The notes: generated from the letters alone by a model not told the origin. 64,000 nucleotides of DNA from Candidatus Saccharimonadota bacterium (GCA_017514025.1 JAFWLB010000003.1:1-64000); one strand, 5' to 3'; positions 1-64,000 are shown, counted from the stretch's first letter. Numbers and translations are program-made.

Positions 1-819
1 ATAGCTGTAGGTAATCCTACTCCTACCTCCTTCTATGATGCCTTCGTAACGGCAGCATCGCAACCAGGTTCTACTATAACCCAACTTAATGGTTACTATA
101 AGATGCAGGATATGACAGCAGATATATGTGGTGCAGTAGATCTATATGATGATAATAGTCATATACAACTAATAGACACTAGAGATAATGAAGTATACTG
201 GATAGGTAAGCTAAAAGACAATAGATGTTGGTTGTTAGATAACTTGAGACTGGGCAGTAATGACTATTCCATAGACTTAACGCCACAAGATACTAATATA
301 GCAGAGGCGTGGACGTTGCCGAGAGGGATCACTAGTAACTTTGGTTCATACACAACAGCTCAGATTAATGCTGCCTATAAAAACAGTGTACCAAGTGATG
401 AAATAAGCCAAAGAGGTAATTGGAGGGCCGGTGTACATTATAATTTTTGCTCTGCTTCTGCTGGAACATATTGCTATGATTCTGAAAGTGGAACCGGTAA
501 TGCCGAACATGACGTTTGCCCAATCCATTGGAGATTGCCAATTGGCGGAAACAATGGAGAATATTTAGCCCTATATTCCATTGACGCATACAATAATTAC
601 ACAGGGTATCGTAATGCGCTTCATCTTCCGACATCAGGAAGTTATTCTACACAACTGTACGACTGGGGATCTTATGGCGTTTTTTGGTCCTCTACTCGGT
701 TCGGAGTTAGTCATAGTCAAATGTATTATCTGGTCGTTAGCCCATCAAGTATTAATGTGATTGCCGGAGCGCAGCGTGGGACTGGGCAGTCAGTTCGTTG
801 CATAGTCAACAATCAATAA
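1..819 (+). CDS. FISUMP-domain surface protein, C-terminal part (5' end outside window)
   Basis: The reading frame is open from the first base, so this is the C-terminal 272 codons of a longer protein. It carries one Fibrobacter succinogenes major paralogous (FISUMP) domain: the IGKLKDNRCWLLDNLRLG block near its start, CPIHWRLP in the middle, FWSSTR, and SVRCIVN just before the stop. These match the family pattern of a W-x-x-x-NL block, a WRLP block and a closing VRC block. The family is found in secreted or surface-attached proteins and has no established biochemical role. There are four cysteines within the domain, which fits an extracellular fold. No C-terminal anchor is visible, so attachment would have to lie upstream. 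A bidirectional hairpin follows the stop. Domain assignment is fairly sure; function is unknown. Confidence 0.75.
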   Translation: MAVGNPTPTSFYDAFVTAASQPGSTITQLNGYYKMQDMTADICGAVDLYDDNSHIQLIDTRDNEVYWIGKLKDNRCWLLDNLRLGSNDYSIDLTPQDTNIAEAWTLPRGITSNFGSYTTAQINAAYKNSVPSDEISQRGNWRAGVHYNFCSASAGTYCYDSESGTGNAEHDVCPIHWRLPIGGNNGEYLALYSIDAYNNYTGYRNALHLPTSGSYSTQLYDWGSYGVFWSSTRFGVSHSQMYYLVVSPSSINVIAGAQRGTGQSVRCIVNNQ

Positions 820-820
820 T

Positions 821-858
821 CCAAAATTCTCGGGGAATTCATTTCTCCGAGAATTTTT
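821..858. terminator. Bidirectional intrinsic terminator
   Basis: A 10-12 bp inverted repeat (AAAATTCTCGG / CCGAGAATTTT) around a short loop is followed by a T-run on the plus strand and preceded by an A-run. It can end the FISUMP gene and also the minus-strand FemAB operon that converges on it. Confidence 0.75.
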
Positions 859-877
859 GAGCTAAAGTTCTTTTGCT

Positions 878-901
878 GGACTTTTCTTGCAAGAAAAGTC
901 C
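878..901. repeat. 24-bp perfect palindrome
   Basis: GGACTTTTCTTG is followed directly by its reverse complement, 6 bp beyond the end of the FemAB operon. There is no T-run on either side, so it is not a classic terminator. It may aid transcript end formation or bind a protein. Confidence 0.5.
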
Positions 902-907
902 AAAGAG

Positions 908-1927
908 TTACACATGTCGATGTTTTTTCCGCGCAGTCTCCACTGCCCAAGTCAGCGCATATTTCAGCGGGTTCAGCACCATATCATGCGCCGGCGTATA
1001 TTTCAATTCAGTGCAGCCAAACGACCGTTTGAACTCTGAAACCCCGTAAAACCGATGCTCCTTGTCATCCACATCCACAATCCCCCACAGATTATACCGC
1101 ACACATCCACGCTTCCGCGCTTCTTCCATCGCTGCCATATGCAATAGTGGTGCCGCCGAATACTTCGTCCCCAGCTGAGACGACACTCCATAATGATAGC
1201 TCGCTTCTGGCCCGTAAAAAATCATAAAATTCTGCGCCAATACTTCCCCGTCTTTTTTCGCTGTGTAAATCAGCACCTCTCCCCCCTCACGAAACGCCTC
1301 AAACTGCTTCCGCAAGAAATCCGAAGAAAACGCTACATATTTTTGCCGCTCAGCATGCAGTTTCTCCAACCGACAAAACTCCTCAATTGCCTCATCTGAA
1401 GCATCGGCGCTAATCTCGATCTCATTTTTAGAAGCCTTGCGCAATTTCCGTCGGAACCCCTGTGATGCTCCCGCCAAAATCTCCTCCTCGGACTTAGTGA
1501 GATCTAGCACCCCGGCATATTCCACGGACAAATACATCGGTGCCGGTCGTAACCCCAATTCTCGCATTAGCGCCAGAGATTTCTCAGACAGTTCTAATTG
1601 TGGCCGCACCCTCACAAAGGCACAGCCAGCCTCTTGTCCACAACGCTTAATGTCGGAAAATATCACCTGTACGACTTTGGTATCTTTCCAGTCTAACAGG
1701 GGTCCTCCCGCGATCGCCATATATGTTCCCCGCCGCGCCGTTTCTACCACACCTGCATACGCCCCTATAATCTTGCCAGCATTATCCAAAGCCCCTCTCC
1801 GCACCACCTTTTTCCCGCGCGACTTATGAAACTCGTAAAAATCCCACGATTGCAAAAAATTCGCCTCTGGTCGTTTGCTTACGAACTTGTCCCATTCGCT
1901 CTTGTCCAAAATATCGACTATTTTCAC
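908..1927 (-). CDS. FemAB-family aminoacyl transferase (copy 1)
   Basis: FemA/FemB/FemX proteins use aminoacyl-tRNA to add amino acids to the peptidoglycan stem peptide or lipid II, building the interpeptide bridge at the inner face of the membrane. The 339-residue length fits a two-lobed GNAT-fold member without the coiled-coil arm. Family blocks visible are NFLQSWDFYEFHKSRG at about residue 24, the IAGGPLLDW block near residue 73, and the C-terminal NLWGIVD...HRFYGVSEFKRSFG block. The start is GTG, overlapping the stop of the upstream paralogue as GTGA, so translation is coupled. It ends the five-gene envelope operon and is a diverged tandem duplicate of the next gene. The two may add different residues in sequence; which amino acid cannot be read from sequence. 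Family call strong, substrate unknown. Confidence 0.85.
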   Translation of the reverse strand: MKIVDILDKSEWDKFVSKRPEANFLQSWDFYEFHKSRGKKVVRRGALDNAGKIIGAYAGVVETARRGTYMAIAGGPLLDWKDTKVVQVIFSDIKRCGQEAGCAFVRVRPQLELSEKSLALMRELGLRPAPMYLSVEYAGVLDLTKSEEEILAGASQGFRRKLRKASKNEIEISADASDEAIEEFCRLEKLHAERQKYVAFSSDFLRKQFEAFREGGEVLIYTAKKDGEVLAQNFMIFYGPEASYHYGVSSQLGTKYSAAPLLHMAAMEEARKRGCVRYNLWGIVDVDDKEHRFYGVSEFKRSFGCTELKYTPAHDMVLNPLKYALTWAVETARKKHRHV

Positions 1928-2916
1928 AAATGCCTCCGTTTCTTACGCGCTTTCTCTACCACCAAATCTTTCAAATACCCCACGCGCGAAATCACCAAAT
2001 CGTGCGCCGGCACATATTCTACTACAGATCCGCCAAACCCAGTTTTAAAGGTAGTCACCCCGGCATAGCGGTGTTCTGGTTGTCCCGCCGGTGCAATCCC
2101 CCAGAGGTTGAACCGCTCGTACCCCTCCGCTTTCAAATCCCGTATCGCCTGCCACAAGAGCGCATACGCCCCCGGCATTTTGCGGTTTAACGGTGTCGAG
2201 GCCGCCTCGTAATAATCTCCCTCGTGTCCATCTTTAATAATCATCCCATAAGCGATTGGCTCCCCCTCGACAGTCCGCGCCGTGTAAATCTGGATATTTT
2301 CACCAAAAGCCTCTCTTTCGGCTAACAAAGTCTTCAGATTAGGCGGCACAAACCCCTGTCTCCGCGCCGTCTCTAGCTGCACCTGATGGAATTTTCTGAA
2401 GATCTCCTCCGAGTTCTCTTTCTGCACGGTAATTCCCATTTTCCCGGCTCGCCGCACTTCGTAGCGGGTCTGTCGCCGCATCCCAGCCAACAACTCTTCT
2501 TCTGACAAGTTCAAATCTATCATCACAGTATGCTCTGCTGCCAGATGCATCGGCGATTTTTTTAATCCTAAATCTGCCAAAATTTGCAAATTCTCTCTAT
2601 TCGCCAAAAGCTGCGGCCGGATTCGCACAAAAACGCACTTTTCGTCTCTTGCCACCTCTGTAATTTTCCCCATCGCTTCTTTTGCTACTCCCCTATCGCT
2701 CCAGTCTATCAACGGCCCACACGGAATCTCCAGATATCGCCCTCTTTTGGCGTTTCGCACTATCATCAAAGCGCGTCCGGAACCCCCGCTTTTACCCCCG
2801 AATTCCTCTGTTATCACCTTTTCGCCCAAAATCTCGTTCATCTTGCCATAGGCGGGCGACTGCAAAAAATTCGCCTCCGGGAATTTTTTCACTATCCCTG
2901 GCCACTTTTCACCCAT
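1924..2916 (-). CDS. FemAB-family aminoacyl transferase (copy 2)
   Basis: A second FemAB-type transferase of 330 residues with the same blocks as its neighbour: NFLQSPAYGKMNEILGEKV near the N terminus, EIPCGPLIDW, and NLWGIAP...HRYAGVTTFKTGFGG at the C terminus. I start it at the ATG at 2916 and not at the in-frame TTG at 2928, because GGAGG lies 5 bases before that ATG. It overlaps the end of the aminotransferase gene by 8 bp and the next FemAB gene by 4 bp. Having two adjacent, clearly diverged copies suggests a bridge of at least two residues or two bridge chemistries, as with FemA and FemB in staphylococci; this is inference. It acts at the cytoplasmic side of the membrane and needs charged tRNA as donor. 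Confidence 0.85.
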   Translation of the reverse strand: MGEKWPGIVKKFPEANFLQSPAYGKMNEILGEKVITEEFGGKSGGSGRALMIVRNAKRGRYLEIPCGPLIDWSDRGVAKEAMGKITEVARDEKCVFVRIRPQLLANRENLQILADLGLKKSPMHLAAEHTVMIDLNLSEEELLAGMRRQTRYEVRRAGKMGITVQKENSEEIFRKFHQVQLETARRQGFVPPNLKTLLAEREAFGENIQIYTARTVEGEPIAYGMIIKDGHEGDYYEAASTPLNRKMPGAYALLWQAIRDLKAEGYERFNLWGIAPAGQPEHRYAGVTTFKTGFGGSVVEYVPAHDLVISRVGYLKDLVVEKARKKRRHL

Positions 2917-4069
2917 TCTCACCTCCAATCAAATGCTTCTCCACAATCTTCCGCGCCCGGACTAGTTTATCTTTTGAATAATAAGTTGGAAAATTGATAA
3001 TATGTTCGCTTATAAACACCGCCTCCGGGCACTTCGCCTCCGGGAAATGCACTTTTTTATAGTACCTCTCTGGTGATACTGGCTTCTCATACCACAATCC
3101 ATCAAAGAAATACCGATTTAAGCGCAACTCTCTCAGCACTTCATCTCTGTTTTCCACCAGATAAAATTCCCTGAGGGCCGGTTCGCCCGATTTCCGTAAA
3201 TTTTTGAACTGGGTCAATGCTCGTCGCGCCTCAAATTTGCTAATTTTACGCGTGAGATCTAACTTATTATCCGCCGATCTCTCTACCCAATGAATCCGAA
3301 TCAAAAACCGCATCAACACTCCCCCTGCTCGTATCACCATTATTCCTCGGCAAGTTGCCCCCAACATCGGATAAAATCTAGCCCGCAAGTGGTCCGACGG
3401 TCGCGGAGATTTTGTAGGCGCTTTAATCTTATGCTTGCAGGGAGCGCGTAGCACCACCGCTCCACCCGATACTGTATCAATTGATTTATCTTTTCCAAAC
3501 GAAAACGCCACCCCCGCCCCCACCGTGCCAGCCTCCCGCCCATCCGAGTACCTGACCCCTGCGCAGTGCGCCAAGTCCTCAATAATTATTAAGTTGTGTT
3601 TCTTCGCAAACTTCTCAATCGCAACAATATCCACCGGATTGCCCAGAGAGTTCTGGATTATTATTCCTTTCGTATTTTTATCTATATTCTTTTCTAAATT
3701 CTTCAAATCAAAATTCAAATCACCCCTATCAATATCCGCCCACACCGGCTTCAGCCCCGCCGCCTTTATCGCCTCATACACCGCATAGCAAGTGAACCCA
3801 TTCACAATTACTGCATCTCCCGGCTCAAAATAGGCTTTCAAGGCCAAACACAACCCAGATCGCCCGTTTTTGCACAAAATCGCCTCGCCTCCGTAGCGTT
3901 TGCCCAGATAATCCGTCAATGCCTCGCAATCTTTTTGCCGCCCCACAGTGAAAGTATGCCCACAAACCTCCTCCAGAGAATATCCTGCCGCCATCCCCAG
4001 ATAGTGCCGCCTCACAAAAGCCATCCCCTTCGCCGTTAGCCAGAAAACGACCTTCTGCGCGGGATTCAC
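2909..4069 (-). CDS. DegT/DnrJ/EryC1-type PLP-dependent aminotransferase
   Basis: A fold-type I PLP enzyme of 386 residues, like the DegT/DnrJ/EryC1/StrS family that transaminates keto-sugars or related ketones. Visible are the CKNGRSGL cofactor-binding turn near residue 70, the SLGNPVDI and EDLAHCAG blocks (the Asp that binds the pyridine nitrogen), and SFGKDKSIDTVSGG, whose lysine should form the Schiff base. The start is a GTG at 4069 with GGAGG 5 bases upstream, overlapping the hydrolase stop as GTGA; an ATG 90 bp further upstream lies inside that gene and has no support. The FemAB and Mur-ligase neighbours suggest a wall-linked amino donor product such as an amino sugar or amino acid. 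The substrate is not predictable. Confidence 0.75.
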   Translation of the reverse strand: MNPAQKVVFWLTAKGMAFVRRHYLGMAAGYSLEEVCGHTFTVGRQKDCEALTDYLGKRYGGEAILCKNGRSGLCLALKAYFEPGDAVIVNGFTCYAVYEAIKAAGLKPVWADIDRGDLNFDLKNLEKNIDKNTKGIIIQNSLGNPVDIVAIEKFAKKHNLIIIEDLAHCAGVRYSDGREAGTVGAGVAFSFGKDKSIDTVSGGAVVLRAPCKHKIKAPTKSPRPSDHLRARFYPMLGATCRGIMVIRAGGVLMRFLIRIHWVERSADNKLDLTRKISKFEARRALTQFKNLRKSGEPALREFYLVENRDEVLRELRLNRYFFDGLWYEKPVSPERYYKKVHFPEAKCPEAVFISEHIINFPTYYSKDKLVRARKIVEKHLIGGENG

Positions 4070-4758
4070 TTTTTCTCCTCCTTTTTTATCTTCTCTATCA
4101 ACCCGCCTAGTGCTCGCGCCAATTCCTCCGGCGCAGAAATATATGGCGCATGCGTCCAATTCGCATAAAACTTCAACTCAGCGTTTGGCATCTTCTCATA
4201 CATCTCTGTAGCCTGCCGCGGCGGCGTAGTCGTATCCTTCTTCCCCCAAAGAATAAACGTCCTCGTCCTAACCTTAGAGAAATCTAATTCTTTGTCGGAT
4301 TCCAGCATATTTGCCAAAGTCTGCTTCATATTCTCTGGTGCTCGCGAATAGTCCGTTGAGCCAGTCAACCGGTGGAAGGCCTTGTCCACCACCGCAATCT
4401 TCTTCAGCGGCTTGCCAATTTTTGCCACTTTCTCTACTACTTTTTTGCGTACAGATGGCTCGTAAACCCCCGCTGAGTCTAGCAAAATCAAATATTTCAG
4501 CTTTTCCGGCCGCGCTGCGCAGAGATTCAGCAAAATCCTACCCCCGTTTGAATGTCCCAGCGCCACCGCCCCGTTCGGAATATTTTTATCTGCCCATTTC
4601 ATGTAATCATAAATCGTAAACACCTTATTAGATTTCTCGGTTAGCCCCGGCACGTGCAACATTTTTACGCTAATCCCCTTTTCGCGTAGCAAATCAATTG
4701 TCTTTTTCCACGGTTCCACCGTGTAAGTCCATCCGTGCACAATGTAAAGATCCGCCAC
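4066..4758 (-). CDS. Alpha/beta-hydrolase
   Basis: A 230-residue single-domain alpha/beta hydrolase. The nucleophile elbow is GHSNGG (serine near residue 69), the acid is probably the Asp in LWGKKDTTTPP, and the histidine is in NWTHAPYI, so the triad is complete. The HGW near the N terminus (IVHGWTY) fits the oxyanion-hole loop. There is no signal peptide or membrane segment, so it should be cytosolic. It starts with GTG, 5 bases after GGAGG. It lies between a MurF-like ligase and an aminotransferase with almost no spacing, which points to esterase, thioesterase or amidase activity in the same pathway. Members of this fold are too varied to name a substrate. Confidence 0.8.
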   Translation of the reverse strand: MADLYIVHGWTYTVEPWKKTIDLLREKGISVKMLHVPGLTEKSNKVFTIYDYMKWADKNIPNGAVALGHSNGGRILLNLCAARPEKLKYLILLDSAGVYEPSVRKKVVEKVAKIGKPLKKIAVVDKAFHRLTGSTDYSRAPENMKQTLANMLESDKELDFSKVRTRTFILWGKKDTTTPPRQATEMYEKMPNAELKFYANWTHAPYISAPEELARALGGLIEKIKKEEKK

Positions 4759-4771
4759 TAAAACCCTCCTC

Positions 4772-6043
4772 TCATGAGTCTAGCCCCCAATTTTTGCGTC
4801 GCGCCACCGCCGCTTTCTCTCGCCGGCATAATTTACTAGCGTCAGCCGGATCCGCCAGCAATTTCTCAATCACCCACTCCAAATATTGGCTCCCCTTGAA
4901 AATCAGCGTTTCCTGCCCAGTCACGTTTTTCCGGATATATTCCAAAGCCTTGCGCGGGTCCAAAGTCGCCACCGCCGACACCCCCAGTTTCTTCAGCTCC
5001 GGTGCGGTATATTTTTTCGTGCGCCGCCCCACTAGCACAACCTTTTCCGGCTTCACTCTAGCAATCAAATCTGCCAGCCGCCGGTGTTCTTCTTCTGCCA
5101 GCGACCCCTGATCCACAATATCCCCAATCACCAACCATTTGCGCTCCGCGTGCATCCGCTTCGCCATATCCAGTGTCGAAGCCATCGAAATCATGTGCGC
5201 ATTGTAACTACTATCTACAATATCAATCCCCTTATACCCCTTAAAATGCGAGCTCCGCCCCGGCGCCGCCTTCATCCCAGAAAAATCCGGGTTGAACTTC
5301 AATTTCAAATATTTCATCAAATCTTGCAGCACAAACAGGTTAAACGCCACATCCTTCGGCTCCGGTCGGTCAAAATGAAAAGTCGTATCCCCGTAGGTAA
5401 AATCCGTTGAATCCGGATAAACCACGTATTTTTTCATATCAGTCTTTTTTATCGGCACCACTTTCGCCACAATCCCCTTTGTCGCCTCCACCATTAATTT
5501 CGCGTCCGCATCTATATATACCCGCTTACTTGTATTCGCTGGCAAATTAGCAAATTCCGCCGTAATCGCCTCTGATAAATCCTTGAATTTCCCCTCCTCT
5601 ACCACTTTTTCAAACTGTACCGCGTGTGATAGCCCAATAGACACCCAGATAGTCACCTCTGGTTTTAGCCATTCAGCCAAAAACTCTGCCTCGTGCGGCC
5701 GTTCTCCGTCGATTTCCACCACATAATACCTCTGAGGGAACCGCTTAAACAACGATTTAAAAGGCGCCGCCACAAACAAGTGCACCCAGCGCCACTTTGA
5801 CCCTCTGACACCCTTTAGCCCCAATAAATCAAACGACACGCCAAAAGCCGAGTTGGCATCATGCGAATAGTGGGCTTCGTCGCCCATTTCATATTCAATC
5901 ATATTCAACATCGTGGTCTTCCCCGCCGAACCAGTCACCGCTATTACCCGTGGCTGCCACCTCTTCAAAACTCGGTTCGCAAAATGCCGAAAATACTTCG
6001 CAGCCACGAAATAAAACCGTTTCTTACAACTAGAAACACTCAT
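4772..6043 (-). CDS. MurF-like Mur ligase family protein lacking the N-terminal UDP-binding domain
   Basis: An ATP-dependent amide ligase related to MurF, which joins D-Ala-D-Ala to the UDP-MurNAc tripeptide. The P-loop VTGSAGKTT lies near residue 37, and the C-terminal domain shows the MurF-like DSSYNAHMISM and IGDIVDQGSLAEEEH blocks. True MurF proteins are about 450 residues with roughly 90 residues of UDP-binding domain before the P-loop; here that domain is missing and a basic, hydrophobic segment replaces it. It may therefore act on a lipid-linked or non-nucleotide substrate, or on another carboxylate. First gene of the five-gene envelope operon. A TATAAT box ends 6 bases before the ATG, so its mRNA is probably leaderless. 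Family sure, reaction uncertain. Confidence 0.75.
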   Translation of the reverse strand: MSVSSCKKRFYFVAAKYFRHFANRVLKRWQPRVIAVTGSAGKTTMLNMIEYEMGDEAHYSHDANSAFGVSFDLLGLKGVRGSKWRWVHLFVAAPFKSLFKRFPQRYYVVEIDGERPHEAEFLAEWLKPEVTIWVSIGLSHAVQFEKVVEEGKFKDLSEAITAEFANLPANTSKRVYIDADAKLMVEATKGIVAKVVPIKKTDMKKYVVYPDSTDFTYGDTTFHFDRPEPKDVAFNLFVLQDLMKYLKLKFNPDFSGMKAAPGRSSHFKGYKGIDIVDSSYNAHMISMASTLDMAKRMHAERKWLVIGDIVDQGSLAEEEHRRLADLIARVKPEKVVLVGRRTKKYTAPELKKLGVSAVATLDPRKALEYIRKNVTGQETLIFKGSQYLEWVIEKLLADPADASKLCRREKAAVARRKNWGLDS

Positions 6044-6049
6044 ATATCT

Positions 6050-6055
6050 ATTATA
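6050..6055 (-). promoter_or_regulatory. -10 box of envelope operon (leaderless type)
   Basis: TATAAT on the minus strand with exactly 6 bases to the start ATG at 6043 and no Shine-Dalgarno sequence. Transcription would start at or next to the ATG. Confidence 0.7.
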
Positions 6056-6074
6056 CCAGATATTTACAAGAATT

Positions 6075-6401
6075 TTACATCTTGATTTCGGCGTCTACCC
6101 CGGCTGGCAAAGAGAGATTTTGCAAACTCTCAATCGTTTTCGGCGTGGCATTGGAGATGTCAATCAACCGCTTATGTACTTTCATCTCAAACGCTTCCCC
6201 ACCAGTCTTATAGACGTGCGGCGACTTTACCACAGTAAAGGTGGACCGCTTAGTCGGTAGCGGAATTGGCCCGCTCACGCTCGCCCCAGTTCGGATCGCC
6301 GTATCTACGATTTGTCGCGCGCTCTGATCAATCACCCGGTGATCATAAGCCTTCAACCGGATCCGGATTTTCAGCCCGCTATCTTTTTTGCTTTCTGCCA
6401 T
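6075..6401 (-). CDS. rpsJ: 30S ribosomal protein S10
   Basis: S10 sits in the 30S head and also serves as NusE in transcription antitermination. The 108-residue sequence shows the family blocks [18 protein letters not shown] and HKRLIDI, and has normal length. In most bacteria rpsJ follows tuf or opens the S10 operon. Here it lies on the same strand as tuf and fusA further upstream, but is cut off from tuf by a foreign-looking gene on the opposite strand and has its own strong promoter and leader. No S10-operon genes follow: the next gene downstream is the envelope operon. An AGGAAAGG-type Shine-Dalgarno site precedes the ATG. Confidence 0.97.
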
Positions 6402-6488
6402 AATTTTTTCCTTTCCTCTCTATAACCTCAGGTTCGCCCCTAGACAGGCCGCCAGTGAGTTTTTAGAGATAGATATTTAATTTACTAT
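6402..6488 (-). promoter_or_regulatory. 5' leader of rpsJ, candidate regulatory RNA
   Basis: About 87 bases separate the predicted transcription start from the rpsJ ATG. A CTCTA / TAGAG pairing can close a structured segment with the Shine-Dalgarno site just outside it. This could be an S10 autoregulatory leader, but I do not recognise a known class. Confidence 0.35.
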
Positions 6489-6494
6489 GGCGTC

Positions 6495-6523
6495 ATTATA
6501 CCACCCCAGAGGCAAAAAGTCAA
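6495..6523 (-). promoter_or_regulatory. rpsJ promoter
   Basis: TTGACT, a 17-base spacer and TATAAT on the minus strand; near-consensus housekeeping promoter. Confidence 0.8.
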
Positions 6524-6550
6524 ATCCAGGCTGGCACGAGCTACCTGCTC

Positions 6551-6579
6551 TTGACTAATTAAACTTTTTGTGCTATAAT
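6551..6579 (+). promoter_or_regulatory. Consensus promoter of the 183-residue gene
   Basis: TTGACT, a 17-base spacer and TATAAT. It is divergent from the rpsJ promoter, with 27 bp between the two -35 boxes. Confidence 0.85.
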
Positions 6580-6623
6580 TGAAAGTATTGAGCATGTCAT
6601 ACGATAAAGGAGAGTGATTTGCA

Positions 6624-7175
6624 ATGCTCATGCACACTGATGGTTATGTAGAGGTCCTGGCTGTGGGTCACGCAACACAGGAGGAAGCTTTAGGTTATCT
6701 GGATACCGCAATCGATCTGATCAAGCGAGTCGATGAGTGGGATGTCGACGCCGAGTTGCAGATGTTCCTCGACCAGAGGTCCATCCCGATATCGGAGTAC
6801 AACACTCCGAAGGAATTCATCGAATTCCACGATTTCTGGTTGGGCGAGCTACACCACGCCAGCGTAGACGCTGGCTTTGCCGAGCACGTGGACTACCGGC
6901 GGATTCGGGCCATGGCTCGTGCTCTGGCTACCAGCTTCACCCGGAGGGGCTATTACCTGGAATTTCTCCAGGATCGCCGCAAGGGTATCTTGGAAGGCAA
7001 GGACTACAAACTCCCGTCCTTCCACGAACTGGAGCTGCGCTACCAGTATCACCTTTACGCCCTCGACCACGATGACGTAGGCGTGCCCGTCGACAAGACG
7101 TTCAAGGAATGGTGTGATACCGACGAATGCCGCACCTTCTTTGATGTTATGGAGCTGCAGCCCAAGAATGACTAG
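6624..7175 (+). CDS. Unknown 183-residue protein, composition-shifted single-gene unit
   Basis: I do not recognise a family. The protein is soluble, acidic and rich in aromatic residues and His, mostly helical by eye, with a KEWCDTDEC pair of cysteines near the C terminus. It has no signal peptide or membrane segment. The gene stands alone with a consensus promoter, a GGAG ribosome site 10 bases before the ATG (a second ATG lies two codons on), and its own terminator. Its codons are visibly more GC-rich than those of neighbouring genes, and it interrupts the usual tuf-rpsJ neighbourhood. This suggests an acquired gene or one under different codon selection. It belongs to a set of similarly built units at 24987, 51464 and 52804. 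Coding status is well supported; function is open. Confidence 0.75.
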   Translation: MLMHTDGYVEVLAVGHATQEEALGYLDTAIDLIKRVDEWDVDAELQMFLDQRSIPISEYNTPKEFIEFHDFWLGELHHASVDAGFAEHVDYRRIRAMARALATSFTRRGYYLEFLQDRRKGILEGKDYKLPSFHELELRYQYHLYALDHDDVGVPVDKTFKEWCDTDECRTFFDVMELQPKND

Positions 7176-7202
7176 CACCTCCAAACGACACACATAACCA
7201 AA

Positions 7203-7234
7203 AACCGCCCCTGTTTACACGGGGGCGGCTTTCT
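7203..7234. terminator. Bidirectional terminator between unknown gene and tuf
   Basis: A CCGCCCC / GGGGCGG stem with a 10-base loop, flanked by A-runs and T-runs on the two sides. It serves the plus-strand unknown gene and the minus-strand tuf. Confidence 0.85.
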
Positions 7235-7249
7235 TTAGGCTATAAAACC

Positions 7250-8434
7250 CTACTTGATAACCTTGGTGATCACACCAGAACCAACGGTCTTACCGCCTTC
7301 ACGGATTGCGAAACGGTCGTTATCGTTCATAGCCACTGGCTGCAAGAGTTTCACCTTAAAGGTGACCTGATCGCCAGGCATAACGATTTCCTTATCAGCC
7401 GGAAGCTCTACTTCACCCGTCACATCAGTAGTGCGGAAGTAGAATTGCGGCTTATAACCCTTGGAGAACGGAGTGTGGCGACCACCTTCTTCCTTCTTCA
7501 AGATGTAAACTTCAGCCTCAAACTCGGTGTGAGGGGTGATAGTGCCAGGGGCAGCGATCACCTGACCACGCTCGATTTGGTCACGCTCAATACCACGGAG
7601 GAGTAAACCTGCGTTATCGCCAGCTTGACCCTGATCCAAAGTCTTGTGGAAAGCCTCAATACCGGTTACGACAGACTTTTGAGTATCTTTCAAACCAACG
7701 ATTTCCACTTCGTCATTCAATTTCACAACACCCTGCTCGATACGACCAGTAGCCACAGTACCACGACCCTTGATCGAGAAGACATCCTCAATCGGCATCA
7801 AGAACGGCTTGTCCAAATCGTGCTCAGGCACGTCAAAGTATTCATCCATCGCATTGATGAGTTCCATCACGGCGTCTTCATTTTCTTTGTCGCCCTCGAG
7901 AGCCTTAGTAGCAGAACCCTTGATGATTGGAGCGTTGTCGCCATCAAAGCCATACTTGTTCAAAAGCTCACGTACGTCCATCTCAACTAGCTCAACGAGT
8001 TCTGGATCAGCGAGATCCATCTTGTTGAGGAACACGATAATCTTAGGTACGTTTACCTGGTGAGCTAGCAAAACGTGCTCACGCGTCTGCGGCAACGGGC
8101 CATCGTTGGCAGCTACTACGAGGATAGCACCATCCACCTGGGCAGCACCGGTGATCATATTCTTAATGTAGTCAGCGTGACCTGGCATATCGACGTGCGC
8201 ATAATGACGCTTGTCAGTTTCATATTCCTGGTGAGAAGTCGCGATAGTAATACCGCGAGCCTTTTCCTCAGGCGCGTTATCAATTTGATCATAAGCCACT
8301 GGCTTATTTACGTCGGACGGCAAGCGCTTAGCGAGCACGCTAGTGATTGCAGCCGTCAAAGTAGTTTTACCATGGTCGACGTGACCCATAGTACCCACAT
8401 TGATATGTGGCTTGGAACGGTCAAAATTTGCCAT
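7250..8434 (-). CDS. tuf: Elongation factor Tu
   Basis: EF-Tu brings aminoacyl-tRNA to the ribosome as a ternary complex with GTP. The 394 residues are full length. G-domain motifs are GHVDHGKTT near residue 18, DMPGHADY near 81 and NKMDL near 136; domains 2 and 3 are intact, including the C-terminal [12 protein letters not shown] block. The ATG follows AAGGAGAAAGA. It has its own promoter and about 60 bases of leader. tuf normally follows fusA directly; here purC lies between them. Codon use is clearly optimised compared with most of the window, as expected for this very abundant protein. Confidence 0.99.
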
Positions 8435-8495
8435 TCTTTCTCCTTTTTATTAATTACGGTTGGAGCGCTAATAAAAACCAGCTCCAAAACTCTAC
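8435..8495 (-). promoter_or_regulatory. 5' leader of tuf with hairpin
   Basis: The untranslated leader has a GGAGC / GCTCC hairpin (8462-8485) followed by an AAGGAG ribosome site. It may stabilise the message or regulate initiation. Confidence 0.4.
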
Positions 8496-8501
8496 TCTAC
8501 T

Positions 8502-8529
8502 ATTTTAGACTATTTTTGCGAAGTTGTAA
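8502..8529 (-). promoter_or_regulatory. tuf promoter
   Basis: TTACAA, a 16-base spacer and TAAAAT on the minus strand. Confidence 0.6.
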
Positions 8530-8556
8530 AGAGGGGATTTTTCGCAAAAATCATAT

Positions 8557-8590
8557 ATAAAAAGCGCCCGGTCGGCAAACCAGGCGCAAA
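8557..8590 (-). terminator. Terminator of purC
   Basis: A GCGCC(T)GG / CC(G)GGCGC stem downstream of purC on the minus strand, followed by TTTTTAT. Confidence 0.75.
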
Positions 8591-8617
8591 TTTTTGGGAA
8601 TCTCGTCAGGGCTCAAT

Positions 8618-9577
8618 CTACCGCAGCCAACTTGGCCAAGGATAACCAGTGACTATTTCGTAGAGTTGGATATAACGCTCGCGCGTTTGCCGGATAATCG
8701 TCCCGGGCAGCACCGACACGTCCTCGCCGCGCACCTTACAACCGGCCAAGTAGTTTCGGATGATTTGCTTGTCAAAAGACAGCGGTTCTTCACCCGGCAC
8801 AAACGTCGCTGCATCCCAGTAGCGCGAAGAGTCTGGCGTCAGCAATTCGTCGCCAAACCGCACATTGCCCATATCGTCTAACCCCAGCTCAAACTTGGTA
8901 TCCGCCAAGATGATGCCGAGCTTAGAGAGATGCGCATAGGCGCATTCAAACATCTCCATGCAGAGGCAGAACACCTCATCCGCGATCGAACGATCGTCAA
9001 TGATCTCCACCATCTCGCCAAAGGTGATGTTTTCGTCGTGTTGCCCCACCGGCGCCTTGGTGGTCGGAGTAAAAATCGGTTTCGGTAATTTCGAGCCGTT
9101 TTTTAATCCTTCCGGCAGTGGCACGCCGCAAATCTCACGCTGACCTTGCTCGTAAAGTTTCCAGGCGCTGCCAGAAATATGTCCGCGTACAATGCACTCG
9201 ACATTTAGCATCTCGAGCTTGTTCATCACGGTCACGCGACCTTCCAGCTCTGGTGGTACCAGCCTGTCGGCGCCGGCGAACTCGTCCTCCAGATCCCCCT
9301 CGATATAGAGACCACCTTGGTTTTCCGGTATCAAACTGCCCCATTTAAAGGCCGTGGGCATCCCCCACATCGTCTCCGCCAGGGTAAACATTTCTGTCGA
9401 AATCGCCGTCAAGATCCGACCCTTGTCCGGGATCTTCACCCCCAGCTGCTTGTCAAATGCCGACACTCGGTCCGTCGCCACCAGGGCCAGCGTGCCTTCG
9501 AACTCGTGTTCGTAAATCTCACGCACCTTTCCTGATGCCACGTGCCGATAACATCCGTATTGCTGTTTGAACTCCAC
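8618..9577 (-). CDS. purC: Phosphoribosylaminoimidazole-succinocarboxamide synthase
   Basis: PurC joins aspartate to CAIR with ATP to give SAICAR in de novo purine synthesis. All conserved blocks are present: GKVREIYE, ATDRVSAFDKQLG, RGHISGSAWKLYEQGQ, the FTPTTKA...HDENITF block, DTKFELG, TPDSSRYW and SFDKQIIRNYL. I place the start at the GTG at 9577 (319 residues), because AGGTGG lies 5 bases upstream; a longer frame to 9616 has no ribosome site. No other purine gene is in the window, so this is either an orphan enzyme or the rest lies elsewhere. It sits between fusA and tuf, which are usually adjacent, has its own terminator, and is somewhat more GC-rich than the bulk, so it may be an insertion. 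Enzyme identity is secure; pathway role is not. Confidence 0.93.
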   Translation of the reverse strand: MEFKQQYGCYRHVASGKVREIYEHEFEGTLALVATDRVSAFDKQLGVKIPDKGRILTAISTEMFTLAETMWGMPTAFKWGSLIPENQGGLYIEGDLEDEFAGADRLVPPELEGRVTVMNKLEMLNVECIVRGHISGSAWKLYEQGQREICGVPLPEGLKNGSKLPKPIFTPTTKAPVGQHDENITFGEMVEIIDDRSIADEVFCLCMEMFECAYAHLSKLGIILADTKFELGLDDMGNVRFGDELLTPDSSRYWDAATFVPGEEPLSFDKQIIRNYLAGCKVRGEDVSVLPGTIIRQTRERYIQLYEIVTGYPWPSWLR

Positions 9578-9617
9578 TAGAACCACCTTTCCTTTCGTTG
9601 TCCAAACTGTTCCCAAT

Positions 9618-9641
9618 ATAAAAAGAGCTCCCCCGAGCTCT
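9618..9641 (-). terminator. Terminator upstream of purC (probably ends fusA)
   Basis: An AGAGCTC / GAGCTCT stem with a 4-base loop followed by TTTTTAT on the minus strand. A TATAAT lies a few bases before the stem, so a transcript starting there would begin with this hairpin. Confidence 0.75.
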
Positions 9642-9676
9642 CATTATAGCACATTTTTCTACTTCGAGTTGCGCTT

Positions 9677-9755
9677 CGAGGATCTCGGAATTCGCTACCG
9701 CTTCGCGGTAGCATGCTCCGCACAAAATAGCTTTGCTATTTTGAATTCCTCGATT
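9677..9755 (-). repeat. Structured element with two perfect hairpins inside an outer stem
   Basis: An outer GGAATTC (9687-9693) / GAATTCC (9743-9749) stem encloses a 19-base hairpin (GCTACCG...CGGTAGC) at 9694-9712 and a 21-base hairpin (CAAAATAG...CTATTTTG) at 9723-9743. It overlaps the last codons of fusA. It can fold as a three-way junction; function unknown. Confidence 0.55.
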
Positions 9756-11832
9756 CAATAATCTCCTGCGCCACGTTCGGTGGAACTTCCTCATAAGCAA
9801 ACAGCTCCATCGATGAGGCCGCTCGACCTTGCGTCATGCCACGAAGATCCCCAGTGTAGCCAAACAAGTTTGCCAGAGGACAGAACGCTCTAATCAACTT
9901 TGCCCCACCGTTTAAATCTTCCATTTCGTCCACTCGACCGCGCCTAGAGTTAACGTCACCGATTACGTCGCCCATGAATTCTTCTGGAGTGGTAATCTCT
10001 AGTTTCATTACTGGCTCCAAAAGTACTGGATTTGCCTTCGCAATACCCTCACGTGTCGCTAACGAACCAGCCAACGTAAAGGCCAACTCGGAGGAGTCTA
10101 CGTCATGGTAAGACCCATCGTACAAAGTCGCCTTGACGTCTACCACGGGGTAGCCAGCAATCACGCCCCCCGCCAAAGTGTCTTCGACACCTTTCTGTAC
10201 CGGTTTGCGGTATTCTTGCGGCACCACGCCACCTTTAATCTGATCAATAAACTCAAAGCCCTTCCCCGCTTCGTTCGGTTCAAATTTAATCCAAACGTCA
10301 CCATACTGACCACGACCACCAGACTGCTTGACGTGTTTACCTTGAGCCTCAGCCGTACCCCGAATCGTTTCGCGGTAGGCCACTTGTGGCGCACCGGTGT
10401 TAGCCTCCACGTTGTGCTCTCGCTTCAAACGGTCAATGATAATCTCAAGGTGCAGTTCGCCCATACCAGAAATAATCGTCTGGCCGGTCTCTTCATCGGT
10501 ATGCACACGGAAAGTCGGGTCTTCTTCAGCCATTTTAGATAAACCAAGAGCCATTTTTTCTTGGTCAGCTTTGGTCTTCGGTTCCACAGCAATAGATACT
10601 GGTGGATCCGGGAATTCGATCGACTCTAGCAAAATTGGCGCATTTGGCGCACAAAGCGTCGTACCAGTAGTACAGTTTTTTAATCCCACCACTGCGGCGA
10701 TATCGCCTGCACCAATCTCAGAAATATCCTTTCGGTCATTCGCATGCATCCGCACCAAACGCCCAATCCGTTCTTTGTCACCAGTTGAAGCGTTCAATAC
10801 CGTATCACCAGATTTCAACTTACCAGCATAAACCCGGATAAAGATCAATTTACCCACAAACGGATCCGTTGCAATCTTAAATGCCAAAGCCGTCAAAGGT
10901 TCGGAATCATCAGCCTTGCGAATTATCTGGTCGCCGGTCTTTGGATCGGTTCCTACAGTCTGACCTTGGTCACGATCTAGCGGTGACGGTAGATAATCCG
11001 TCATCAAATCCAGCACTTTTTCTACGATCACCCCACGACCATCTCCACCAGTCACTAGGAAGAAGTCGCCATCCAACACCCGCTTCCGGAGCGCTGCCTT
11101 CAACTCATCCACAGTGATAGCTTCTTCGCCTTCGTTGAAGAATTTCTCCATCAAAGCTTCATCCGCCTGCACGGCTTCCTCGACTAGCATCGAACGTGCA
11201 TTTTTGGCTTTTTCCACCATATCTGCCGGAATCTCGCCCACGGTCAATTCATGGTCAGCGTAATCTTTGTAGGTGTAGGCTTTCATATCAATCAAATCTA
11301 CTACGCCACAGATATCTTTTTCAAAACCAATCGGCAAATGAATCGCCACCGCATTTTTAGACAAACGCTTGTGGATCGACTCCAAAGATTTATAAAAATC
11401 TCCACCAATCTGGTTAATTTTGTTCACAAAACAAATTCGTGGCACGCCATACTTGGTCGCCTGGCGCCAAACCGTCTCAGACTGAGCTTCTACGCCCATC
11501 TTGCCATCAAACACCACTACAGCACCGTCGAGGACACGGAGCGATCGCTCTACTTCTGCCGTAAAGTCAATGTGCCCCGGTGTGTCGATAATATTAATCT
11601 GGTGATTTTTCCAATACACCGTCACCGCTGCCGACGTAATCGTAATCCCCCGCTCTTTTTCCTGCTCCATCCAGTCGGTATCAGCACCACCAGTGCCACC
11701 TTTTACTAAGTCAATTTTATGCTTAAGCCCCGTCCGATACAAAATCGCTTCCGAGGTCGTAGTCTTGCCGGCATCAATATGAGCAATAATCCCGACATTG
11801 CGCATATTCGCCAAATCCGTTTTCGTAGCCAT
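9736..11832 (-). CDS. fusA: Elongation factor G
   Basis: EF-G is the GTPase that drives ribosomal translocation and, with Frr, ribosome recycling. The 698-residue protein is full length, with G motifs HIDAGKTTT near residue 17, DTPGHIDF near 80 and the NKINQIGGD block (NKxD replaced by NKIN) near 134, then domains II-V. The last codons run into a structured repeat. The ATG at 11832 follows AAAGGAG. A TATAAT box at 11909-11914 gives a leader of about 70 bases. It keeps the gene order of a classical str operon (fusA, then tuf, then rpsJ) with insertions, while rpsL and rpsG lie 35 kb away. Confidence 0.98.
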   Translation of the reverse strand: MATKTDLANMRNVGIIAHIDAGKTTTSEAILYRTGLKHKIDLVKGGTGGADTDWMEQEKERGITITSAAVTVYWKNHQINIIDTPGHIDFTAEVERSLRVLDGAVVVFDGKMGVEAQSETVWRQATKYGVPRICFVNKINQIGGDFYKSLESIHKRLSKNAVAIHLPIGFEKDICGVVDLIDMKAYTYKDYADHELTVGEIPADMVEKAKNARSMLVEEAVQADEALMEKFFNEGEEAITVDELKAALRKRVLDGDFFLVTGGDGRGVIVEKVLDLMTDYLPSPLDRDQGQTVGTDPKTGDQIIRKADDSEPLTALAFKIATDPFVGKLIFIRVYAGKLKSGDTVLNASTGDKERIGRLVRMHANDRKDISEIGAGDIAAVVGLKNCTTGTTLCAPNAPILLESIEFPDPPVSIAVEPKTKADQEKMALGLSKMAEEDPTFRVHTDEETGQTIISGMGELHLEIIIDRLKREHNVEANTGAPQVAYRETIRGTAEAQGKHVKQSGGRGQYGDVWIKFEPNEAGKGFEFIDQIKGGVVPQEYRKPVQKGVEDTLAGGVIAGYPVVDVKATLYDGSYHDVDSSELAFTLAGSLATREGIAKANPVLLEPVMKLEITTPEEFMGDVIGDVNSRRGRVDEMEDLNGGAKLIRAFCPLANLFGYTGDLRGMTQGRAASSMELFAYEEVPPNVAQEIIESRNSK

Positions 11833-11908
11833 ACGCTCCTTTACAATTTATTATTTTTTCGTTTCTTCTTGAAGTTCCACACTCAAAAAGACGTGTTTTT
11901 CTCACCAC

Positions 11909-11914
11909 ATTATA
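11909..11914 (-). promoter_or_regulatory. -10 box of fusA
   Basis: TATAAT on the minus strand, followed by a leader of about 70 bases with AAAGGAG before the ATG. This is the spaced, Shine-Dalgarno type of promoter. Confidence 0.65.
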
Positions 11915-11929
11915 CCATATATTCCGGGT

Positions 11930-13342
11930 TTACGACAACTTTTTCCGCAAAATATCCTGTACGCTAGATGGATTAGCTTTGCCGTGCGATTCTTTCATCA
12001 CTTGCCCCACTAAAAATCCAATCACTTTTTCTTCGCCGGCCCTAAAATCCTCTTGCGCCTTTTGAGTTTCTGGTTTGGCTAGCACAGCGTCCACAATCTT
12101 CTCTAAGGCCCCCAAATCGTTCTCCTGAATTACACCCAGTTCTTTCGCAATCTGCCTTGTCCCGTGTCCTTTCATCTGCGGGTCAAACAAACGCAAAAAC
12201 ACCTCTTTTGTCGCAGTAGAGGACAGCTCTTTTTTCTCGTTCATCGCCGCCAATTCATTCAAATCTCGCACGCTCGGTAAATCATTCAAATATTCTGCCG
12301 ATTTTTCTTCTGCTAACAATACGGACGTAAACAAATTTGACATATTTTTGACATATTTTTGGTCAATTTCATTCAATTTATTCGTTAGTTCTGGATAGTC
12401 CAGCAAGATTTCCAAAATCTCATTCGCGATAATGCCTTTAAACCTCTTGCGATATTCCGAAGGCATCGGCGGTAATTTCGCAGATTCCTTTTCGATAAAT
12501 TCCGCAGACAGTCTAACCGGCGGCAAATCTGGCTCCGGCATATAGCGGTAATCCTTCGCCTCTTCCTTGCTTCTCTGACCGGTAGTTTTGCCAGCATCAT
12601 CATTCCAGCCTCGGGTCTCCTGCACCACTTTTTCCCCAGCGTCCAACAATTTAGACTGCCTCTTAATTTCATATTCCGTCGCCCGTTCTACACTTCTAAA
12701 CGAATTCAAATTTTTCACTTCCGCTCGCGTGCCCAAAACGTCAGAACCTTCCGGCGCCAACGAAATGTTTACATCGAACCGCATATTTCCGTTATAAAGA
12801 TCCCCGTATGTCACATCCGCAAACCGCATTAGTCTCCACAGTTCTTTGCAATAATCATGCGCCGCTTTAGCCGAATGGATATCCGGCATCGACACGATTT
12901 CAATCAACGGCGTATCCACGCGGTTTAAATCTACCAAACTGTATGAATCAAAATGGGTCAACTTCCCCGCATCGCCTTCCAAATGTGCGTGCTCAATTCG
13001 CACTTTTTCGCCATCTGGCAACTCCACGTAGCCGGAGCCGATAATCGGTTGATAAAATTGCGTAATCTGGTATCCCTTCGGCGAATCTGGATAGAAATAA
13101 TGTTTCCGATCAAAGCGCGATTCAGCGTTTATTTCACAATTCATCGCTCGTCCCGCCAAAACCGCCAGCCGAACTGCCTCGCCGTTCAAACGCGGCAACA
13201 TCCCCGGTAACGCATAATCCACCGGTGACACACAAGAATTCGGCTCTTTCCCGCGCGCATCATTATCCACTTCCGAAAACAATTTCGTTTTAGTCTTTAG
13301 CTGCACATGGCATTCAATTCCAATTGTCGGCACATATTTCAT
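11930..13342 (-). CDS. gatB: Asp-tRNA(Asn)/Glu-tRNA(Gln) amidotransferase subunit B
   Basis: GatB is the tRNA-binding kinase-like subunit of GatCAB, which converts Glu-tRNA(Gln), and often Asp-tRNA(Asn), to the amide form. The 470-residue protein has the GatB signature near the N terminus (IGIECHVQLKTKTKLF), the zinc-like and catalytic cradle region, the YRYMPEPDLPP block near residue 270, and the C-terminal YqeY-like tail domain. It is the last gene of gatC-gatA-HEPN-like-gatB and starts 1 bp after the preceding stop. The operon implies the organism lacks glutaminyl-tRNA synthetase, or needs GatCAB for Gln or Asn. Confidence 0.97.
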   Translation of the reverse strand: MKYVPTIGIECHVQLKTKTKLFSEVDNDARGKEPNSCVSPVDYALPGMLPRLNGEAVRLAVLAGRAMNCEINAESRFDRKHYFYPDSPKGYQITQFYQPIIGSGYVELPDGEKVRIEHAHLEGDAGKLTHFDSYSLVDLNRVDTPLIEIVSMPDIHSAKAAHDYCKELWRLMRFADVTYGDLYNGNMRFDVNISLAPEGSDVLGTRAEVKNLNSFRSVERATEYEIKRQSKLLDAGEKVVQETRGWNDDAGKTTGQRSKEEAKDYRYMPEPDLPPVRLSAEFIEKESAKLPPMPSEYRKRFKGIIANEILEILLDYPELTNKLNEIDQKYVKNMSNLFTSVLLAEEKSAEYLNDLPSVRDLNELAAMNEKKELSSTATKEVFLRLFDPQMKGHGTRQIAKELGVIQENDLGALEKIVDAVLAKPETQKAQEDFRAGEEKVIGFLVGQVMKESHGKANPSSVQDILRKKLS

Positions 13343-13343
13343 C

Positions 13344-13763
13344 TTATATCGCTCCCAAATCCTTTAACGCTTGTTTGTAAATCGCCAGCGCATTAAACGC
13401 TTGCTTGTAGCTTATCTCAAAACCAGCTTCATGCGCAATCGCATTACGCAGTTTATGCGCCCGCCACACTGCATTCAAATTTTCAAACTTATCTCCCGAT
13501 CGTTTCAATCTATCCCCCATCGTTTTGCCAGGCACGCCCATTTCAACTAGTGCCTTATCTAACAACTTATCTGCCTCAATAATCGTCATTTTCCAAGTCG
13601 CCGGGCTTTCCTTTATTAGTCCATTTTCAACCGCCAAAAATCTTGCCTGATAATTTTCCCGGTTGAAAGTATAACCGCGTTTACCAGTTAGTAGAATTGC
13701 GACAAACACAAATACCGCCACAATCAAAACCGCAATGACAAAAGTTACCACGCCACCGTCCAT
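13344..13763 (-). CDS. Membrane-anchored HEPN-like protein in the gat operon
   Basis: A 139-residue protein with an N-terminal membrane helix (about residues 6-26) followed by a helical cytosolic domain. The second half has HKLRNAIAHEAG, where RNAIAH fits the R-x4-H motif of HEPN domains, many of which are metal-independent RNases acting on tRNA or other RNA. Length and helix content suit a single HEPN domain. It sits between gatA (its ATG at 13763 overlaps the gatA stop) and gatB, so it is translated in step with the tRNA amidotransferase. A role near tRNA is an appealing inference; it could also be a structural helical domain with a chance motif. I do not know a named family for it. Confidence 0.6.
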   Translation of the reverse strand: MDGGVVTFVIAVLIVAVFVFVAILLTGKRGYTFNRENYQARFLAVENGLIKESPATWKMTIIEADKLLDKALVEMGVPGKTMGDRLKRSGDKFENLNAVWRAHKLRNAIAHEAGFEISYKQAFNALAIYKQALKDLGAI

Positions 13764-15136
13764 TATTCTGTCAACTCCTTAGAAAATTCAATCAAACTTT
13801 TATCGCTCCGACGCGGGCCAATTAGCTGCAGGCCAATCGGCAGCCCATCGGCATTTTTGCCGGCCGGAATCGTCAGACCTGGCACGCCAGCCAAATTCAA
13901 AGGCACGCTCATCGCATCTTCTAGATACATCGCTACCGGGTCGTTGGTTTTTTCGCCGAGTTTAAAGGCCGGATTTGGCGCTACCGGCGTCAGGATAAAA
14001 TCACATTTCTCAAAGGCTTTGGCATATTCCTCCACAATCAAAGTTCGCGCTTTTGCTGCCTTCAAGAAATACGCATCATAAAATCCACTAGACAACACGA
14101 AATTACCAATCATAATTCGTCGTTTATTTTCCGGCATAAAACCTTCTGAGCGGGTTTCAGAATAAAGCGCGTCCAAATCTTCCGACTTTTTCGACCGGAA
14201 ACCATATCTCACCCCGTCGTAACGCGACAAATTCGAAGCCACTTCCGCCGGCACAATAATATAATACGCAGCCAGCGCATACTTCAAAGCCGGCATCTCC
14301 AGCTCTACAATTTCATACCCCTTAGACTTCAATAATTCGCACTTCTTTTTCAGTGCCTTCTTGATGTTTTTGTCTACGCTATCATTATCAAATTCTTTAA
14401 TGACTCCTATTCTTTTAGCTTTTTTAAGTTTACTATCATGATAATAATTGTCTAGCGTTGTCAAATCTTTACTATCTTTGCCGTTAGCTACGCTCATCAA
14501 AAGGTCCATATCTCCCGGAGTTTTAGTAAAAAACCCAATACAATCTGTCGATGACGCCATTGCCACCACACCATAACGCGAAATGCACCCATAAGTCGGC
14601 TTCAATCCGTATACGCCGTTGAAAGATGCCGGCTGGCGAATCGAGCCGCCCGTATCCGTCCCGGTCGCAAATTCCACAATATCCAGTGCCACCGCTACTG
14701 CTGACCCACCAGATGAGCCACCCGCTACACGAGATTGATCGTAAGCATTCAGAGTCGGTCCAAAATACGAATTTTCTGTCGATGAACCATGCGCAAAAGC
14801 ATCCAAATTCGTCCGCCCAATCATGATCGCCCCCTCAGCTTCCAATTTCTCCACCGCCGTAGCCGTGATCGGCGAAGCGCAACCCTCCAAAATATGTGCG
14901 CTAGCCGTAGTGTCGCCCTCTGGGCTCATAAAGTTATCTTTCAGCGCATAAGGTACGCCAGCCAACCTCCCCACCTTTTCGCCGGCAGCAATCTTTGCGT
15001 CAATCTCCCGCGCCTTTTTCAACGCTCCCTCTTCGTTTAAAAACGTAAATATATTGTAGTCCGCAAAATGTTTAGCCTTGTCCAAAGCATCCCGTACCAA
15101 TCTCTCCGCTGTAACTTTTCTATTTGCTATTTTCAT
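13763..15136 (-). CDS. gatA: Asp/Glu-tRNA amidotransferase subunit A
   Basis: GatA is the amidase subunit that releases ammonia from glutamine for GatB. The 457 residues contain the amidase signature: Lys in PYALKDNF near residue 66, the GGSSGGSAVAVA block near 140, and the catalytic serine in GTDTGGSIRQPASFNG near 160, giving a complete Ser-cisSer-Lys triad. It overlaps gatC by 4 bp (ATGA) and the HEPN-like gene by 1 bp. Length is slightly below the usual 480-490 residues, from trimming at the C terminus. Confidence 0.97.
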   Translation of the reverse strand: MKIANRKVTAERLVRDALDKAKHFADYNIFTFLNEEGALKKAREIDAKIAAGEKVGRLAGVPYALKDNFMSPEGDTTASAHILEGCASPITATAVEKLEAEGAIMIGRTNLDAFAHGSSTENSYFGPTLNAYDQSRVAGGSSGGSAVAVALDIVEFATGTDTGGSIRQPASFNGVYGLKPTYGCISRYGVVAMASSTDCIGFFTKTPGDMDLLMSVANGKDSKDLTTLDNYYHDSKLKKAKRIGVIKEFDNDSVDKNIKKALKKKCELLKSKGYEIVELEMPALKYALAAYYIIVPAEVASNLSRYDGVRYGFRSKKSEDLDALYSETRSEGFMPENKRRIMIGNFVLSSGFYDAYFLKAAKARTLIVEEYAKAFEKCDFILTPVAPNPAFKLGEKTNDPVAMYLEDAMSVPLNLAGVPGLTIPAGKNADGLPIGLQLIGPRRSDKSLIEFSKELTE

Positions 15137-15420
15137 AATACTTTCGGCACCTTTATTTGATTATCTTTTGCTTCTACCGTCAAAGCTAGCAGCTCTTCTC
15201 TCGAAGCGTCCTGTGGCAAAATCTCATCTGCCCGCCAGACATTTTCCATCTCAAACACCTGATAAGTCGGCTCCACATTTTCCGTATCCAATTCGTCTAG
15301 TTGCGAAATATATTTAATAATACTCTGCAAATCACCGCCCAAAGATTTCACTTCCGCATCGGAAAGCGAAAAATTTGACAAATCCGCCAAATGCAAAATA
15401 TCCTCGCGTTTTATCTCCAT
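15133..15420 (-). CDS. gatC: Asp/Glu-tRNA amidotransferase subunit C
   Basis: GatC is the small belt-like subunit that stabilises GatA on GatB. The 95-residue sequence has the family pattern: LADLSNFSLSDAEV at the N terminus, the LDTENVEPTYQ block (usually vLDxVdteGVEPt) and RADE, as in VRADEV. I start it at the ATG at 15420, because a TATAAT box ends 7 bases upstream; a GTG two codons earlier would fall inside the expected transcription start. First gene of the gat operon. Confidence 0.92.
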   Translation of the reverse strand: MEIKREDILHLADLSNFSLSDAEVKSLGGDLQSIIKYISQLDELDTENVEPTYQVFEMENVWRADEILPQDASREELLALTVEAKDNQIKVPKVL

Positions 15421-15427
15421 ACACACA

Positions 15428-15433
15428 ATTATA
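15428..15433 (-). promoter_or_regulatory. -10 box of gat operon (leaderless type)
   Basis: TATAAT with 7 bases to the gatC ATG and no Shine-Dalgarno sequence. Confidence 0.65.
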
Positions 15434-15438
15434 CCAAA

Positions 15439-17079
15439 CTATTTTGCGTTCCGGAATAAAATCTTTTTAATATATTCAAATACCGGCTTGGCTTCTTTCA
15501 AATTCAAGAAATAGCTAGCAATCAAATATGCCCCAAACGAAACTCCCGCAATCAGCAAAAATTTTGGAATCGTGATCACTAGCGATGTGTCAGTAGCCAT
15601 CAGCGGCACGAATTTAGTCATCGAAAAAGCCACGCAGCCCGTAATCAAGCCTGCAAACGCCATTCTTCCTGCCGCTCGCCAAAAAGCCTTATTCAGGAGC
15701 TCCCCACCCGCTCGTCTTTGTAGTATATACAATAATATTACAATTTCTATCACTGCCCCGATCGACTGTGCCATACCTAGCCCATCCACCCCCAGCCCTA
15801 ATGTATAAAACCACACCGACATCCCGATAGTCATCCCAATCGCTAGTATTGACACGTAAAACGGTGTTTTTGTATCTTGGAAAGCGTAAAATCCTCGCGA
15901 AGCAATGTGAAAAACGCTCCTTGCAAAAATTGCGATACACAGCATTCCCAACACCGAAGCAATTGTGCCGTTACTGTCGTTATTACCAATATTAGAAATA
16001 AAACTCGTTACGTATCCTCGGGCAAAAAACGCAATTATCGTCACCGGCAGCGCGATCCAAATAATCGTTCTCAGCGCCTGCCTAAAAGTATGGTAAAATT
16101 CCTTTTTATCTCCCGCCCCTAGCTCTTCGGTCAATTTCGGGAAGAACGCTGTCGAAATCGCCACACCAATCAAGCTAATCGGCATTTGATGCAAGGTCGA
16201 CGCTTGGTTAAACGACCGCACCGCTCCCGCTCCCATCCGCGACGACAAGTTGGTATTTACGATTCCGTTCACGTAATCTATCCCCTGGTCTAACGATCGC
16301 GCTGGCAAAAGTCGTAAAATCGAGCGAAATCCTTGATTCCGCCAATTAATCTTAAATCGATAATCCATCCCCAGCCCGAACAGCCCGACTAAAGACACAA
16401 TCAGCTGCATCACCGCCCCCAAAATCACCCCAATCGCTACCCCCATAATCCCTCCCTCAAAAATCTCCACTCCGAATAGATTAATTCCGCCCGTAAACCA
16501 CGTAATCCCGATAATAATCCCTATATTATATATAGCTGGCGCAAATGCGTAAAACACAAATCTCCCCACCGCCTGTTGGATCGACGTGATTACGGTCGCG
16601 ATGCTAAACAAAAACGGATTAATTGCAATTACCCTGGTCATATTAATCGCTAGCACCATGCCTGACTCGTCCAAACCTGGCGAAACCACATAACGAATTA
16701 GCGGATCCGCAAAAATCATGATCAAAACCGATGCTATCAAGGTCAAAATCGCCATCAGGTTCAAAAGTGACGATGATAATTCCCACGCTGATTTCTTATT
16801 CCCCGTCACCAATCGTTGGTTAAATACCGGAATAAACGAGACCGACAGAGCTCCCGAAGTCAAAATAAAAAACATAAAATCCGGAATTGTAAAAGCCGCC
16901 GTATAGGCGTCAATTCCAGTCGGGTAAGTCCCTAGATAGTACGAGTTTAAAAGCCGGTCTCGGAATAGCCCTAGTAGCGCCGAAATCAACGTCGACGATG
17001 CCAACACTACCGCCGCTGATTTCACCGACATTTTAGCCTGTGCCAGCGCCACAACCGATCGGAACTTGAATTTCCTCAT
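15439..17079 (-). CDS. murJ: Lipid II flippase MurJ (MviN family)
   Basis: MurJ, a MOP-superfamily exporter, flips lipid II across the membrane for wall synthesis. The protein has about 14 hydrophobic segments across 546 residues. The N-terminal SSTLISALLGLFRDRLLNSYYLG block, with its conserved Arg-Asp pair, and the repeated polar residues in TM1-2 and TM7-8 match the family. I start at the ATG at 17079 (MRKFKFRS), 7 bases after a TATTAT box, not at the GTG at 17100. It is divergent from the class A PBP gene, with the two promoters in a 60-bp gap, so export and polymerisation of lipid II are neighbouring functions here. Confidence 0.93.
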   Translation of the reverse strand: MRKFKFRSVVALAQAKMSVKSAAVVLASSTLISALLGLFRDRLLNSYYLGTYPTGIDAYTAAFTIPDFMFFILTSGALSVSFIPVFNQRLVTGNKKSAWELSSSLLNLMAILTLIASVLIMIFADPLIRYVVSPGLDESGMVLAINMTRVIAINPFLFSIATVITSIQQAVGRFVFYAFAPAIYNIGIIIGITWFTGGINLFGVEIFEGGIMGVAIGVILGAVMQLIVSLVGLFGLGMDYRFKINWRNQGFRSILRLLPARSLDQGIDYVNGIVNTNLSSRMGAGAVRSFNQASTLHQMPISLIGVAISTAFFPKLTEELGAGDKKEFYHTFRQALRTIIWIALPVTIIAFFARGYVTSFISNIGNNDSNGTIASVLGMLCIAIFARSVFHIASRGFYAFQDTKTPFYVSILAIGMTIGMSVWFYTLGLGVDGLGMAQSIGAVIEIVILLYILQRRAGGELLNKAFWRAAGRMAFAGLITGCVAFSMTKFVPLMATDTSLVITIPKFLLIAGVSFGAYLIASYFLNLKEAKPVFEYIKKILFRNAK

Positions 17080-17086
17080 ATATACC

Positions 17087-17092
17087 ATAATA
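17087..17092 (-). promoter_or_regulatory. -10 box of murJ (leaderless type)
   Basis: TATTAT with 7 bases to the ATG at 17079 and no ribosome site. Confidence 0.55.
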
Positions 17093-17127
17093 ACACACAA
17101 AAAACTTTATGTTTTCGAATTTTTATG

Positions 17128-17133
17128 TATAAT
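17128..17133 (+). promoter_or_regulatory. -10 box of class A PBP gene (leaderless type)
   Basis: TATAAT with exactly 6 bases to the ATG at 17140. An in-frame ATG at 17125 lies upstream of and overlaps this box, so it is not the start. Confidence 0.7.
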
Positions 17134-17139
17134 ATATAT

Positions 17140-19869
17140 ATGGCTAAAAAGAAATCCGAGGTGATTTTGCCGTCAAAAGCCAAAAAATCAAAGGGCATCA
17201 AGAGTGGCAAAAAATCCTCTAAAAAAACTGCGAAAAAGAATATGAACCTTTACTCGAGTTTGGCTTACAACTACCGAGCAAAGAAAGAAACCAATTCTCG
17301 CCGTCGGGCTGAAGAATTGGCTAAACTCCCCAAGGAACCGGTCAAACGCTTCTTTGCGCGTTTGCATCCTAAACGAGTTTTCAAGTGGTGGTTTTCTTGG
17401 CGCGGCCAAAAAGCCATTCTTAAATTCTGCGCAGCTTGTATCCTGATTTTCATTATCTTCCTTGGCGGCCTCTTCCTCTACTACAAAAAAGATCTCGACG
17501 AAATCCGCCTTGACGAAATGTCCATCTCCGAGACCGTCAACACTTATCTAGATCGTAACGGCACCGTTCTCTGGAAAGACACCGGTAGCGACGATTATCG
17601 TCTTGTGGTCGATGCCTCCGAAATCCCCGAGTATATGTATCAAGCCACCGTCGCTATTGAGGATAAAAACTTCTACAATCATTCCGGTGTAGATTTTGGT
17701 GCCCTAATTCGTGCCGCCTTTTCCACTCTCGGCGGTCATGGTGTTCAGGGCGGCTCCACTCTCACTCAGCAGCTTATCAAGCAGGTGTACTTCTCTGACG
17801 AAGCCGCTAGTGAAAACCGTGGTGGTCTCACCCGTAAAATCAAAGAGCTGATTCTTGCGGTTGAATTGGAAAAAATGTATTCCAAAGACCAAATTATCAC
17901 CATGTATCTCAACCAGTCGCCTTATGGCGGTCGGCGTAATGGCGTAGAGTCTGCTGCGCAAACTTACTTCGGCAAACACGCTAAAGATCTCACCTTGGCC
18001 GAATCGGCCCTACTCGCCGCTATCCCAAACAACCCTGGCGTACTCAACCCTTACAATGAATACGGCAACGACATGCTGATCGAGCGTCAACACAAAGTTC
18101 TCGACGACATGGTCGAAATGAATTACATCACTAGCGAACAAGCCGAAGAGGCCAAACAAGTCGCCATTCTGGATTCCATCAAACCCGAGTCCAGCCAATA
18201 CGCCGATATGCTGGCTCCTCACTTTGTTCTCGAAGTCAAGAAACAGCTTGAAGATAAATACGGCATTCAGACCATGCGCGCCGGCGGTTGGACTATCAAG
18301 ACTACTCTTGATTACCGCGCTCAAAAAATCGCCGAAGATGCAGTTGCAGTTGGCGCCGCCCATACTTACAAAAACAACAGCGACGACATCGCTCTAGTCT
18401 CCGTGGACGTTGAGACCTCTCAGGTCATGGCCATGGTCGGTTCTATCGACTTCTTCAACGCCTCCTACGGCGAGATGAATGCCACTACGGACTCCTTAAT
18501 TGAGCCAGGTTCTTCAATCAAGCCGATTCTCGATTACGCCCCGCTCTTTATGCAGCGCGAAGGCGTCAACTACGGCCCCGGCAGCATTCTAAAAGACGAA
18601 AACATCAACAGCCTCTACTGTGCTGGTTATTCGGGCAGTTGTTCACTTACCAACGCCACCGGCTCCTTTTACGGCAATGTCACCATCCGCTTTTCTCTAG
18701 GTCACTCACTTAATATCGCCGCCGTTAAAGCTCTTTACATCAACGGTATCGATAATTCTCTCGAAATTGCCCATCAACTTGGCGACAAGACCTATTGTGA
18801 CGGCAAAGAAGGCTACGGCCTCTCCATCGCCATCGGCTCCGGCTGTAACGTTCGCATGGTTGAACACGCCAATGCTTACGCCTCTCTCGCCCGCGGTGGC
18901 TCCTACAAAGACCTCTCTTACGTCCTCGAGCTCAAAAATTCCGCCGGTGAGACTATCGAATCCTGGAACGACCCAGCAGCCACTCCCGTAGTGGATGAGC
19001 AAGTTGCCTACATGATTTCTAGCATCCTCAGCGATCGTTCTGCCCGCTGGTTCAACAACGAAGGATTCGTCGTTCCGGATGTCTGGACTGCTACTAAAAC
19101 CGGTACCACCACTACTACTAACTCTGCTGTCACCAAGGATTCCTTAATTGAGAGTTACTCCACCGCCGTCTCCACCTTTGTCTGGAATGGTAATCACGAC
19201 GGTGCTGGCCTCACTTCCAACACCAACGACATCGTCCGCTACACCGTCGGCAACTACATGGAGCGCGTCCACAAGGAAGTTTACGAACCAGACGGTCGCT
19301 GGCATTATGGCGACCAACCTGCTAGACCTGCCGGCATTCAAACTCTCACCGTCAATGGTCAGACCGATATTTGGCCCAGCTGGTATAACTCCAAGAATTC
19401 CGGCGTTAGCAAAGAAAAGCTCGTCTTCAACCGCTACAATCATTTGCTAGCCGCAGCTTGTACTCCAGAAGAATACAAAATCGAAGTCGAAGTCACTAAA
19501 ACCATTGATCCGATGACCGGCAACGCCGTTTACAGCGTGCCTGCACCATACAATCGCGATCAAAACGATACTTGCGACTTCGAGCCGCCCCGCGTCTCAC
19601 TATCTACCAGCGGCTGCAAACTGAATGCTAATATTAGTCGTGGCACCTACGATCTTTCCGGCGCTACACTTTATATCAACGGAGTTGAAAAAGGCGGCGT
19701 TTCCTTAAGCGGTGGCACTATCTACACCTTAGACGGTTCCGAGACTTCCGCTCGCCTCACGGTTTCAGACTCTTCTGGCTACACTGCTTCTGGCGAAATC
19801 AATATCACCGGTGCCAGCTCTTGCAAATCTGATGATAGCAGTACGAACAAGAAGAAAAATAATAACTAG
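17140..19869 (+). CDS. Class A penicillin-binding protein (glycosyltransferase plus transpeptidase)
   Basis: A bifunctional wall synthase of 909 residues. A Lys-rich cytosolic tail of about 90 residues is followed by one membrane helix (CAACILIFIIFLGGLFLYY), a GT51 domain (VAIEDKNFYNHSG with the catalytic Glu, then GGSTLTQQLIKQVYF) and a transpeptidase domain with all three motifs: SSIK in EPGSSIKPILD, SLN in LGHSLNIAAV, and KTGT in TATKTGTTTT. A C-terminal extension of about 250 residues, with paired cysteines, ends in a Lys/Asn-rich tail and may be an Ig-like or wall-contact module. It faces murJ. Its stop codon directly abuts the stop of the convergent PIN-TRAM gene with no intergenic base. 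Closest role is PBP1A. Confidence 0.95.
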   Translation: MAKKKSEVILPSKAKKSKGIKSGKKSSKKTAKKNMNLYSSLAYNYRAKKETNSRRRAEELAKLPKEPVKRFFARLHPKRVFKWWFSWRGQKAILKFCAACILIFIIFLGGLFLYYKKDLDEIRLDEMSISETVNTYLDRNGTVLWKDTGSDDYRLVVDASEIPEYMYQATVAIEDKNFYNHSGVDFGALIRAAFSTLGGHGVQGGSTLTQQLIKQVYFSDEAASENRGGLTRKIKELILAVELEKMYSKDQIITMYLNQSPYGGRRNGVESAAQTYFGKHAKDLTLAESALLAAIPNNPGVLNPYNEYGNDMLIERQHKVLDDMVEMNYITSEQAEEAKQVAILDSIKPESSQYADMLAPHFVLEVKKQLEDKYGIQTMRAGGWTIKTTLDYRAQKIAEDAVAVGAAHTYKNNSDDIALVSVDVETSQVMAMVGSIDFFNASYGEMNATTDSLIEPGSSIKPILDYAPLFMQREGVNYGPGSILKDENINSLYCAGYSGSCSLTNATGSFYGNVTIRFSLGHSLNIAAVKALYINGIDNSLEIAHQLGDKTYCDGKEGYGLSIAIGSGCNVRMVEHANAYASLARGGSYKDLSYVLELKNSAGETIESWNDPAATPVVDEQVAYMISSILSDRSARWFNNEGFVVPDVWTATKTGTTTTTNSAVTKDSLIESYSTAVSTFVWNGNHDGAGLTSNTNDIVRYTVGNYMERVHKEVYEPDGRWHYGDQPARPAGIQTLTVNGQTDIWPSWYNSKNSGVSKEKLVFNRYNHLLAAACTPEEYKIEVEVTKTIDPMTGNAVYSVPAPYNRDQNDTCDFEPPRVSLSTSGCKLNANISRGTYDLSGATLYINGVEKGGVSLSGGTIYTLDGSETSARLTVSDSSGYTASGEINITGASSCKSDDSSTNKKKNNN

Positions 19870-20556
19870 TTACTTCTTGCGGGCAATTTTCCCAAAGATT
19901 ATTCTGCCCGCTGAAGTTTCATGGAATCTTACAAATTCCACATTGACGGTTTGCCCCACCTTGTTTGCCGCCCGATCTACCACTACCATAGTGCCGTTGC
20001 TCAAATGCCCTACGCCTTGACCCCGATTTGAGCCCTTTTCGGTAATTTTTACTTCCATTTTTTCACCTGGCAAAAATTCCGTGCGCACTGCCAACGCCAA
20101 ATCATTGACGTTCAAAGTCTCAATCTTCTCCGCTTCTGCCACCTTAATCAAGTTGTAATCTATGGTTAATACTGCACCCTTATTTTCTTTGGCAAATTTC
20201 AATAATTCTTCATCTACCTTTTTGCGCCCTTCTCCGTCATCAAAAACTTCCGTGTTGACTTGCACTACACGTTCCAGCTCTGCCACCGCTTCCAATCCAG
20301 CTCGCGCTTTCAAACGTTTTTCGGAATCTTTCCCGTCAGCTAGTAGTTGCAATTCTCTCAGCACACTTTTAAGGACAATAATATCTCCGTCTAAAAATCC
20401 CGACCGCGCCACGTTCAAAATCCTCCCGTCTATCAGTGCCGACGTGTCAATATATATTTTTCGTTTGCCAGTCCTAAGCGGCTTGAGTTTTTTGACGGTC
20501 AAAAAACTTGTTTCCGCCAAAATGACTAACGTAATGATTAAAATAAATAATTCCAT
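19870..20556 (-). CDS. Membrane-anchored PIN-TRAM domain protein
   Basis: A 228-residue protein with an N-terminal membrane helix (FILIITLVILAETSFLTV), a PIN nuclease-like domain and a C-terminal TRAM domain. The PIN domain shows the acidic residues in IYIDTSALIDGRI, the Glu in LRELQ and the Asp in LTIDYNLIK, so the metal site looks intact. TRAM lies in the last 60 residues (RGQGVGHLSNGTMVVV). This arrangement is that of the YacL-type PIN-TRAM family, thought to act on RNA. It follows the phosphoketolase C half with 7 bp between them, so it is probably the last gene of that transcript. Confidence 0.88.
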   Translation of the reverse strand: MELFILIITLVILAETSFLTVKKLKPLRTGKRKIYIDTSALIDGRILNVARSGFLDGDIIVLKSVLRELQLLADGKDSEKRLKARAGLEAVAELERVVQVNTEVFDDGEGRKKVDEELLKFAKENKGAVLTIDYNLIKVAEAEKIETLNVNDLALAVRTEFLPGEKMEVKITEKGSNRGQGVGHLSNGTMVVVDRAANKVGQTVNVEFVRFHETSAGRIIFGKIARKK

Positions 20557-20563
20557 AATATTG

Positions 20564-21733
20564 CTATTTTATCAAATCTTCGCCAAATTTCATAGCATGC
20601 AAATGATTTTGCGCCAAAAATGCCTCATATTTCTTCGCCAAATCTTTTCGCCCTACCACTAGTGCAATATCTATTGCTAAATCGTACCTAGATGCCGCAT
20701 TTTTGCGTAGCATTTCAAATGGCGTCGTAGTTGAGCCCTCTTCATTGAACCCGTGTACCCTTAATCGTCGTCTTTCAGTATAATTTTCCAAAATATTTTC
20801 CAGCGTTTCCGGATAGCCGTGGAAGTTTGCCAAAATCGGTTTATCTGGCGTGAACAGCTCCATGAATTGCTCACGGCTCAACTTATTCTTGGTAGTCCCT
20901 ATTCCTCGGTAGCTGAGCGCGCTGATTCCCACAAAGCGCATCTTTACCTCCGGCATATCTTCACGAATTATTCTCATCGCTTCCAAAGTTTCGTGCGTTA
21001 CGATATCGCCCGCCGCCGTCAGCACAAAATCTGGCTTCTCATCCGAAGCAAACTGACACAACGAAGCTCCGCCGTTATCAAACTGGAATTTCGCGTGGTG
21101 CGAATCAATATAGCGCGGCCGCGGATTTTTATCAAATGTTGTCAAATTTACAACATCACGGGAATTTAACATAAACCAAAACGCCTCTTCTGCTGCCACA
21201 TCATCAACCGGGAAAAGACAGTTCGCCAAATTTGATGGCACTGACAATAATGCAGATATCAATGCTGGTGACTGGTGCGTGAAGCCGTTATGGTCTTGTC
21301 GCCAGCAAGTCGAGGTAGACAACAAATTTACCGCCGGCATCGGTTTTCGCCAAGTTACTCGCCCAGCTTGCTTCATAAACTTCATTTGCTGTAAAAGCTG
21401 CGACGTGATAATCGGATAAAAAGCCTCATAGCTCCCCATCATTGCCTGTTCCCCATTCGCAAGATGCCCAGTCATCACAGAAAACAGCACATTTTCCGAT
21501 AACATTTCTACTATCCGGCCGTCTGGCGATTCGGGCAAATCCCATTTTTCCGTTGGCAAACTCCACGCTCGCTTCTCTGCTTCAAACACTGCCTCAAACC
21601 TATTCGATGTCGTCTCATCTGGCGAAAAGAAATAAAAATGCGGGTCCTCGTGCATTTGCGTTTCTAAAAGCTGCCCAATCTTCTCTGCCGGCGAATACAA
21701 TTCTGTACCTGGATTGTCTACCTGTTCAATCAT
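20564..21733 (-). CDS. Phosphoketolase, C-terminal half (split gene)
   Basis: The 389 residues match the middle and C-terminal domains of xylulose-5-phosphate/fructose-6-phosphate phosphoketolase (Xfp): FSPDETTSNRFEAVFEA, EMLSEN (where family members have the catalytic-site LSEH), MGSYEAFYPIITSQ, STSTCWRQDHNGFTHQSPA, and the C-terminal RVHGFNEEGSTTTPFEM and NAASRYDLA blocks. Typical Xfp is one chain of about 790-820 residues; here the chain is cut between the N-terminal TPP-binding domain and this part. The ATG overlaps the N-half stop as ATGA, which fits coupled translation at 1:1 ratio. Both halves look intact, so this is a split enzyme and not a decayed one. Reaction: xylulose-5-P or fructose-6-P plus phosphate to acetyl-phosphate plus glyceraldehyde-3-P or erythrose-4-P. 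Confidence 0.88.
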   Translation of the reverse strand: MIEQVDNPGTELYSPAEKIGQLLETQMHEDPHFYFFSPDETTSNRFEAVFEAEKRAWSLPTEKWDLPESPDGRIVEMLSENVLFSVMTGHLANGEQAMMGSYEAFYPIITSQLLQQMKFMKQAGRVTWRKPMPAVNLLSTSTCWRQDHNGFTHQSPALISALLSVPSNLANCLFPVDDVAAEEAFWFMLNSRDVVNLTTFDKNPRPRYIDSHHAKFQFDNGGASLCQFASDEKPDFVLTAAGDIVTHETLEAMRIIREDMPEVKMRFVGISALSYRGIGTTKNKLSREQFMELFTPDKPILANFHGYPETLENILENYTERRRLRVHGFNEEGSTTTPFEMLRKNAASRYDLAIDIALVVGRKDLAKKYEAFLAQNHLHAMKFGEDLIK

Positions 21734-22665
21734 AACGTAATTCCTTTCTTACGGCTGAATAATTCTCCCATATCATATGATTTTAGCCATTCTGTCAGCT
21801 CTTCTAACTCATATTTATCCGTCTTCGGGTTTTTTAGTGGTATTTGGTGCGCTACTTGGTGACGATTCGGCCCCGTCTCGCCTTTTTCCGTCTCCAAAAT
21901 ATAAAATGGCGCTTCGTGTGGCTCATTCAAAGCCGCCTGGAAATGCTCTGGCTTATCCCCCCGGATCCATACCGGCTCAAACCCAAACCCGCGTATCAAT
22001 TCCTTTAGCTCCCTTTCCGATTTCCGCGCATAAATTGACGGCGCCGAAATCTTATATCCATTCAAATGTAAAATCGGCAACACTCGTCCATTTTTTTCAC
22101 TAGTTAGCAAATTTCGCAGATTCAACGAGTCTAGCGCCGTAGCCGTCTCTAATTCTCCGTCACCGATCAGCACTGCAATGGTCTTTTCTGGATGCCCCAA
22201 GGCCAAGCCGTAAGCATTAGCTAGAGCATATCCCAACTCCCCCCCCTCTGTAATAATCCCTGGTGTCATTGGGCTAGCGTGGCTTGGAAAACCGTCGGGC
22301 CACGAAAATCTTTTACAAAGATAAGCGATGCCGTTTGCGTCTCTAGTTGCAGAACGGTCAATTTTTTCTAACTCTCCGTCCACCCATAAATTTGCATTCA
22401 GCGCCGGGAACCCATGTCCTGGTCCCAGGATAAAAACAAAATCCGGATCATCTCTAAAAAAACTCTTCAAGTTCGCATAGGCCACATTGATACCGTGGCA
22501 TGTTCCCCAATGCCCCAACAAACGCGGCTTGATGTCGTCAAAAGTCAACTCCCTTTCTAGCAAATAATTATCTTGCAGATAGAGTTGTGCTACCGTCAAA
22601 TAATCACACAGCCGCACCCGCCGCCGGATTTTTTGCATCGCCTCAAAACTATTCTGCCCACTCAT
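21730..22665 (-). CDS. Phosphoketolase, N-terminal TPP-binding half (split gene)
   Basis: 311 residues matching the N-terminal domain of Xfp: LGHWGTCHGINVAYA, ILGPGHGFPALNA, GGELGYALANAYG, the TPP/Mg-binding IGDGELETATALDSLNLRN, LPILHLNGYKIS, KGETGPN..HQVAHQIPL and EELTEWLKSY. The usual HGLQ-containing region is somewhat shortened. I start at the ATG at 22665; an in-frame ATG at 22677 overlaps the -10 box. TATAAT ends 10 bases before this ATG with no Shine-Dalgarno, so the leader is only a few bases. The stop overlaps the C-half start. With RpiB- and Rpe-like proteins elsewhere in the window, the enzyme would feed pentose phosphates to acetyl-phosphate. Confidence 0.88.
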   Translation of the reverse strand: MSGQNSFEAMQKIRRRVRLCDYLTVAQLYLQDNYLLERELTFDDIKPRLLGHWGTCHGINVAYANLKSFFRDDPDFVFILGPGHGFPALNANLWVDGELEKIDRSATRDANGIAYLCKRFSWPDGFPSHASPMTPGIITEGGELGYALANAYGLALGHPEKTIAVLIGDGELETATALDSLNLRNLLTSEKNGRVLPILHLNGYKISAPSIYARKSERELKELIRGFGFEPVWIRGDKPEHFQAALNEPHEAPFYILETEKGETGPNRHQVAHQIPLKNPKTDKYELEELTEWLKSYDMGELFSRKKGITL

Positions 22666-22675
22666 ACTTATATCC

Positions 22676-22681
22676 ATTATA
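22676..22681 (-). promoter_or_regulatory. -10 box of split phosphoketolase operon
   Basis: TATAAT with 10 bases to the likely ATG; nearly leaderless, no ribosome site. Confidence 0.55.
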
Positions 22682-22692
22682 CCATAAACTTT

Positions 22693-24666
22693 TTATTTTC
22701 CGTCGATATACGCCTTGATCTTTTCAATCTCATCACGCAGCAGTGCGGCCTTTTCAAACTCCAAATTCGCCGCCGCTAGCTGCATTTCGGAAGACAGCTG
22801 CTTGATTAGTGCCGGCAATTCATCTTTCGGAATTCGCTTGATGTCTAACTTATTTTCCTTCTCTTTTTCCGGAATAATTGCCCGTAGCCCCTTAGAAATT
22901 TCCTTCTTCACCGACTTTGGTGTAATTCCGTGTACGTGATTATATTCCTTTTGAATTTCCCGTCGTCGGTTGGTTTCCGAAATTGCCTTTTCCATGCTTT
23001 CCGTGATAAAATTCGCATACATGATCACTTTTCCTTCTTCGTGTCGTGCCGCCCTGCCAATCGTCTGGATCAATGCCGATTCCGAACGCAAAAAACCCTC
23101 TTTATCCGCATCCAGTATCGCCACTAATGACACTTCCGGTAAGTCTAGCCCCTCGCGCAATAAATTAATCCCCACTAATACATCATACACACCTTCGCGC
23201 AAATCCCGCAAGATGTCGCCCCTCTCCAACGTATCAATATCCGAATGGATATAAGCCGTCTTCACGCCCCGCTCCTTCAAATGATCCGTCAAATCTTCCG
23301 CCATCCGTTTAGTCAAAGTCGTGATCAAAGTCCTCTGTCCCTTAGCGATTCGTCGGTCAATTTCTTCCATCAAATCGTCAATTTGTCCGTCGCTACTTCG
23401 CACTTCAATTTCTGGGTCCAAAAGCCCTGTCGGCCGAATCACCTGTTCTGCCGGCTTCGGACTGTGCTCTAGTTCATATTCTCCTGGTGTCGCTGAAACA
23501 TAAATCGCCTGATTGATATGTTTTTGAAATTCGCCATAAGTTAGCGGCCTGTTATCCAAAGCTGACGGTAAACGAAATCCATACTCCACCAAATTTAATT
23601 TTCGCGCATGGTCGCCATTATACATCCCTCGCACCTGCGGCAAGGTCATATGTGATTCGTCCACCATCAACAACCAATCTTTCGGGAAGAAATCCAGTAG
23701 TGTCGAAGGCGGCTCTCCCGGTTTTCTCCCCTCCAAGTGCCTGGAATAATTTTCAATTCCCTTCACAAATCCCGTTTCCTTCAACATCTCTAGGTCATAT
23801 TTAGTCCGCTGCGACAACCTCTGCGCCTCCAAGTATTTTTGATGTTTTTCAAAATATTTCAATCTCTCTTCAAACTCCGCCCGAATTGTCGTCAAGGCAT
23901 GCTCTAACTGACTTTTCGGCGTAGCATAATGCGTATTCGGGAACAAATGCACACGGTCTGGCTTTTCCCGCACTTCAAAGGTCAGCGGATCCACGATTTT
24001 TATTTCCTCCAGCGTGTCAAACCCAAACTCAAATCGATAGGCATATTCCCCATTCGCTGGGTACAAATCTATCGTATCCCCCATCACCCGGAAATTCCCT
24101 CGTTCAAACGCCAAATCATTCCGGTGGTATTGTATCGACACTAATTTCCGAATAAACTCCAACTGCGACAAATTATCATTTTTTGAAACTTCAAAGGACA
24201 TGGTCAAATAATTTTCTGGCGAGCCAATACCATAAATGCACGATACACTCGCCACCACGATTACGTCCCGCCGTGTCAAAAGCGCCTCCGTCGCTCCATG
24301 CCGCAACCGATCAATCTCATCATTTATTGCTGAGTCCTTTTCAATATAAGTATCGGTGGACGCAATATACGCCTCCGGCTGATAATAATCAAAATACGAT
24401 ACAAAATAGTGCACCTCATTCTCCGGGAAAAACTCCCGAAACTCCGAATAAAGCTGTGCCGCCAAAGTTTTATTATGCGCTAAAATCAACGTCGGCCGCT
24501 GCGTTTTCTCGATAATATTCGCCATGGTAAAAGTTTTACCTGACCCCGTCACGCCTAGCAGAGTCTGTTCCCGCACTCCAGATAATACTCCGTTCACCAG
24601 CTGCCTTATTGCCTCTGGTTGGTCTCCCATCGGCTCATATTTCGATTTCAGTTTAAACTTATTCAC
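22693..24666 (-). CDS. uvrB: Excinuclease ABC subunit B
   Basis: UvrB is the damage-verifying helicase-like subunit of nucleotide excision repair. The 657 residues are full length: Walker [13 protein letters not shown] near residue 40, the beta-hairpin region [18 protein letters not shown]-type box VDESHM, motif [11 protein letters not shown], and a C-terminal UVR motif (the UvrC-binding coiled coil, [18 protein letters not shown]). It starts at GTG, with TATAAT ending exactly 6 bases upstream, so the message is probably leaderless from a GTG. The promoter overlaps that of the divergent DUF167 gene. Its partner UvrC in this window is unusually short. Confidence 0.98.
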
Positions 24667-24672
24667 TTCTTA

Positions 24673-24678
24673 ATTATA
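24673..24678 (-). promoter_or_regulatory. -10 box of uvrB (leaderless type)
   Basis: TATAAT on the minus strand with 6 bases to the GTG start. Confidence 0.65.
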
Positions 24679-24684
24679 ACACGC

Positions 24685-24690
24685 TATAAT
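24685..24690 (+). promoter_or_regulatory. -10 box of DUF167 gene (leaderless type)
   Basis: TATAAT with 6 bases to the ATG at 24697. It is 6 bp from the opposed uvrB -10 box, so the two promoters cannot be bound at once. Confidence 0.7.
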
Positions 24691-24696
24691 ATACCT

Positions 24697-24912
24697 ATGA
24701 AATATCGAGTCACTGTTAAACCTGGCAGCTCACAAGAGAAAATTGTCGAAACCGGCGACCATGAGCTTACGATCTACCTTCGCGCCAAGCCTCATGACGG
24801 TGAGGCTAACGATGCTCTTGTCAAAATATTATCAAAACATTTCAAAATCCCTAAAACCACTATCACTATCACTCATGGTGCCAAATCTCGCCTCAAGACT
24901 ATTGAATTCTAA
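24697..24912 (+). CDS. DUF167 (YggU) family protein
   Basis: A 71-residue protein with the DUF167/YggU pattern: VKPGSSQEKI, LRAKPHDGEANDALVKILSK and THGAKSRLKTI. The family has a small alpha/beta fold and no firm function. I start at the ATG at 24697, because the TATAAT box ends 6 bases upstream; a longer in-frame ATG at 24619 lies within uvrB on the other strand. Length is slightly under the usual 95-100 residues because the variable N-terminal strand is absent. It ends in a bidirectional terminator. Confidence 0.88.
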   Translation: MKYRVTVKPGSSQEKIVETGDHELTIYLRAKPHDGEANDALVKILSKHFKIPKTTITITHGAKSRLKTIEF

Positions 24913-24930
24913 AAACATAGCAAACCATAG

Positions 24931-24965
24931 AAAAACCGCCGCTTCTTAAAAGCGACGGCTTTTCG
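24931..24965. terminator. Bidirectional terminator
   Basis: An AACCGCCGCTT / AAGCGACGGCTT stem with one mismatch and a 5-base loop, with A-run and T-run flanks. It serves the DUF167 gene and the convergent unknown gene. Confidence 0.8.
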
Positions 24966-24986
24966 TACTTGATATGCGGATGGACC

Positions 24987-25625
24987 CTACTCAAAGTAGA
25001 GATTCGGTTCGTGTGTCTTTGACCACTCCTTCCAGGTCTTCAAATTGGGCGTTCTGTGGCACTTGCCAAACAGGCTAGAAATATAGTCGTCGAGCAAATG
25101 CAGGCCCGGAGAGCAGCACGCTTCTTCGTGCAATAGCTCCGCGTAGGCTTCCTGCAACACAGTGTCACTTTCACGCATTTCGGCCAGAGCCTTGGCTACT
25201 GCGAGGTAAATTTCCACCTCGCAATAAGGATATTCGCCGATGCAGACCGTACAGATAAAACGGCCCAGAGAAGTCTTGAGCAGCAAGACTTCCTCGTCGA
25301 AGCCATCCTCCGGATAACAAACAATAATCCCCTTTTCTTCGGCCCTGATTGCCGACATTGTCGTCGCCATACGGTGGACCACCCAACTGCTCGACTTTTC
25401 CTCATAGCGCTTTTCTACCGCTCCCCCTTCAAAGTCAAACTCCATAATCACGTTCTCGATTTTGTCTTCGCCGTCCTTTTGCCCCACCAAAAGGAGCGAT
25501 CCAGTCGTCATCGGACGCTGGAGTTTGCGTAGTGCATCCTCCACTACGGTTAAAATTACATTCACCTCTTCCTTGTACAGCGTAGTATCAGGGTTGCAGT
25601 TTGTGCGGCAGTTCTTCAGCTCCAT
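24987..25625 (-). CDS. Unknown 212-residue protein, composition-shifted single-gene unit
   Basis: No family recognised. It is a soluble, acidic protein with a notable number of cysteines: a CRTNC pair near the N terminus, CTVCIGEYPYC in the middle and an EEACCSPG pair. These could bind metal or form disulfides. The middle reads like an alpha/beta fold (LLLVGQKDGEDKIENVIMEF, GIIVCYPEDG, GRFICTV). I start at the ATG at 25625 because AAAGGAG lies 6 bases before it; the longer frame to 25676 has none. It has its own consensus promoter and terminator, and richer GC codons than lysS beside it. Same style as the genes at 6624, 51464 and 52804. Confidence 0.72.
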   Translation of the reverse strand: MELKNCRTNCNPDTTLYKEEVNVILTVVEDALRKLQRPMTTGSLLLVGQKDGEDKIENVIMEFDFEGGAVEKRYEEKSSSWVVHRMATTMSAIRAEEKGIIVCYPEDGFDEEVLLLKTSLGRFICTVCIGEYPYCEVEIYLAVAKALAEMRESDTVLQEAYAELLHEEACCSPGLHLLDDYISSLFGKCHRTPNLKTWKEWSKTHEPNLYFE

Positions 25626-25685
25626 TTCTTCTCCTTTTTCCCGCAATATACAACTACGATGGTAAAAAACTCCCACCTTGCCATC

Positions 25686-25714
25686 ATTATATCACACTTA
25701 TGCCAAAAAGTCAA
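25686..25714 (-). promoter_or_regulatory. Consensus promoter of the 212-residue gene
   Basis: TTGACT, a 17-base spacer and TATAAT on the minus strand, then a leader of about 50 bases with AAAGGAG. Confidence 0.85.
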
Positions 25715-25728
25715 GGATTACAGGGGTT

Positions 25729-27216
25729 CTACAGCTGCTCTTCGCGAGTTTTCATAGTTGGAAACGGCACTGCTTCCCTACCTGGCACCCCCTCGAGTAG
25801 CCAGAAATTCCGTTCTGAGTTGCCCCAGCCACAGGCCGGCGGCATTCCGTACTCCAACATCTCCACAAAATCCATATCCATCATCTGCGCCTCTTCGTCT
25901 CCCGCGTCACGCGCGGCTTGCTGTTCCTCAAATCGTGCCAACTGGTCCAGCGGGTCATTCAACTCCGAGAACCCATTCCCCATTTCCGTCCCCGCGATAA
26001 TCGGATGAAACCGCTCCGTCACCAAAGGATTTTCAGATGACTTCTTCGCCAACGGCGACAGTGATAACGGTTCTTCAATTAGCCAATACGGCCCTGCCGA
26101 AGTCTTGCGAATCAGCTTCCACACATCGTCAATCAAATGCGGCGTAGAAGTATTCTCCAGTTTCTTTACAAAATCTTCCCGCTTCAAATCTTTCGCTTCC
26201 CAATTTTCTAGCAAAACTTTGATCAATTGCTCCCGGTCCGGGTTAAACACGTCCACATTAAATTTTTCACGCAATAAATCCGCATATTTTACTCGCGGCC
26301 AATCTTGGTCCAAATCAATCTCAAACCTACCTACATTAAATTTCAACGTCCCCCAAGTCTCACGGCAGACGTACTTAATCATTTCCTCGTAAAACTTCAT
26401 CCCGTCTTCGTAATTTTCGTAAGCAGCATAGGCCTCAAAGGCAATGTGCTCCGGTAGATGCTCATCGTCTACGCCTTCATTGCGAAATCTCGGCCCGATA
26501 TCATAAACTTTTTCAAACCCACCCCCGAGTAGCCGCTTCAATGGCAATTCGTGCGAAATCCGCAAATAAAAATCCTCGTCCAACGCATTCATATGAGTAG
26601 TAAACGGCGTCGCATCTGCCCCGCCTGTCGTATGCTCCAATACCGGAATATTCACCTCCACAAACCCATGTACATTCATAAAATCTCGCGTTGCCTGCCA
26701 GAATTTAGATCGCCTTACTAGCCGTTCTCTCACTTCTGGGTTCACATTCATATCCACATAACGACGGCGGTAACGTTCTTCCTTGTTAGTAAATTTCTCT
26801 GGTAACGGTCGCAAAGTCTTAGTCAGCAGACGTACATAATTTGCAAACACCGAAATCTCGCCCGTTTGCGACTTATCTACTAAGCCTGTCGCTTCGATAA
26901 AGTCCCCCACGTCCAGTAACTTGATATCTTTCACTCCTAGCAGTCCCGCTGGCACTTCCGCTCCGTCTGCCTTCATAAAAATCTGCACTTCACCAGAATA
27001 ATCTCGCACTTTGACAAAAGCCAACTTGCCAAACGAACGGATCGCCACGATCCGCCCCGCAATCGTCACCTCTTGCCCTTGACGTTCGTCAAAATGAGCC
27101 ACAATCTCCGAAATTTTACAATTTCGCTCCGACTTCGACGGGTACGGCTCGATCCCCCGCGCCCGAATTTCTTCTAATTTCCTCAACCGCTCCTTGCGGT
27201 AATCTTCTAGTAACAT
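25729..27216 (-). CDS. lysS: Lysyl-tRNA synthetase, class II
   Basis: LysRS charges tRNA(Lys). The 495-residue protein has an N-terminal OB-fold anticodon-binding domain (ITIAGRIVAIRSFGKLAFVK) and a class II catalytic core: motif 1 near RSKFWQATRDFMNVHGFVEV, motif 2 YDIGPRFRNEG, and motif 3 GMPPACGWG near the C terminus. There the usual G-G-x-G-x-G-x-DR motif reads ACGWGNSER, so motif 3 is modified at its end (S-E for D, with the Arg kept). Start ATG, 6 bases after TATAAT, leaderless type. It lies in the order proS-greA-lysS but has its own promoter. Confidence 0.96.
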   Translation of the reverse strand: MLLEDYRKERLRKLEEIRARGIEPYPSKSERNCKISEIVAHFDERQGQEVTIAGRIVAIRSFGKLAFVKVRDYSGEVQIFMKADGAEVPAGLLGVKDIKLLDVGDFIEATGLVDKSQTGEISVFANYVRLLTKTLRPLPEKFTNKEERYRRRYVDMNVNPEVRERLVRRSKFWQATRDFMNVHGFVEVNIPVLEHTTGGADATPFTTHMNALDEDFYLRISHELPLKRLLGGGFEKVYDIGPRFRNEGVDDEHLPEHIAFEAYAAYENYEDGMKFYEEMIKYVCRETWGTLKFNVGRFEIDLDQDWPRVKYADLLREKFNVDVFNPDREQLIKVLLENWEAKDLKREDFVKKLENTSTPHLIDDVWKLIRKTSAGPYWLIEEPLSLSPLAKKSSENPLVTERFHPIIAGTEMGNGFSELNDPLDQLARFEEQQAARDAGDEEAQMMDMDFVEMLEYGMPPACGWGNSERNFWLLEGVPGREAVPFPTMKTREEQL

Positions 27217-27222
27217 ACCTCT

Positions 27223-27228
27223 ATTATA
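27223..27228 (-). promoter_or_regulatory. -10 box of lysS (leaderless type)
   Basis: TATAAT with 6 bases to the ATG at 27216. Confidence 0.7.
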
Positions 27229-27233
27229 TCATG

Positions 27234-27680
27234 CTATTTGATTTCGACAATCTTTACCTTTTTGCCGTTAAAATCAAATTCGTCACCGGCTTTATGTCCC
27301 AACAAAGCTTTACCAATCGGCGACTCATTAGAAATTCTGCCCTCGAGCGGGTTCGCCTCTGTCGGCCCGACCAACGTATATTCCTGTTTTTTACCGCCCA
27401 AAGTCAAAACCACCGTCACTCCTAGCGCAACCTTATCTTTTTTACCACTTCGAATCACCTTAGCATTCTTCAAAATCTCTTGGATTTCCAAAATCCGCCC
27501 CTCGGCAATTTTTTGTTCGTTGCGCGCCGAGCTGTATTCCTCGTTTTCCGACAAGTCCCCAAAAGACCTTGCCGTTGCGATTTTTTCTGCAATCACCGGC
27601 CGCCCCTTAATTAGCTCATCTAATTCTTTTTCTAATTCTTTTTTACCATCAGCCGTCAAACTGATATTCTTCTTTATCAT
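27234..27680 (-). CDS. greA: Transcription elongation factor GreA
   Basis: GreA rescues backtracked RNA polymerase by stimulating transcript cleavage. The 148 residues give the N-terminal coiled coil with its acidic tip (ARSFGDLSENEEYSSARNEQ, carrying the D and E needed for cleavage) and the C-terminal FKBP-like domain (VGPTEANPLEGRISNESPIGKALLG). Start at the ATG at 27680, 6 bases after a GGGAG site; a GTG four codons upstream is less likely. It follows proS by 30 bp in the same direction and probably shares its transcript. Slightly shorter than the usual 158. Confidence 0.96.
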   Translation of the reverse strand: MIKKNISLTADGKKELEKELDELIKGRPVIAEKIATARSFGDLSENEEYSSARNEQKIAEGRILEIQEILKNAKVIRSGKKDKVALGVTVVLTLGGKKQEYTLVGPTEANPLEGRISNESPIGKALLGHKAGDEFDFNGKKVKIVEIK

Positions 27681-27710
27681 ATTTACTCCCACTTGCTAAC
27701 ATATAGAAGT

Positions 27711-28940
27711 TTACTTGATAAAACTCAGTTTGTCAAGCTTAATCATCGATGTTTTGCCAGTTGACCGTTCCGTAATCTCCGCCGAGTCCTTCGCCAAAGT
27801 TTTTTCCGAAACCACTACTCGGTAGGGTATCCCCATTAGCTCCGAATCAGCGAACTTCGCTCCCGGTCTCAAATCGCGGTCGTCCAGAATTATCTCGTCC
27901 TCGTGTCCAGCGTACAATTCGGCCGCTTTTCTCTCGCCGTCTTCTCCGATCCCCACTAAGTAATATTTAAAAGGTGCCACCGCTTCTGGCCAAACCAGCC
28001 CCTTCTCATCGGCAAACTTTTCCACGATTACCCCCATCAAACGCGACACGCCAATTCCGTAGCAACCCATATAGACTATTTGTTGGCTGTTCCCTTCGTC
28101 AATATATTTTAGCCCCAGCGGCTCAGAATATTTGAATTTTAATTTAAAGATATTCCCCACCTCTGCCCCCGTCGTTTCCTCAAAATCAGCCTTATTCACG
28201 CCAAATTCTTCCAGTACCTCATCTTCAAATACCTCTTTATTCAGCACCAACGATTTATCTTTATTGTAATATACCGTATCTTCCCCTACCGGTAAAAAAG
28301 TCTGATATTCGTGCGAAAATTTCGAAAAAATCCCACCACTCGCAAAAGTCTCAAATGTGCTTTCCCCCAATCCCACTCGCTCAAAAATCCGCGCATACGC
28401 CCCTTCAACTTTAGCGTAAAACTTGTCCAAATCTTCCTCTGAGGTATGAAAACTATACAAATCTTTCATCAAGAATTCGCGTCCTCGCAAAATTCCCGAC
28501 TTCGCCCTCAGCTCATTGCGGAATTTATTTTGGAATTGGTAAACCGAAAACGGCAAATCCTTATAACTAGATACGTATTTTTTCACCATTTCGATCATCG
28601 GTTCTTCGTGTGTCGGTGCGAGACCCAGTGTCCCACCGGCCGACAACTCTGTTTTGAACCAAATATCGACTTCCTGATCGCTAAACCTACCGGTTTTTTC
28701 CCAAGGTTCAGGATTCTGCAGGGCTGACATAATCACTTCTTCACAATCTAATTTGTTCAATTCTTCACGGATGATATTTTTTATATTTTCTAGCACCCGT
28801 AACCCCAACGGCAAAAAGTCATACACCCCCGCCATTTCTTTGTGAATATAACCCGCCCGCGTCAAAAGCGCGCCGTTAGCTGCCGTCTCATCTTTTGGCG
28901 CCTCACGCAAAGTTTTTACAAAAGTTTTCGATAATCTCAT
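27711..28940 (-). CDS. proS: Prolyl-tRNA synthetase without editing domain
   Basis: A class II synthetase that charges tRNA(Pro). Motif 1 (LRVLENIKNIIREELNKLDCEEV), the PTHEEPMIEMVKKYVSSYKDLP block, motif 2 (FRNELRAKSGILRGREFLMKD) and motif 3 (CYGIGVSRLMGVIVE) are present, followed by the anticodon-binding domain. At 409 residues it lacks the roughly 180-residue INS editing insertion of the E. coli type between motifs 2 and 3, so it resembles the short alphaproteobacterial form. Misacylated Ala-tRNA(Pro) would need another editing factor. Start ATG, 7 bases after TATAAT. Confidence 0.95.
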   Translation of the reverse strand: MRLSKTFVKTLREAPKDETAANGALLTRAGYIHKEMAGVYDFLPLGLRVLENIKNIIREELNKLDCEEVIMSALQNPEPWEKTGRFSDQEVDIWFKTELSAGGTLGLAPTHEEPMIEMVKKYVSSYKDLPFSVYQFQNKFRNELRAKSGILRGREFLMKDLYSFHTSEEDLDKFYAKVEGAYARIFERVGLGESTFETFASGGIFSKFSHEYQTFLPVGEDTVYYNKDKSLVLNKEVFEDEVLEEFGVNKADFEETTGAEVGNIFKLKFKYSEPLGLKYIDEGNSQQIVYMGCYGIGVSRLMGVIVEKFADEKGLVWPEAVAPFKYYLVGIGEDGERKAAELYAGHEDEIILDDRDLRPGAKFADSELMGIPYRVVVSEKTLAKDSAEITERSTGKTSMIKLDKLSFIK

Positions 28941-28947
28941 GCCCCCT

Positions 28948-28953
28948 ATTATA
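28948..28953 (-). promoter_or_regulatory. -10 box of proS (leaderless type)
   Basis: TATAAT with 7 bases to the ATG at 28940; the gap is G-rich (AGGGGGC) but too close to be a normal Shine-Dalgarno site. Confidence 0.6.
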
Positions 28954-28959
28954 CCACAA

Positions 28960-29703
28960 TTATATCCCAGCTACGTAAAGCAAATAAAAAGCCACTCCGT
29001 TTTTCAGCATGTGCACCAATATGCCGGCATAAATTGTGCCAGTGACTTCGCGCAGACCACATAGCACCACCGATGTCGCAAATACATTCACGCCCACGTT
29101 CCATTGCATATGTACCAATCCAAACAACAGCGAGACCAATAAAATTGAAATTATCATCCCCGCGACGTTAGAGACCTGTTCGGATAGTTTTTGCCGCATT
29201 ATTCCATACAACCATCCGCGGAAAATAATTTCTTCGGCGATCGGCGCAATCACCACCAAAGAGACAAAAGCTACTATGCGGTCTAAGCCCGAATTCAGGA
29301 CGCTAAATCCCACGTCTTGACTTTGGTCGGCAATTTCCTGAAACCACGGAAAAAACATAAATAGCGCGGTCAGTGCTGCCGCTAGAATAAGCTGCGCCAA
29401 AAAACCAATCACCGCCAAGCCAATGTCTGTCCAGGTTGGCCACCCGTGAAGCCCTAGCTGCCGACGCCCCACTTTTTTTCGCGATACCAAAAGCGTCAAT
29501 CCTACCGCTAAGACATAAGAGATCGCCGTATAGACTGCCGTCCAGACCGGCTCCACAAAAGCGTCTTTCCCTAAAATCCAAATCATGATATACCCTACTA
29601 CTAACTGTGAGGCTATCACCGAAACAGCTACCCAGAGCATCATCAAAAAAATCTTTAAAGCTAACTTTCCGCGCTGTTTAAGTTTGGTATCCTTATCCGC
29701 CAT
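28960..29703 (-). CDS. CPBP-family intramembrane metalloprotease
   Basis: A 247-residue protein with about 7-8 hydrophobic segments and the three CPBP/Abi (CAAX protease-like) motifs: EEIIFRGWLYG, FGLVHMQWN and a further polar residue in the last helices (NVFATS). The paired glutamates, Arg and His form the glutamate-dependent or metal site. Family roles range from prenyl-protein processing to bacteriocin self-immunity. Its ATG overlaps the end of rseP by 11 bp, so two membrane proteases are co-translated. Substrate unknown. Confidence 0.88.
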   Translation of the reverse strand: MADKDTKLKQRGKLALKIFLMMLWVAVSVIASQLVVGYIMIWILGKDAFVEPVWTAVYTAISYVLAVGLTLLVSRKKVGRRQLGLHGWPTWTDIGLAVIGFLAQLILAAALTALFMFFPWFQEIADQSQDVGFSVLNSGLDRIVAFVSLVVIAPIAEEIIFRGWLYGIMRQKLSEQVSNVAGMIISILLVSLLFGLVHMQWNVGVNVFATSVVLCGLREVTGTIYAGILVHMLKNGVAFYLLYVAGI

Positions 29704-30967
29704 TGGCTATCCTTACGATGTCTAACACCGTCACGATAAAGATTAATGCCAAGAGCACCATCATTGCTCTAGATACAATCTTTTCTTCAGTCTCCTTCGT
29801 TAACTTTTTCTTACGCAATTTATAAATTGCAATCAGCAGCCATCGTCCGCCATCTAAAGCCGGGATCGGCAGCACATTCATACAGGCGAGCGACACACTG
29901 ATTAGCGCCGTCAAAAACGCTAAATTGCTTGGCCCCGCCGCTGTAAAGGCCGGGAACAATTGCCCCACGATCCCTACTGGTCCCGCTACTGAGTCACCCA
30001 CCGACTCAATCGCTTCTTGGCCACTTTCGCGCGCGTTTTCATCAAAACTAAACTGTTGCGCTACGCCGGAAATTAAATTTCCCAGCATTATCCCCACTCC
30101 TTTGAACGTTTCGCCGGTCAATTGCGCCGTCAGACCTACCCCCACCAGCGGTGCCGACCACGTCGAATATGACAAAGACTGCGTCGAAGCCATTGTCACA
30201 CCCAACAAATAATCCGCATCGGCCGGATTCAACGTTGCATTCACGTCAAATTTCACTTCACCCTCTCCAGTCTCTAGGCATGGACAAGGTTCCTGATAGC
30301 AATCTGGTTGGTTTAAACAAGTCTCCTCCGTGCGTTGCACTGTATAAGTTACTTCCTCTCCCGCGTGCGCTTGGTTGTATTCGTTGATTTCGCTAGTTTT
30401 CCATACTTCTTGTCCATCCACCGCTACCAAGAAATCACCATTTTGCAGCCCTGCCTGAGCCGCCGGCGAGCCCTCCGCCACCGTCGTTATTTGTACCGGC
30501 ACTGCATCCACTCGTGTATCCGCTGGTATCGTAAACTGTCCTTCCAAGAACTCCGGCATTCCCGTCCATGCCAAAATCGTAAAAATCACAAACGCCGTCA
30601 ACCAGTTCATCGCCACGCCAGCGAATAGGATCTTAGTCTTCGCCCAAAAACTCGCTGCTCCAAAAGTCCCCTTCCGAGTATCAGCAGCCGATTCCCCGTC
30701 CATCTGACAGAACCCCCCAATCGGCAACCAGTTCAAGCTAAAAATTAGCCCTTCCTGCGGTTTCTTCCAGTCCTTACGCGGCAAACGTTTCCATTTTTTA
30801 GTTTTGGGGTCTTTTACCCAGGCAATAGCTCGGGGCGGAAAACAAATTCCAAACTCCAATACCCGCACCCCATTGCGTCTAGCTGCTATAAAATGTCCAA
30901 ACTCGTGCAAAGTCACTAGCGCCATCAGCACCAACAACCCTATAACCACACCTACAAAAATATCCAT
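29693..30967 (-). CDS. rseP: Site-2 membrane metalloprotease RseP
   Basis: An S2P-family zinc protease of 424 residues that cuts membrane proteins or remnant signal peptides. It shows HEFGH in the first helix (zinc ligands plus catalytic Glu), a PDZ domain at about residues 160-225 (AQAGLQNGDFLVAVDGQEV) with a Cys-rich insertion (four cysteines in LNQPDCYQEPCPCLE and the preceding TCL), and NVLPIPALDGG near the C terminus. The Cys insertion inside the PDZ region is unusual and may form disulfides outside the cell. It starts 7 bases after TATAAT, 17 bp from the uppS stop. Confidence 0.93.
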   Translation of the reverse strand: MDIFVGVVIGLLVLMALVTLHEFGHFIAARRNGVRVLEFGICFPPRAIAWVKDPKTKKWKRLPRKDWKKPQEGLIFSLNWLPIGGFCQMDGESAADTRKGTFGAASFWAKTKILFAGVAMNWLTAFVIFTILAWTGMPEFLEGQFTIPADTRVDAVPVQITTVAEGSPAAQAGLQNGDFLVAVDGQEVWKTSEINEYNQAHAGEEVTYTVQRTEETCLNQPDCYQEPCPCLETGEGEVKFDVNATLNPADADYLLGVTMASTQSLSYSTWSAPLVGVGLTAQLTGETFKGVGIMLGNLISGVAQQFSFDENARESGQEAIESVGDSVAGPVGIVGQLFPAFTAAGPSNLAFLTALISVSLACMNVLPIPALDGGRWLLIAIYKLRKKKLTKETEEKIVSRAMMVLLALIFIVTVLDIVRIANGG

Positions 30968-30974
30968 ATATTAT

Positions 30975-30980
30975 ATTATA
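30975..30980 (-). promoter_or_regulatory. -10 box of rseP (leaderless type)
   Basis: TATAAT with 7 bases to the ATG at 30967. Confidence 0.6.
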
Positions 30981-30983
30981 ACA

Positions 30984-31655
30984 CTATTTTCCAAAACGCC
31001 GGTTACGTTTTTTATATTCTACTACGATTTTCGGAATATCTTCGCTAGTCATTTCCGGAAAATATTTTTTTACAAACATTAGCTCCGCATAAGCCGCTCG
31101 CCACAGCATAAAACCCGAAATTCGTTCTTCACCCGAAGTTCTTACCACCATATCTACATTCGGCACTTCCGGATGATACAAATGTTTGCGAATCGTCTCC
31201 GGTGTAATCTCTTTTTCCACTTCGCTAGCGATAGCCGCCGCGTCAGCAATTTCTTGTTCTCCACCGTAGTTAAAACAAAAACAAACCGTAATTCCGTCGC
31301 ACTCCGCCGTCATCTTCTCGGCTTTCTCGATCGTGCTCGCAAGTTTTGGCGGCACTTTGTCCTTTGACCCTAATACCACCAACTTTCCGTTTTTTTGTAC
31401 CATTTTTTCCGCCATCCGCATAATATGTTTATCGGCCAGCTTCATCAAATACGACACTTCAGCCGCACTCCTGTCCCAGTTTTCTGTACTAAAAACAAAA
31501 AAGCTAATATAGGGAATCCCTACTCTAATAGCTTCGTTTACCAATTCTTCTATTACCTCCAAACCTTTCTTGTGCCCCTCCAAAGTTGGCAAACCCTGCT
31601 CTTTAGCCCAACGTCGGTTGCCGTCGGCAATAATTCCTAAATGCGTCAATTCCAT
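30984..31655 (-). CDS. uppS: Isoprenyl (undecaprenyl) diphosphate synthase
   Basis: A cis-prenyltransferase that extends farnesyl diphosphate to the C55 carrier lipid for wall synthesis. Blocks: IIADGNRRWAKEQGLPTLEGHKKG (catalytic Asp and diphosphate-binding Arg), FSTENWDR, and VVRTSGEERISGFMLWRAAYAELMF near the C terminus. The 223 residues are a little under the usual 240-250. Its ATG is 2 bp after the frr stop; frr-uppS is a very common bacterial gene pair, often followed by cdsA and rseP. Here cdsA is missing from the usual place. Confidence 0.95.
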   Translation of the reverse strand: MELTHLGIIADGNRRWAKEQGLPTLEGHKKGLEVIEELVNEAIRVGIPYISFFVFSTENWDRSAAEVSYLMKLADKHIMRMAEKMVQKNGKLVVLGSKDKVPPKLASTIEKAEKMTAECDGITVCFCFNYGGEQEIADAAAIASEVEKEITPETIRKHLYHPEVPNVDMVVRTSGEERISGFMLWRAAYAELMFVKKYFPEMTSEDIPKIVVEYKKRNRRFGK

Positions 31656-31657
31656 AT

Positions 31658-32203
31658 CTATATCTTCATTATTTCTTCGGATTTAGCTTTAAATTCGGCG
31701 TCGATTTTATCGCTAAATTCCTTGGTTAACTCTTCGATTTCCTTTTCGGCTCGTTTTTTGGCATCCTCACCTAACTCCTCGGCGCTTTTGATGGCTTTGC
31801 GAGCGTCTTCGCGCACGTTCCGTAGCGCCACCTTGGCCTCTTCGACCTTGCTAGAAGCGGTTTTCACGATTTCTTTCCGTCGTTCCTCGGTCAAAGCTGG
31901 TATCGGTACTCGAATCACTCGTCCGTCGTCTGCTGGGTTTAGCCCCAAGGCTTGATCAGCCCGAATTGCGTTGCTAATCGCTGCAATATTCGCCGGATCA
32001 AAAGGTGTCACTACTAGTAGTGTTGCGTCTGCCGCTGTAATAGACGCCGCCTGGTTTAAAGGCATCATCTGCCCATAAACCTCTACCTTCACCCCCGACA
32101 GCATATCTGGATGCGCTCGTCCCGTCCGCACCTTTTTCATTTCCTTTTGGAACCGCTCAATCGCCCCCTCCATCTTTTTGCGGTCTTCTGTCGTGTCAAA
32201 CAT
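31658..32203 (-). CDS. frr: Ribosome recycling factor
   Basis: RRF, with EF-G, splits post-termination ribosomes. The 181 residues match throughout: VRTGRAHPDMLSGVKVEVYG, the LNQAASITAADATLLVVTPFD block and VPIPALTEERRKEIVK. It has a spaced promoter (TATAAT at 32228-32233), a leader of about 20 bases and a GAGGAG ribosome site. A terminator for rpmE2 lies just upstream of that promoter. Confidence 0.97.
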   Translation of the reverse strand: MFDTTEDRKKMEGAIERFQKEMKKVRTGRAHPDMLSGVKVEVYGQMMPLNQAASITAADATLLVVTPFDPANIAAISNAIRADQALGLNPADDGRVIRVPIPALTEERRKEIVKTASSKVEEAKVALRNVREDARKAIKSAEELGEDAKKRAEKEIEELTKEFSDKIDAEFKAKSEEIMKI

Positions 32204-32235
32204 AAAAACTCCTCATTAGTTAAGACCATTATATC

Positions 32236-32266
32236 ATAAAAAAATTCGGCCCCGTAGAGCCGAATT
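32236..32266 (-). terminator. Terminator of rpmE2
   Basis: AATTCGG / CCGAATT stem and TTTTTTTAT on the minus strand, 1 bp past the rpmE2 stop. The frr -10 box follows directly after the T-run. Confidence 0.8.
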
Positions 32267-32267
32267 A

Positions 32268-32612
32268 TTATTTTTCGATCTTGCCGTCCTCTGCCTTGGC
32301 CTTTTTCTCGGCCTCTTTTGCTGCTTTCTTGGCCTTGTTTTCCAGCGCAGCTTTCATCTTGGCTGCTTTCTCGGCTCGCGCCTTAAAGCGATCCACACGA
32401 CCCTCGGTATCAATAATCTTCTCCTCGCCCGTAAAGAACGGATGCGAAGCCGAAGAAATCTGGATCTTTACCAATGGGTATTCCTTACCATCTTCCCATT
32501 TGATGGTATCGTCGCTCTTGGCGGTGGATTTAGTCAAAAATGCAAAACCCGCTGCCTCGTCAGAAAACACGACATCTCGATAATCTTTGGGGTGTAGCTC
32601 TTGTTTACTCAT
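32268..32612 (-). CDS. rpmE2: 50S ribosomal protein L31 type B
   Basis: Type B L31, the zinc-free form, recognised from [24 protein letters not shown], the [19 protein letters not shown] block and the following [11 protein letters not shown]. There are no zinc-binding cysteines. A Lys/Ala/Glu-rich helical tail of about 40 residues extends beyond the usual end, making 114 residues. Start at the ATG at 32612, 10 bases after TATAAT with GGTGG between. Its promoter overlaps the -35 region of rpsB on the other strand. Confidence 0.95.
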
Positions 32613-32636
32613 AATTACCACCCATTATATCAGAGA

Positions 32637-32665
32637 TTGACTTTTTTGTAAAGGAGTGATATAAT
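32637..32665 (+). promoter_or_regulatory. rpsB-tsf promoter
   Basis: TTGACT, a 17-base spacer and TATAAT; divergent from and close to the rpmE2 promoter. Confidence 0.85.
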
Positions 32666-32671
32666 AGAACC

Positions 32672-32760
32672 ATATATTATTAAACGAAACAGCTTTTGGG
32701 AGGTTTCCTAACTATATTATATATAGTGCTAGTTCCCGAAAGCAAAGAGAAAGGAAATCT
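32672..32760 (+). promoter_or_regulatory. Structured rpsB leader, candidate S2 autoregulatory RNA
   Basis: A leader of about 89 bases. GCTTTTGGGA (32692-32701) pairs with TCCCGAAAGC (32734-32743) over 10 bp, enclosing an inner AT-rich hairpin (CTATAT / ATATAG). AGAAAGGA follows just before the ATG. rpsB leaders are autoregulated by S2 in several bacteria; I cannot match this to a named class. Confidence 0.5.
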
Positions 32761-33447
32761 ATGGCAGTAACTGTCGATATGAAGGCTCTTCTCGAGAACG
32801 GTGCCCATTTTGGTCACAGAACCAGCCGTTGGCACCCCAAGATGGCGCCTTACATCCACTCAAAGCGCCAAGAAGCGCACATCATCAACCTTGAAAAAAC
32901 CGTCGAAGCTCTAGAAGCGGCTTTGCCCAAGATTACGGACATCGCTAAATCTGGCAAAAAAATCCTTTTCGTCGGCACCAAAAAGCAGATGAAAGACGTC
33001 GTTAAAGAGGCCGCCGAATCAGTTGAAATGCCTTACGTCACCGTACGTTGGGTCGGTGGTACTTTGACTAACGTCAATACCGTCAACCGTCAAATCAAAA
33101 AACTCAAAGATTTAGAACGTCGGATGGCTTCCGGCGAATTGGAGAACCGTTATTCTAAGCTCGAAGTCCAACGTTTCCAAGAGGAGATCGATCTTTTGAA
33201 CGAGCGCTACGGCGGTATCAAGGACATGGCCGAGCAGCCAGCTGCTCTCTTTGTGGTCGATGCTAACGAAGAAAAGAACGCCATCAAGGAAGCTAACATC
33301 TTAAGCATTCCAGTTTTCGCTATGGTTGATACTAATGTTGACCCCACCCCGATTACGCACGTAATCCCGGCCAACGACGATTCAACTAAGGCTACCAAAC
33401 TCATCCTCGATTACGTAGTCGAGGCCATTAAACAAGGTAAAAAATAG
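32761..33447 (+). CDS. rpsB: 30S ribosomal protein S2
   Basis: S2 joins the 30S late and is needed for S1 binding. The 228 residues include the family blocks LLENGAHFGHRTSRWHPKMAPYI, KKILFVGTKKQ, VRWVGGTLTN and PVFAMVDTNVDPTPITHVIPAND. Codons are optimised. It forms the usual rpsB-tsf operon with 9 bp to tsf. Confidence 0.98.
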   Translation: MAVTVDMKALLENGAHFGHRTSRWHPKMAPYIHSKRQEAHIINLEKTVEALEAALPKITDIAKSGKKILFVGTKKQMKDVVKEAAESVEMPYVTVRWVGGTLTNVNTVNRQIKKLKDLERRMASGELENRYSKLEVQRFQEEIDLLNERYGGIKDMAEQPAALFVVDANEEKNAIKEANILSIPVFAMVDTNVDPTPITHVIPANDDSTKATKLILDYVVEAIKQGKK

Positions 33448-33456
33448 GAGGCAAAT

Positions 33457-34053
33457 ATGGCAGAACCAAAAATCACAATCGAACAAATCAAAAAACTCAA
33501 AGAACTTTCTGGCGTAGGTTTGACCGATGCCAAAAAAGCTTTAGTCGAAGCCAAAGGCGATTTTGACAAAGCTCTCGAAGCGATGCGCAAAAAAGGCCTT
33601 ACCAAAGCTGAAAAGCGCGGCGACCGTGAAACCCGCGAAGGTCTCATCGACGCCTATATCCACGATGGTCGTCTCGGCGCCATCGTCGAAGTCAACTGCG
33701 AAACTAGCTTTGTGGCTAAAACCGATGAGTTTAAGACCCTAGTTCACCAAATTGCCATGCAAGTTGCCTCGATGAACCCGCTCTATGTCTCCGAGGAAGA
33801 TATTCCTGAGGCTGACCGCAAGGCCAAACTCAAAGAGCTCGAAACCAATTTCAAAGGCCCCGAAAATATGAAAGACCAAATCTTGGAAGGCCAAATGAAA
33901 AAAGCTTTTGCTGATAAGGTCTTGATGAACCAGCCCTACATTTTGGACGATTCCAAAACCGTAGCTGACTTCATCAAAGAATCTATTGCCAAAACTGGCG
34001 AGAACATCACCATCAAGCAATTTAAGAGATTGGAACTTGGGGTATCTGAGTAA
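33457..34053 (+). CDS. tsf: Elongation factor Ts
   Basis: EF-Ts exchanges GDP for GTP on EF-Tu. The 198-residue protein has the N-terminal UBA-like domain (IKKLKELSGVGLTDAKKALVEAKGD) and the core TDF-type contact region (EVNCETSFVAKTDEFKTLVHQIAM), then a single shortened dimerisation core. It is far shorter than E. coli EF-Ts (283) and resembles the compact forms of Thermus and other lineages. Start ATG after TAGGAGG. Followed by a strong terminator. Confidence 0.97.
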   Translation: MAEPKITIEQIKKLKELSGVGLTDAKKALVEAKGDFDKALEAMRKKGLTKAEKRGDRETREGLIDAYIHDGRLGAIVEVNCETSFVAKTDEFKTLVHQIAMQVASMNPLYVSEEDIPEADRKAKLKELETNFKGPENMKDQILEGQMKKAFADKVLMNQPYILDDSKTVADFIKESIAKTGENITIKQFKRLELGVSE

Positions 34054-34056
34054 AAA

Positions 34057-34096
34057 GTCGGGCGCCCTCGCAGTTAGGTGCGCCCGATTTTTTTGT
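34057..34096 (+). terminator. Terminator of rpsB-tsf
   Basis: TCGGGCGC / GCGCCCGA stem followed by TTTTTTT. Confidence 0.9.
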
Positions 34097-34111
34097 AGGG
34101 TATGAATTTAT

Positions 34112-34801
34112 TTATTCGCGGCGACGAGACTTCGCGTTTGCTTTGCGCTTATCGCTCCGGATGATAAACATCACTCCGGCAATCGCCACTAGGCCAAAGA
34201 TAATCAAGCCAGTAATCAGATAGTCAGTCTTAGAAATATTCATGTCTCCGGTCAATCCACCCGTGTTTGGCACTGGCGTCTCGCCCGAATCGTAGGTTAC
34301 CGTAAAGGTGTAGTCGTTCCCCATTTGCTCACCGTTTCGGTTGTAGCCCTTCAGTACTATCTTGTAATCTCCGCTCTCCATGCCATACTCCGCGAACGGC
34401 AACTCCACTCGGGTAGTCGGCGGCGTAATAGTAATTGGTGAAAACGGTAACTCCTTTCCGTTCGCGTCGTAAATACTTACTTCAACTTTTGCAATTGCGC
34501 CGGTCATATCAGGGTCTTCCGAACCATCATCCGCATCATATTGCACATCTAAGTAATAGCTACCATTCTCTTCCGTCACCTCGGCATAAACCGGCAAATA
34601 GTAAAACACCACGGAATCCTCATCGTAAACTCCATCCAAAGCATCACCGCGCAAAGTTACTAAATATTCACCATAGCCGTAATCCGAAGCAGCAATATAA
34701 ATATCTTTCGCTGCTGCAACCGACCCCACTGGCACCAACGCTGCCGCTATCAGCAGTAGTGCCCCGCACATTCCAATTATTTTATTTTTGATTTGTCTCA
34801 T
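34112..34801 (-). CDS. Secreted surface protein with C-terminal PNTG sorting-type signal
   Basis: A 229-residue exported protein: signal peptide (IGMCGALLLIAAALVPVGSVAAA), a beta-rich middle that looks like one or two Ig-like folds, and a C-terminal tail with PVPNTGG, a hydrophobic stretch (YLITGLIIFGLVAIAGVMFII) and a basic end (RSDKRKANAKSRRRE). That layout is a sortase-type sorting signal with PNTG, or else a simple membrane anchor. I start at the ATG at 34801, with an AAGGAC site upstream; an ATG six codons earlier is possible. It follows a small exported protein by a few bases. No sortase is in the window. Confidence 0.7.
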   Translation of the reverse strand: MRQIKNKIIGMCGALLLIAAALVPVGSVAAAKDIYIAASDYGYGEYLVTLRGDALDGVYDEDSVVFYYLPVYAEVTEENGSYYLDVQYDADDGSEDPDMTGAIAKVEVSIYDANGKELPFSPITITPPTTRVELPFAEYGMESGDYKIVLKGYNRNGEQMGNDYTFTVTYDSGETPVPNTGGLTGDMNISKTDYLITGLIIFGLVAIAGVMFIIRSDKRKANAKSRRRE

Positions 34802-34820
34802 ATTTTTTGTCCTTCTCATA

Positions 34821-35183
34821 TTACTTTACAAAATGTATGATATATTCTTCTTCTCCGTCGTAAAAATCCGTATCAACTATATCCAAGGTATAATATTGTT
34901 CGTTTCCAGACAAATCAGTATGTTTCAATTTTGCAGTTAATGTTTTAACGTTTTGCCATTGTGCTGTGAAAGACTGATCTGGGACTACAATAACCTCGCC
35001 ATTATTGATGCCCAAAATGTCCACATTTGGCACGTTGTTGACCACCCGCACAGTGATCGTGTCCGTCACTGACGTAGTCGTCGCTTGAGTTTGCGGCGCC
35101 GGCATCAAAATCGCTACAGCAGTGATTGCTACCACCGTCAGCAGCCCCAGAAAGCCGACTATTTTTTTGTGTGTTCGTTTCAT
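34821..35183 (-). CDS. Small exported protein of unknown function
   Basis: 120 residues with a clear signal peptide or anchor (IVGFLGLLTVVAITAVAILMPAP) and a short beta-rich domain (ITVRVVNNVPNVDILGINNG, then FTAQWQNVKTLTAKL). It resembles an Ig-like or fibronectin-type fragment. No cysteine or catalytic motif is seen. It lies between two other exported proteins on the same strand, likely in one surface-protein transcript. Family not recognised. Confidence 0.65.
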   Translation of the reverse strand: MKRTHKKIVGFLGLLTVVAITAVAILMPAPQTQATTTSVTDTITVRVVNNVPNVDILGINNGEVIVVPDQSFTAQWQNVKTLTAKLKHTDLSGNEQYYTLDIVDTDFYDGEEEYIIHFVK

Positions 35184-35251
35184 ACCCTACACCCGTTTTT
35201 ATTTTTTAATGTTTTATGTTTTTATTTTGGTTTTGTAAAGTCGCTTTTCGG

Positions 35252-36259
35252 CTAAATAGCTAGCCGAGAACGGCGTTCTTTACGCTTCCTTATCCCAATT
35301 ATAATGCCTACGATAATAATTGTCAAGACAATTATGGTAATAATTATTGCAATCGGCGAGATCAAGAACACTACTCGCTCAATCGTCTCCACAGTCTCTC
35401 CCGCTGACACTGTCCAAGTCACCTTAAACAAACCAAAATCCGGGGTTTCCGTCCACTCGTCCTCGACCACTCGCTCTGATTCCGGAATAATAGACGGTGT
35501 GCTAGAGCCAACATTATCTGCTGTCTCGTAGGAACTGAAGCCAATAATCGGCTCTACTTTTAACTTTCCTCTAGCAAAGAAATCTACGTTACCGGTATTT
35601 TTGACTTTAGCCCTGCCATAAAAGTTGTTATTTTTCACGCTTTCATCCGTGATAGCCCCCTGTCCGATCTCCATATCGCGAATTTCCGCTGACAGCTGCA
35701 CTTCCCCCTCCGAAGAGTGGCCATAAACCACCATCCCAGCGCTGGCTTCGGTTCGAATCCCGCTCGCATCCGCGTCATCAGACACTGTCTGTGCAAAAAT
35801 CACCGCATATTGACCACCTGCTGGGATATTATCTGGTGTAGTAATTTTATATTCTACTATCAGCGTTTCTCCGGCCGGTATCTTAAAACTCGGATTTTCC
35901 ACATAATTCCCGTCGGCATCCTTTATCGTAATCCAACGCGAAATCTGGGTAAAGTTATTCTGGCTATTAAACCCTAACTTATAAAGGTCGTCTTCGCTAG
36001 AATAAATATACGAATATGGCGAAACATGTATTTCGACCTTCATCTCTCCGTCGCCATCGTTAGTCACGTTCATCGTGCCATCATATGTAGAGTTAGAGGC
36101 GATTGTCAAAGTTCGGCTGACCGGTGATAAAGTCAAACTCGTCTTCGGTGCATCCGTTTGCTCCGAGTCGTCATCAGCATAGGCACTCAGGGCCCAAAAA
36201 CCGCAGCCCAAAATAGCAAGCATACCCGCCAGTAGTGTATTAGTAATCTTCCGTCTCAT
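35252..36259 (-). CDS. DUF916-like exported membrane-anchored protein
   Basis: A 335-residue exported protein: signal peptide (LLAGMLAILGCGFWALSAYA), a beta-sandwich domain like the N-terminal part of DUF916 proteins (LTLSPVSRTLTIASNSTYDGTM, the RWITIKDADG block, FKIPAGETLIVEYKI, IPAGGQYAVIFAQ), a second Ig-like domain, and a C-terminal membrane helix (ISPIAIIITIIVLTIIIVGIIIG) with a basic tail. DUF916 proteins in Gram-positives bind WxL proteins and peptidoglycan; that role is a family-level analogy only. It has a spaced promoter and a strong AAAGGAGGT site, and probably leads the three-gene surface cluster. Confidence 0.7.
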   Translation of the reverse strand: MRRKITNTLLAGMLAILGCGFWALSAYADDDSEQTDAPKTSLTLSPVSRTLTIASNSTYDGTMNVTNDGDGEMKVEIHVSPYSYIYSSEDDLYKLGFNSQNNFTQISRWITIKDADGNYVENPSFKIPAGETLIVEYKITTPDNIPAGGQYAVIFAQTVSDDADASGIRTEASAGMVVYGHSSEGEVQLSAEIRDMEIGQGAITDESVKNNNFYGRAKVKNTGNVDFFARGKLKVEPIIGFSSYETADNVGSSTPSIIPESERVVEDEWTETPDFGLFKVTWTVSAGETVETIERVVFLISPIAIIITIIVLTIIIVGIIIGIRKRKERRSRLAI

Positions 36260-36347
36260 TTACCTCCTTTGTTTACTCTATTATATCATAAGTTCGAAAT
36301 TATAGGCATCAAATTTGCGAAATATGATATAATAGTAACAGGTTCAA

Positions 36348-36438
36348 GCGCGCGTGGTGGAATTGGTAGACACGCTACCTTGAGGTGGTAGTGGCCACAC
36401 TTACGGCTGTGCTGGTTCAAGTCCAGTCGCGCGCACCA
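36348..36438 (+). tRNA. tRNA-Leu (anticodon GAG)
   Basis: A class II tRNA with a long variable arm. The acceptor GCGCGCG pairs with CGCGCGC at 36428-36434, and CCA is encoded. The anticodon loop TTGAGGT gives GAG, reading CUC and CUU. TATAAT at 36328-36333 lies 14 bp before the 5' end. Confidence 0.95.
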
Positions 36439-36444
36439 CGTATC

Positions 36445-36468
36445 AACGCCCTTACGGCGTTTTATTTT
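36445..36468 (+). terminator. Terminator of tRNA-Leu(GAG), inside the end of the next gene
   Basis: AACGCC / GGCGTT stem with a TTATTTTTT tract on the plus strand. It overlaps the last codons of the convergent binding-protein gene. Confidence 0.75.
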
Positions 36469-38188
36469 TTGTCGCCTTGTTCACCGCCCAATCCGTCACG
36501 TCCGAAAACCTATCAATCGCCGTTACTAGCCGCACGTCATTACTAAATGTCCGCACATTTTTGTTATAATAATAAGTCAAACTTGGCCGGTATAGCCCGA
36601 TCGCCGGCACATCCCTCACCCAGTACTGCAAAAACGCTTCGTATTTTTTGGTTCTAAGCTCCGAGTCCATCGTATCGCGTGCCCCCAGCAACAAATCGTC
36701 CACCATCGCATTCTTATAATTTGATAAATTTAGGCCCGCGCTCGTCGCCTGTGAAGAATGATAATAAGGCAACAAATCCGGATCTGCCCCTAGCTCAATC
36801 TCATAAACTAAAATATCATAGCTTCGTCGTGACACTACGTTATTGATAAATTCTTGATTTTCCTCGTAAACCGACACATTAACGTCAAAGCCCAACGCTT
36901 TCAGCTCTTCCGCCAACACCCTGGTCACACTCGGCAAGTAGCCCGAATTCACTGTTGCAATATCAAGGTGCACTGTTTCCTCGCCACTCAGTTCAGCAAT
37001 TCGTGCTTTTGCCGCTTCGAAATCTCGCTCTGACAAAGTCGGATATTCAGAAATTTGAATTTGCGAATCCACCAACGGATAATCCAGCGCTATGACTTCT
37101 GACACTTCTGCCCGGATTTTTTCCAAGTCCAAACCTTGTCGGATCGCCGTACGCATCTCTAATTTGCTCACCGACTTATGCGCTACATTGAAAAACATAA
37201 ATGCGCCCGAGTTCAGGCTAGAGCTCCGCTCGTTGAACTGGCTCGCCGCTATACGCTCGGCGTCTGCCCCCGAAAGTTCCGCTGTCGCCGTCACCGACCC
37301 AGCATTCACCGCGCCAATCACATCCTCTTTATTATTATAGGTATGCACTGCAAAGCTATTGAGTAGCGGCCGCCCTAGATAATAATTTGGATTTGCCGAC
37401 AAATAAAACACCCGCTCATTCCCGGCCCCACTCGACTGCGTAGCATTAAAAGTAAATGCTCCCGAAGTCACCGGCGCGTTCGAAAAACTATTTTCAATCA
37501 AATTCCTCGGGTCAGAGTTGCCCAAAATGTGTTCCGGCACCACTGGAAAATTTAGAGCCGAAATAAAATCTGCATACGGCGCCGGCAAATTAAATACAAT
37601 TGCCCCCTCTTCATTTTCGGTCACCTTTACGTTGGCGAGATTGGCTCCATAAATTGTGTTCACTGCCGGATTTTTAATTAACTCCGTGGTAAAAATCACA
37701 TCCTTGTTGGTAATCGGCTCACCGTCCGACCACTTCAAACCTTCACGCAGCTTCATCGTCCAAGTAGCGCCGTTATCTGTAGCTATAATTGACTCAGCCA
37801 GCTGGTTCCCGGGATGCCCCGAATAATCAATCGTCGCAATCGTTGCAAACATCAATTTACTTAGCACCTTCTCGCTATTGGTAGTCGCGAACAACGGGTT
37901 CATCGAATTCACCTCTCCAATCGTCGCCTCAGTATAAGTCCCCCCCGCCACGTAAACATTTTCTGCATAGGAATCGCCAAACCAAAACGCCTGTGTCAAT
38001 GCCAACATGATTAGAGCCACGGTCAAAAGCCCCCACTCTAGTACCAAAAGCCGCACATTCCGTATATGCGAAATCCGCTCCACTAAATTCTTCCGAATTC
38101 TTTCCCCGCTTTTTACACCGGCTCGCACCGTTGCCCGCGTAAAATTCTTTGCTATTTTTTGCCCACGCTTTTTGAAAGAACTTGCCAT
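36452..38188 (-). CDS. Membrane-anchored family 5 substrate-binding protein
   Basis: A 578-residue protein of the oligopeptide/dipeptide-binding family (SBP_bac_5). Family blocks are AGGTYTEATIGEVNSMNPLFA, LREGLKWSDGEPITNKDVIFT and PAVNTIYGANLANVKV. The export mode is unusual: about 45 basic cytosolic residues, then a membrane helix (LLVLEWGLLTVALIMLALTQA), and no lipobox cysteine, so it is an anchored protein and not a lipoprotein. No permease or ATPase is near. It starts 1 bp after secG. It may serve a transporter encoded elsewhere, or act in capture or chaperoning at the surface. Confidence 0.87.
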   Translation of the reverse strand: MASSFKKRGQKIAKNFTRATVRAGVKSGERIRKNLVERISHIRNVRLLVLEWGLLTVALIMLALTQAFWFGDSYAENVYVAGGTYTEATIGEVNSMNPLFATTNSEKVLSKLMFATIATIDYSGHPGNQLAESIIATDNGATWTMKLREGLKWSDGEPITNKDVIFTTELIKNPAVNTIYGANLANVKVTENEEGAIVFNLPAPYADFISALNFPVVPEHILGNSDPRNLIENSFSNAPVTSGAFTFNATQSSGAGNERVFYLSANPNYYLGRPLLNSFAVHTYNNKEDVIGAVNAGSVTATAELSGADAERIAASQFNERSSSLNSGAFMFFNVAHKSVSKLEMRTAIRQGLDLEKIRAEVSEVIALDYPLVDSQIQISEYPTLSERDFEAAKARIAELSGEETVHLDIATVNSGYLPSVTRVLAEELKALGFDVNVSVYEENQEFINNVVSRRSYDILVYEIELGADPDLLPYYHSSQATSAGLNLSNYKNAMVDDLLLGARDTMDSELRTKKYEAFLQYWVRDVPAIGLYRPSLTYYYNKNVRTFSNDVRLVTAIDRFSDVTDWAVNKATKNKTP

Positions 38189-38189
38189 A

Positions 38190-38417
38190 TTATGCCGGAA
38201 TGATTAATAATCCTAGAATTGACACCGTGAAAATCACCGAGGTGACAATCGTCGTGATAAATAATGATTTCTCAAGCCCCCGCCGCGTGGTATATAATTC
38301 GCTCGAACTGCCAAAACCCGCCCCCAGCGACGCACCTCTTTGCTGCAATAAAATCAAAAGCACTGTCAAAATCGCCGTGACGAAAACTACAATTTCCAGA
38401 AAACTTCCGATATCCAT
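38190..38417 (-). CDS. secG: Protein translocase subunit SecG
   Basis: A 75-residue protein with two membrane helices separated by LLQQRGASLGAGFGSSSELYTTRRG, the SecG signature loop. SecG assists SecYEG in protein export. A TAGGAG site precedes the ATG, and a TAAAAT box lies inside the last codons of uvrC. The binding-protein gene follows at once. Confidence 0.92.
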   Translation of the reverse strand: MDIGSFLEIVVFVTAILTVLLILLQQRGASLGAGFGSSSELYTTRRGLEKSLFITTIVTSVIFTVSILGLLIIPA

Positions 38418-38434
38418 AAAAATAACTCCTACAG

Positions 38435-39688
38435 CTATTTTAGCATGTTCTTTCGTTTGAGTAAAGAGTGGTAAGTCACCGCAAACCGGTGCGATTCTTC
38501 ATCTACTCTGGCAATCAATCGCGCAATATGCGAACTGTTCAGCAGAGGTGTCATTGTATTATTGAAAATAATTTTCACCCCAGACGACTTACTATGGTTA
38601 CCAGATTTATCTCTACCAATCACCGGTATATTATACGGCTCCACCAGCGGCAGTACTGCTTTCACCTGTGTAGCTCCCCCATCCAAAATAATCAAATCCG
38701 GAAAATCCCATTCTTTATGTTTCAAACGTCTAGTTAGTACTTCCTGCATGCTTTTTAGATCGTCGTTGGTCGAAGTACGAATTTTAAATTTGCGGTATTC
38801 ACTCCTCGCCGCCGTCCCATTGATAAACACCACCATGCTCCCCACTGTATCACTACCTGACTGATGCGAAATATCATATCCTTCAATTCGGCGCGGTGGC
38901 TCCTTTAGTCCCAACAATTCTTGCAACTCACGCAGAGCCTGATCCGACGAAATATCCAAAAACTCTTTGTCGCTAAACACAATCTTCCGCTTCAACTCTT
39001 TCAGCCCCCGCAATTGATCCCGTGCTTCCGCTGCCAGCTCAAAATGCCCCGCCGCAGCTTCCGTCCGCATCGTCTTCTCTAGATCCTTCAAAAGCTTTTC
39101 TCGGTCTCCCTCCAAATAGCGGATTAATTTTCGCAAATTACGTTTATAGTCCTTAGCGGTCATCCGCTCCACTTCAATCCCCGGCGTCAATCCAAGATCT
39201 GTATCCAAGTTCTTTTTACCGGTATAAGGTTTAATATAATACGGAAAAATCCGCCGTAGGCTCCGCACAGCCCTTTCCACTGCCGACTTGCCGTAAAACG
39301 GACCGATATACGTCGCTTTATCATCTATAGGGTTGCGCGTAAATGAAACATACGGCACTTCCGACTTCATATCGATTCGTACGTAACTCACCGCCTTATC
39401 ATCGCGCAGCAATATGTTCCACTTCGGCTTGTAGCGTTTTATCATCTCTGATTCCAAAAACAAAGCATCCATTTCAGTATCTACTACGATCCAATCCGTG
39501 TCTGCGATTTCGCGCACCAAAGCCTCAGTTTTTGGATCTTTGGCCGATTTTTGAAAATATTGTCGCACCCGATTTTTTAAAACTGCCGCCTTCCCCACGT
39601 AAATCACCTCCCCCGCTGCGTTTTTATGAAAATAAACTCCCGGGTCCACCGGGAGTTTAGCTAGTTTTTGTTTGAGGGCTTCGTTCAT
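38435..39688 (-). CDS. uvrC: Short UvrC: GIY-YIG plus RNase H-like nuclease, no HhH domain, no cysteines
   Basis: UvrC makes the two incisions in nucleotide excision repair. Present are the N-terminal GIY-YIG nuclease (PGVYFHKNAAGEVIYVGKA), a UVR motif (EAAAGHFELAAEARDQLRGL) for UvrB binding, and the C-terminal RNase H-like nuclease with its acidic residues and histidine (EGYDISH, LDGGATQ, DEESHRFAV). At 417 residues it lacks the tandem helix-hairpin-helix DNA-binding domain at the C terminus (normal length about 600). It also lacks the four cysteines that bind an iron-sulfur cluster after the GIY-YIG domain: there is not one cysteine in the whole chain. Catalysis may be intact, while damage binding must rely on partners. 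Consensus promoter, leaderless ATG. Confidence 0.93.
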   Translation of the reverse strand: MNEALKQKLAKLPVDPGVYFHKNAAGEVIYVGKAAVLKNRVRQYFQKSAKDPKTEALVREIADTDWIVVDTEMDALFLESEMIKRYKPKWNILLRDDKAVSYVRIDMKSEVPYVSFTRNPIDDKATYIGPFYGKSAVERAVRSLRRIFPYYIKPYTGKKNLDTDLGLTPGIEVERMTAKDYKRNLRKLIRYLEGDREKLLKDLEKTMRTEAAAGHFELAAEARDQLRGLKELKRKIVFSDKEFLDISSDQALRELQELLGLKEPPRRIEGYDISHQSGSDTVGSMVVFINGTAARSEYRKFKIRTSTNDDLKSMQEVLTRRLKHKEWDFPDLIILDGGATQVKAVLPLVEPYNIPVIGRDKSGNHSKSSGVKIIFNNTMTPLLNSSHIARLIARVDEESHRFAVTYHSLLKRKNMLK

Positions 39689-39694
39689 TTTTCA

Positions 39695-39723
39695 ATTATA
39701 TCACACTTTGCGTAAATTGTCAA
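39695..39723 (-). promoter_or_regulatory. Perfect consensus, leaderless promoter of uvrC
   Basis: TTGACA, 17 bases, TATAAT, then exactly 6 bases to the ATG at 39688. It shows the leaderless spacing together with a full -35 box. Confidence 0.85.
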
Positions 39724-39734
39724 ACTGAGCCAAT

Positions 39735-41270
39735 CTATTCAGTTGGCGCAACCTCTACTACTTCCACTCCGCCCGCTTCAAACATACCAGTCATTAGCTC
39801 TTGCATCATAGTCGACAAATTTTTATATTCTGTCGGCTCAGGCACGTTGACGTTGCTCGGGAAGTTAAAATTCAAATCCGCCGTTATCTTCATATCACCG
39901 CTATCGTATTCCGCGTAAAGCCGCGTGAAATTATAGTTCTCATCTATTTCTACATACACCGCCGGCATTTCGCTTAAGATTTTTGAAATGGCATCGGCAC
40001 TCACTTCCGCGCTTTCGCTGCCAGTACAGCTAGCGAAATTCTGCATCGGCGTCGTATTGCTTGCCTCGTTCAAGAAGCCGGTCAGCTTCTCGTTGTCTAC
40101 TATCACTCGATAAATCGGATTTTTCTCGCTTAGTACTTGCAATTTATCCGTAGTCGAAGTGATAAACGGATTCTTGTTGTAAATCCCTAGAATAGTATTG
40201 CTGTTGGCGGTCAAATCATTAGCCAAATTCGTCAGACAAACCGTAGTATTGTTTTCTACCGTCGGAGCAATTGTCCCTAGGTCATCCGTAGACACCCGGA
40301 TCCACTCGCCGTCAAGCATCTCTAACAGTTGTAGCATCCCTGCTAGCGCCTCAGCTGAGTTCGTGCCCTCTCCTGCGACTACTTCCCCCTCTACAGCTTC
40401 GACATTAGGAGTCCCATCATTCGTTACCACTTCAGTCTCTTCAGTCACCACCTCACCCGCAGGGTAGGAACTGTCCATCATATTTGTCACGCCGTCAATG
40501 CGCAGGTACAAATCGCCATTTGCCGCATATACTTCATCCAGATCCACCGAAAAACTCTTGCCGTCTTTCAAATTAGCATTAAGCTTTGCGGAAGCGGTAT
40601 TGATCATCGAATTCACCACTCCTTCGGCCTTTAAATTGATTTGCATATCAGAAATCACCGAAGACGCATCATTAAATTCCACATTGACCGTGCCGTCAAC
40701 TGCTAAGTTCGTCGGGGCATCGCCAGAAATTAACCTACCAAAAGCTATTGCCACCGCATCTTCTTTATTACTGTTGAGCAGAATCAAGGCCGCCGCCACA
40801 CCACAGCCAATCGCGACAAACAACGAAATCACCGCAGCTATAATCAAGCCAGTCTTCTTTTTCTTTGGTTTGGGCGGAAGCTCCTCCACAGCTTTTTGCA
40901 TCGGACGCCCCATCGGATCCATCATCGGTTGTGCCGGCATCGTCCCGTCCGTATTTGTCACCACGCCCATCGGCTGCATTGGCTCCGGCTCAGTTACAGG
41001 CCCAACCGCTACTGGCTCTGTCGGTTGCATTGGCTGCACTGGCTGTGCGGGCTGCTGCACCGGTCGGCTCGGCCGTACCGGAATCATCGGGTCTACCGGT
41101 TTACCAAAATTAGCCGGTCTACTAATCTTGATTGGTTCCGCAGCCGCCTCAACCGGCGCCTCTACCGGCTCCTCTGCCGGCTGCATCGGTTCAGATGGGT
41201 TTGCGTCCAAAGCCTCGGTCTCCGGATTCGGATTTAAAGGATTTGGCGTCCCCTCAGGTTTCTGCTCCAT
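39735..41270 (-). CDS. Membrane protein with Pro-rich cytosolic tail and large external domain
   Basis: 511 residues in three parts: a cytosolic N-terminal tail of about 120 residues rich in Pro, Gln, Met, Glu and Val with PxQP-type repeats (VRPSRPVQQPAQPVQPMQPT region), one membrane helix (GLIIAAVISLFVAIGCGVAAALILL), and an external domain of about 330 residues rich in Asn, Thr, Val and acidic residues, with one visible cysteine pair (TTVCLTNL and FASCTG). I start at the ATG at 41270 with AAGGAG 7 bases upstream, not at 41357. The Pro-rich tail may bind cytosolic partners. No family recognised. Confidence 0.75.
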   Translation of the reverse strand: MEQKPEGTPNPLNPNPETEALDANPSEPMQPAEEPVEAPVEAAAEPIKISRPANFGKPVDPMIPVRPSRPVQQPAQPVQPMQPTEPVAVGPVTEPEPMQPMGVVTNTDGTMPAQPMMDPMGRPMQKAVEELPPKPKKKKTGLIIAAVISLFVAIGCGVAAALILLNSNKEDAVAIAFGRLISGDAPTNLAVDGTVNVEFNDASSVISDMQINLKAEGVVNSMINTASAKLNANLKDGKSFSVDLDEVYAANGDLYLRIDGVTNMMDSSYPAGEVVTEETEVVTNDGTPNVEAVEGEVVAGEGTNSAEALAGMLQLLEMLDGEWIRVSTDDLGTIAPTVENNTTVCLTNLANDLTANSNTILGIYNKNPFITSTTDKLQVLSEKNPIYRVIVDNEKLTGFLNEASNTTPMQNFASCTGSESAEVSADAISKILSEMPAVYVEIDENYNFTRLYAEYDSGDMKITADLNFNFPSNVNVPEPTEYKNLSTMMQELMTGMFEAGGVEVVEVAPTE

Positions 41271-41304
41271 AAAAACTCCTTCAAAATTATTAGTACTTAT
41301 GTTT

Positions 41305-41322
41305 ATTATAACATGATATAAT
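41305..41322. promoter_or_regulatory. Overlapping divergent -10 boxes (membrane protein and eno)
   Basis: Minus-strand TATAAT at 41305-41310 and plus-strand TATAAT at 41317-41322. The plus box ends 6 bases before the eno ATG (leaderless); the minus one gives a short leader with AAGGAG. The two are mutually exclusive for polymerase. Confidence 0.65.
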
Positions 41323-41328
41323 GAATTT

Positions 41329-42612
41329 ATGGATAATTTTGTAATTTCAAATATCAAAGCTCGTCAAGTTTTAGATTCTCGTGGCAACCCTACTGTCGAA
41401 GCCGAAGTTTGGCTCGAAGGTGGTGGGTTCGGTCGCGCTATTGTCCCTTCCGGCGCCTCTACCGGCTCCGGCGAAGCTTTAGAGCTTCGCGATGGCGACC
41501 CAAAAGATTTTGGTGGCAAAGGCGTCTTAAAAGCCGTTTGGAACGTCAATTCTGCCATCAAAGACGTCCTAGTTGGCAATACTTCCGAACAAAAAACCGT
41601 CGATCAAATGATGTGTGATCTCGATGGCACCGAAAACAAATCCAACCTCGGCGCTAACGCTATTTTGGCCGTATCACTGGCCAACGCCAAAGCCAATGCC
41701 AAAGCCAACCGTCTACCGTTCTATCAATATGTCGCCGAGTTAGCTGGTACCGCTAGAGGAATGTCTATCCCCATGCCAATGATGAACGTCATCAACGGTG
41801 GGGCCCACGCCGCTTGGGCTACCGACTTTCAAGAATACATGATCATACCCAAAGGCGCCGGTAATATTAATGAGGCAATTCGCTATGGCTCCGAAGTTTT
41901 TCATGAATTAAAAAAAGTCCTCGCCGAACGCGATTACCCTACTACCGTTGGCGACGAAGGTGGCTATGCCCCCAGATTTCGCGATGGCGATAACGAGCCT
42001 CTCGAATGCATTAAACTTGCCGTCGAACGCGCCGGCTATAAATTTGGCGAAGACGTAGCTATCGCCATGGACATTGCCGCCAGCGAATTTTACGACACCG
42101 ATCATTACGTGCTCAAGACCAACGGCGATTGGAAATCCGCTGATGACCTCATTAACTGGTATGATTGGATTATCAACAACTATCCAGTCGTATCCATCGA
42201 AGATGGTTTGGCCGAAAACGATTGGGTCAACTGGAAAATCATGACCGAACGTCTCGGCGGTCGCATCCAGCTAGTCGGCGATGACCTATTCGTCACCAAC
42301 GCCGAATTATTAGAAAAAGGCATCAAAGAACATGTAGCCAACGCTATTTTGATCAAACCTAACCAAATCGGCACCCTGTCCGAAACCATCACCGCCGTTA
42401 TGAACGCCAAAAAATCTGGCTACAACACGGTCATGTCTCATCGCTCCGGCGAAACCGAAGATGTCTCCATCGCTCACCTTGCCGTCGGTCTCGGCACCGA
42501 CCAAATCAAAACCGGCTCCCTTTCCCGCTCCGAACGCATTGCCAAATACAACGAGCTAATTCGCATCGCCGAAACCAACTCTCGCCTCGGCCTCGCCCAC
42601 CCGTTCCAATAA
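41329..42612 (+). CDS. eno: Enolase
   Basis: Enolase converts 2-phosphoglycerate to phosphoenolpyruvate. The 427-residue protein is full length, with ILDSRGNPTVE-type start (VLDSRGNPTVEAEV), GASTGSGEALELRD, the metal ligands in IAMDIAASEF, SIEDGLAENDW and LVGDDLFVTN, catalytic Lys in LIKPNQIGTL, and SHRSGETED. It converges on the LOG-family gene with 4 bp between stops. TATAAT ends 6 bases before the ATG, so it is leaderless although highly expressed. Confidence 0.98.
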   Translation: MDNFVISNIKARQVLDSRGNPTVEAEVWLEGGGFGRAIVPSGASTGSGEALELRDGDPKDFGGKGVLKAVWNVNSAIKDVLVGNTSEQKTVDQMMCDLDGTENKSNLGANAILAVSLANAKANAKANRLPFYQYVAELAGTARGMSIPMPMMNVINGGAHAAWATDFQEYMIIPKGAGNINEAIRYGSEVFHELKKVLAERDYPTTVGDEGGYAPRFRDGDNEPLECIKLAVERAGYKFGEDVAIAMDIAASEFYDTDHYVLKTNGDWKSADDLINWYDWIINNYPVVSIEDGLAENDWVNWKIMTERLGGRIQLVGDDLFVTNAELLEKGIKEHVANAILIKPNQIGTLSETITAVMNAKKSGYNTVMSHRSGETEDVSIAHLAVGLGTDQIKTGSLSRSERIAKYNELIRIAETNSRLGLAHPFQ

Positions 42613-42616
42613 TTAA

Positions 42617-43327
42617 CTATTTCTCCGCAAAGGCTGAAGCCTCTTTAAACCCATCATAAAAGTTTTCGGAAATTTTCGGATGCCCAATTTTGTTTGCCGC
42701 TTTTACCACCTCGGTCACATCGTCCGTGATTTTAAAGATACCCGGGTCTTTTTCTCCAATTAGTTCAAGCTTCAACATCCCCTTTATTACGTTGTCAAAA
42801 TTCTTCCAAAACTTTGAACCCACCAAAAAGACCGGCATCTGTGGCATTTTATTTTCCTGCATCAGACACAGAATTTCCGATAGTTCGTCCATCGTACCAA
42901 ACCCGCCTGGGAAAAACACGAATACCTTCGCCGCCATCGCTAGCGACACCTTCCGCGCAAAGAAGTATTCAAAGGTGATGCAAGTAGTCAAATATGGATT
43001 CGGAAATTGCTCGTGTGACAAAGTAATATTTAGCCCCACCGAGCGCCCACCTATTTCGTAGGCCCCGTGATTGGCCGCCTCCATAATACCTGGCCCACCT
43101 CCAGTCACCACTGCGTGTCCGTTTTCAGCCAACAGCCCACCCAGCCGATAAGCCATCTGGCAATATTCATTGTCCTGGGTTAATCTAGCCGATCCAAAAA
43201 CCGTCACGCCTTGTGGTAAAGATCGCACGGTTTGTAACCCTCGCCCCAAATCCCGAGCGTAAGCACTCGCTCGCTCCAAATCTTCAATTGACAACTTTTT
43301 CAGTAGCTCTTCTTCGGTTTTTAACAT
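42617..43327 (-). CDS. LOG-family nucleotide phosphoribohydrolase-like protein
   Basis: A 236-residue Rossmann-like protein with the two LOG/TIGR00730 motifs: GGGPGIMEAANHGA and FFPGGFGTMDEL (PGGxGTxxE). Relatives cleave ribose-5-phosphate from nucleoside monophosphates, giving a free base; some plant relatives activate cytokinins, and the old name lysine decarboxylase is not supported. As the last gene of gap-rpiB-rpe-pfkB, release of ribose-5-phosphate from nucleotides would feed the pentose steps of the same operon. AGGAGG lies before the ATG. Confidence 0.85.
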   Translation of the reverse strand: MLKTEEELLKKLSIEDLERASAYARDLGRGLQTVRSLPQGVTVFGSARLTQDNEYCQMAYRLGGLLAENGHAVVTGGGPGIMEAANHGAYEIGGRSVGLNITLSHEQFPNPYLTTCITFEYFFARKVSLAMAAKVFVFFPGGFGTMDELSEILCLMQENKMPQMPVFLVGSKFWKNFDNVIKGMLKLELIGEKDPGIFKITDDVTEVVKAANKIGHPKISENFYDGFKEASAFAEK

Positions 43328-43335
43328 ATTCCTCC

Positions 43336-44298
43336 TTATAGTTTTTGTATTGGCATCGGATGCAATTTCTCGCGCCCCGTTAAAATACCTTTGTTCGCGC
43401 CGAGTTGTGACACCACGGCAGTAGAATTAGCCGAAGCAAACACCAGTGAATTTTTGAACGAACGCCCGGCTGCTAGATGAGCCAAAAACCCCGAACCAAA
43501 AGCATCGCCTGCCCCTGTCGCGTCCTTCACTTTCCGATCCTCATAGATCCCAAACCGATAAACCTCTTCGCCGCTCTTTGCAATTCCGCCCATTGCTCCG
43601 TCGGTTATAATCACCGTTTCTACATAATTTTGCAAATGATAAACCAGTTCCACCAAAGTTTTACCCGGCACCAACATTGCCGCTTCAGATTTGTTAACAT
43701 TCAAAACGTCAATATATTTTAATAATTTCGTCAATTCCGACGCCTGTTCCAATTCCTTCACGCCCGGATTAAACATCACCTTCGCCCCCACTTCGTGTGC
43801 CTTTTTGAAAAACCTCGCCAAAGTATCTATATCGCCCCTCAAAGTCGTCACATATAGCCAATCCGGTTGCACCAAGTCCAAATCATTTTCCGAAAAATTG
43901 CCAAATTGCTCGCTCGCTCCTCGGCAGGTCAAAATCGTCCTTTCCCCTGATTTTGAATCTAGCAGTATCACCGAAGTCCCAGTGGTCTTTCTCTCCAAAA
44001 AACTAATATAACTGTCGTCTACTCCCTCGTCTGACAAAGTCCGCACAATTGCCGCTCCAGCCGAATCGTGCGAGATATTACCCATAAACACTACCTCGTG
44101 TCCATGCCGTGCAAAGGTAATCGCTGAATTCACTCCTCCGCCCCCCACTTCGTAGGAAATTCGGTCAATATCTACTTTTGATCCCACCAAAACCTTGCCA
44201 AAAATCGCCGCTTCGCCAATTTCGGTTGGCACTAAATCGTCATGGTCAATCAAATAAATATCTTGCAGGGCCGAGCCCAAAGACACAATCCGCGCCAT
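43336..44298 (-). CDS. PfkB-family carbohydrate kinase
   Basis: A ribokinase-fold sugar or nucleoside kinase of 320 residues. The N-terminal Gly-rich motif (EVGGGGVNSAITFARHG) and the C-terminal DATGAGDAFGSGFLAHLAAG motif with the catalytic Asp and anion hole are intact. Substrate cannot be set from sequence; ribose, fructose-6-phosphate, tagatose or adenosine kinases all share this pattern. It overlaps the rpe-like gene at TAATG. The context suggests a pentose or hexose phosphate, or nucleoside. Confidence 0.88.
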   Translation of the reverse strand: MARIVSLGSALQDIYLIDHDDLVPTEIGEAAIFGKVLVGSKVDIDRISYEVGGGGVNSAITFARHGHEVVFMGNISHDSAGAAIVRTLSDEGVDDSYISFLERKTTGTSVILLDSKSGERTILTCRGASEQFGNFSENDLDLVQPDWLYVTTLRGDIDTLARFFKKAHEVGAKVMFNPGVKELEQASELTKLLKYIDVLNVNKSEAAMLVPGKTLVELVYHLQNYVETVIITDGAMGGIAKSGEEVYRFGIYEDRKVKDATGAGDAFGSGFLAHLAAGRSFKNSLVFASANSTAVVSQLGANKGILTGREKLHPMPIQKL

Positions 44299-44954
44299 TA
44301 TAATACCACTCCGCTTTTGTCAATTTCCGCTACTAATTCCTGAAAAGCCGCCGCGGGGTTTTCTGCCTGTGAAATCGCCGCCCCTACGTTGATTACGTCA
44401 AGGTCGGCATGTGCTAGCGCTCGTACGTTAGTCATGTTCGCACCTCCATCCCAACCAATTTCCACTTCGGGCTTCATATTTCGGACTAGGGCGATCTTTT
44501 CCATTTGCATCAAATCTGCCGGGTTCCCTTGCATTCCCAGTTGCCCCGCAAAAATCAGCACATGATCCACCATGTCAATATAGGGTTTAACATTGCCCGG
44601 ATAAGTTGGTGGCAGAAGCGCCACGCCGGTCTTTATCCCAGCTTCTTTCAGAGCCTGAAAACTTGGCGTTAAATCTTCATTCGCCTCTGCATGCAAAATA
44701 CAAAGCGAAGGCCCCAATTTCAAAATTGTGTCTAAATGTTGTGACGGATTTGTTGCCATCAAATGTACATCGGCTTCCCAGTTTTTTGGCCACCAAATGT
44801 TAGTAATGTCCAAAGTTTGCGTCGGCGCGAATACTCCGTCCGTCACGTCAATCTGCACTCGGCGGGTAAAAACGTTAATCCGTTCTACCTGCGCCCGAAA
44901 ATCTTGCTTATTGTCCGTTAAAATTGCCGGCACAATCGAAACTTGCCTAATCAT
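44298..44954 (-). CDS. Ribulose-phosphate 3-epimerase family protein with altered metal site
   Basis: A TIM-barrel protein of 218 residues in the Rpe family: SIVPAILTDN, EADVHLMATNP, and GWDGGANMTNV near the C terminus. In true Rpe the metal is held by two His and two Asp residues. Here the histidine of the H-x-D motif reads as glutamine (VQIDVTDG for HvDvMDg), while the Asp, the HLM histidine and the DGG Asp remain. It may be an epimerase with changed metal use, or act on another sugar phosphate. It overlaps rpiB by 8 bp and the kinase by 1 bp. Family sure, reaction less so. Confidence 0.78.
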   Translation of the reverse strand: MIRQVSIVPAILTDNKQDFRAQVERINVFTRRVQIDVTDGVFAPTQTLDITNIWWPKNWEADVHLMATNPSQHLDTILKLGPSLCILHAEANEDLTPSFQALKEAGIKTGVALLPPTYPGNVKPYIDMVDHVLIFAGQLGMQGNPADLMQMEKIALVRNMKPEVEIGWDGGANMTNVRALAHADLDVINVGAAISQAENPAAAFQELVAEIDKSGVVL

Positions 44955-45396
44955 AATCTTCCCTTTCGTCTAAACGATTAATTCGCTTTACGCGACGCTC
45001 TAAATTATCAAATTTAGTTTCCAAAAACGCCATCACCACTTTCTGGATTTTCTCGTCATCCATGAAATGCGCCGATAGACACAAAACATTCGCATCGTCA
45101 TGTTCGCGCGCCAACTTAGCAGATTCCGGCGAATCGCAATGTGCTGCCCGCACGCCTTTAAAACGGTTAGCCTGCATCGTCATTCCGTGTGCCGAATCAC
45201 AAATCAAAATTCCCTTTGCTTCGTGCTCGCGCCTAACTGCTCTCGCCACCGCCACTGCCGGGTCGTTAAAATCATCGCCTTCGTGGTAACTATACGCTCC
45301 CACGTCAGTCACCGTGAAATCTTTAGTCGCCAAAAACTTTAATAGCGCCTTCTTTTTTTCAAATCCCCGATAATCTGCCCCGACGAATAACTCCAT
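44947..45396 (-). CDS. rpiB: RpiB/LacAB-family sugar-phosphate isomerase, variant active-site loop
   Basis: A 149-residue RpiB-type isomerase that would interconvert ribose-5-P and ribulose-5-P (or, in LacAB, galactose-6-P and tagatose-6-P). Visible are FVGADYRGFEKK at the N terminus, the catalytic Cys in GILICDSAHGM, and NRFKGVRAAHC. The canonical loop after the Cys is GTGIG; here it is DSAHG, so the phosphate or anion-hole loop differs. Start is the ATG at 45396, overlapping the gap stop as TAATG. Ribose isomerase is the simplest reading, but another sugar phosphate is possible. Confidence 0.8.
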   Translation of the reverse strand: MELFVGADYRGFEKKKALLKFLATKDFTVTDVGAYSYHEGDDFNDPAVAVARAVRREHEAKGILICDSAHGMTMQANRFKGVRAAHCDSPESAKLAREHDDANVLCLSAHFMDDEKIQKVVMAFLETKFDNLERRVKRINRLDEREDYD

Positions 45397-46400
45397 TAGT
45401 TCCCCTTTCCAAAGTCTACCGCCAGCTCTACCAGTCGGTTCGAATATCCCCACTCATTGTCATACCAGGCCACCACCTTGATCATATTACCATCCACTAC
45501 GTCAAGCAGGGGTAAATCTACGATGCAAGAATGTGGATCACCGATAAAATCTGACGATACCAGCTCTTCTTCCGTCACACCAATAATACCCTGATAATAC
45601 GGTTCTTTGGCCGCCTTTTTGAAAATTTTTGCCAGCTCTTCTTTTGTTGTTTTTCGTTTAACGACTGCCGTAATATCAGATAATGAAACCACCGGCGTCG
45701 GCACCCGCACTGACAGACCGTTAAACTTATCTTTCAAACTCGGGATGGTTAGTGCCGCTGCTTTTGAAGCGCCCGTAGAAGTTGGTACAATATTCTCGGC
45801 TGCCGAGCGAGCTTCGCGTAAGTCTTTGGCCGGTGCATCTAAAATTTTTTGTGACCCAGTGTAGGAGTGCACTGTGGTCATCATCGCCTTTTCTATGCCT
45901 AGCTCGTCTTCCAGAACTTTCATCACCGGCGCAATGCAGTTAGTCGTGCAAGAAGCATTGGAAATAATCTCATCTTTCCCATCTACCACTTCTTCGTTCG
46001 CTCCGATCACCACGGTCTTCGCCCCCGCACCTTTAGCCGGCGCCGAGATCACCACCTTTTTTGCCCCCGCCTTGATGTGCGCCCGGGCGTCCTTCGGATT
46101 AGTGAAAAATCCCGTTGATTCAATCACCACGTCCACGCCCAGCTTTGCCCACGGCAATTTTGCCGGATCTTTTTCGGCAAATACCGGAATCTCGCGTGTG
46201 TTTACTACGATGGCGTTATCTTTTGCACTGACTTTCTTGTCATAATTTCCGTAAGTAGAGTCATGCTTTAAAAGATGCGCCAGAGTCCCGGCATCCGTGA
46301 TGTCGTTAATTGCCACCACCTGCGTGTCGTGTCGCTCTAATAAAATCTTCAGCGCATTTCGGCCAATTCTCCCGAAGCCGTTTATCGCCACCTTTACCAT
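45396..46400 (-). CDS. gap: Glyceraldehyde-3-phosphate dehydrogenase
   Basis: GAPDH oxidises glyceraldehyde-3-P to 1,3-bisphosphoglycerate with NAD(P) and phosphate. The 334 residues are full length: INGFGRIGRNALK for the dinucleotide fold, SNASCTTNC with the catalytic Cys, the partner His in TTVHSYTG, and WYDNEWGYSNR near the end. First gene of a five-gene sugar-phosphate operon; glyceraldehyde-3-P is also the product of phosphoketolase. TTAGGAGG precedes the ATG. Its -10 box lies in the loop of an upstream terminator hairpin. Confidence 0.98.
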   Translation of the reverse strand: MVKVAINGFGRIGRNALKILLERHDTQVVAINDITDAGTLAHLLKHDSTYGNYDKKVSAKDNAIVVNTREIPVFAEKDPAKLPWAKLGVDVVIESTGFFTNPKDARAHIKAGAKKVVISAPAKGAGAKTVVIGANEEVVDGKDEIISNASCTTNCIAPVMKVLEDELGIEKAMMTTVHSYTGSQKILDAPAKDLREARSAAENIVPTSTGASKAAALTIPSLKDKFNGLSVRVPTPVVSLSDITAVVKRKTTKEELAKIFKKAAKEPYYQGIIGVTEEELVSSDFIGDPHSCIVDLPLLDVVDGNMIKVVAWYDNEWGYSNRLVELAVDFGKGN

Positions 46401-46415
46401 TTTTACCTCCTAAAA

Positions 46416-46449
46416 AATCTACTTATGTATATTATAACATAAGTAGATT
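46416..46449 (-). terminator. rpsL-rpsG terminator carrying the gap -10 box in its loop
   Basis: A perfect 13-bp inverted repeat (AATCTACTTATGT at 46416-46428 and its complement at 46437-46449) followed by T-run on the minus strand. TATAAT sits in the 8-base loop with its first or last base in the stem. A transcript from that box holds only the 3' arm and cannot form the hairpin. Confidence 0.65.
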
Positions 46450-46469
46450 AAAAATTGCATGCAATTTTT
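46450..46469. repeat. 20-bp perfect palindrome at rpsG 3' end
   Basis: AAAAATTGCA followed by its reverse complement, overlapping the rpsG stop codon. It may act as a first, weak terminator hairpin before the main one. Confidence 0.5.
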
Positions 46470-46944
46470 ACCGAGCGAAGTGTGCGAAAGCACGGTTTGC
46501 TTCCGCCATGCGGTGGCAATCTTCCTTCTTCTTGAAGGCTGCCCCAGTTTCATTATAGGCATCCACAATTTCCGCTTCTAGACGCTTGGCATATGGCATC
46601 CCACTTCGAGCCCGTGCCGACTGCACCAACCACGAAAAAGCAAAATGCAATTGCCGATGGCCCGTAATCGGGAACGGAATTTGATAGTTCGCACCACCAA
46701 CCCGACGAGATTTCACTTCGAAATCTGGCGACACATTCGCAATCGCTTTTTCTAAAACTTCGACCGGATTTTCCGAGTCCAACTTTTTCGCTGCACCCTC
46801 AATCGCAGCATAAACCGCACGCTCCGCAACTTGTTTCTTTCCATTGAGCATTGACTTGTTAATTAATCTTTGTACTAGCACCGACTGATATTTACGATCA
46901 GGGCTAACTTTACGAGTTAGAGATTTAGTAGTTTTGCGTGGCAT
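46468..46944 (-). CDS. rpsG: 30S ribosomal protein S7
   Basis: S7 nucleates assembly of the 30S head and often represses the str operon. The 158-residue protein contains SLTRKVSPDRKYQSVLVQRLINK, the NVSPDFEVKSRRVGGANYQIPFPI block (RRVGG-x-xYQ-P) and AEANRAFAHF at the end. It is directly downstream of rpsL with 2 bp between. Unlike the usual str operon, fusA and tuf do not follow. Confidence 0.98.
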   Translation of the reverse strand: MPRKTTKSLTRKVSPDRKYQSVLVQRLINKSMLNGKKQVAERAVYAAIEGAAKKLDSENPVEVLEKAIANVSPDFEVKSRRVGGANYQIPFPITGHRQLHFAFSWLVQSARARSGMPYAKRLEAEIVDAYNETGAAFKKKEDCHRMAEANRAFAHFAR

Positions 46945-46946
46945 AA

Positions 46947-47360
46947 TTACTTATCCTCCTTCTTCGCGCCGTATTTACTGCGGCCTTGCTTGCGACCCTG
47001 CACGCCTTGGAGATCCAAAGCTCCGCGCACAATGTGATAACGTACACCCGGCAAATCTGGCACCCGGCCACCGCGCACTAGCACCACTGCGTGCTCCTGC
47101 AAGTTGTGACCTTCGCCACCAATATATGCCCAAACCTCTTGACCATTAGTCAAGCGCACACGAGCTACTTTCCGCATCGCGGAGTTCGGCTTCTTTGGCG
47201 TCTTAGTTGTAACTTTGATACAAACTCCCCGCTTCAAAGGCGCTGCTTTCTCGTAGCGCTTAGTCTTTAGGGTATTTACGATAGACCCCAAAGCCGGAGA
47301 TTTCGATTTCTTGTGAGCCTTTTTGCGCGGCTTGCGAATCAACTGATTGATAGTTGGCAT
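46947..47360 (-). CDS. rpsL: 30S ribosomal protein S12
   Basis: S12 lies at the decoding centre. The 137-residue sequence has [13 protein letters not shown] at the start, [21 protein letters not shown], the [27 protein letters not shown] block (split here: [16 protein letters not shown]) and the KYGAKK end. Lys in TKTPKKPNS, the classic streptomycin site, is present. Start at the ATG at 47360 with AAGGAG upstream; three extra codons in frame are not supported. Long 5' leader. Confidence 0.97.
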
Positions 47361-47513
47361 TAAATGCACTCCTTATTCTTATATATTATATATAGTAGAC
47401 CACCTACACCATATGTAGCGTTCCAACGGCCAAAAACTGCCATCGAAACACCATATCTAGTGGTCACGACTTGCCAGTTTGCTCACAGCAATCACAAACC
47501 AGCTGAAACTCTT
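47361..47513 (-). promoter_or_regulatory. Long rpsL leader with two possible -10 boxes
   Basis: A distal TATAAT (47520-47525) would give a leader of about 150 bases with several pairing segments, including GGTTTG / CAAACT. A proximal TATAAT at 47385-47390 would give a short leader. The long form could carry an S7- or S12-type control element; no known class recognised. Confidence 0.35.
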
Positions 47514-47545
47514 ACTCCTATTATACCACAAGCGATCTCAAAAGT

Positions 47546-48823
47546 CTAGCTGTTCATTTTCACTAGATAATCCAATGTCTTTTCAATCGTCAAGCGATTT
47601 TTAATATCCATTTTGACATTTGGGTCTTTCAAAGACTTCATCGCTTCCGGAGATTTTTTGTAAACATCTTTTAACTCGGCAATTTTCGCCGCGACCTCCT
47701 CATCTGAGGCAAAGATTTTTTCCTTTACTGCCAAAGTCTGCAAAGCCAAAGAGCCCTTTACTCGCATTTCGGCAACTTCGTGAGCTTCCTTTTCCCAGTT
47801 CTCCTCCGTCTCGCCGTTAGCTTCCAAAAATTCTTCAAATTCCATCCCTTGTGCAGCGGCGTTGCGACTAATATCGTCACGAATTGCTCGCATTTGATCC
47901 TCAATCATGATTTCCGGCGCTGGCACGGTAGACTTTTTGATCAAAGCCTTTACCAGCTCGTCCTTAAACGTCTCTTCCGCTCGGTGTTCGTTCTGTGCTT
48001 GCAAATTTTTCTTGATGTCTGCTTTTAACGCGTCCAGATTTTCAAAAGGTCCGCACTTTTTCGCCATTTCGTCGTCAATTTTTGCCTTCGTCACTTCATT
48101 CACTTGTTTGACCAAAATTTCGAACACAGTTTTTGCCCCAGCCAAATCCTTCACGCCGTAATCTTTCGGAAAAGTTAGTTTTAGCTCAAATTTATCTCCC
48201 GCTTCGTGCCCTACTACGCCGTCTTCAAAGTCAGGGATAAAGGTGTTAGATCCTAGCGTCAATTTAAAATCTTTGGCCGAGCCACCCTTGAAAGCTTCAC
48301 CGTCCTTTTTGCCAACGAAGTCAATCACCACTTCGTCACCCAGCTTTGCCGCTCGGCGCACCACCTTTTTCTCGGCAAAGGAATTAGCCAGGTTATCCAG
48401 TACTTCGTTGATGTCTTTTGCGGTTACTTTTGTTTCGGGCTTTTTCACGCCTAACTTCTTATAATCACACAACTTAATTTCGGGCAAAATATCCGCCGTA
48501 GCCGTATATTCCGCCGATTCGCCCGGTACGTATTTTGTCACATTGACATTCGGAATTGCCAACGGGGATTTGGACTCTTTCTTAAAGGCTTCAACCACTG
48601 TTTCGCGCACCGCCAAGTCAATCGTCTCCATATTCAGATCATTTTCTGGGATAAATTTCTCTGCTACTTTTGCTGGGACTTTACCCTTGCGGAATCCTTC
48701 TACTTTAACTTCTTTAGACAATCTTTCGACTGCTTTCTCCCGCGCCGCTGCTAAATCCTTAGCTTCCAGCGTCACAGTAATCTCTACCCGAGAATCAGAA
48801 AGTTTTTTCACTTTGGTTTTCAT
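47546..48823 (-). CDS. tig: Trigger factor
   Basis: Trigger factor is the ribosome-bound chaperone and prolyl isomerase that meets nascent chains. The 425-residue protein has the N-terminal ribosome-binding domain with the GFRKGKVP signature near residue 43, the FKBP-like domain (DEVVIDFVGKKDGEAFKGG, GSNTFIPDFEDGVVGHEAGD) and the helical C-terminal arms. Spaced promoter with an AGGAG site. Normal length. Confidence 0.97.
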   Translation of the reverse strand: MKTKVKKLSDSRVEITVTLEAKDLAAAREKAVERLSKEVKVEGFRKGKVPAKVAEKFIPENDLNMETIDLAVRETVVEAFKKESKSPLAIPNVNVTKYVPGESAEYTATADILPEIKLCDYKKLGVKKPETKVTAKDINEVLDNLANSFAEKKVVRRAAKLGDEVVIDFVGKKDGEAFKGGSAKDFKLTLGSNTFIPDFEDGVVGHEAGDKFELKLTFPKDYGVKDLAGAKTVFEILVKQVNEVTKAKIDDEMAKKCGPFENLDALKADIKKNLQAQNEHRAEETFKDELVKALIKKSTVPAPEIMIEDQMRAIRDDISRNAAAQGMEFEEFLEANGETEENWEKEAHEVAEMRVKGSLALQTLAVKEKIFASDEEVAAKIAELKDVYKKSPEAMKSLKDPNVKMDIKNRLTIEKTLDYLVKMNS

Positions 48824-48844
48824 AATAACTCCTATTTACTACAA

Positions 48845-50431
48845 TTATAACATAATTTTGGGCTGGTTGGTATCCCTAAAGTGGGTCAAAGTAAAGCGCG
48901 AACTCGCCCCCAACTTCACATCTGGATTCATAATGTCGTCTGGGTCAAAAATCTTTTTGATCTCAGCATAAAGCTCTTTGCGCGGCTCCGGCATTTCCTC
49001 ATTCACGGCTACTGCCTTTAGGCGTCCTTCTGGCGTCCCGCCCGTCAATTTACCGCCCTGTCGATCTATCACGTATGCCCCCGCTCTTAGGAAAGTCGTG
49101 GCCTTTTTGCTAAAATTATCCGCTTCGAGGTCGAACTTCGGCCTTAGATGATAAATCCCCGTCGCGTAAGACCCATAGAGCGCCAAATCCAGGTCCAATT
49201 TCTCTGCCAAAACCTTCAAATCTCGCAAAAACCCTTCGATATTATACGACGGCAAATAAAAATCTGTCAAAATCGGTACCCGCTCACCATTTTTCACGTA
49301 CCCCAGGTAATTGACCAGCGAATTTTCAAACTCGTTCAGAGTAGTTTTATTGTCCGGCTTTTCAAAGATGAACTTTGTATTGCGTGGCAATTTTTCCTTG
49401 AGCAACATGATTTTTTTGATGCGACTATTCGCTCGTTCCGCAAAACTTGCAAACACCACGTAGCCATCTTCTAGTCGTTTAATCACGCCGTCCAGATTTT
49501 TGCCCGTTTCCCGTGCCTCGCGAATAATCCTCAAATCATAAAAATCTAGTTTTTCCGGCTTCAATTCCTGCACTTCTTTCATATAACGTAGTGCCGGTCC
49601 AATTTCTTTAAAAGTTGCCACTACGCGTTGCGGCCGTTCTTTCATCGGCGTTGCTCTCAAAATTACCTCCGAAATTATACCTAGCGTACTCTGTGCGCCA
49701 AAGAACAGCGGCATCAAATCCAGGGTCTCTTTCATCGGCACTTTAGCAATACCAGGATAGCCCGCAAGAGTGTATTTATCCTCTTCAATCTCGTAGAGCA
49801 AATCCCGTTTGTCGTGTACAATTTTAGCAATCTTTTGATAAAGTGCTCCTTCTGGAGTTTTTTCGGCTACTTTCTTCGCTACGGCGTATTTTTTTAAACG
49901 ATTGGTCTGCAGACATTCCCCGTTCGCCAATACTACTTCTATTCGTTCCACAAAATTCTCAATCCCGCCATATTTGCCAGCGCAATTATCCGCTGAATTA
50001 TTAGAAATTAGCCCTCCGATAGTTTCGTCGTCGTGCCCATCTACTGGGATCGTCAATCCTGATACCGACAGCGCTGTATTTAGCTCTTTTAGAGTAATCC
50101 CCGCCTGTACATGCACTAGCCGCTCTCGCGGGTCAATCTCCAGTAATTTATTTAATTTTTTGGTCGAGACAATAATGCCGTTACTCAACGCTGCTCCCCC
50201 GGTATCTCGCCCTGAGCCTCGTGCGGTTACCGCGACCTTGATGTCTTTAGTCGCCAGCTGGTCAAAAAACCGCATCAACTTCCGAATATCGTCCGTAGAT
50301 TCCGGAAACGCCACAAATTTCGGTTTGATCTTTAACGCCGAACGGTCCGTCGAATACTCTTCCAAAATTTCCGGATTGTCAAAAACATTCCCCACCGTCA
50401 GCTGATTCAAATACCTCGCAATTTTCCCCAT
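48845..50431 (-). CDS. FAD-binding oxidoreductase, GlcD/D-lactate dehydrogenase type
   Basis: A 528-residue flavoenzyme of the VAO/PCMH superfamily. The FAD domain shows VTARGSGRDTGGAA (pyrophosphate loop), HVQAGITLKELN, and the VDGHDDETIGGLISNNSADN block; the C-terminal FAD-oxidase cap follows. No iron-sulfur cysteine motif is present, so it matches the single-subunit GlcD or D-lactate dehydrogenase group, not the GlcD-GlcF fusion. Oxidation of D-lactate or another 2-hydroxy acid is likely, but the electron acceptor is not clear in an organism of this type. TATAAT lies 10 bases from the ATG. Confidence 0.87.
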   Translation of the reverse strand: MGKIARYLNQLTVGNVFDNPEILEEYSTDRSALKIKPKFVAFPESTDDIRKLMRFFDQLATKDIKVAVTARGSGRDTGGAALSNGIIVSTKKLNKLLEIDPRERLVHVQAGITLKELNTALSVSGLTIPVDGHDDETIGGLISNNSADNCAGKYGGIENFVERIEVVLANGECLQTNRLKKYAVAKKVAEKTPEGALYQKIAKIVHDKRDLLYEIEEDKYTLAGYPGIAKVPMKETLDLMPLFFGAQSTLGIISEVILRATPMKERPQRVVATFKEIGPALRYMKEVQELKPEKLDFYDLRIIREARETGKNLDGVIKRLEDGYVVFASFAERANSRIKKIMLLKEKLPRNTKFIFEKPDNKTTLNEFENSLVNYLGYVKNGERVPILTDFYLPSYNIEGFLRDLKVLAEKLDLDLALYGSYATGIYHLRPKFDLEADNFSKKATTFLRAGAYVIDRQGGKLTGGTPEGRLKAVAVNEEMPEPRKELYAEIKKIFDPDDIMNPDVKLGASSRFTLTHFRDTNQPKIML

Positions 50432-50479
50432 CCTGCTTATTATTATATCACACCCACCAAAATCCGCAAAAATTTTAGC

Positions 50480-50520
50480 ATGGAAAAGGACGCTTGGGGA
50501 AAGGCCTAAAACGTCCTTTT
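50480..50520 (-). terminator. Terminator downstream of the RpoA-CTD-like gene
   Basis: A perfect 11-bp stem (GGAAAAGGACG / CGTCCTTTTCC) around a 19-base loop, just downstream of the gene on the minus strand. Confidence 0.65.
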
Positions 50521-50531
50521 CCGTTAGCGTC

Positions 50532-50838
50532 CTAAGATTTTTTGAGGTAAAGATCTAGGCTTTCCAGCATTTTCTGAACCTCTTCTAAGGACTTTCGCCC
50601 AAATCCTGGTATTTCGCGCAGACGCTCATCTGTCGAGTTTGCCAGTTCCCCCAACGTCGTTATTTTTGCTCCCGTCAAGGGATTTAACGACCCTTGTCGA
50701 TGGTATAATTTCTTTTTCATAGAGCAAAGAAAGGCCGATCGACTCCCAACTTTCAAGTCCGTAGTCCTCACACAATTTTCTGAGAACCATGTTGTCGGTT
50801 CCATATGTAGGAATGTCGACTTTCTTTATGATTTTCAC
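50532..50838 (-). pseudogene. RpoA C-terminal-domain-like small protein, frameshifted
   Basis: Two overlapping frames together encode one likely protein of about 101 residues. From GTG at 50838 the first frame gives MKIIKKVDIPTYG... and runs to IPSTRVVKSLDG, which matches helix 1 of the RNA polymerase alpha C-terminal domain. The homology then moves to the other frame: GAKITTLGELANSTDE, IPGFGRKSLEEVQKML. Removing one C from the CCC run at 50671-50673 joins the two exactly (KSL-DG-AKITTLGEL). So it is either a recent one-base insertion, a programmed +1 frameshift, or a sequence error. Consensus promoter and own terminator, as in the other single-gene units. The alpha-CTD fold binds DNA and regulators, so the protein could modulate transcription; this is inference. 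Confidence 0.65.
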
Positions 50839-50875
50839 GCACCCCTAGAGGCACGAAAAACCAATTTATGCCCTA

Positions 50876-50904
50876 ATTATAACACAAACGGAATAAAAGG
50901 TCAA
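50876..50904 (-). promoter_or_regulatory. Consensus promoter of the RpoA-CTD-like gene
   Basis: TTGACC, 17-base spacer, TATAAT on the minus strand. Confidence 0.8.
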
Positions 50905-50984
50905 TAGCAACACCACAAAATTTAGTCACAATTGCAACCAAATACTAAGGCCGGCATTAAGTTGCCGGCCTCTCACTTTTATGG

Positions 50985-50990
50985 TATAAT
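50985..50990 (+). promoter_or_regulatory. -10 box of the 100-residue gene (leaderless type)
   Basis: TATAAT with 6 bases to the ATG at 50997; TTGCCG lies 17 bases upstream as a possible -35 box. Confidence 0.65.
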
Positions 50991-50996
50991 CCACTT

Positions 50997-51299
50997 ATGT
51001 ATTTGTCCAAATCCGAGCGAGAAGAAATTATAAAGTCTTATGATTGCAAAAATCTCATAGAAGACACTCACTATCAGGTTGAGCCTGATACGTGGGTATA
51101 TCTTTTCAAAGATCCGGGAGGCAAGAAATATGTTCTAATCTCTGCTGATTATATGGACTTCGATTTTGACCATTTTCCTCATCTTCTACGTTTCGACAAT
51201 GGTGAATTTCGCAAAATTGATTTTATCTTGCAAAAAGAAATTCCGTCGCTCGACACGAAGAAGACGTCCCAGAGCATCCTATTTGAATACGCAGACTAA
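50997..51299 (+). CDS. Unknown 100-residue acidic protein
   Basis: No family recognised. It is a small acidic cytosolic protein, rich in Asp and aromatic residues (YMDFDFDHFPHLLRF in the middle), with a single N-terminal cysteine and no signal or membrane segment. Its alternating hydrophobic pattern suggests a beta-rich core. Unlike the other unknown genes nearby, its codon use is AT-rich and its start is leaderless, so it looks native and not acquired. It ends before a double-hairpin terminator region. Coding is supported by the promoter spacing and the clean end. Confidence 0.65.
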   Translation: MYLSKSEREEIIKSYDCKNLIEDTHYQVEPDTWVYLFKDPGGKKYVLISADYMDFDFDHFPHLLRFDNGEFRKIDFILQKEIPSLDTKKTSQSILFEYAD

Positions 51300-51311
51300 T
51301 GAAGCAGCAAG

Positions 51312-51412
51312 AAAAACCCCGAGATTGAGGGCGCTGGGAGGGCGCAAACCGTCTCGGGGTCATGTCCCGAGTTAGTAGAGGCCAAAAGATGCCGCTCTCC
51401 TCGGGTGTTTTT
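51312..51412. terminator. Convergent double-hairpin terminator region
   Basis: Stem CCCCGAGA (51317-51324) / TCTCGGGG (51352-51359) and stem CCCGAG (51366-51371) / CTCGGG (51400-51405), with A-run at the left and T-run at the right. The four arms share complementarity, so they can also pair in a crossed way. It serves the genes on both sides. Confidence 0.6.
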
Positions 51413-51463
51413 CTGTTTAATTGTTGCTAGGGCCAGTGCATCTGGACCTCCTTTCCTGGAATT

Positions 51464-51748
51464 TTACTTCCAGAGTAGCCCGCCGGGCTTATGAATCGGC
51501 ATTGATTCATAAAGACCTTTGGTGGTATTGTGCTTGTTCCTAAATGTTCCCTTAGCGAAATACCATCCCTCGGGATAGGTGAGTTCGCTCGGTTCCACGT
51601 AGGAGACCAGGACGCCATTGGGGTCGCTGCACATGCCGAAGGGGTCAAGTTTGGTGTAGATAACCTCCCCCGGGTTGATGGCAGCCAAAATCTTGGCTGC
51701 CAGGCGAATAGAAAAATCCGCCGTTTTTAGTGTTTTCGTCGTCTCCAC
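51464..51748 (-). CDS. Unknown 94-residue protein, composition-shifted single-gene unit
   Basis: No family recognised. A small soluble protein with an N-terminal helix (TADFSIRLAAKILAAINPGE) and a likely beta-rich remainder (GVLVSYVEPSEL, GWYFAKGTF). It starts at GTG, 5 bases after GAGGAG. It has a perfect consensus promoter and a long leader of about 90 bases, plus its own terminator, like the units at 6624, 24987 and 52804. Possible protein-protein or inhibitor role, but there is no evidence for any function. Confidence 0.62.
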   Translation of the reverse strand: METTKTLKTADFSIRLAAKILAAINPGEVIYTKLDPFGMCSDPNGVLVSYVEPSELTYPEGWYFAKGTFRNKHNTTKGLYESMPIHKPGGLLWK

Positions 51749-51842
51749 GATGACTCCTCTCTGGGCTTTACGCCCAATCGCCTAAACAACTAACCTAACA
51801 GATTTGAAAACTGCAAAGCAAAAACTCTTGCTCCATCTTTAT

Positions 51843-51871
51843 ATTATAGCATACATGCTTATTTTTGTCAA
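51843..51871 (-). promoter_or_regulatory. Perfect consensus promoter of the 94-residue gene
   Basis: TTGACA, 17 bases, TATAAT on the minus strand. Confidence 0.88.
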
Positions 51872-51895
51872 TAGTAATACAATAAAGTCTGGATC

Positions 51896-51974
51896 TGGTG
51901 CCCGGGACAGGAAGACGCTTCGCTGGCGCTCGCTATCCGCCTTCGGCGGGCGAACCTTGGGCTCGCTTCCTGTC
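51896..51974 (-). repeat. Partial tRNA-Leu 3' copy in a structured element
   Basis: 51896-51913 is an exact 18-bp copy of the 3' end of the neighbouring tRNA-Leu(UAG), including the CCA. Part of it (GACAGGAAG, 51906-51914) forms a 9-bp outer stem with CTTCCTGTC (51966-51974), enclosing a CCGCC / GGCGG hairpin. Confidence 0.7.
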
Positions 51975-51992
51975 GCAGAAATTACAGAAATA

Positions 51993-52017
51993 AAATTAGC
52001 CCTAAAGGGCTATTTTT
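51993..52017. terminator. Terminator of tRNA-Leu(UAG)
   Basis: AGCCCT / AGGGCT hairpin with T-rich flanks on both sides; 7 bp beyond the tRNA 3' end on the minus strand. Confidence 0.75.
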
Positions 52018-52024
52018 ATTCCTG

Positions 52025-52110
52025 TGGTGCCCGGGACAGGAATCGAACCTGCAAGCCGTGAGGCACATGCTCCTAAGGCATGCGTGTCTACCAGTTCCAC
52101 CACCCGGGCA
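52025..52110 (-). tRNA. tRNA-Leu (anticodon TAG)
   Basis: A class II tRNA of 86 bases. The acceptor TGCCCGGG... pairs with CCCGGGCA before the discriminator, and CCA is encoded. The anticodon loop CTTAGGA gives TAG (UAG), which reads CUA and wobbles to other CUN. TATAAT at 52118-52123 lies 7 bp upstream. Confidence 0.95.
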
Positions 52111-52135
52111 TGTAGTAATTATAGCATAAGACGCA

Positions 52136-52166
52136 CAAAAAGACGAGCCGGTCGAGCTCGTCTTTC
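52136..52166. terminator. Terminator of the PSTG surface protein gene
   Basis: AAAGACGAGC / GCTCGTCTTT stem with T-run on the minus strand, just beyond the stop. Confidence 0.8.
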
Positions 52167-52176
52167 TGGAACCAAT

Positions 52177-52641
52177 TTATTTCTCTTTGGCTGCAGCCAT
52201 TTTCCGTGAAACCAAATACGTCACCAATGTGCCGGCTAGCAGTGCGATCGGCAAGAACTCTTCCGGACCAGTGCTTGGCATCTTGTCGTTGCTGCCAGCG
52301 GCACTGTTAGCCGCGGTATTAGAGCTAGTTTTGCTGCTCGTACTGCTATTTGAGAGGCTTCCCACGCTTGTGCTGTTCGTGCTCTCAGCCTTAGTCTCTT
52401 CTTTATTCTCCTCGCTCTTCGCTTCTTCCTTGTTCTCTTCGCCCTTCGCTTCTTCTTTTTGTTCGTTCTCCGTAGTTTGTGACGTAGTAGTCTCAGCCAC
52501 CGTCGCCACGTTATTGGACGATTTCTTCGTCGCCACCACAATAATCGCCACAATCAAAATCAAAATCACTACCACCGCTACGGTCGCGACTGCAATGATC
52601 TTTCGGCGTTCCTTTTTATCCGCCTCATCTTGATAATACAT
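52177..52641 (-). CDS. Small surface protein with PSTG sorting-type signal
   Basis: 154 residues: an N-terminal membrane helix or signal anchor (IIAVATVAVVVILILIVAIIVV), a low-complexity linker rich in Glu, Lys, Ser, Thr and Asn (repeated ENKEEAK / SEENKEE units, then Ser/Thr-rich), and a C-terminal MPSTGPEE followed by a hydrophobic stretch (FLPIALLAGTLVTYLV) and a basic tail (SRKMAAAKEK). The C terminus matches a sortase-type signal in order and spacing. The linker looks like a flexible stalk. Together with the PNTG protein at 34112 it suggests a sortase system elsewhere. No catalytic domain. Confidence 0.72.
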   Translation of the reverse strand: MYYQDEADKKERRKIIAVATVAVVVILILIVAIIVVATKKSSNNVATVAETTTSQTTENEQKEEAKGEENKEEAKSEENKEETKAESTNSTSVGSLSNSSTSSKTSSNTAANSAAGSNDKMPSTGPEEFLPIALLAGTLVTYLVSRKMAAAKEK

Positions 52642-52726
52642 AGTTAATAAAACTCCTTATGCCCCCATTATATCACACTTTTGCTAAAAATGCAAGCTTA
52701 TGTCTAAAAAATAATTAACAAGAAAA

Positions 52727-52772
52727 AACCGGAGCTAGGGGGAGTTTGCGGCCCCTATAATGCTCCGGTTTT
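52727..52772 (-). terminator. Terminator of the 227-residue gene
   Basis: AACCGGAGC (52727-52735) / GCTCCGGTT (52762-52770) stem with an inner AGGGG / CCCCT hairpin; T-run on both sides. Confidence 0.75.
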
Positions 52773-52803
52773 TTGTCCCTTAAGGGGAATTTGCAGACTG
52801 GCT

Positions 52804-53487
52804 CTACCAGTAGTGAACAGCCATCTGGTTGATGGCGTCCAGGCAGAGTTCCCAGTTCTCGGCAAACGGCTTCGTCAGTTCCTTCGGCCATCCTTCGACC
52901 CTACTCGACCCCGTCGCGATAAAACGATACATCGCGTCGTAGTTTTGCAGGTTGTTGCGCTCGAACATTTCCTTGCGTCGCCTCAGGAAAAGGTTCACCA
53001 TCGAAGGATAGGCAATCCCGCCACGCTTGTCTTGCGTAGCGCCTTTGTCCAGGCCAAAGCGTACCAGCAACGGGTGCAGAGACTTCGTCATCTGCTCGAA
53101 ATGCCATTTGCCGGCCAGTTCCAGAGGCAGGGCCAAATGCTCACGCCCCTTCAAAATGCCCAGCGGACCACCACCGATCCGAATTGCGTTTAGTGCTCGG
53201 CCCTTGTGGACCTCCTGGAAGATCGGGTAGGCCATCTTGGCTTGCCGAGCGCAGTTCGCGAGGTTGATTTCGTCCCACAGCTCTTCCGGCATCTCATAGC
53301 CTTCACCTTCGAGCAAAGTCGCGAAATTGTCCGGCATCTTCTCTTCGGGCACTTCTTCCTCTGCGAGCCCCTTCAGGAACCCACGCACGGCCGCCTTCAC
53401 GACCATCTGTTCAAAGCTATACTGAGACCAATCCTCCATTTCTTCCGCCATCTTGCCCAGTTCCAATTCCATGATTTCCTCTACCAT
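52804..53487 (-). CDS. Unknown 227-residue protein, composition-shifted single-gene unit
   Basis: No family recognised. A mostly helical soluble protein with an acidic, Met/Glu-rich N terminus (MVEEIMELELGKMAEEMEDW) and a more basic middle (NLFLRRRKEMFERNN). It has two cysteines only. No signal or membrane segment. It starts at the ATG at 53487 with AAAGGA upstream, behind a perfect consensus promoter and a leader of about 90 bases, and ends in its own terminator. GC-rich codon use sets it apart from rsmD, recG and trmD next door. Coding is likely; function unknown. Confidence 0.72.
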   Translation of the reverse strand: MVEEIMELELGKMAEEMEDWSQYSFEQMVVKAAVRGFLKGLAEEEVPEEKMPDNFATLLEGEGYEMPEELWDEINLANCARQAKMAYPIFQEVHKGRALNAIRIGGGPLGILKGREHLALPLELAGKWHFEQMTKSLHPLLVRFGLDKGATQDKRGGIAYPSMVNLFLRRRKEMFERNNLQNYDAMYRFIATGSSRVEGWPKELTKPFAENWELCLDAINQMAVHYW

Positions 53488-53586
53488 TTCTATTCCTTTC
53501 TTCTAGAGGAACTAATACCAAACCTTAAGAAACGATTTAAAACTCCACATAGTGACCGTCAAAACATAATCGCTATGATAACCACC

Positions 53587-53615
53587 ATTATAGCATACTT
53601 AGCGCAAAATGTCAA
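53587..53615 (-). promoter_or_regulatory. Perfect consensus promoter of the 227-residue gene
   Basis: TTGACA, 17 bases, TATAAT on the minus strand, 9 bp from the rsmD stop. Confidence 0.88.
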
Positions 53616-53623
53616 TGCTTACA

Positions 53624-54217
53624 TCACTTTTTGGCGTAAATGGAAATCGTCGCTCCTGCATATTGATGGGATTTTTCCAAAGTCAAACCCGGCAAATCGG
53701 GTGCTTCCCCGGGGTGAGACAATGCCAACACCCCCTCATCCGCCAAATACTCTGTCAAGTTTTCGATGTCTTCTACTTTAAAGTCATCATAGGGAGGATC
53801 AGCAATAATCACGTCCACTTCTTCGGGAAAGGTCTCCATGGCCATCGCCATTCGCGGGTCCAGCGCCACACCTTTGTTTTGTATAAATTTTTCATAAAAA
53901 GCGCTCACTGCGCCTCGGTAAAACGCTACTTGCTCCTCCTCAATCCCTAGCGACATGCAGTTCATCACGATCGTCCGCATGGCTATATGGCCTTCTTCCA
54001 CGAACAATACTTCGTCCGCTCCCCTAGAGAGCGCCTCTATCCCCAGCGCTCCGCTTCCGGCGTAAGCGTCCAGAACCTTCGCACCCGGCAAATAGTCGTT
54101 TAGCATGTTAAACAATGCGATTTTTTCGCGCGACCCCATCGGATGCGTCCGGTCGCAGTCCGGTGATTCAATATTCCGCCCCTTGTAAACCCCTGAAGTA
54201 ATTTTAATTCTTGCCAT
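53624..54217 (-). CDS. rsmD: 16S rRNA (guanine-N2-966) methyltransferase RsmD
   Basis: An SAM-dependent methyltransferase of 197 residues that modifies G966 in the 30S head. Blocks are ITSGVYKGRNIESP, PMGSREKIALFNMLND (for T-d-rvreAlFn), VLDAYAGSGALGIEALSRGA for SAM binding, and the catalytic IIADPPYDDF. It follows recG with 1 bp between and ends the obg-trmD-recG-rsmD transcript. recG next to rsmD is a common bacterial arrangement (often with coaD). Confidence 0.93.
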   Translation of the reverse strand: MARIKITSGVYKGRNIESPDCDRTHPMGSREKIALFNMLNDYLPGAKVLDAYAGSGALGIEALSRGADEVLFVEEGHIAMRTIVMNCMSLGIEEEQVAFYRGAVSAFYEKFIQNKGVALDPRMAMAMETFPEEVDVIIADPPYDDFKVEDIENLTEYLADEGVLALSHPGEAPDLPGLTLEKSHQYAGATISIYAKK

Positions 54218-54218
54218 T

Positions 54219-56234
54219 TTAATTTAAAGTAGTTATCTGTTGATATCGATTAATCCCCGCCATTAACTCCTTATATTTTAGCATATTTTCTGGATCCTTC
54301 AGAAAATCCGCCACATCTCGCTGCGCCCGGTGAATTAGCTCCGTATCCGAAAAAGTCGCAATCCGGAGATCCAGTGCCCCGTGCTGCAAAGCCCCGTAAA
54401 TTTCCCCTGGGCCACGTAATCTTAAATCCACTTCAGCCAGATGAAAACCGTCACAAGATTTTTCTAGCTCCAACAGTCGTCGTGACGGCCGCATTTCCCC
54501 TGAGGTCAGCAAAAAACACTCCGATGCCACGCTTCCTCGCCCCACCCTACCTCTTAATTGGTGCAACTGCGCCAAGCCGTAGCTCTCGGCATTTTCAATA
54601 ATCATCAGGGTCGCATTTGGCACGTCCACCCCCACTTCCACTACTGTCGTCGAAACCAAAATCTCTATTTCTCCTCTAGCAAACCGCCCCATAATCTCAT
54701 CCTTTTCCGCCGGCTTCATTCGCCCGTGCAAAAACTCAATTTTTAGATTTGGAAACATTTTTTGTAGCTTCGCATGGCGTGATTTTACAGAGGTAGTCTC
54801 AGCGCGCGGGTCGTCATCGATCGCTTTGCAAATCCAATAAACCTGATTACCCGCTGCCACCGTATCTGCAATTTTGGGATACAACCTCTCCCTTAGCTCA
54901 ATTTCTCTTAAAATTTGAGTTTTTATCGGCTGCCGCCCCTTTGGCATCTGGTTCAAAACCGATACGTCCAAATCGCCAAATACCGTTAATTGTAGCGAAC
55001 GTGGAATCGGAGTTGCTGTCATGGCTAAGAGATGCGGCGCTTTCCCATCTGGCGATTTCAGCATCAATTTTTGCCTCTGTTCTACCCCAAAACGGTGCTG
55101 CTCGTCAATTACCACTAGCCCCAGTTCGGCGAACTCTGTATCATCAGTTAGGAGTGCGTGTGTGCCAATCACCAAATCCCACTCACCGTCACGAATCTGT
55201 TTTTTTAGCTCCACCTTCTTTTTTGTCGCCCCAATCAGAAGCGTTACTCTCACCCCTAGCGGCTCCAGCAATTTAGTCAGTCCCTCATAATGTTGTGCAG
55301 CCAAAATGGCCGTCGGGGCCAGCAGCGCCACCTGTTGCCTGCCTATCACCGCTTCATATGCGCTCATCGCCGCCACCATCGTCTTCCCCGACCCCACGTC
55401 CCCCTGCAGAAGCCGGTTCATCGGTTTAGGCTTCTCCATATCCTGAAAAATCTCCCAAGCCGCCTTTTTCTGCGCCCCCGTCAGCTCAAATGGCAATTTC
55501 CCTAAAAACTCCTTGATTTTAGTTAGGTTAAAGGGAATTTCTGCGGATTTTAACTTTTGATTCTCACGTTTATTTAATTTTGCCGCCAAAATCAGTTCAA
55601 ACAGCTCTTCATAGGCTAAATATTTACGCGCCCTTTCGGCCGATTTAGCGGAACTAGGAAAATGCGTCTGGAATAGCGCCTCGCGCCTCGTCCCAGACCG
55701 TACCGACGGCAAAAGATCTGGCACTCCGCTAAATTTATCTCGCGACTTAGCCATAATTCGCCGAAAATCGGCCGATTTCAACGCTCCGTGCGCCACGTAG
55801 ATAGGGCTTAGGCCCGCGTGGGGGTCAATATCGGCTACTTCGGCCGCCGAGGGCGAGATTAGGCTATAACGGCCATTTTTGAACTCAAAATTCCCCGTGA
55901 AAAAATATTCTTTCTCTGGTAAAAACTGTTTCAGGCGGTAACTCTGGTTAAACCAAACCACTTTTACCGCCCCGGTTTTGTCTCTAATCACCCCCTCTGT
56001 TATCGACAGATTACGTCGTTTCGCTCGCCTAGTAGACAAATTTTCAATTTTACCCCTGATCACCACTTTGCCGGGACGCATTTCGGAAATAGAGGTCGGT
56101 GCCGCATAATTTTCGTAATCTCGCGGCAAATTGTAAAGCATATCTTTTACAGTTTTGATGCCATATTTGCGCAAAATCTCCGCCGTTTTCGGTCCCACCC
56201 CAGTCAAATCTTCTACCGCACCAGGCCAATTCAT
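54219..56234 (-). CDS. recG: ATP-dependent DNA helicase RecG
   Basis: RecG remodels stalled forks and R-loops. The 671 residues cover the N-terminal wedge (OB) domain (GKVVIRGKIENLSTRRAKRRNLSI), helicase motif I QGDVGSGKTMVA, motif II VIDEQHRFG, motif III TATPIPR, and motif VI QLRGRVGRG. I start at the ATG at 56234, overlapping the trmD stop as ATGA with a GGGGCGA site upstream; an in-frame start at 56261 is less likely. Length is close to the usual 680-690. Confidence 0.96.
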   Translation of the reverse strand: MNWPGAVEDLTGVGPKTAEILRKYGIKTVKDMLYNLPRDYENYAAPTSISEMRPGKVVIRGKIENLSTRRAKRRNLSITEGVIRDKTGAVKVVWFNQSYRLKQFLPEKEYFFTGNFEFKNGRYSLISPSAAEVADIDPHAGLSPIYVAHGALKSADFRRIMAKSRDKFSGVPDLLPSVRSGTRREALFQTHFPSSAKSAERARKYLAYEELFELILAAKLNKRENQKLKSAEIPFNLTKIKEFLGKLPFELTGAQKKAAWEIFQDMEKPKPMNRLLQGDVGSGKTMVAAMSAYEAVIGRQQVALLAPTAILAAQHYEGLTKLLEPLGVRVTLLIGATKKKVELKKQIRDGEWDLVIGTHALLTDDTEFAELGLVVIDEQHRFGVEQRQKLMLKSPDGKAPHLLAMTATPIPRSLQLTVFGDLDVSVLNQMPKGRQPIKTQILREIELRERLYPKIADTVAAGNQVYWICKAIDDDPRAETTSVKSRHAKLQKMFPNLKIEFLHGRMKPAEKDEIMGRFARGEIEILVSTTVVEVGVDVPNATLMIIENAESYGLAQLHQLRGRVGRGSVASECFLLTSGEMRPSRRLLELEKSCDGFHLAEVDLRLRGPGEIYGALQHGALDLRIATFSDTELIHRAQRDVADFLKDPENMLKYKELMAGINRYQQITTLN

Positions 56235-56875
56235 GCTCGCCCCGAATGTTCTTCGCGCCATTTGGCGATCTCGCCATGATTACCAGAAAGTAACACTTCC
56301 GGTACTTTCATCCCCCGAAAATCCTCCGGCCGGGTATACTGCGGATATTCTAAGTTGTCCCCATCAGAGAATGACTCAATTTCTGTCGATTTTTCGCCCC
56401 CTAATACCCCTGGTATTAGCCGCACTACACTGTCGATGATAATCAGCGCCGGTAGCTCCCCGCCCGTTAATACATACTTTCCTAGAGAGATTTTATAGTC
56501 TACTATCGAGAGTATACGCTCATCATACCCCTCATAATGCGGACACAAGATAATATAATGGCCTTCCGGTAATTCTCTGGCCTTTTCTTGGTTCCAGATT
56601 TCTCCTACAGGAGTCGGCAAAATAACTTTGGCCTCGGAGTCGCGTGCCTTCACACTCTCAATCGCAGCAAACACCGGCTCACATCTGAGCAACATCCCGT
56701 CTCCACCCCCGTATGGCGTATCATCCACCGACTTATGCGGCCCCAACCCAAAATCCCGCAAATTCACTAATTCAAATTCCGCCAGCCCCTTTTCCGTAGC
56801 CTTCCACATCATCGAGGTCTTCAAATACGGCTCCACCGCCTCTGGAAACAATGTGATTATAGTAAACTTAATCAT
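56231..56875 (-). CDS. trmD: tRNA (guanine-N1-37) methyltransferase
   Basis: A SPOUT-class enzyme that makes m1G37, preventing +1 frameshifts. The 214 residues include TPYGGGDGMLLRCEP, ILCPHYEGYDERIL, the trefoil-knot SAM site LGKYVLTGGELPALIIIDSV (here DYKISLGKYVLTGGE) and the end block PEDFRGMKVPEVLLSGNH. Shorter than the usual 230-250 because the C-terminal extension is trimmed. It overlaps obg by 8 bp and recG by 4 bp. Confidence 0.95.
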   Translation of the reverse strand: MIKFTIITLFPEAVEPYLKTSMMWKATEKGLAEFELVNLRDFGLGPHKSVDDTPYGGGDGMLLRCEPVFAAIESVKARDSEAKVILPTPVGEIWNQEKARELPEGHYIILCPHYEGYDERILSIVDYKISLGKYVLTGGELPALIIIDSVVRLIPGVLGGEKSTEIESFSDGDNLEYPQYTRPEDFRGMKVPEVLLSGNHGEIAKWREEHSGRA

Positions 56876-58145
56876 AATCCTCCACCAGAGTGAACTCTTT
56901 ACCCGCGATAGAAATAACCGAATCCGGCTGCGCCCCCATAGAGGTTAGCTCCCCCCGGATACCAAATTTTTTCATAATATCCCGCAGGCGGTTCACAGAC
57001 GCGTAATTATTGAGATCCGTCCGCCGAGCGAACTTCTCAATCTTCTCCCCTGTCACCACAAACTTATCATCCACCTTCTCCACTTTCCAAGTATCTCTTA
57101 GCAAATCGTCATTTAGTTTTATGGTCGGCAATTCTTCTTTGGTTTCTACTTCTTTGATGATTTCTTTCTTATTTTCAACTTTATCTTTCAATTCTCTCAG
57201 CAAAGTATCCAAGCCCTGGTGCGCACTAGAAGAAATCGCCAAAACTTGCGCCTCCGGATTTTTTGCCAAGATGGTCGCCATCTGCATCTCAACAATCTCC
57301 GGATCTACGCCTTCGCATTTTGTCAGAGCCACTACTTCCGGACGAGTAGCCAAATCGGAATATTTCTCTAATTCTCTCCGAATCGTCGCATATGCCTCTC
57401 CCGCATCATCATTATAAACATCCACCAAATGCAGAAGCACCGCTGTTCGGTCCACATGCCGGAGAAACGCGTGCCCCAGCCCCTTTCCCTCGCTCGCCCC
57501 TTCGATCAGCCCCGGGATATCAGCGATCAATAAATCTCGCCCATCAATCGTTGCCACCCCGAGATTTGGCGTAATAGTAGTAAAGGCGTAATCAGCAATC
57601 TCTGGCTTTGCATTAGAAACGACTGACAAAAAGGTAGATTTACCGGCGTTTGGCAGCCCTACCAGCCCCACATCGGCCATAGACTTCAGCTCCAGCTCGG
57701 CTTCAAACTCTTCGCCCGGTTCCCCCACTTCGGCTACCACCGGCGTCTGTCTCGTGCTGGATTTGAAATGCGCATTGCCAAACCCACCCGCGCCACCACG
57801 AGCAATCACGGCTTCTTGCCCATCCTCGGTCAAATCTGCGATAATCTCCCCATTCTTTTTTACAATTGTTCCCACGGGCACATCAATAACTAAATCACGA
57901 CCGCTCCGGCCAGCTGCTCGCTGCCCCGCCCCGTTTTTGCCATTTTCCGCCGTCAAAATCGGCGTAAAACGAAAATCTACCAAAGTGTTAGTATTGCGAT
58001 CCGCTCGAAAAATAATACTCCCGCCGCGTCCACCATCACCCCCGTCTGGCCCGCCTTTTGGGATGTAGATCTCGTGCCGAAAAGAAACAGCCCCATCGCC
58101 ACCTTTCCCAGCTTTCAAACTCACTTTTGCGGTATCGACAAACAT
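56868..58145 (-). CDS. obg: GTPase Obg (CgtA)
   Basis: Obg is an essential GTPase for 50S assembly and stress signalling. The 425-residue protein has the Gly-rich Obg fold (GKGGDGAVSFRHEIYIPKGG, GGDGGRGGSIIF), the G domain (GLPNAGKSTFLS, DIPGLIEGAS, switch regions) and the C-terminal OCT domain (last 80 residues, ending in DSVISIAGKEFTLVEDYD). I start at the ATG at 58145, because TATAAT ends 6 bases upstream; an in-frame start at 58265 would lie in the candidate small RNA. First gene of obg-trmD-recG-rsmD. Confidence 0.96.
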   Translation of the reverse strand: MFVDTAKVSLKAGKGGDGAVSFRHEIYIPKGGPDGGDGGRGGSIIFRADRNTNTLVDFRFTPILTAENGKNGAGQRAAGRSGRDLVIDVPVGTIVKKNGEIIADLTEDGQEAVIARGGAGGFGNAHFKSSTRQTPVVAEVGEPGEEFEAELELKSMADVGLVGLPNAGKSTFLSVVSNAKPEIADYAFTTITPNLGVATIDGRDLLIADIPGLIEGASEGKGLGHAFLRHVDRTAVLLHLVDVYNDDAGEAYATIRRELEKYSDLATRPEVVALTKCEGVDPEIVEMQMATILAKNPEAQVLAISSSAHQGLDTLLRELKDKVENKKEIIKEVETKEELPTIKLNDDLLRDTWKVEKVDDKFVVTGEKIEKFARRTDLNNYASVNRLRDIMKKFGIRGELTSMGAQPDSVISIAGKEFTLVEDYD

Positions 58146-58151
58146 AATCTT

Positions 58152-58157
58152 ATTATA
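58152..58157 (-). promoter_or_regulatory. -10 box of obg operon (leaderless type)
   Basis: TATAAT with 6 bases to the obg ATG, just past a terminator hairpin. Confidence 0.7.
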
Positions 58158-58162
58158 TAATG

Positions 58163-58310
58163 AAAAAGACCATTTTGCAATGGTCTTTCCCGCGCTGATG
58201 CGCGCCCACCCGTGGGGCACATTGGTTTGTTTTAATCCGCTGTTTGTTTTAATGTAAGTCTCCACACTCCACTAAGAAATCAGTGGAACCCCTGTGAAGC
58301 GTACCAGCTT
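58163..58310 (-). ncRNA. Candidate small RNA between a consensus promoter and a terminator
   Basis: A stretch of about 148 bases without a plausible gene, bounded by a consensus promoter and an AAGACCATT / AATGGTCTT hairpin with TTTTT. Within it are a CCACT / AGTGG hairpin, a direct repeat of ATTAAAACAAAC (two copies, 11 bases apart, likely single-stranded) and GC-rich hairpins (GCCC...GGGC, CGCG...CGCG). I could not match it to SRP, 6S, tmRNA or RNase P RNA. Alternatively it is a long attenuated leader of obg. Confidence 0.55.
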
Positions 58311-58316
58311 AAATCT

Positions 58317-58345
58317 ATCATAAAGCATAAACGCTATGTTGTCAA
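58317..58345 (-). promoter_or_regulatory. Promoter of candidate small RNA
   Basis: TTGACA, 17-base spacer, TATGAT on the minus strand. Confidence 0.75.
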
Positions 58346-58407
58346 GACTTTTTTCACAAAAAGTCTTGGAACGTCCCAAGGGGTAAACAAGACTTTTTCA
58401 CAAAAAT
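58343..58407. repeat. Direct repeat and hairpin beyond the LysM-CHAP gene
   Basis: CAAGACTTTTTTCACAAAAA (58343-58362) recurs with one T fewer at 58388-58406. The first copy with its right flank forms CAAGACTTTTT / AAAAAGTCTTG. It may end the LysM-CHAP operon, and it overlaps the -35 box of the small RNA promoter. Confidence 0.5.
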
Positions 58408-58417
58408 CACAAATTTT

Positions 58418-59521
58418 TTAGTGGATGTAATTAAAATTCCCCACCGCGCTTGCCGGGATCGTCGAACGAATTACTCGGTAAGGAATGCCATAGTTCATCT
58501 CTGTCACCACAATCGAACCATCAGGATTGACACTTTCCACATATCCTACATGCCCCGCCCAACCAGAAGAGGTCTGGAAAATTGCTCCCGGCGCCGGTGT
58601 GCGGTTTACCACGTAGCCATAAGAAGGCGCCGTGTAGGCCCAAGAATTCGCATTGCCCAACATAGATGGCAAATCTTGGCGCTTATACCATGCCCATTGC
58701 GTACATTGCCCTGCTCCGTATGGACCGCCTAAGCCATAGAAGTACCCCACTACCTCAATATTCTGCCGCTCGGAAGTGCTACCTAGATAGGTATAAGTAT
58801 AAGTAGTCGTCGCCACAGTGGTAGTAGGCGCCGTATAAGTCGGTCGCGGCGCTACGTATTCCGGCCGCTCCGTCTCTGGCAAAGAACCATCTTTAATCAC
58901 GATCTTTATCCCCTCTGAAATCCCCGACATTTCAAGGTCGTTCATCGCAATAATTTCAGAAGTGTTAGAGCCATATTTTGAGGCAATTGATTCAATAGTG
59001 TCCCCAGCCTTTACCGTGTAGACAATCCCTGACGTACTTGGGATATAGAGCGTCGTCCCTACTGCTACATCATTAGTTTTTAGCCCGTTAGACCAACGAA
59101 TCTGGTCCGTCGACACCCCGTATTTGGCCGCTAAAGTATCTAAACTTTCCCCGTCAGCCAGAACGTGCTCGATTACTCCGCGCGAGGCATCTACGCTAGT
59201 CAGAGACGGTTTTTCTAGTTTTCCGGCCGCCGTCTGCCCCGAATCATACATCGTGGTTGTCACCACGTAATTAGAGGCCACGTCTGCTGCGCTGGCTAGC
59301 CCCAGCGCATCAGAAAGATCTGCTACCATGTATAGCTCAGACATTTGGTCCACCGACACATCATAGCCATTGGCAGCAAAACTATCTAAACTTAGGTTAA
59401 TATCGGCATTTTGCTTGTCCACTGAACCTAATGCCACTAAACCTAACGTCAACACCGCTACCGCTACATACGGAAGCGCCCCCTGAAAATTTTTCAAATC
59501 TAATTTCTTGCGTTTACTCAT
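58418..59521 (-). CDS. Exported LysM-LysM-CHAP peptidoglycan hydrolase
   Basis: A 367-residue wall protein: an N-terminal signal or anchor (YVAVAVLTLGLVALGSV), two LysM modules (EHVLADGESLDTLAAKYGVS with WSNGLKTNDVAVGTTLYIP, then VYTVKAGDTIESIASKYGSN), a Pro/Thr-rich linker, and a C-terminal CHAP domain with Cys in GAGQCTQWAWYKR and His in WAGHVGYVESV. CHAP enzymes cut stem-peptide or cross-bridge amide bonds; LysM binds the glycan. Start at the ATG at 59521, overlapping the ruvX-mltG stop as ATGA. Likely a cell-separation enzyme, or one acting on a host wall. Confidence 0.9.
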   Translation of the reverse strand: MSKRKKLDLKNFQGALPYVAVAVLTLGLVALGSVDKQNADINLSLDSFAANGYDVSVDQMSELYMVADLSDALGLASAADVASNYVVTTTMYDSGQTAAGKLEKPSLTSVDASRGVIEHVLADGESLDTLAAKYGVSTDQIRWSNGLKTNDVAVGTTLYIPSTSGIVYTVKAGDTIESIASKYGSNTSEIIAMNDLEMSGISEGIKIVIKDGSLPETERPEYVAPRPTYTAPTTTVATTTYTYTYLGSTSERQNIEVVGYFYGLGGPYGAGQCTQWAWYKRQDLPSMLGNANSWAYTAPSYGYVVNRTPAPGAIFQTSSGWAGHVGYVESVNPDGSIVVTEMNYGIPYRVIRSTIPASAVGNFNYIH

Positions 59522-60945
59522 AACGAAACTGAGCAGAGGTTTTGGCAATGGACAGCCGCGTTCTGGAGATGCTCATCCTCTGTATAACTATAATACATCA
59601 AACCGTCATCTCCTGTCAAGAAGTAAAGGTAAGAGGTATCAGTTGGCTGCGCCACCGCCAGCAGGGCTTCTATCCCCGGATTCGAAATAGGCCCACAGGG
59701 TAAACCTTGGTAAAGTCGCGTGTTGTAGCATGAGTCTACGCTCACTGCCCCCACATTGTCACCGTAAACCTGTCTATAAGGGTCCACTACATCTAGCGCG
59801 TAAGACACTGTTACGTCGCTCCCCAGTAACATTCCGTAATTCAGACGCGTCAAAAATACCTGTGCCACTGTCGGCATATCAGAGGCAGTGGCTTCTTTTT
59901 GTACCATAGAAGCTAGTGTAATTCCCTCATAGAGCGACAGCCCCTGCGCTGCATAGCGCGCCTCCAAATCGTTCTCGGCGATTACTCGTCCCATCCCCTC
60001 AAGATATGTTTTGATCACCTCTTCTACTGGGGTGCCCCGATAGAATTCGTGCGTCTCACCATAGAGATAGCCTTCCAATGTCGCCCCCGTTGGCCGCCCC
60101 TTCAAAAAAGCAAAATCATAATTAGCCTCGAGCGCTTGTTTTACCTCTGTGGCCGAATACCCCACCGCAATCAGATTTTTCTCAACATCAAAAATCGTCT
60201 CCCCTGGCCGAATCGTAAAGTTAAACACATCCGCTTCCATCTGCGCCTCTTGCTCGGCCACCCACTCCTGATACGCCAAATGCCGCTGTTCTTTAATAAA
60301 GAGTGCTACCCCAGTCGCAATTACCCCTAAAATCAATAATATCGCCACCCCAGAAACCCATTTTGTCGCTGTTTTCATCTTATGTTTTGCCTTTTTGGTT
60401 TTTAATTTCACTTTGTCAGATTGTTTTTTGGTCAAATTCGCTGCCGTATCTCTAGCGTCAGTCACTGCAGATACTACTCCCGCCATCACCCCAGTAGGAA
60501 CCTCATCGGGGATTTTAGCCTCTGGCACCTCTGAAGGAGCGCTAGTGCTAAAATTTTCCAAAAAATCCTGCAAAATAATCGCCGCTGCCTCAGCATCAAT
60601 ATCACCTTTTTGGTAAGCCCGACCGCTCTTTTTGAGTCGTTCCTCTGCAACTACAGAGGTCAGCGACTCGTCTTGAAACCTAATCTTCGCTCCCGGTATT
60701 TTTTCTACCAGTACCTTAGCAAAATTTCGCACAAACAGCGATTGTTGCGTCTCAGTACCTTCATTACTACGAGGTAAGCCCACTACAAAGAACGCAGTGC
60801 TATTTAAATTGGCGATTCTAGCAATTTCCTGCCACTCCGAGCCATTAACTTCTACATATCCGACCGGTATTGCGATTCGGGTATCCGAATCAGCTCTGGC
60901 TATGCCAATGCGCTTTTCCCCTACATCTAGTCCTAAAATCCGCAT
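59518..60945 (-). CDS. RuvX (YqgF)-MltG fusion protein
   Basis: One 475-residue chain joins two proteins normally separate. Residues 1-135 are RuvX/YqgF, an RNase H-fold resolvase or rRNA-processing nuclease: LGLDVGEKRIGIARAD, VGLPRSNEGTETQ, FQDESLTS and DIDAEAAAIILQDFL keep the acidic residues. A linker and basic stretch follow, then a membrane helix (about 197-217), and residues 220-475 are MltG, the endolytic transglycosylase that ends glycan strands: LASMVQKEA with catalytic Glu, and LPCGPISNPGIEALLAVAQP. Topology works: the nuclease is in the cytosol and MltG outside. No stop or frameshift lies between them. yqgF and mltG are often adjacent in other bacteria, so a gene fusion is plausible. 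Overlaps the LysM-CHAP gene. Confidence 0.92.
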   Translation of the reverse strand: MRILGLDVGEKRIGIARADSDTRIAIPVGYVEVNGSEWQEIARIANLNSTAFFVVGLPRSNEGTETQQSLFVRNFAKVLVEKIPGAKIRFQDESLTSVVAEERLKKSGRAYQKGDIDAEAAAIILQDFLENFSTSAPSEVPEAKIPDEVPTGVMAGVVSAVTDARDTAANLTKKQSDKVKLKTKKAKHKMKTATKWVSGVAILLILGVIATGVALFIKEQRHLAYQEWVAEQEAQMEADVFNFTIRPGETIFDVEKNLIAVGYSATEVKQALEANYDFAFLKGRPTGATLEGYLYGETHEFYRGTPVEEVIKTYLEGMGRVIAENDLEARYAAQGLSLYEGITLASMVQKEATASDMPTVAQVFLTRLNYGMLLGSDVTVSYALDVVDPYRQVYGDNVGAVSVDSCYNTRLYQGLPCGPISNPGIEALLAVAQPTDTSYLYFLTGDDGLMYYSYTEDEHLQNAAVHCQNLCSVSL

Positions 60946-60952
60946 CTAACCC

Positions 60953-62749
60953 CTAATTTTTCTGTTTTTCGTCAGATTTTTTCTCGCTGTCATTCTTTTC
61001 GCTGTCGTCATTCTTGTTATCGTCGCTCTGTTCCTTCACCTCGTTGCCATCTTGATCTTTCACTTCAAATTTCACTGTTACCTTATTCGAATCGCCTGGG
61101 ATTGTCATTACCCACGGATAAGAAGTATCAATAGTTACATTGGATACCCCATAAAGATCGCGAATCTCTCTCTGAGCATCGCCCAAACCTTTGCCCTTGA
61201 CTTTATCTACTACCTCTGTTTCGGTAATCTTTGGCCCTACGTAGTATTGCGCTTTCAGTTTGGCGCTACCCCCGTTGTCCTTCTGCGTGAAATTCTCGAT
61301 ATAGATGTCCTTCACGTCGTAAACCTTTTGTCCATCAGAGAGATCAGCCTTAGCTTTGATAAAATCTTTCAACTTGTCCTCGTTGATTACGTATACCGTG
61401 GCCGTAGTCGTCGCTTTTAGTACTGGTTTTTTGCCATCTGTCACTTCCTGATCCGCCGCCGGAGTAGCTTCGGCATTAGAGGTAGATTGTTCAAAGCTCG
61501 TTTCGATGATATAGTATTCGTCCCCGATGCTCTCATAAAGTTTCTTCTTATTCTCCTCTTCGTTTGCCGTGGTCAATTCGCTTTTAGCCTTTTCGATATC
61601 AGACTGCTGCACCACCGTCACCGTTTTGTCTGTACCTCCTGCCATAGACTTATCGGAATAAACCCGCACGTTTGCTGTAGTGCTCCACCCCGAAGGTGTA
61701 GCCGGAATATTGTAATTAGATCCACCGTTCATCGCCGTTACCCCTACCCGACCAGAAATCAAACACTGGAAATGGCCATCCGTTACCTCATCGTTGGAGT
61801 TTTCACAGCTACTCGGTTTACCATCCCAAGATAACGAAGCATCGCTGTTAGACACAAACGATAAGTTATTTACCGTAAACACCGAGCCGGCGTTCACCGC
61901 AATCACACCTTTAGCATCGAAATAACCATAAATCACTACGTCACCAGTGGCCTTATCCCCCTGATTTTTCTGCCCCGTAGCCTCGAAATTCACCTCTTGA
62001 GTGTTTTCGATCTTTTTCTGTTCCAGATAAAACTTGCCCTCTTTAGCGTCTTCACTGCTCAAAGAATCTACAAAGGTAATCCCTTCTGAAAAATTCTTCG
62101 AGTCAGTCTTAATCGCCACCGTGATATCCGCTGCCGGCGCAAACCCGAACGCCCAGATCAAGAACCCAATAATCCCTACTGCACAAATTGCGCCCGCGAT
62201 GGTTAGTTTTTTGTGCGCTTTTATCCAATTCAATAGTTTATTGCCACCTGACTTTGCTGGCTTTTTCTCCTTTTTGGCAGGCTTTTCGTCTTCCTCGTCA
62301 TCCTCTTCCTCTTCATCTTCCGGCTCTTCTTCCTCCTCGGCCTCGTGCGACTTGGATTTACTCTCTGTTTTACTATCGTCTGCGGAACTTTCCGACGCGC
62401 TTGCTTTCTCGTTCTCCTCTGGCTCCTCTACGTCTTCAATAGTCTGCTCCCCAGCCGCCTCTGCAGTCTCTGCCTCTGGTATCACCGGCGCCGACTGCAA
62501 ATTTTTGGACACCGGCAGTTTAGTTGCCGCGGCCAATTTTACAATTGACGGATCCGTCGTCACCAGTACTACGCTCTTTTCGGCGCCCGCCCCGGCCTTG
62601 CTGATGAGTTTGATATTTACCAAACTCCTAAAAACACCGGCCTTCTTTGGCGGTACCAGTGCGACGATTTTTTCTTTGCTTTTTTCGATTTTAGCAATGA
62701 TATCTGTGATATCATCTTCGGGTTCGATATAAATCACGTCTTTATTCAT
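60953..62749 (-). CDS. Membrane protein with acidic tail and baseplate J-like external domain
   Basis: A 598-residue protein. Residues 1-100 form a cytosolic alpha/beta domain (EKIVALVPPKKAGVF, VVLVTTDPSIVKLAAAT); then comes a highly acidic Glu/Ser stretch, a basic patch, a membrane helix (LTIAGAICAVGIIGFLIWAF, around residue 190) and an external domain of about 350 residues. Parts of the latter (GVTAMNGGSNYNIPATPSGW; a Gly-rich turn after repeated beta segments) resemble the baseplate J-like proteins annotated in CPR genomes. It ends in an Asp/Lys/Ser-rich tail. A TAAAAT box ends 6 bases before the ATG. First gene before ruvX-mltG and LysM-CHAP, so it probably works in wall or surface assembly. 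Homology is tentative. Confidence 0.65.
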   Translation of the reverse strand: MNKDVIYIEPEDDITDIIAKIEKSKEKIVALVPPKKAGVFRSLVNIKLISKAGAGAEKSVVLVTTDPSIVKLAAATKLPVSKNLQSAPVIPEAETAEAAGEQTIEDVEEPEENEKASASESSADDSKTESKSKSHEAEEEEEPEDEEEEDDEEDEKPAKKEKKPAKSGGNKLLNWIKAHKKLTIAGAICAVGIIGFLIWAFGFAPAADITVAIKTDSKNFSEGITFVDSLSSEDAKEGKFYLEQKKIENTQEVNFEATGQKNQGDKATGDVVIYGYFDAKGVIAVNAGSVFTVNNLSFVSNSDASLSWDGKPSSCENSNDEVTDGHFQCLISGRVGVTAMNGGSNYNIPATPSGWSTTANVRVYSDKSMAGGTDKTVTVVQQSDIEKAKSELTTANEEENKKKLYESIGDEYYIIETSFEQSTSNAEATPAADQEVTDGKKPVLKATTTATVYVINEDKLKDFIKAKADLSDGQKVYDVKDIYIENFTQKDNGGSAKLKAQYYVGPKITETEVVDKVKGKGLGDAQREIRDLYGVSNVTIDTSYPWVMTIPGDSNKVTVKFEVKDQDGNEVKEQSDDNKNDDSEKNDSEKKSDEKQKN

Positions 62750-62755
62750 ATATAA

Positions 62756-62761
62756 ATTTTA
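62756..62761 (-). promoter_or_regulatory. -10 box of wall operon (leaderless type)
   Basis: TAAAAT with 6 bases to the ATG at 62749. Confidence 0.6.
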
Positions 62762-62797
62762 ACACATTTTTATACGCTTGTGTTAAAATATATATAG

Positions 62798-64000
62798 ATG
62801 AAATTATTCAAACGTAAAACCATTTCGGCTGATCCGGCTAATCCAACTGCTGCCGCTAAAACCGGCAACCAGGCTGCTATGTCCGAAATGGCTTTGAAAG
62901 TCATCCACGATGGCGTGGTGATTACGGATAAAAACGGCGTAGTCGAATTCATCAACCCTGCCGCCGTTATCATGACTGGCTGTGGCGCCCCCGACAAAGC
63001 CGTGGGCTTAGACTACGGCCTCATAATTCGCCTCGAGTCTAAAGAAGGGCGTGAGCTTTCTGATGCCGAAAACCCCCTTATCCAAGCTATGAGCACTGGC
63101 CAACCGTTGGAGACTTTTCAAGGCAATCTCATTGTCGGCCAATCCGACAAACGCATCCCTGTCGCTATCGCTGTGCTCCCGGGTGAAGGGCTAAACGGTG
63201 ACCGCGTAATCACTTTGCGCGATATCGCCAAAGAGCTCGAAGAAGAAGGCGAGCAAACCGAATTCATCTCCACCGCTTCACACGAAATGCGCACCCCCGT
63301 GGCCACCATCGACGGCTACCTTTCTCTCGCTCTTAACCCCCAAACCGCCTCGATCGACGAGCGCGCTCGCGGCTATTTAACTGCCGCTCAGGCCGCTTCT
63401 AAGCATCTCGGCAAGCTTTTCCAAGATCTGCTCGACGTCACCAAACTCGACGACGGACATATTCGCCCGCGCTTTGTGCCGGCAGAAATGGTTGGTTTCG
63501 TAGCTAAAATCGTGGGCGACTACGCCGAGCGTGCTAAAACCGCAAAAATCAACCTCAGTTTTGGCTCGTCCGAGCCTCAAGTTTTGGGCGACACTCGTCG
63601 TATTGAGCAAGTGGCCTACAGCTATATCGACGTCAATTTCATGCGCGAAATTTTAGACAATTTGATTGACAACGCCCTCAAATACACTCCCGCCGGCGGT
63701 TCTGTCTATATCAACGTTCGAGGCGACGGCGACCGGGTACTTATCAATGTTACCGACACCGGTATGGGTATTTCTTCGGACGACCTCGCCCACATTTTTC
63801 AAAAGTTTTACCGTGCTGACAATTCCGACACCCGCACTATCGGCGGCACTGGACTAGGCCTCTATCTAGTCAAACAACGCGCCGAAGCCATGGGGGGTCG
63901 CGTTTGGGCTGAGTCGGCCTTTGGCGAAGGCTCGACCTTTTATGTTTCTCTGCCTCGCCTCACTCAAGATGAATATGAAAAACGCATGATCGCTGTTCGC
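62798..64000 (+). CDS. PAS-domain sensor histidine kinase (3' end outside window)
   Basis: The frame from the ATG at 62798 is open for 401 codons to the window end. A PAS domain (about residues 30-140: HDGVVITDKNGVVEFINPAA) is followed by HisKA with the phosphorylated His in TASHEMRTPVATIDG, then HATPase_c with the N box EILDNLIDNALKYTP, DTGMGIS, FQKFYRAD and GGTGLGLYLVK. All catalytic boxes are intact. No membrane helix is visible, so the sensor is cytosolic, perhaps sensing redox state, ligand or energy via PAS. A partner response regulator is not in the window and may lie just beyond. Divergent from the wall operon. Confidence 0.93.
   Translation, partial: MKLFKRKTISADPANPTAAAKTGNQAAMSEMALKVIHDGVVITDKNGVVEFINPAAVIMTGCGAPDKAVGLDYGLIIRLESKEGRELSDAENPLIQAMSTGQPLETFQGNLIVGQSDKRIPVAIAVLPGEGLNGDRVITLRDIAKELEEEGEQTEFISTASHEMRTPVATIDGYLSLALNPQTASIDERARGYLTAAQAASKHLGKLFQDLLDVTKLDDGHIRPRFVPAEMVGFVAKIVGDYAERAKTAKINLSFGSSEPQVLGDTRRIEQVAYSYIDVNFMREILDNLIDNALKYTPAGGSVYINVRGDGDRVLINVTDTGMGISSDDLAHIFQKFYRADNSDTRTIGGTGLGLYLVKQRAEAMGGRVWAESAFGEGSTFYVSLPRLTQDEYEKRMIAVR

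Follow-up and report, generated by a model that had tools for sequence, protein, structure and literature searches.

The operon described here raises the question of what a MurF-like ligase does when it is encoded together with a hydrolase, an aminotransferase, and two FemAB transferases. It occupies 6043..908 on the minus strand of the window, the 64,000-nucleotide stretch of DNA that was analyzed, in the genome of a rumen/gut Saccharibacterium close to Ca. Nanosyncoccus (679 kb, 97% complete). The nearest named loci were mostly from the ruminant gut, Ca. Nanosyncoccus alces among them. All five open reading frames were intact, in the order MurF-like ligase, alpha/beta hydrolase, DegT, FemAB-1, and FemAB-2, and the upstream neighbor of the operon was the gene for ribosomal protein S10. 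The predicted features are listed below in transcription order, and each Pfam match (Mur_ligase_C, Abhydrolase_1, DegT_DnrJ_EryC1, and FemAB twice) was above its cut-off, which is 24 for PF02388.

6044..6058, minus strand: extended -10 promoter element TGGTATAAT, 6 nt short of the ligase ATG, recognized from the sequence
4772..6043, minus strand: type-A MurF-like ligase P0001, ATG start, 423 aa, PF02875 (Mur_ligase_C) at 42 bits
4066..4758, minus strand: alpha/beta hydrolase, GTG start, 230 aa, PF00561 (Abhydrolase_1)
2909..4069, minus strand: DegT-family PLP aminotransferase, GTG start at 4069, 386 aa, PF01041 at 127 bits, with a Shine-Dalgarno sequence
1924..2916, minus strand: Fem1 (FemAB-1), likely ATG start at 2916, 330 aa, PF02388 at 112 bits
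908..1927, minus strand: Fem2 (FemAB-2), GTG start at 1927, 339 aa, PF02388 at 134 bits

A first-pass annotation of this DNA had described five genes that overlap or nearly touch. This was borne out by the intact frames, by the 13 nt separating genes 1 and 2, and by the overlaps of a few bases between genes 2–5, including that of the DegT GTG with the hydrolase stop. A Shine-Dalgarno sequence preceded each of genes 2–5. The -10 element was found at the same distance from the ATG in 35 of 36 homologous loci, and the ligase mRNA is predicted to be leaderless, as the position of this element would put its start at or beside the ATG.

Comparative analysis of a class sample of 244 genomes (88 with a type-A MurF and 156 without) revealed that the relatives of P0001 split into type A, with 40–89% identity over the full length (the 88 genomes), and type B, with ~20–31%. 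The co-occurrence of the five genes, proposed as a check in the first-pass annotation, was followed inside and outside the class, and the cassette order was kept in ~100 loci (80 named and 20 others) within it. Leaving aside loci truncated at contig ends, each type-A locus examined had the hydrolase and one or more FemABs after the ligase in the same order, and DegT was present except in the three loci examined from genus g8. DegT is not essential to the cassette core, as it is missing from the genus-g8 operon. The deep cassette members carried a single FemAB, and the trees of MurF-A, hydrolase, DegT, and FemAB-2 had their main split in common. Outside the class, 7/7 genomes with a strong type-A MurF, belonging to other Patescibacteria families, encoded a single-Fem cassette; in one of these (G475), DegT and FemAB were fused into one protein of 735 aa. 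More distant “A-like” MurFs (~145–250 bits) stood alone. DegT, hydrolase, and MurF-A had invariant or nearly invariant catalytic residues. With its order recurring in ~100 loci and ligase identity falling to 40%, the clustering of these genes is far beyond chance.

The identity of the ligase was assessed by domain content, structure, and catalytic residues. The first-pass annotation had noted the loss of the UDP-binding domain, and indeed no Pfam match to PF01225 was obtained in P0001, the alignment with Escherichia coli MurF began at ~residue 95, and a short basic, fairly amphipathic helix occupied the N-terminus in place of the domain. Its further argument, that such a protein would probably not perform standard MurF chemistry, fails because in the class genomes inspected the usual MurFs also lacked the domain, including some encoded beside Ddl; their TIGR01143 matches start at ~position 60–70, and a short N-terminal helix stands where the domain would be. 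The MurE of the same genome lacked it as well; MurC and MurD seemed to retain it, judged from their N-terminal sequences. P0001 scored 99.1 bits against the murF model TIGR01143, below the cut-off of 288.6, and the type-B MurFs of the class were also below it. The genome encodes MurA, MurB, MurC, MurD, MurE, MurI, MraY, MurG, FtsW, FtsI, and PBPs. A Mur_ligase_M search retrieved five proteins only, namely MurE, a 251-aa MurE-like central-domain protein, MurD, MurC, and P0001; no second, full MurF was found among these Mur ligases, leaving P0001 as the sole MurF candidate of the genome, which further weakens that argument.

The AlphaFold2 model of P0001 (pLDDT 85) was compared with MurF, MurT, and cyanophycin synthetase, as had been suggested from the sequence, and was closest to MurF (Z 29.7 for the Thermotoga maritima enzyme and 26.5), followed by MurC, cyanophycin synthetase, and MurT; VIA-align gave Z 21.0 for Streptococcus pyogenes MurT. 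A MurT identity was disfavored by the lack of a GatD-type glutaminase among the five operon genes (Pfam) and of MurT models among the Pfam/NCBIfam matches of P0001 at E 0.01. Cyanophycin synthetase was rejected on the missing ATP-grasp domain, as Pfam gave Mur_ligase_C only. The P-loop, His140, and Lys383 were conserved in P0001, the P-loop Lys, His188, and Lys432 (E. coli numbers) were present in 21/21 type-A proteins, and the Tyr-Asn motif was retained. In contrast, the second Asp of the DD(S/T)YN motif (E. coli D331) was replaced by Ser, Cys, or Gly in 21/21 type-A proteins versus Asp in 12/12 Ddl-linked MurFs. The fixed type-A changes with respect to the Ddl-linked enzymes were D112 for Gly160, S278 for Asp331, and Q312 for Leu364; Arg341 was also fixed, in a loop whose alignment falls close to the DNPR amino-acid motif of MurE. 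These changes may alter the choice of acceptor. We know of no MurF structure with a D-Ala-D-Ala ligand, and so R341 and Q312 are candidate acceptor-site residues from the MurE alignment only.

The presence of type A was associated with the loss of Ddl, which was absent from the genome carrying the operon and from its relatives. A strong Ddl match (PF07478, E < 1e-15) was identified in 1/88 type-A class genomes compared to 124/156 others and, by genus, in 1/11 versus 80/97 (Fisher 2e-6), a way of counting that removes shared descent only partly. Outside the class (E < 1e-12), 6/7 type-A genomes lacked Ddl; the Ddl-like hits that coexist with type A were in G234 (class) and G475 (outside the class). 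Ddl was also lacking in 32/156 cassette-free class genomes, and its loss therefore has other causes too. Within genus g8, type A and Ddl are mutually exclusive: 12 genomes had type A and no strong Ddl, and two (G056 and G059) had no type A and encoded type-B MurFs, Ddl, and alanine racemase. In the latter pair, an operon (L131 6422-10012) comprises, in this order, a hydrolase, a membrane MurF, and Ddl. This MurF likewise lacks the UDP domain, has a hydrophobic N-terminal region, and scores 245 bits against TIGR01143; the hydrolase is 25% identical to that of the window operon with a DYxxAxxxMxxTLxN stretch in common. Unlike the cassette, this operon includes Ddl and lacks FemAB and DegT.

The S11 carboxypeptidase, another wall gene, was used to gauge general gene loss and is only thinned in type-A genomes (27/88 versus 90/156 others). 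Loss of this D,D-carboxypeptidase was not decisive as a marker of missing D-Ala-D-Ala, with S11 present in the genome carrying the operon and in other type-A genomes. Loss of PBPs was not seen in type-A genomes, where the PBP transpeptidases were kept, and alanine racemase was discarded as a discriminator as it is rare throughout the class.

Seven genomes encoded both MurF types, and their type-B copies kept open frames. The catalytic His and Lys432 were each retained in 2/7 of these copies and the P-loop Thr in 4/7, compared to 15/15 for each residue in the comparison MurFs (13 type-B proteins from genomes without type A, the G056 membrane MurF, and E. coli MurF). This loss of catalytic residues in the co-resident enzyme suggests that type A took over the MurF step.

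The partner proteins also carried conserved catalytic residues. The hydrolase had been described as complete in the first-pass annotation, in agreement with its intact Ser70-Asp175-His203 triad, kept in 99/99 sequences. The DegT PLP lysine (Lys225) was found in 95/95; its model was nearest in fold to sugar aminotransferases, and nucleotide-sugar aminotransferases were the best matches. The product could be an amino sugar given this resemblance, although such fold similarity in a model does not establish the DegT substrate. The two FemAB transferases had been considered diverged; both are FemAB proteins, and with 36% identity to each other they are duplicates of one gene, the single copy retained in the deep, single-Fem cassettes being Fem2. 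The Fem2 profile matched Staphylococcus aureus FemX at 7.6e-32, with lipid II FemX (6snr) and FemA as the best matches. Its Phe299-Lys300 were invariant and align with the catalytic Phe304-Lys305 of FemX (FemXWv 304-305), and F294-K295 were invariant in Fem1. The UDP-contact residues of Weissella FemX were dropped as a marker of the FemAB substrate, as the alignment is uncertain in that region. Another FemAB pair besides that of the operon was found in the genome.

As nearly every carrier genome of these ultra-small parasitic bacteria lacks Ddl, the cassette seems to take over the last steps of stem-peptide synthesis. The best explanation, which we hold tentatively and at slightly under an even chance, is that the operon works as a self-contained cassette for peptidoglycan precursors in place of the Ddl and MurF branch, in which a unit made by FemAB and DegT is ligated by MurF-A. 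We infer a functional replacement of the branch, which is itself reasonably supported, together with the reaction order, substrates, product, lipid-linked substrate, and hydrolase role. DegT, with PLP, would supply a small amine, onto which FemAB would transfer an aminoacyl group from aminoacyl-tRNA to form a dipeptide-like unit. MurF-A with ATP would then ligate this unit to the carboxyl of the stem tripeptide as the final Mur-ligase step, dispensing with Ddl-made D-Ala-D-Ala. The hydrolase may be an accessory, perhaps for editing. Both MurF-A and FemAB would probably act at the membrane on a lipid-linked precursor, as suggested by the lack of a UDP domain (cf. MurT), the basic N-terminal helix, and the likeness of Fem2 to lipid II FemX.

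The replacement is supported by P0001 as sole MurF candidate, the near-exclusion of Ddl, and the decay of type-B MurFs, and further by the cassette order kept inside and outside the class, the DegT-FemAB fusion, and the fixed type-A residues. Against it, the retained PBPs and, in some genomes, S11 suggest that the terminus is still recognized by PBPs. The cassette-free genomes without Ddl, the Ddl-like hits in G234 and G475, the g8 operon without DegT, and the likeness of DegT to sugar aminotransferases also weigh against it. The first-pass annotation had envisaged an undescribed route for stem peptides: the idea of a non-standard route gained from the Ddl exclusion, MurF decay, type-A residues, and fusion, and the reason given for it, the missing UDP domain, does not hold. 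A more specific version, a horizontally spread cassette whose tRNA-dependent FemAB builds a terminal dipeptide-like unit that the UDP-domain-less Mur ligase adds to a lipid-linked tripeptide, bypassing D-Ala-D-Ala, is on balance unlikely.

Several known systems resemble parts of this scheme. Canonical MurF (EC 6.3.2.10), working with Ddl, shares with P0001 the fold of the middle and C-terminal domains, the ATP site, the catalytic His and Lys, and Tyr-Asn; P0001 differs in the missing UDP domain (common to class MurFs), in D112/S278/Q312/R341, in a genome without Ddl, and in its obligate hydrolase and FemAB, and usually DegT, neighbors. The operon FemABs belong to the family of the S. aureus FemXAB bridge enzymes, with a profile best matching FemX (6snr) and FemA, but they are transcribed along with a Mur ligase and a PLP aminotransferase and are associated with missing Ddl. 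DhpH combines a FemX-like part and a PLP-enzyme domain in one protein, resembling the G475 DegT-FemAB fusion, although the PLP partner in DhpH is not a DegT. The FemX-like DhpH-C converts L-Ala(P) to L-Leu-L-Ala(P), and VlmA and others use small amines (PMC12945691), comparable to the proposed FemAB step; these natural-product enzymes aminoacylate small amines to dipeptides in antibiotic pathways, whereas the operon FemABs are proposed for the cell wall. In the GatD/MurT lipid II amidase, MurT is also a Mur ligase without the UDP domain acting on a presumed membrane-bound substrate, and it has been argued that MurT does not need this domain, which would probably collide with the membrane (PMC6113224); P0001 differs from MurT in having no GatD, no MurT model match, and a fold nearer MurF.

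A different role, to which we assign a real but lesser probability, is that type A is a divergent ordinary MurF that scavenges D-Ala-D-Ala (or pentapeptide precursors) of host origin for attachment, with the FemABs using the stem diamino acid as the base of an interpeptide bridge and DegT and the hydrolase as accessories. Ddl would then have been lost as unneeded because D-Ala-D-Ala came from the host. The closeness of P0001 to the MurF fold, its retained P-loop, His, Lys, and Tyr-Asn motif, the kept PBPs, and the proximity of FemAB-2 to bridge-forming FemX are consistent with this, as is the lack of Ddl in some genomes with type B only; the rarity of alanine racemase in the whole class also makes it probable that D-Ala is scavenged. 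However, scavenging leaves unexplained that the cassette moves as one block and shuts out Ddl in separate lineages, both within the class and beyond it, that ordinary MurFs beside type A lost catalytic residues, and that the type-A residue changes are fixed. The second FemAB pair in the genome was also already available for a bridge. An improbable alternative is a different envelope glycopeptide, in which DegT would form an amino sugar that FemAB aminoacylates and the Mur ligase extends, peptidoglycan being made otherwise. The nucleotide-sugar aminotransferases matched by DegT point in this direction, but the genome has no other MurF to finish the stem, genes for a sugar dehydratase, an oxidase, or a glycosyltransferase are absent from the operon, and the presence of the cassette is tied to that of a peptidoglycan gene, Ddl, which it nearly excludes. 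It is very improbable that the ligase modifies finished lipid II in the manner of MurT, with no MurF step, since the MurT-like absence of the UDP domain and the Z of 21.0 to S. pyogenes MurT are set against an operon without a GatD-like glutaminase, no MurT model match, a fold nearer MurF, and no other MurF left for stem building.

All parts of the proposed replacement cassette are from known families. No description of their combination into a cassette, of its spread as one unit, or of the Ddl exclusion was found in the open-access literature searched, nor were any open-access papers found on Saccharibacteria muropeptides. Almost all walled bacteria use Ddl to make D-Ala-D-Ala and MurF to attach it, and vancomycin, cycloserine, and beta-lactams depend on this branch for their action. 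The cassette yields a short list of proteins to make and assay. If it is a stand-in across distant Patescibacteria, it would revise the view of the substrate required by PBPs, and these epibionts, if the replacement is true, would be expected to have unusual muropeptides and to be unusual in their sensitivity to antibiotics.

In the cassette operon (window 6043-908, minus strand; MurF-like ligase, alpha/beta hydrolase, DegT aminotransferase and two FemAB proteins), a -10 element at window 6044-6058 on the minus strand ends 6 nt upstream of the ATG of the ligase gene. This spacing was conserved in 35 of 36 loci (from L152-L231), with the DNA flanking the element otherwise dissimilar among the loci compared, and the operon mRNA is therefore probably leaderless. 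Two further features were recorded in the same genome:
L017:2295-4353, a second FemAB pair of two adjacent genes, separate from the cassette
Window 103-819, plus strand, an open frame lying close to the window edge; its match to Fib_succ_major (PF09603) is weak, scoring 20 bits and falling below the cut-off

Where the ordinary MurF of the class Saccharimonadia (type B) coexists with the cassette MurF (type A), its reading frames are open despite the loss of catalytic residues from several copies (L112-L117, L150:7774-9060), and the type-B copies may therefore persist as non-enzymatic proteins. MurF was also found in a different operon in genome G056, with a similar arrangement in G059:
L131:6422-10012, an alpha/beta hydrolase, a MurF with an N-terminal hydrophobic region and the D-Ala-D-Ala ligase Ddl
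Both genomes also encode alanine racemase, and other members of their genus have the cassette in place of this operon. Lone type A-like MurFs (about 145-250 bits) occurred in other Patescibacteria families (L279-L291; G288, G428, G562, and others), and the cassette neighbors were not found beside them; Ddl was present in some of these genomes and lacking in others. Across the class, alanine racemase was identified in only 19 of the 244 genomes although most carry Ddl, so the probable source of D-Ala is uptake or synthesis by a different enzyme.

The murE locus of the genome that holds the window contains two overlapping genes:
L018:5183-5938, plus strand, a 251-aa MurE-like protein beside murE
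L018:5898-7145, minus strand, MurE, overlapped at its gene end by the gene for the 251-aa protein
The 251-aa protein consists of the MurE-like central domain alone, with an intact P-loop and lacking the C-terminal ligase domain, and proteins of similar size are present in other genomes of the genus. The UDP-binding domain is missing class-wide from MurE and both MurF types (e.g., L018:5898-7145 and L150:7774-9060) and seems to be retained in MurC and MurD, a domain distribution raising the question of whether the last two stem-peptide steps occur on a lipid-linked precursor in this class.
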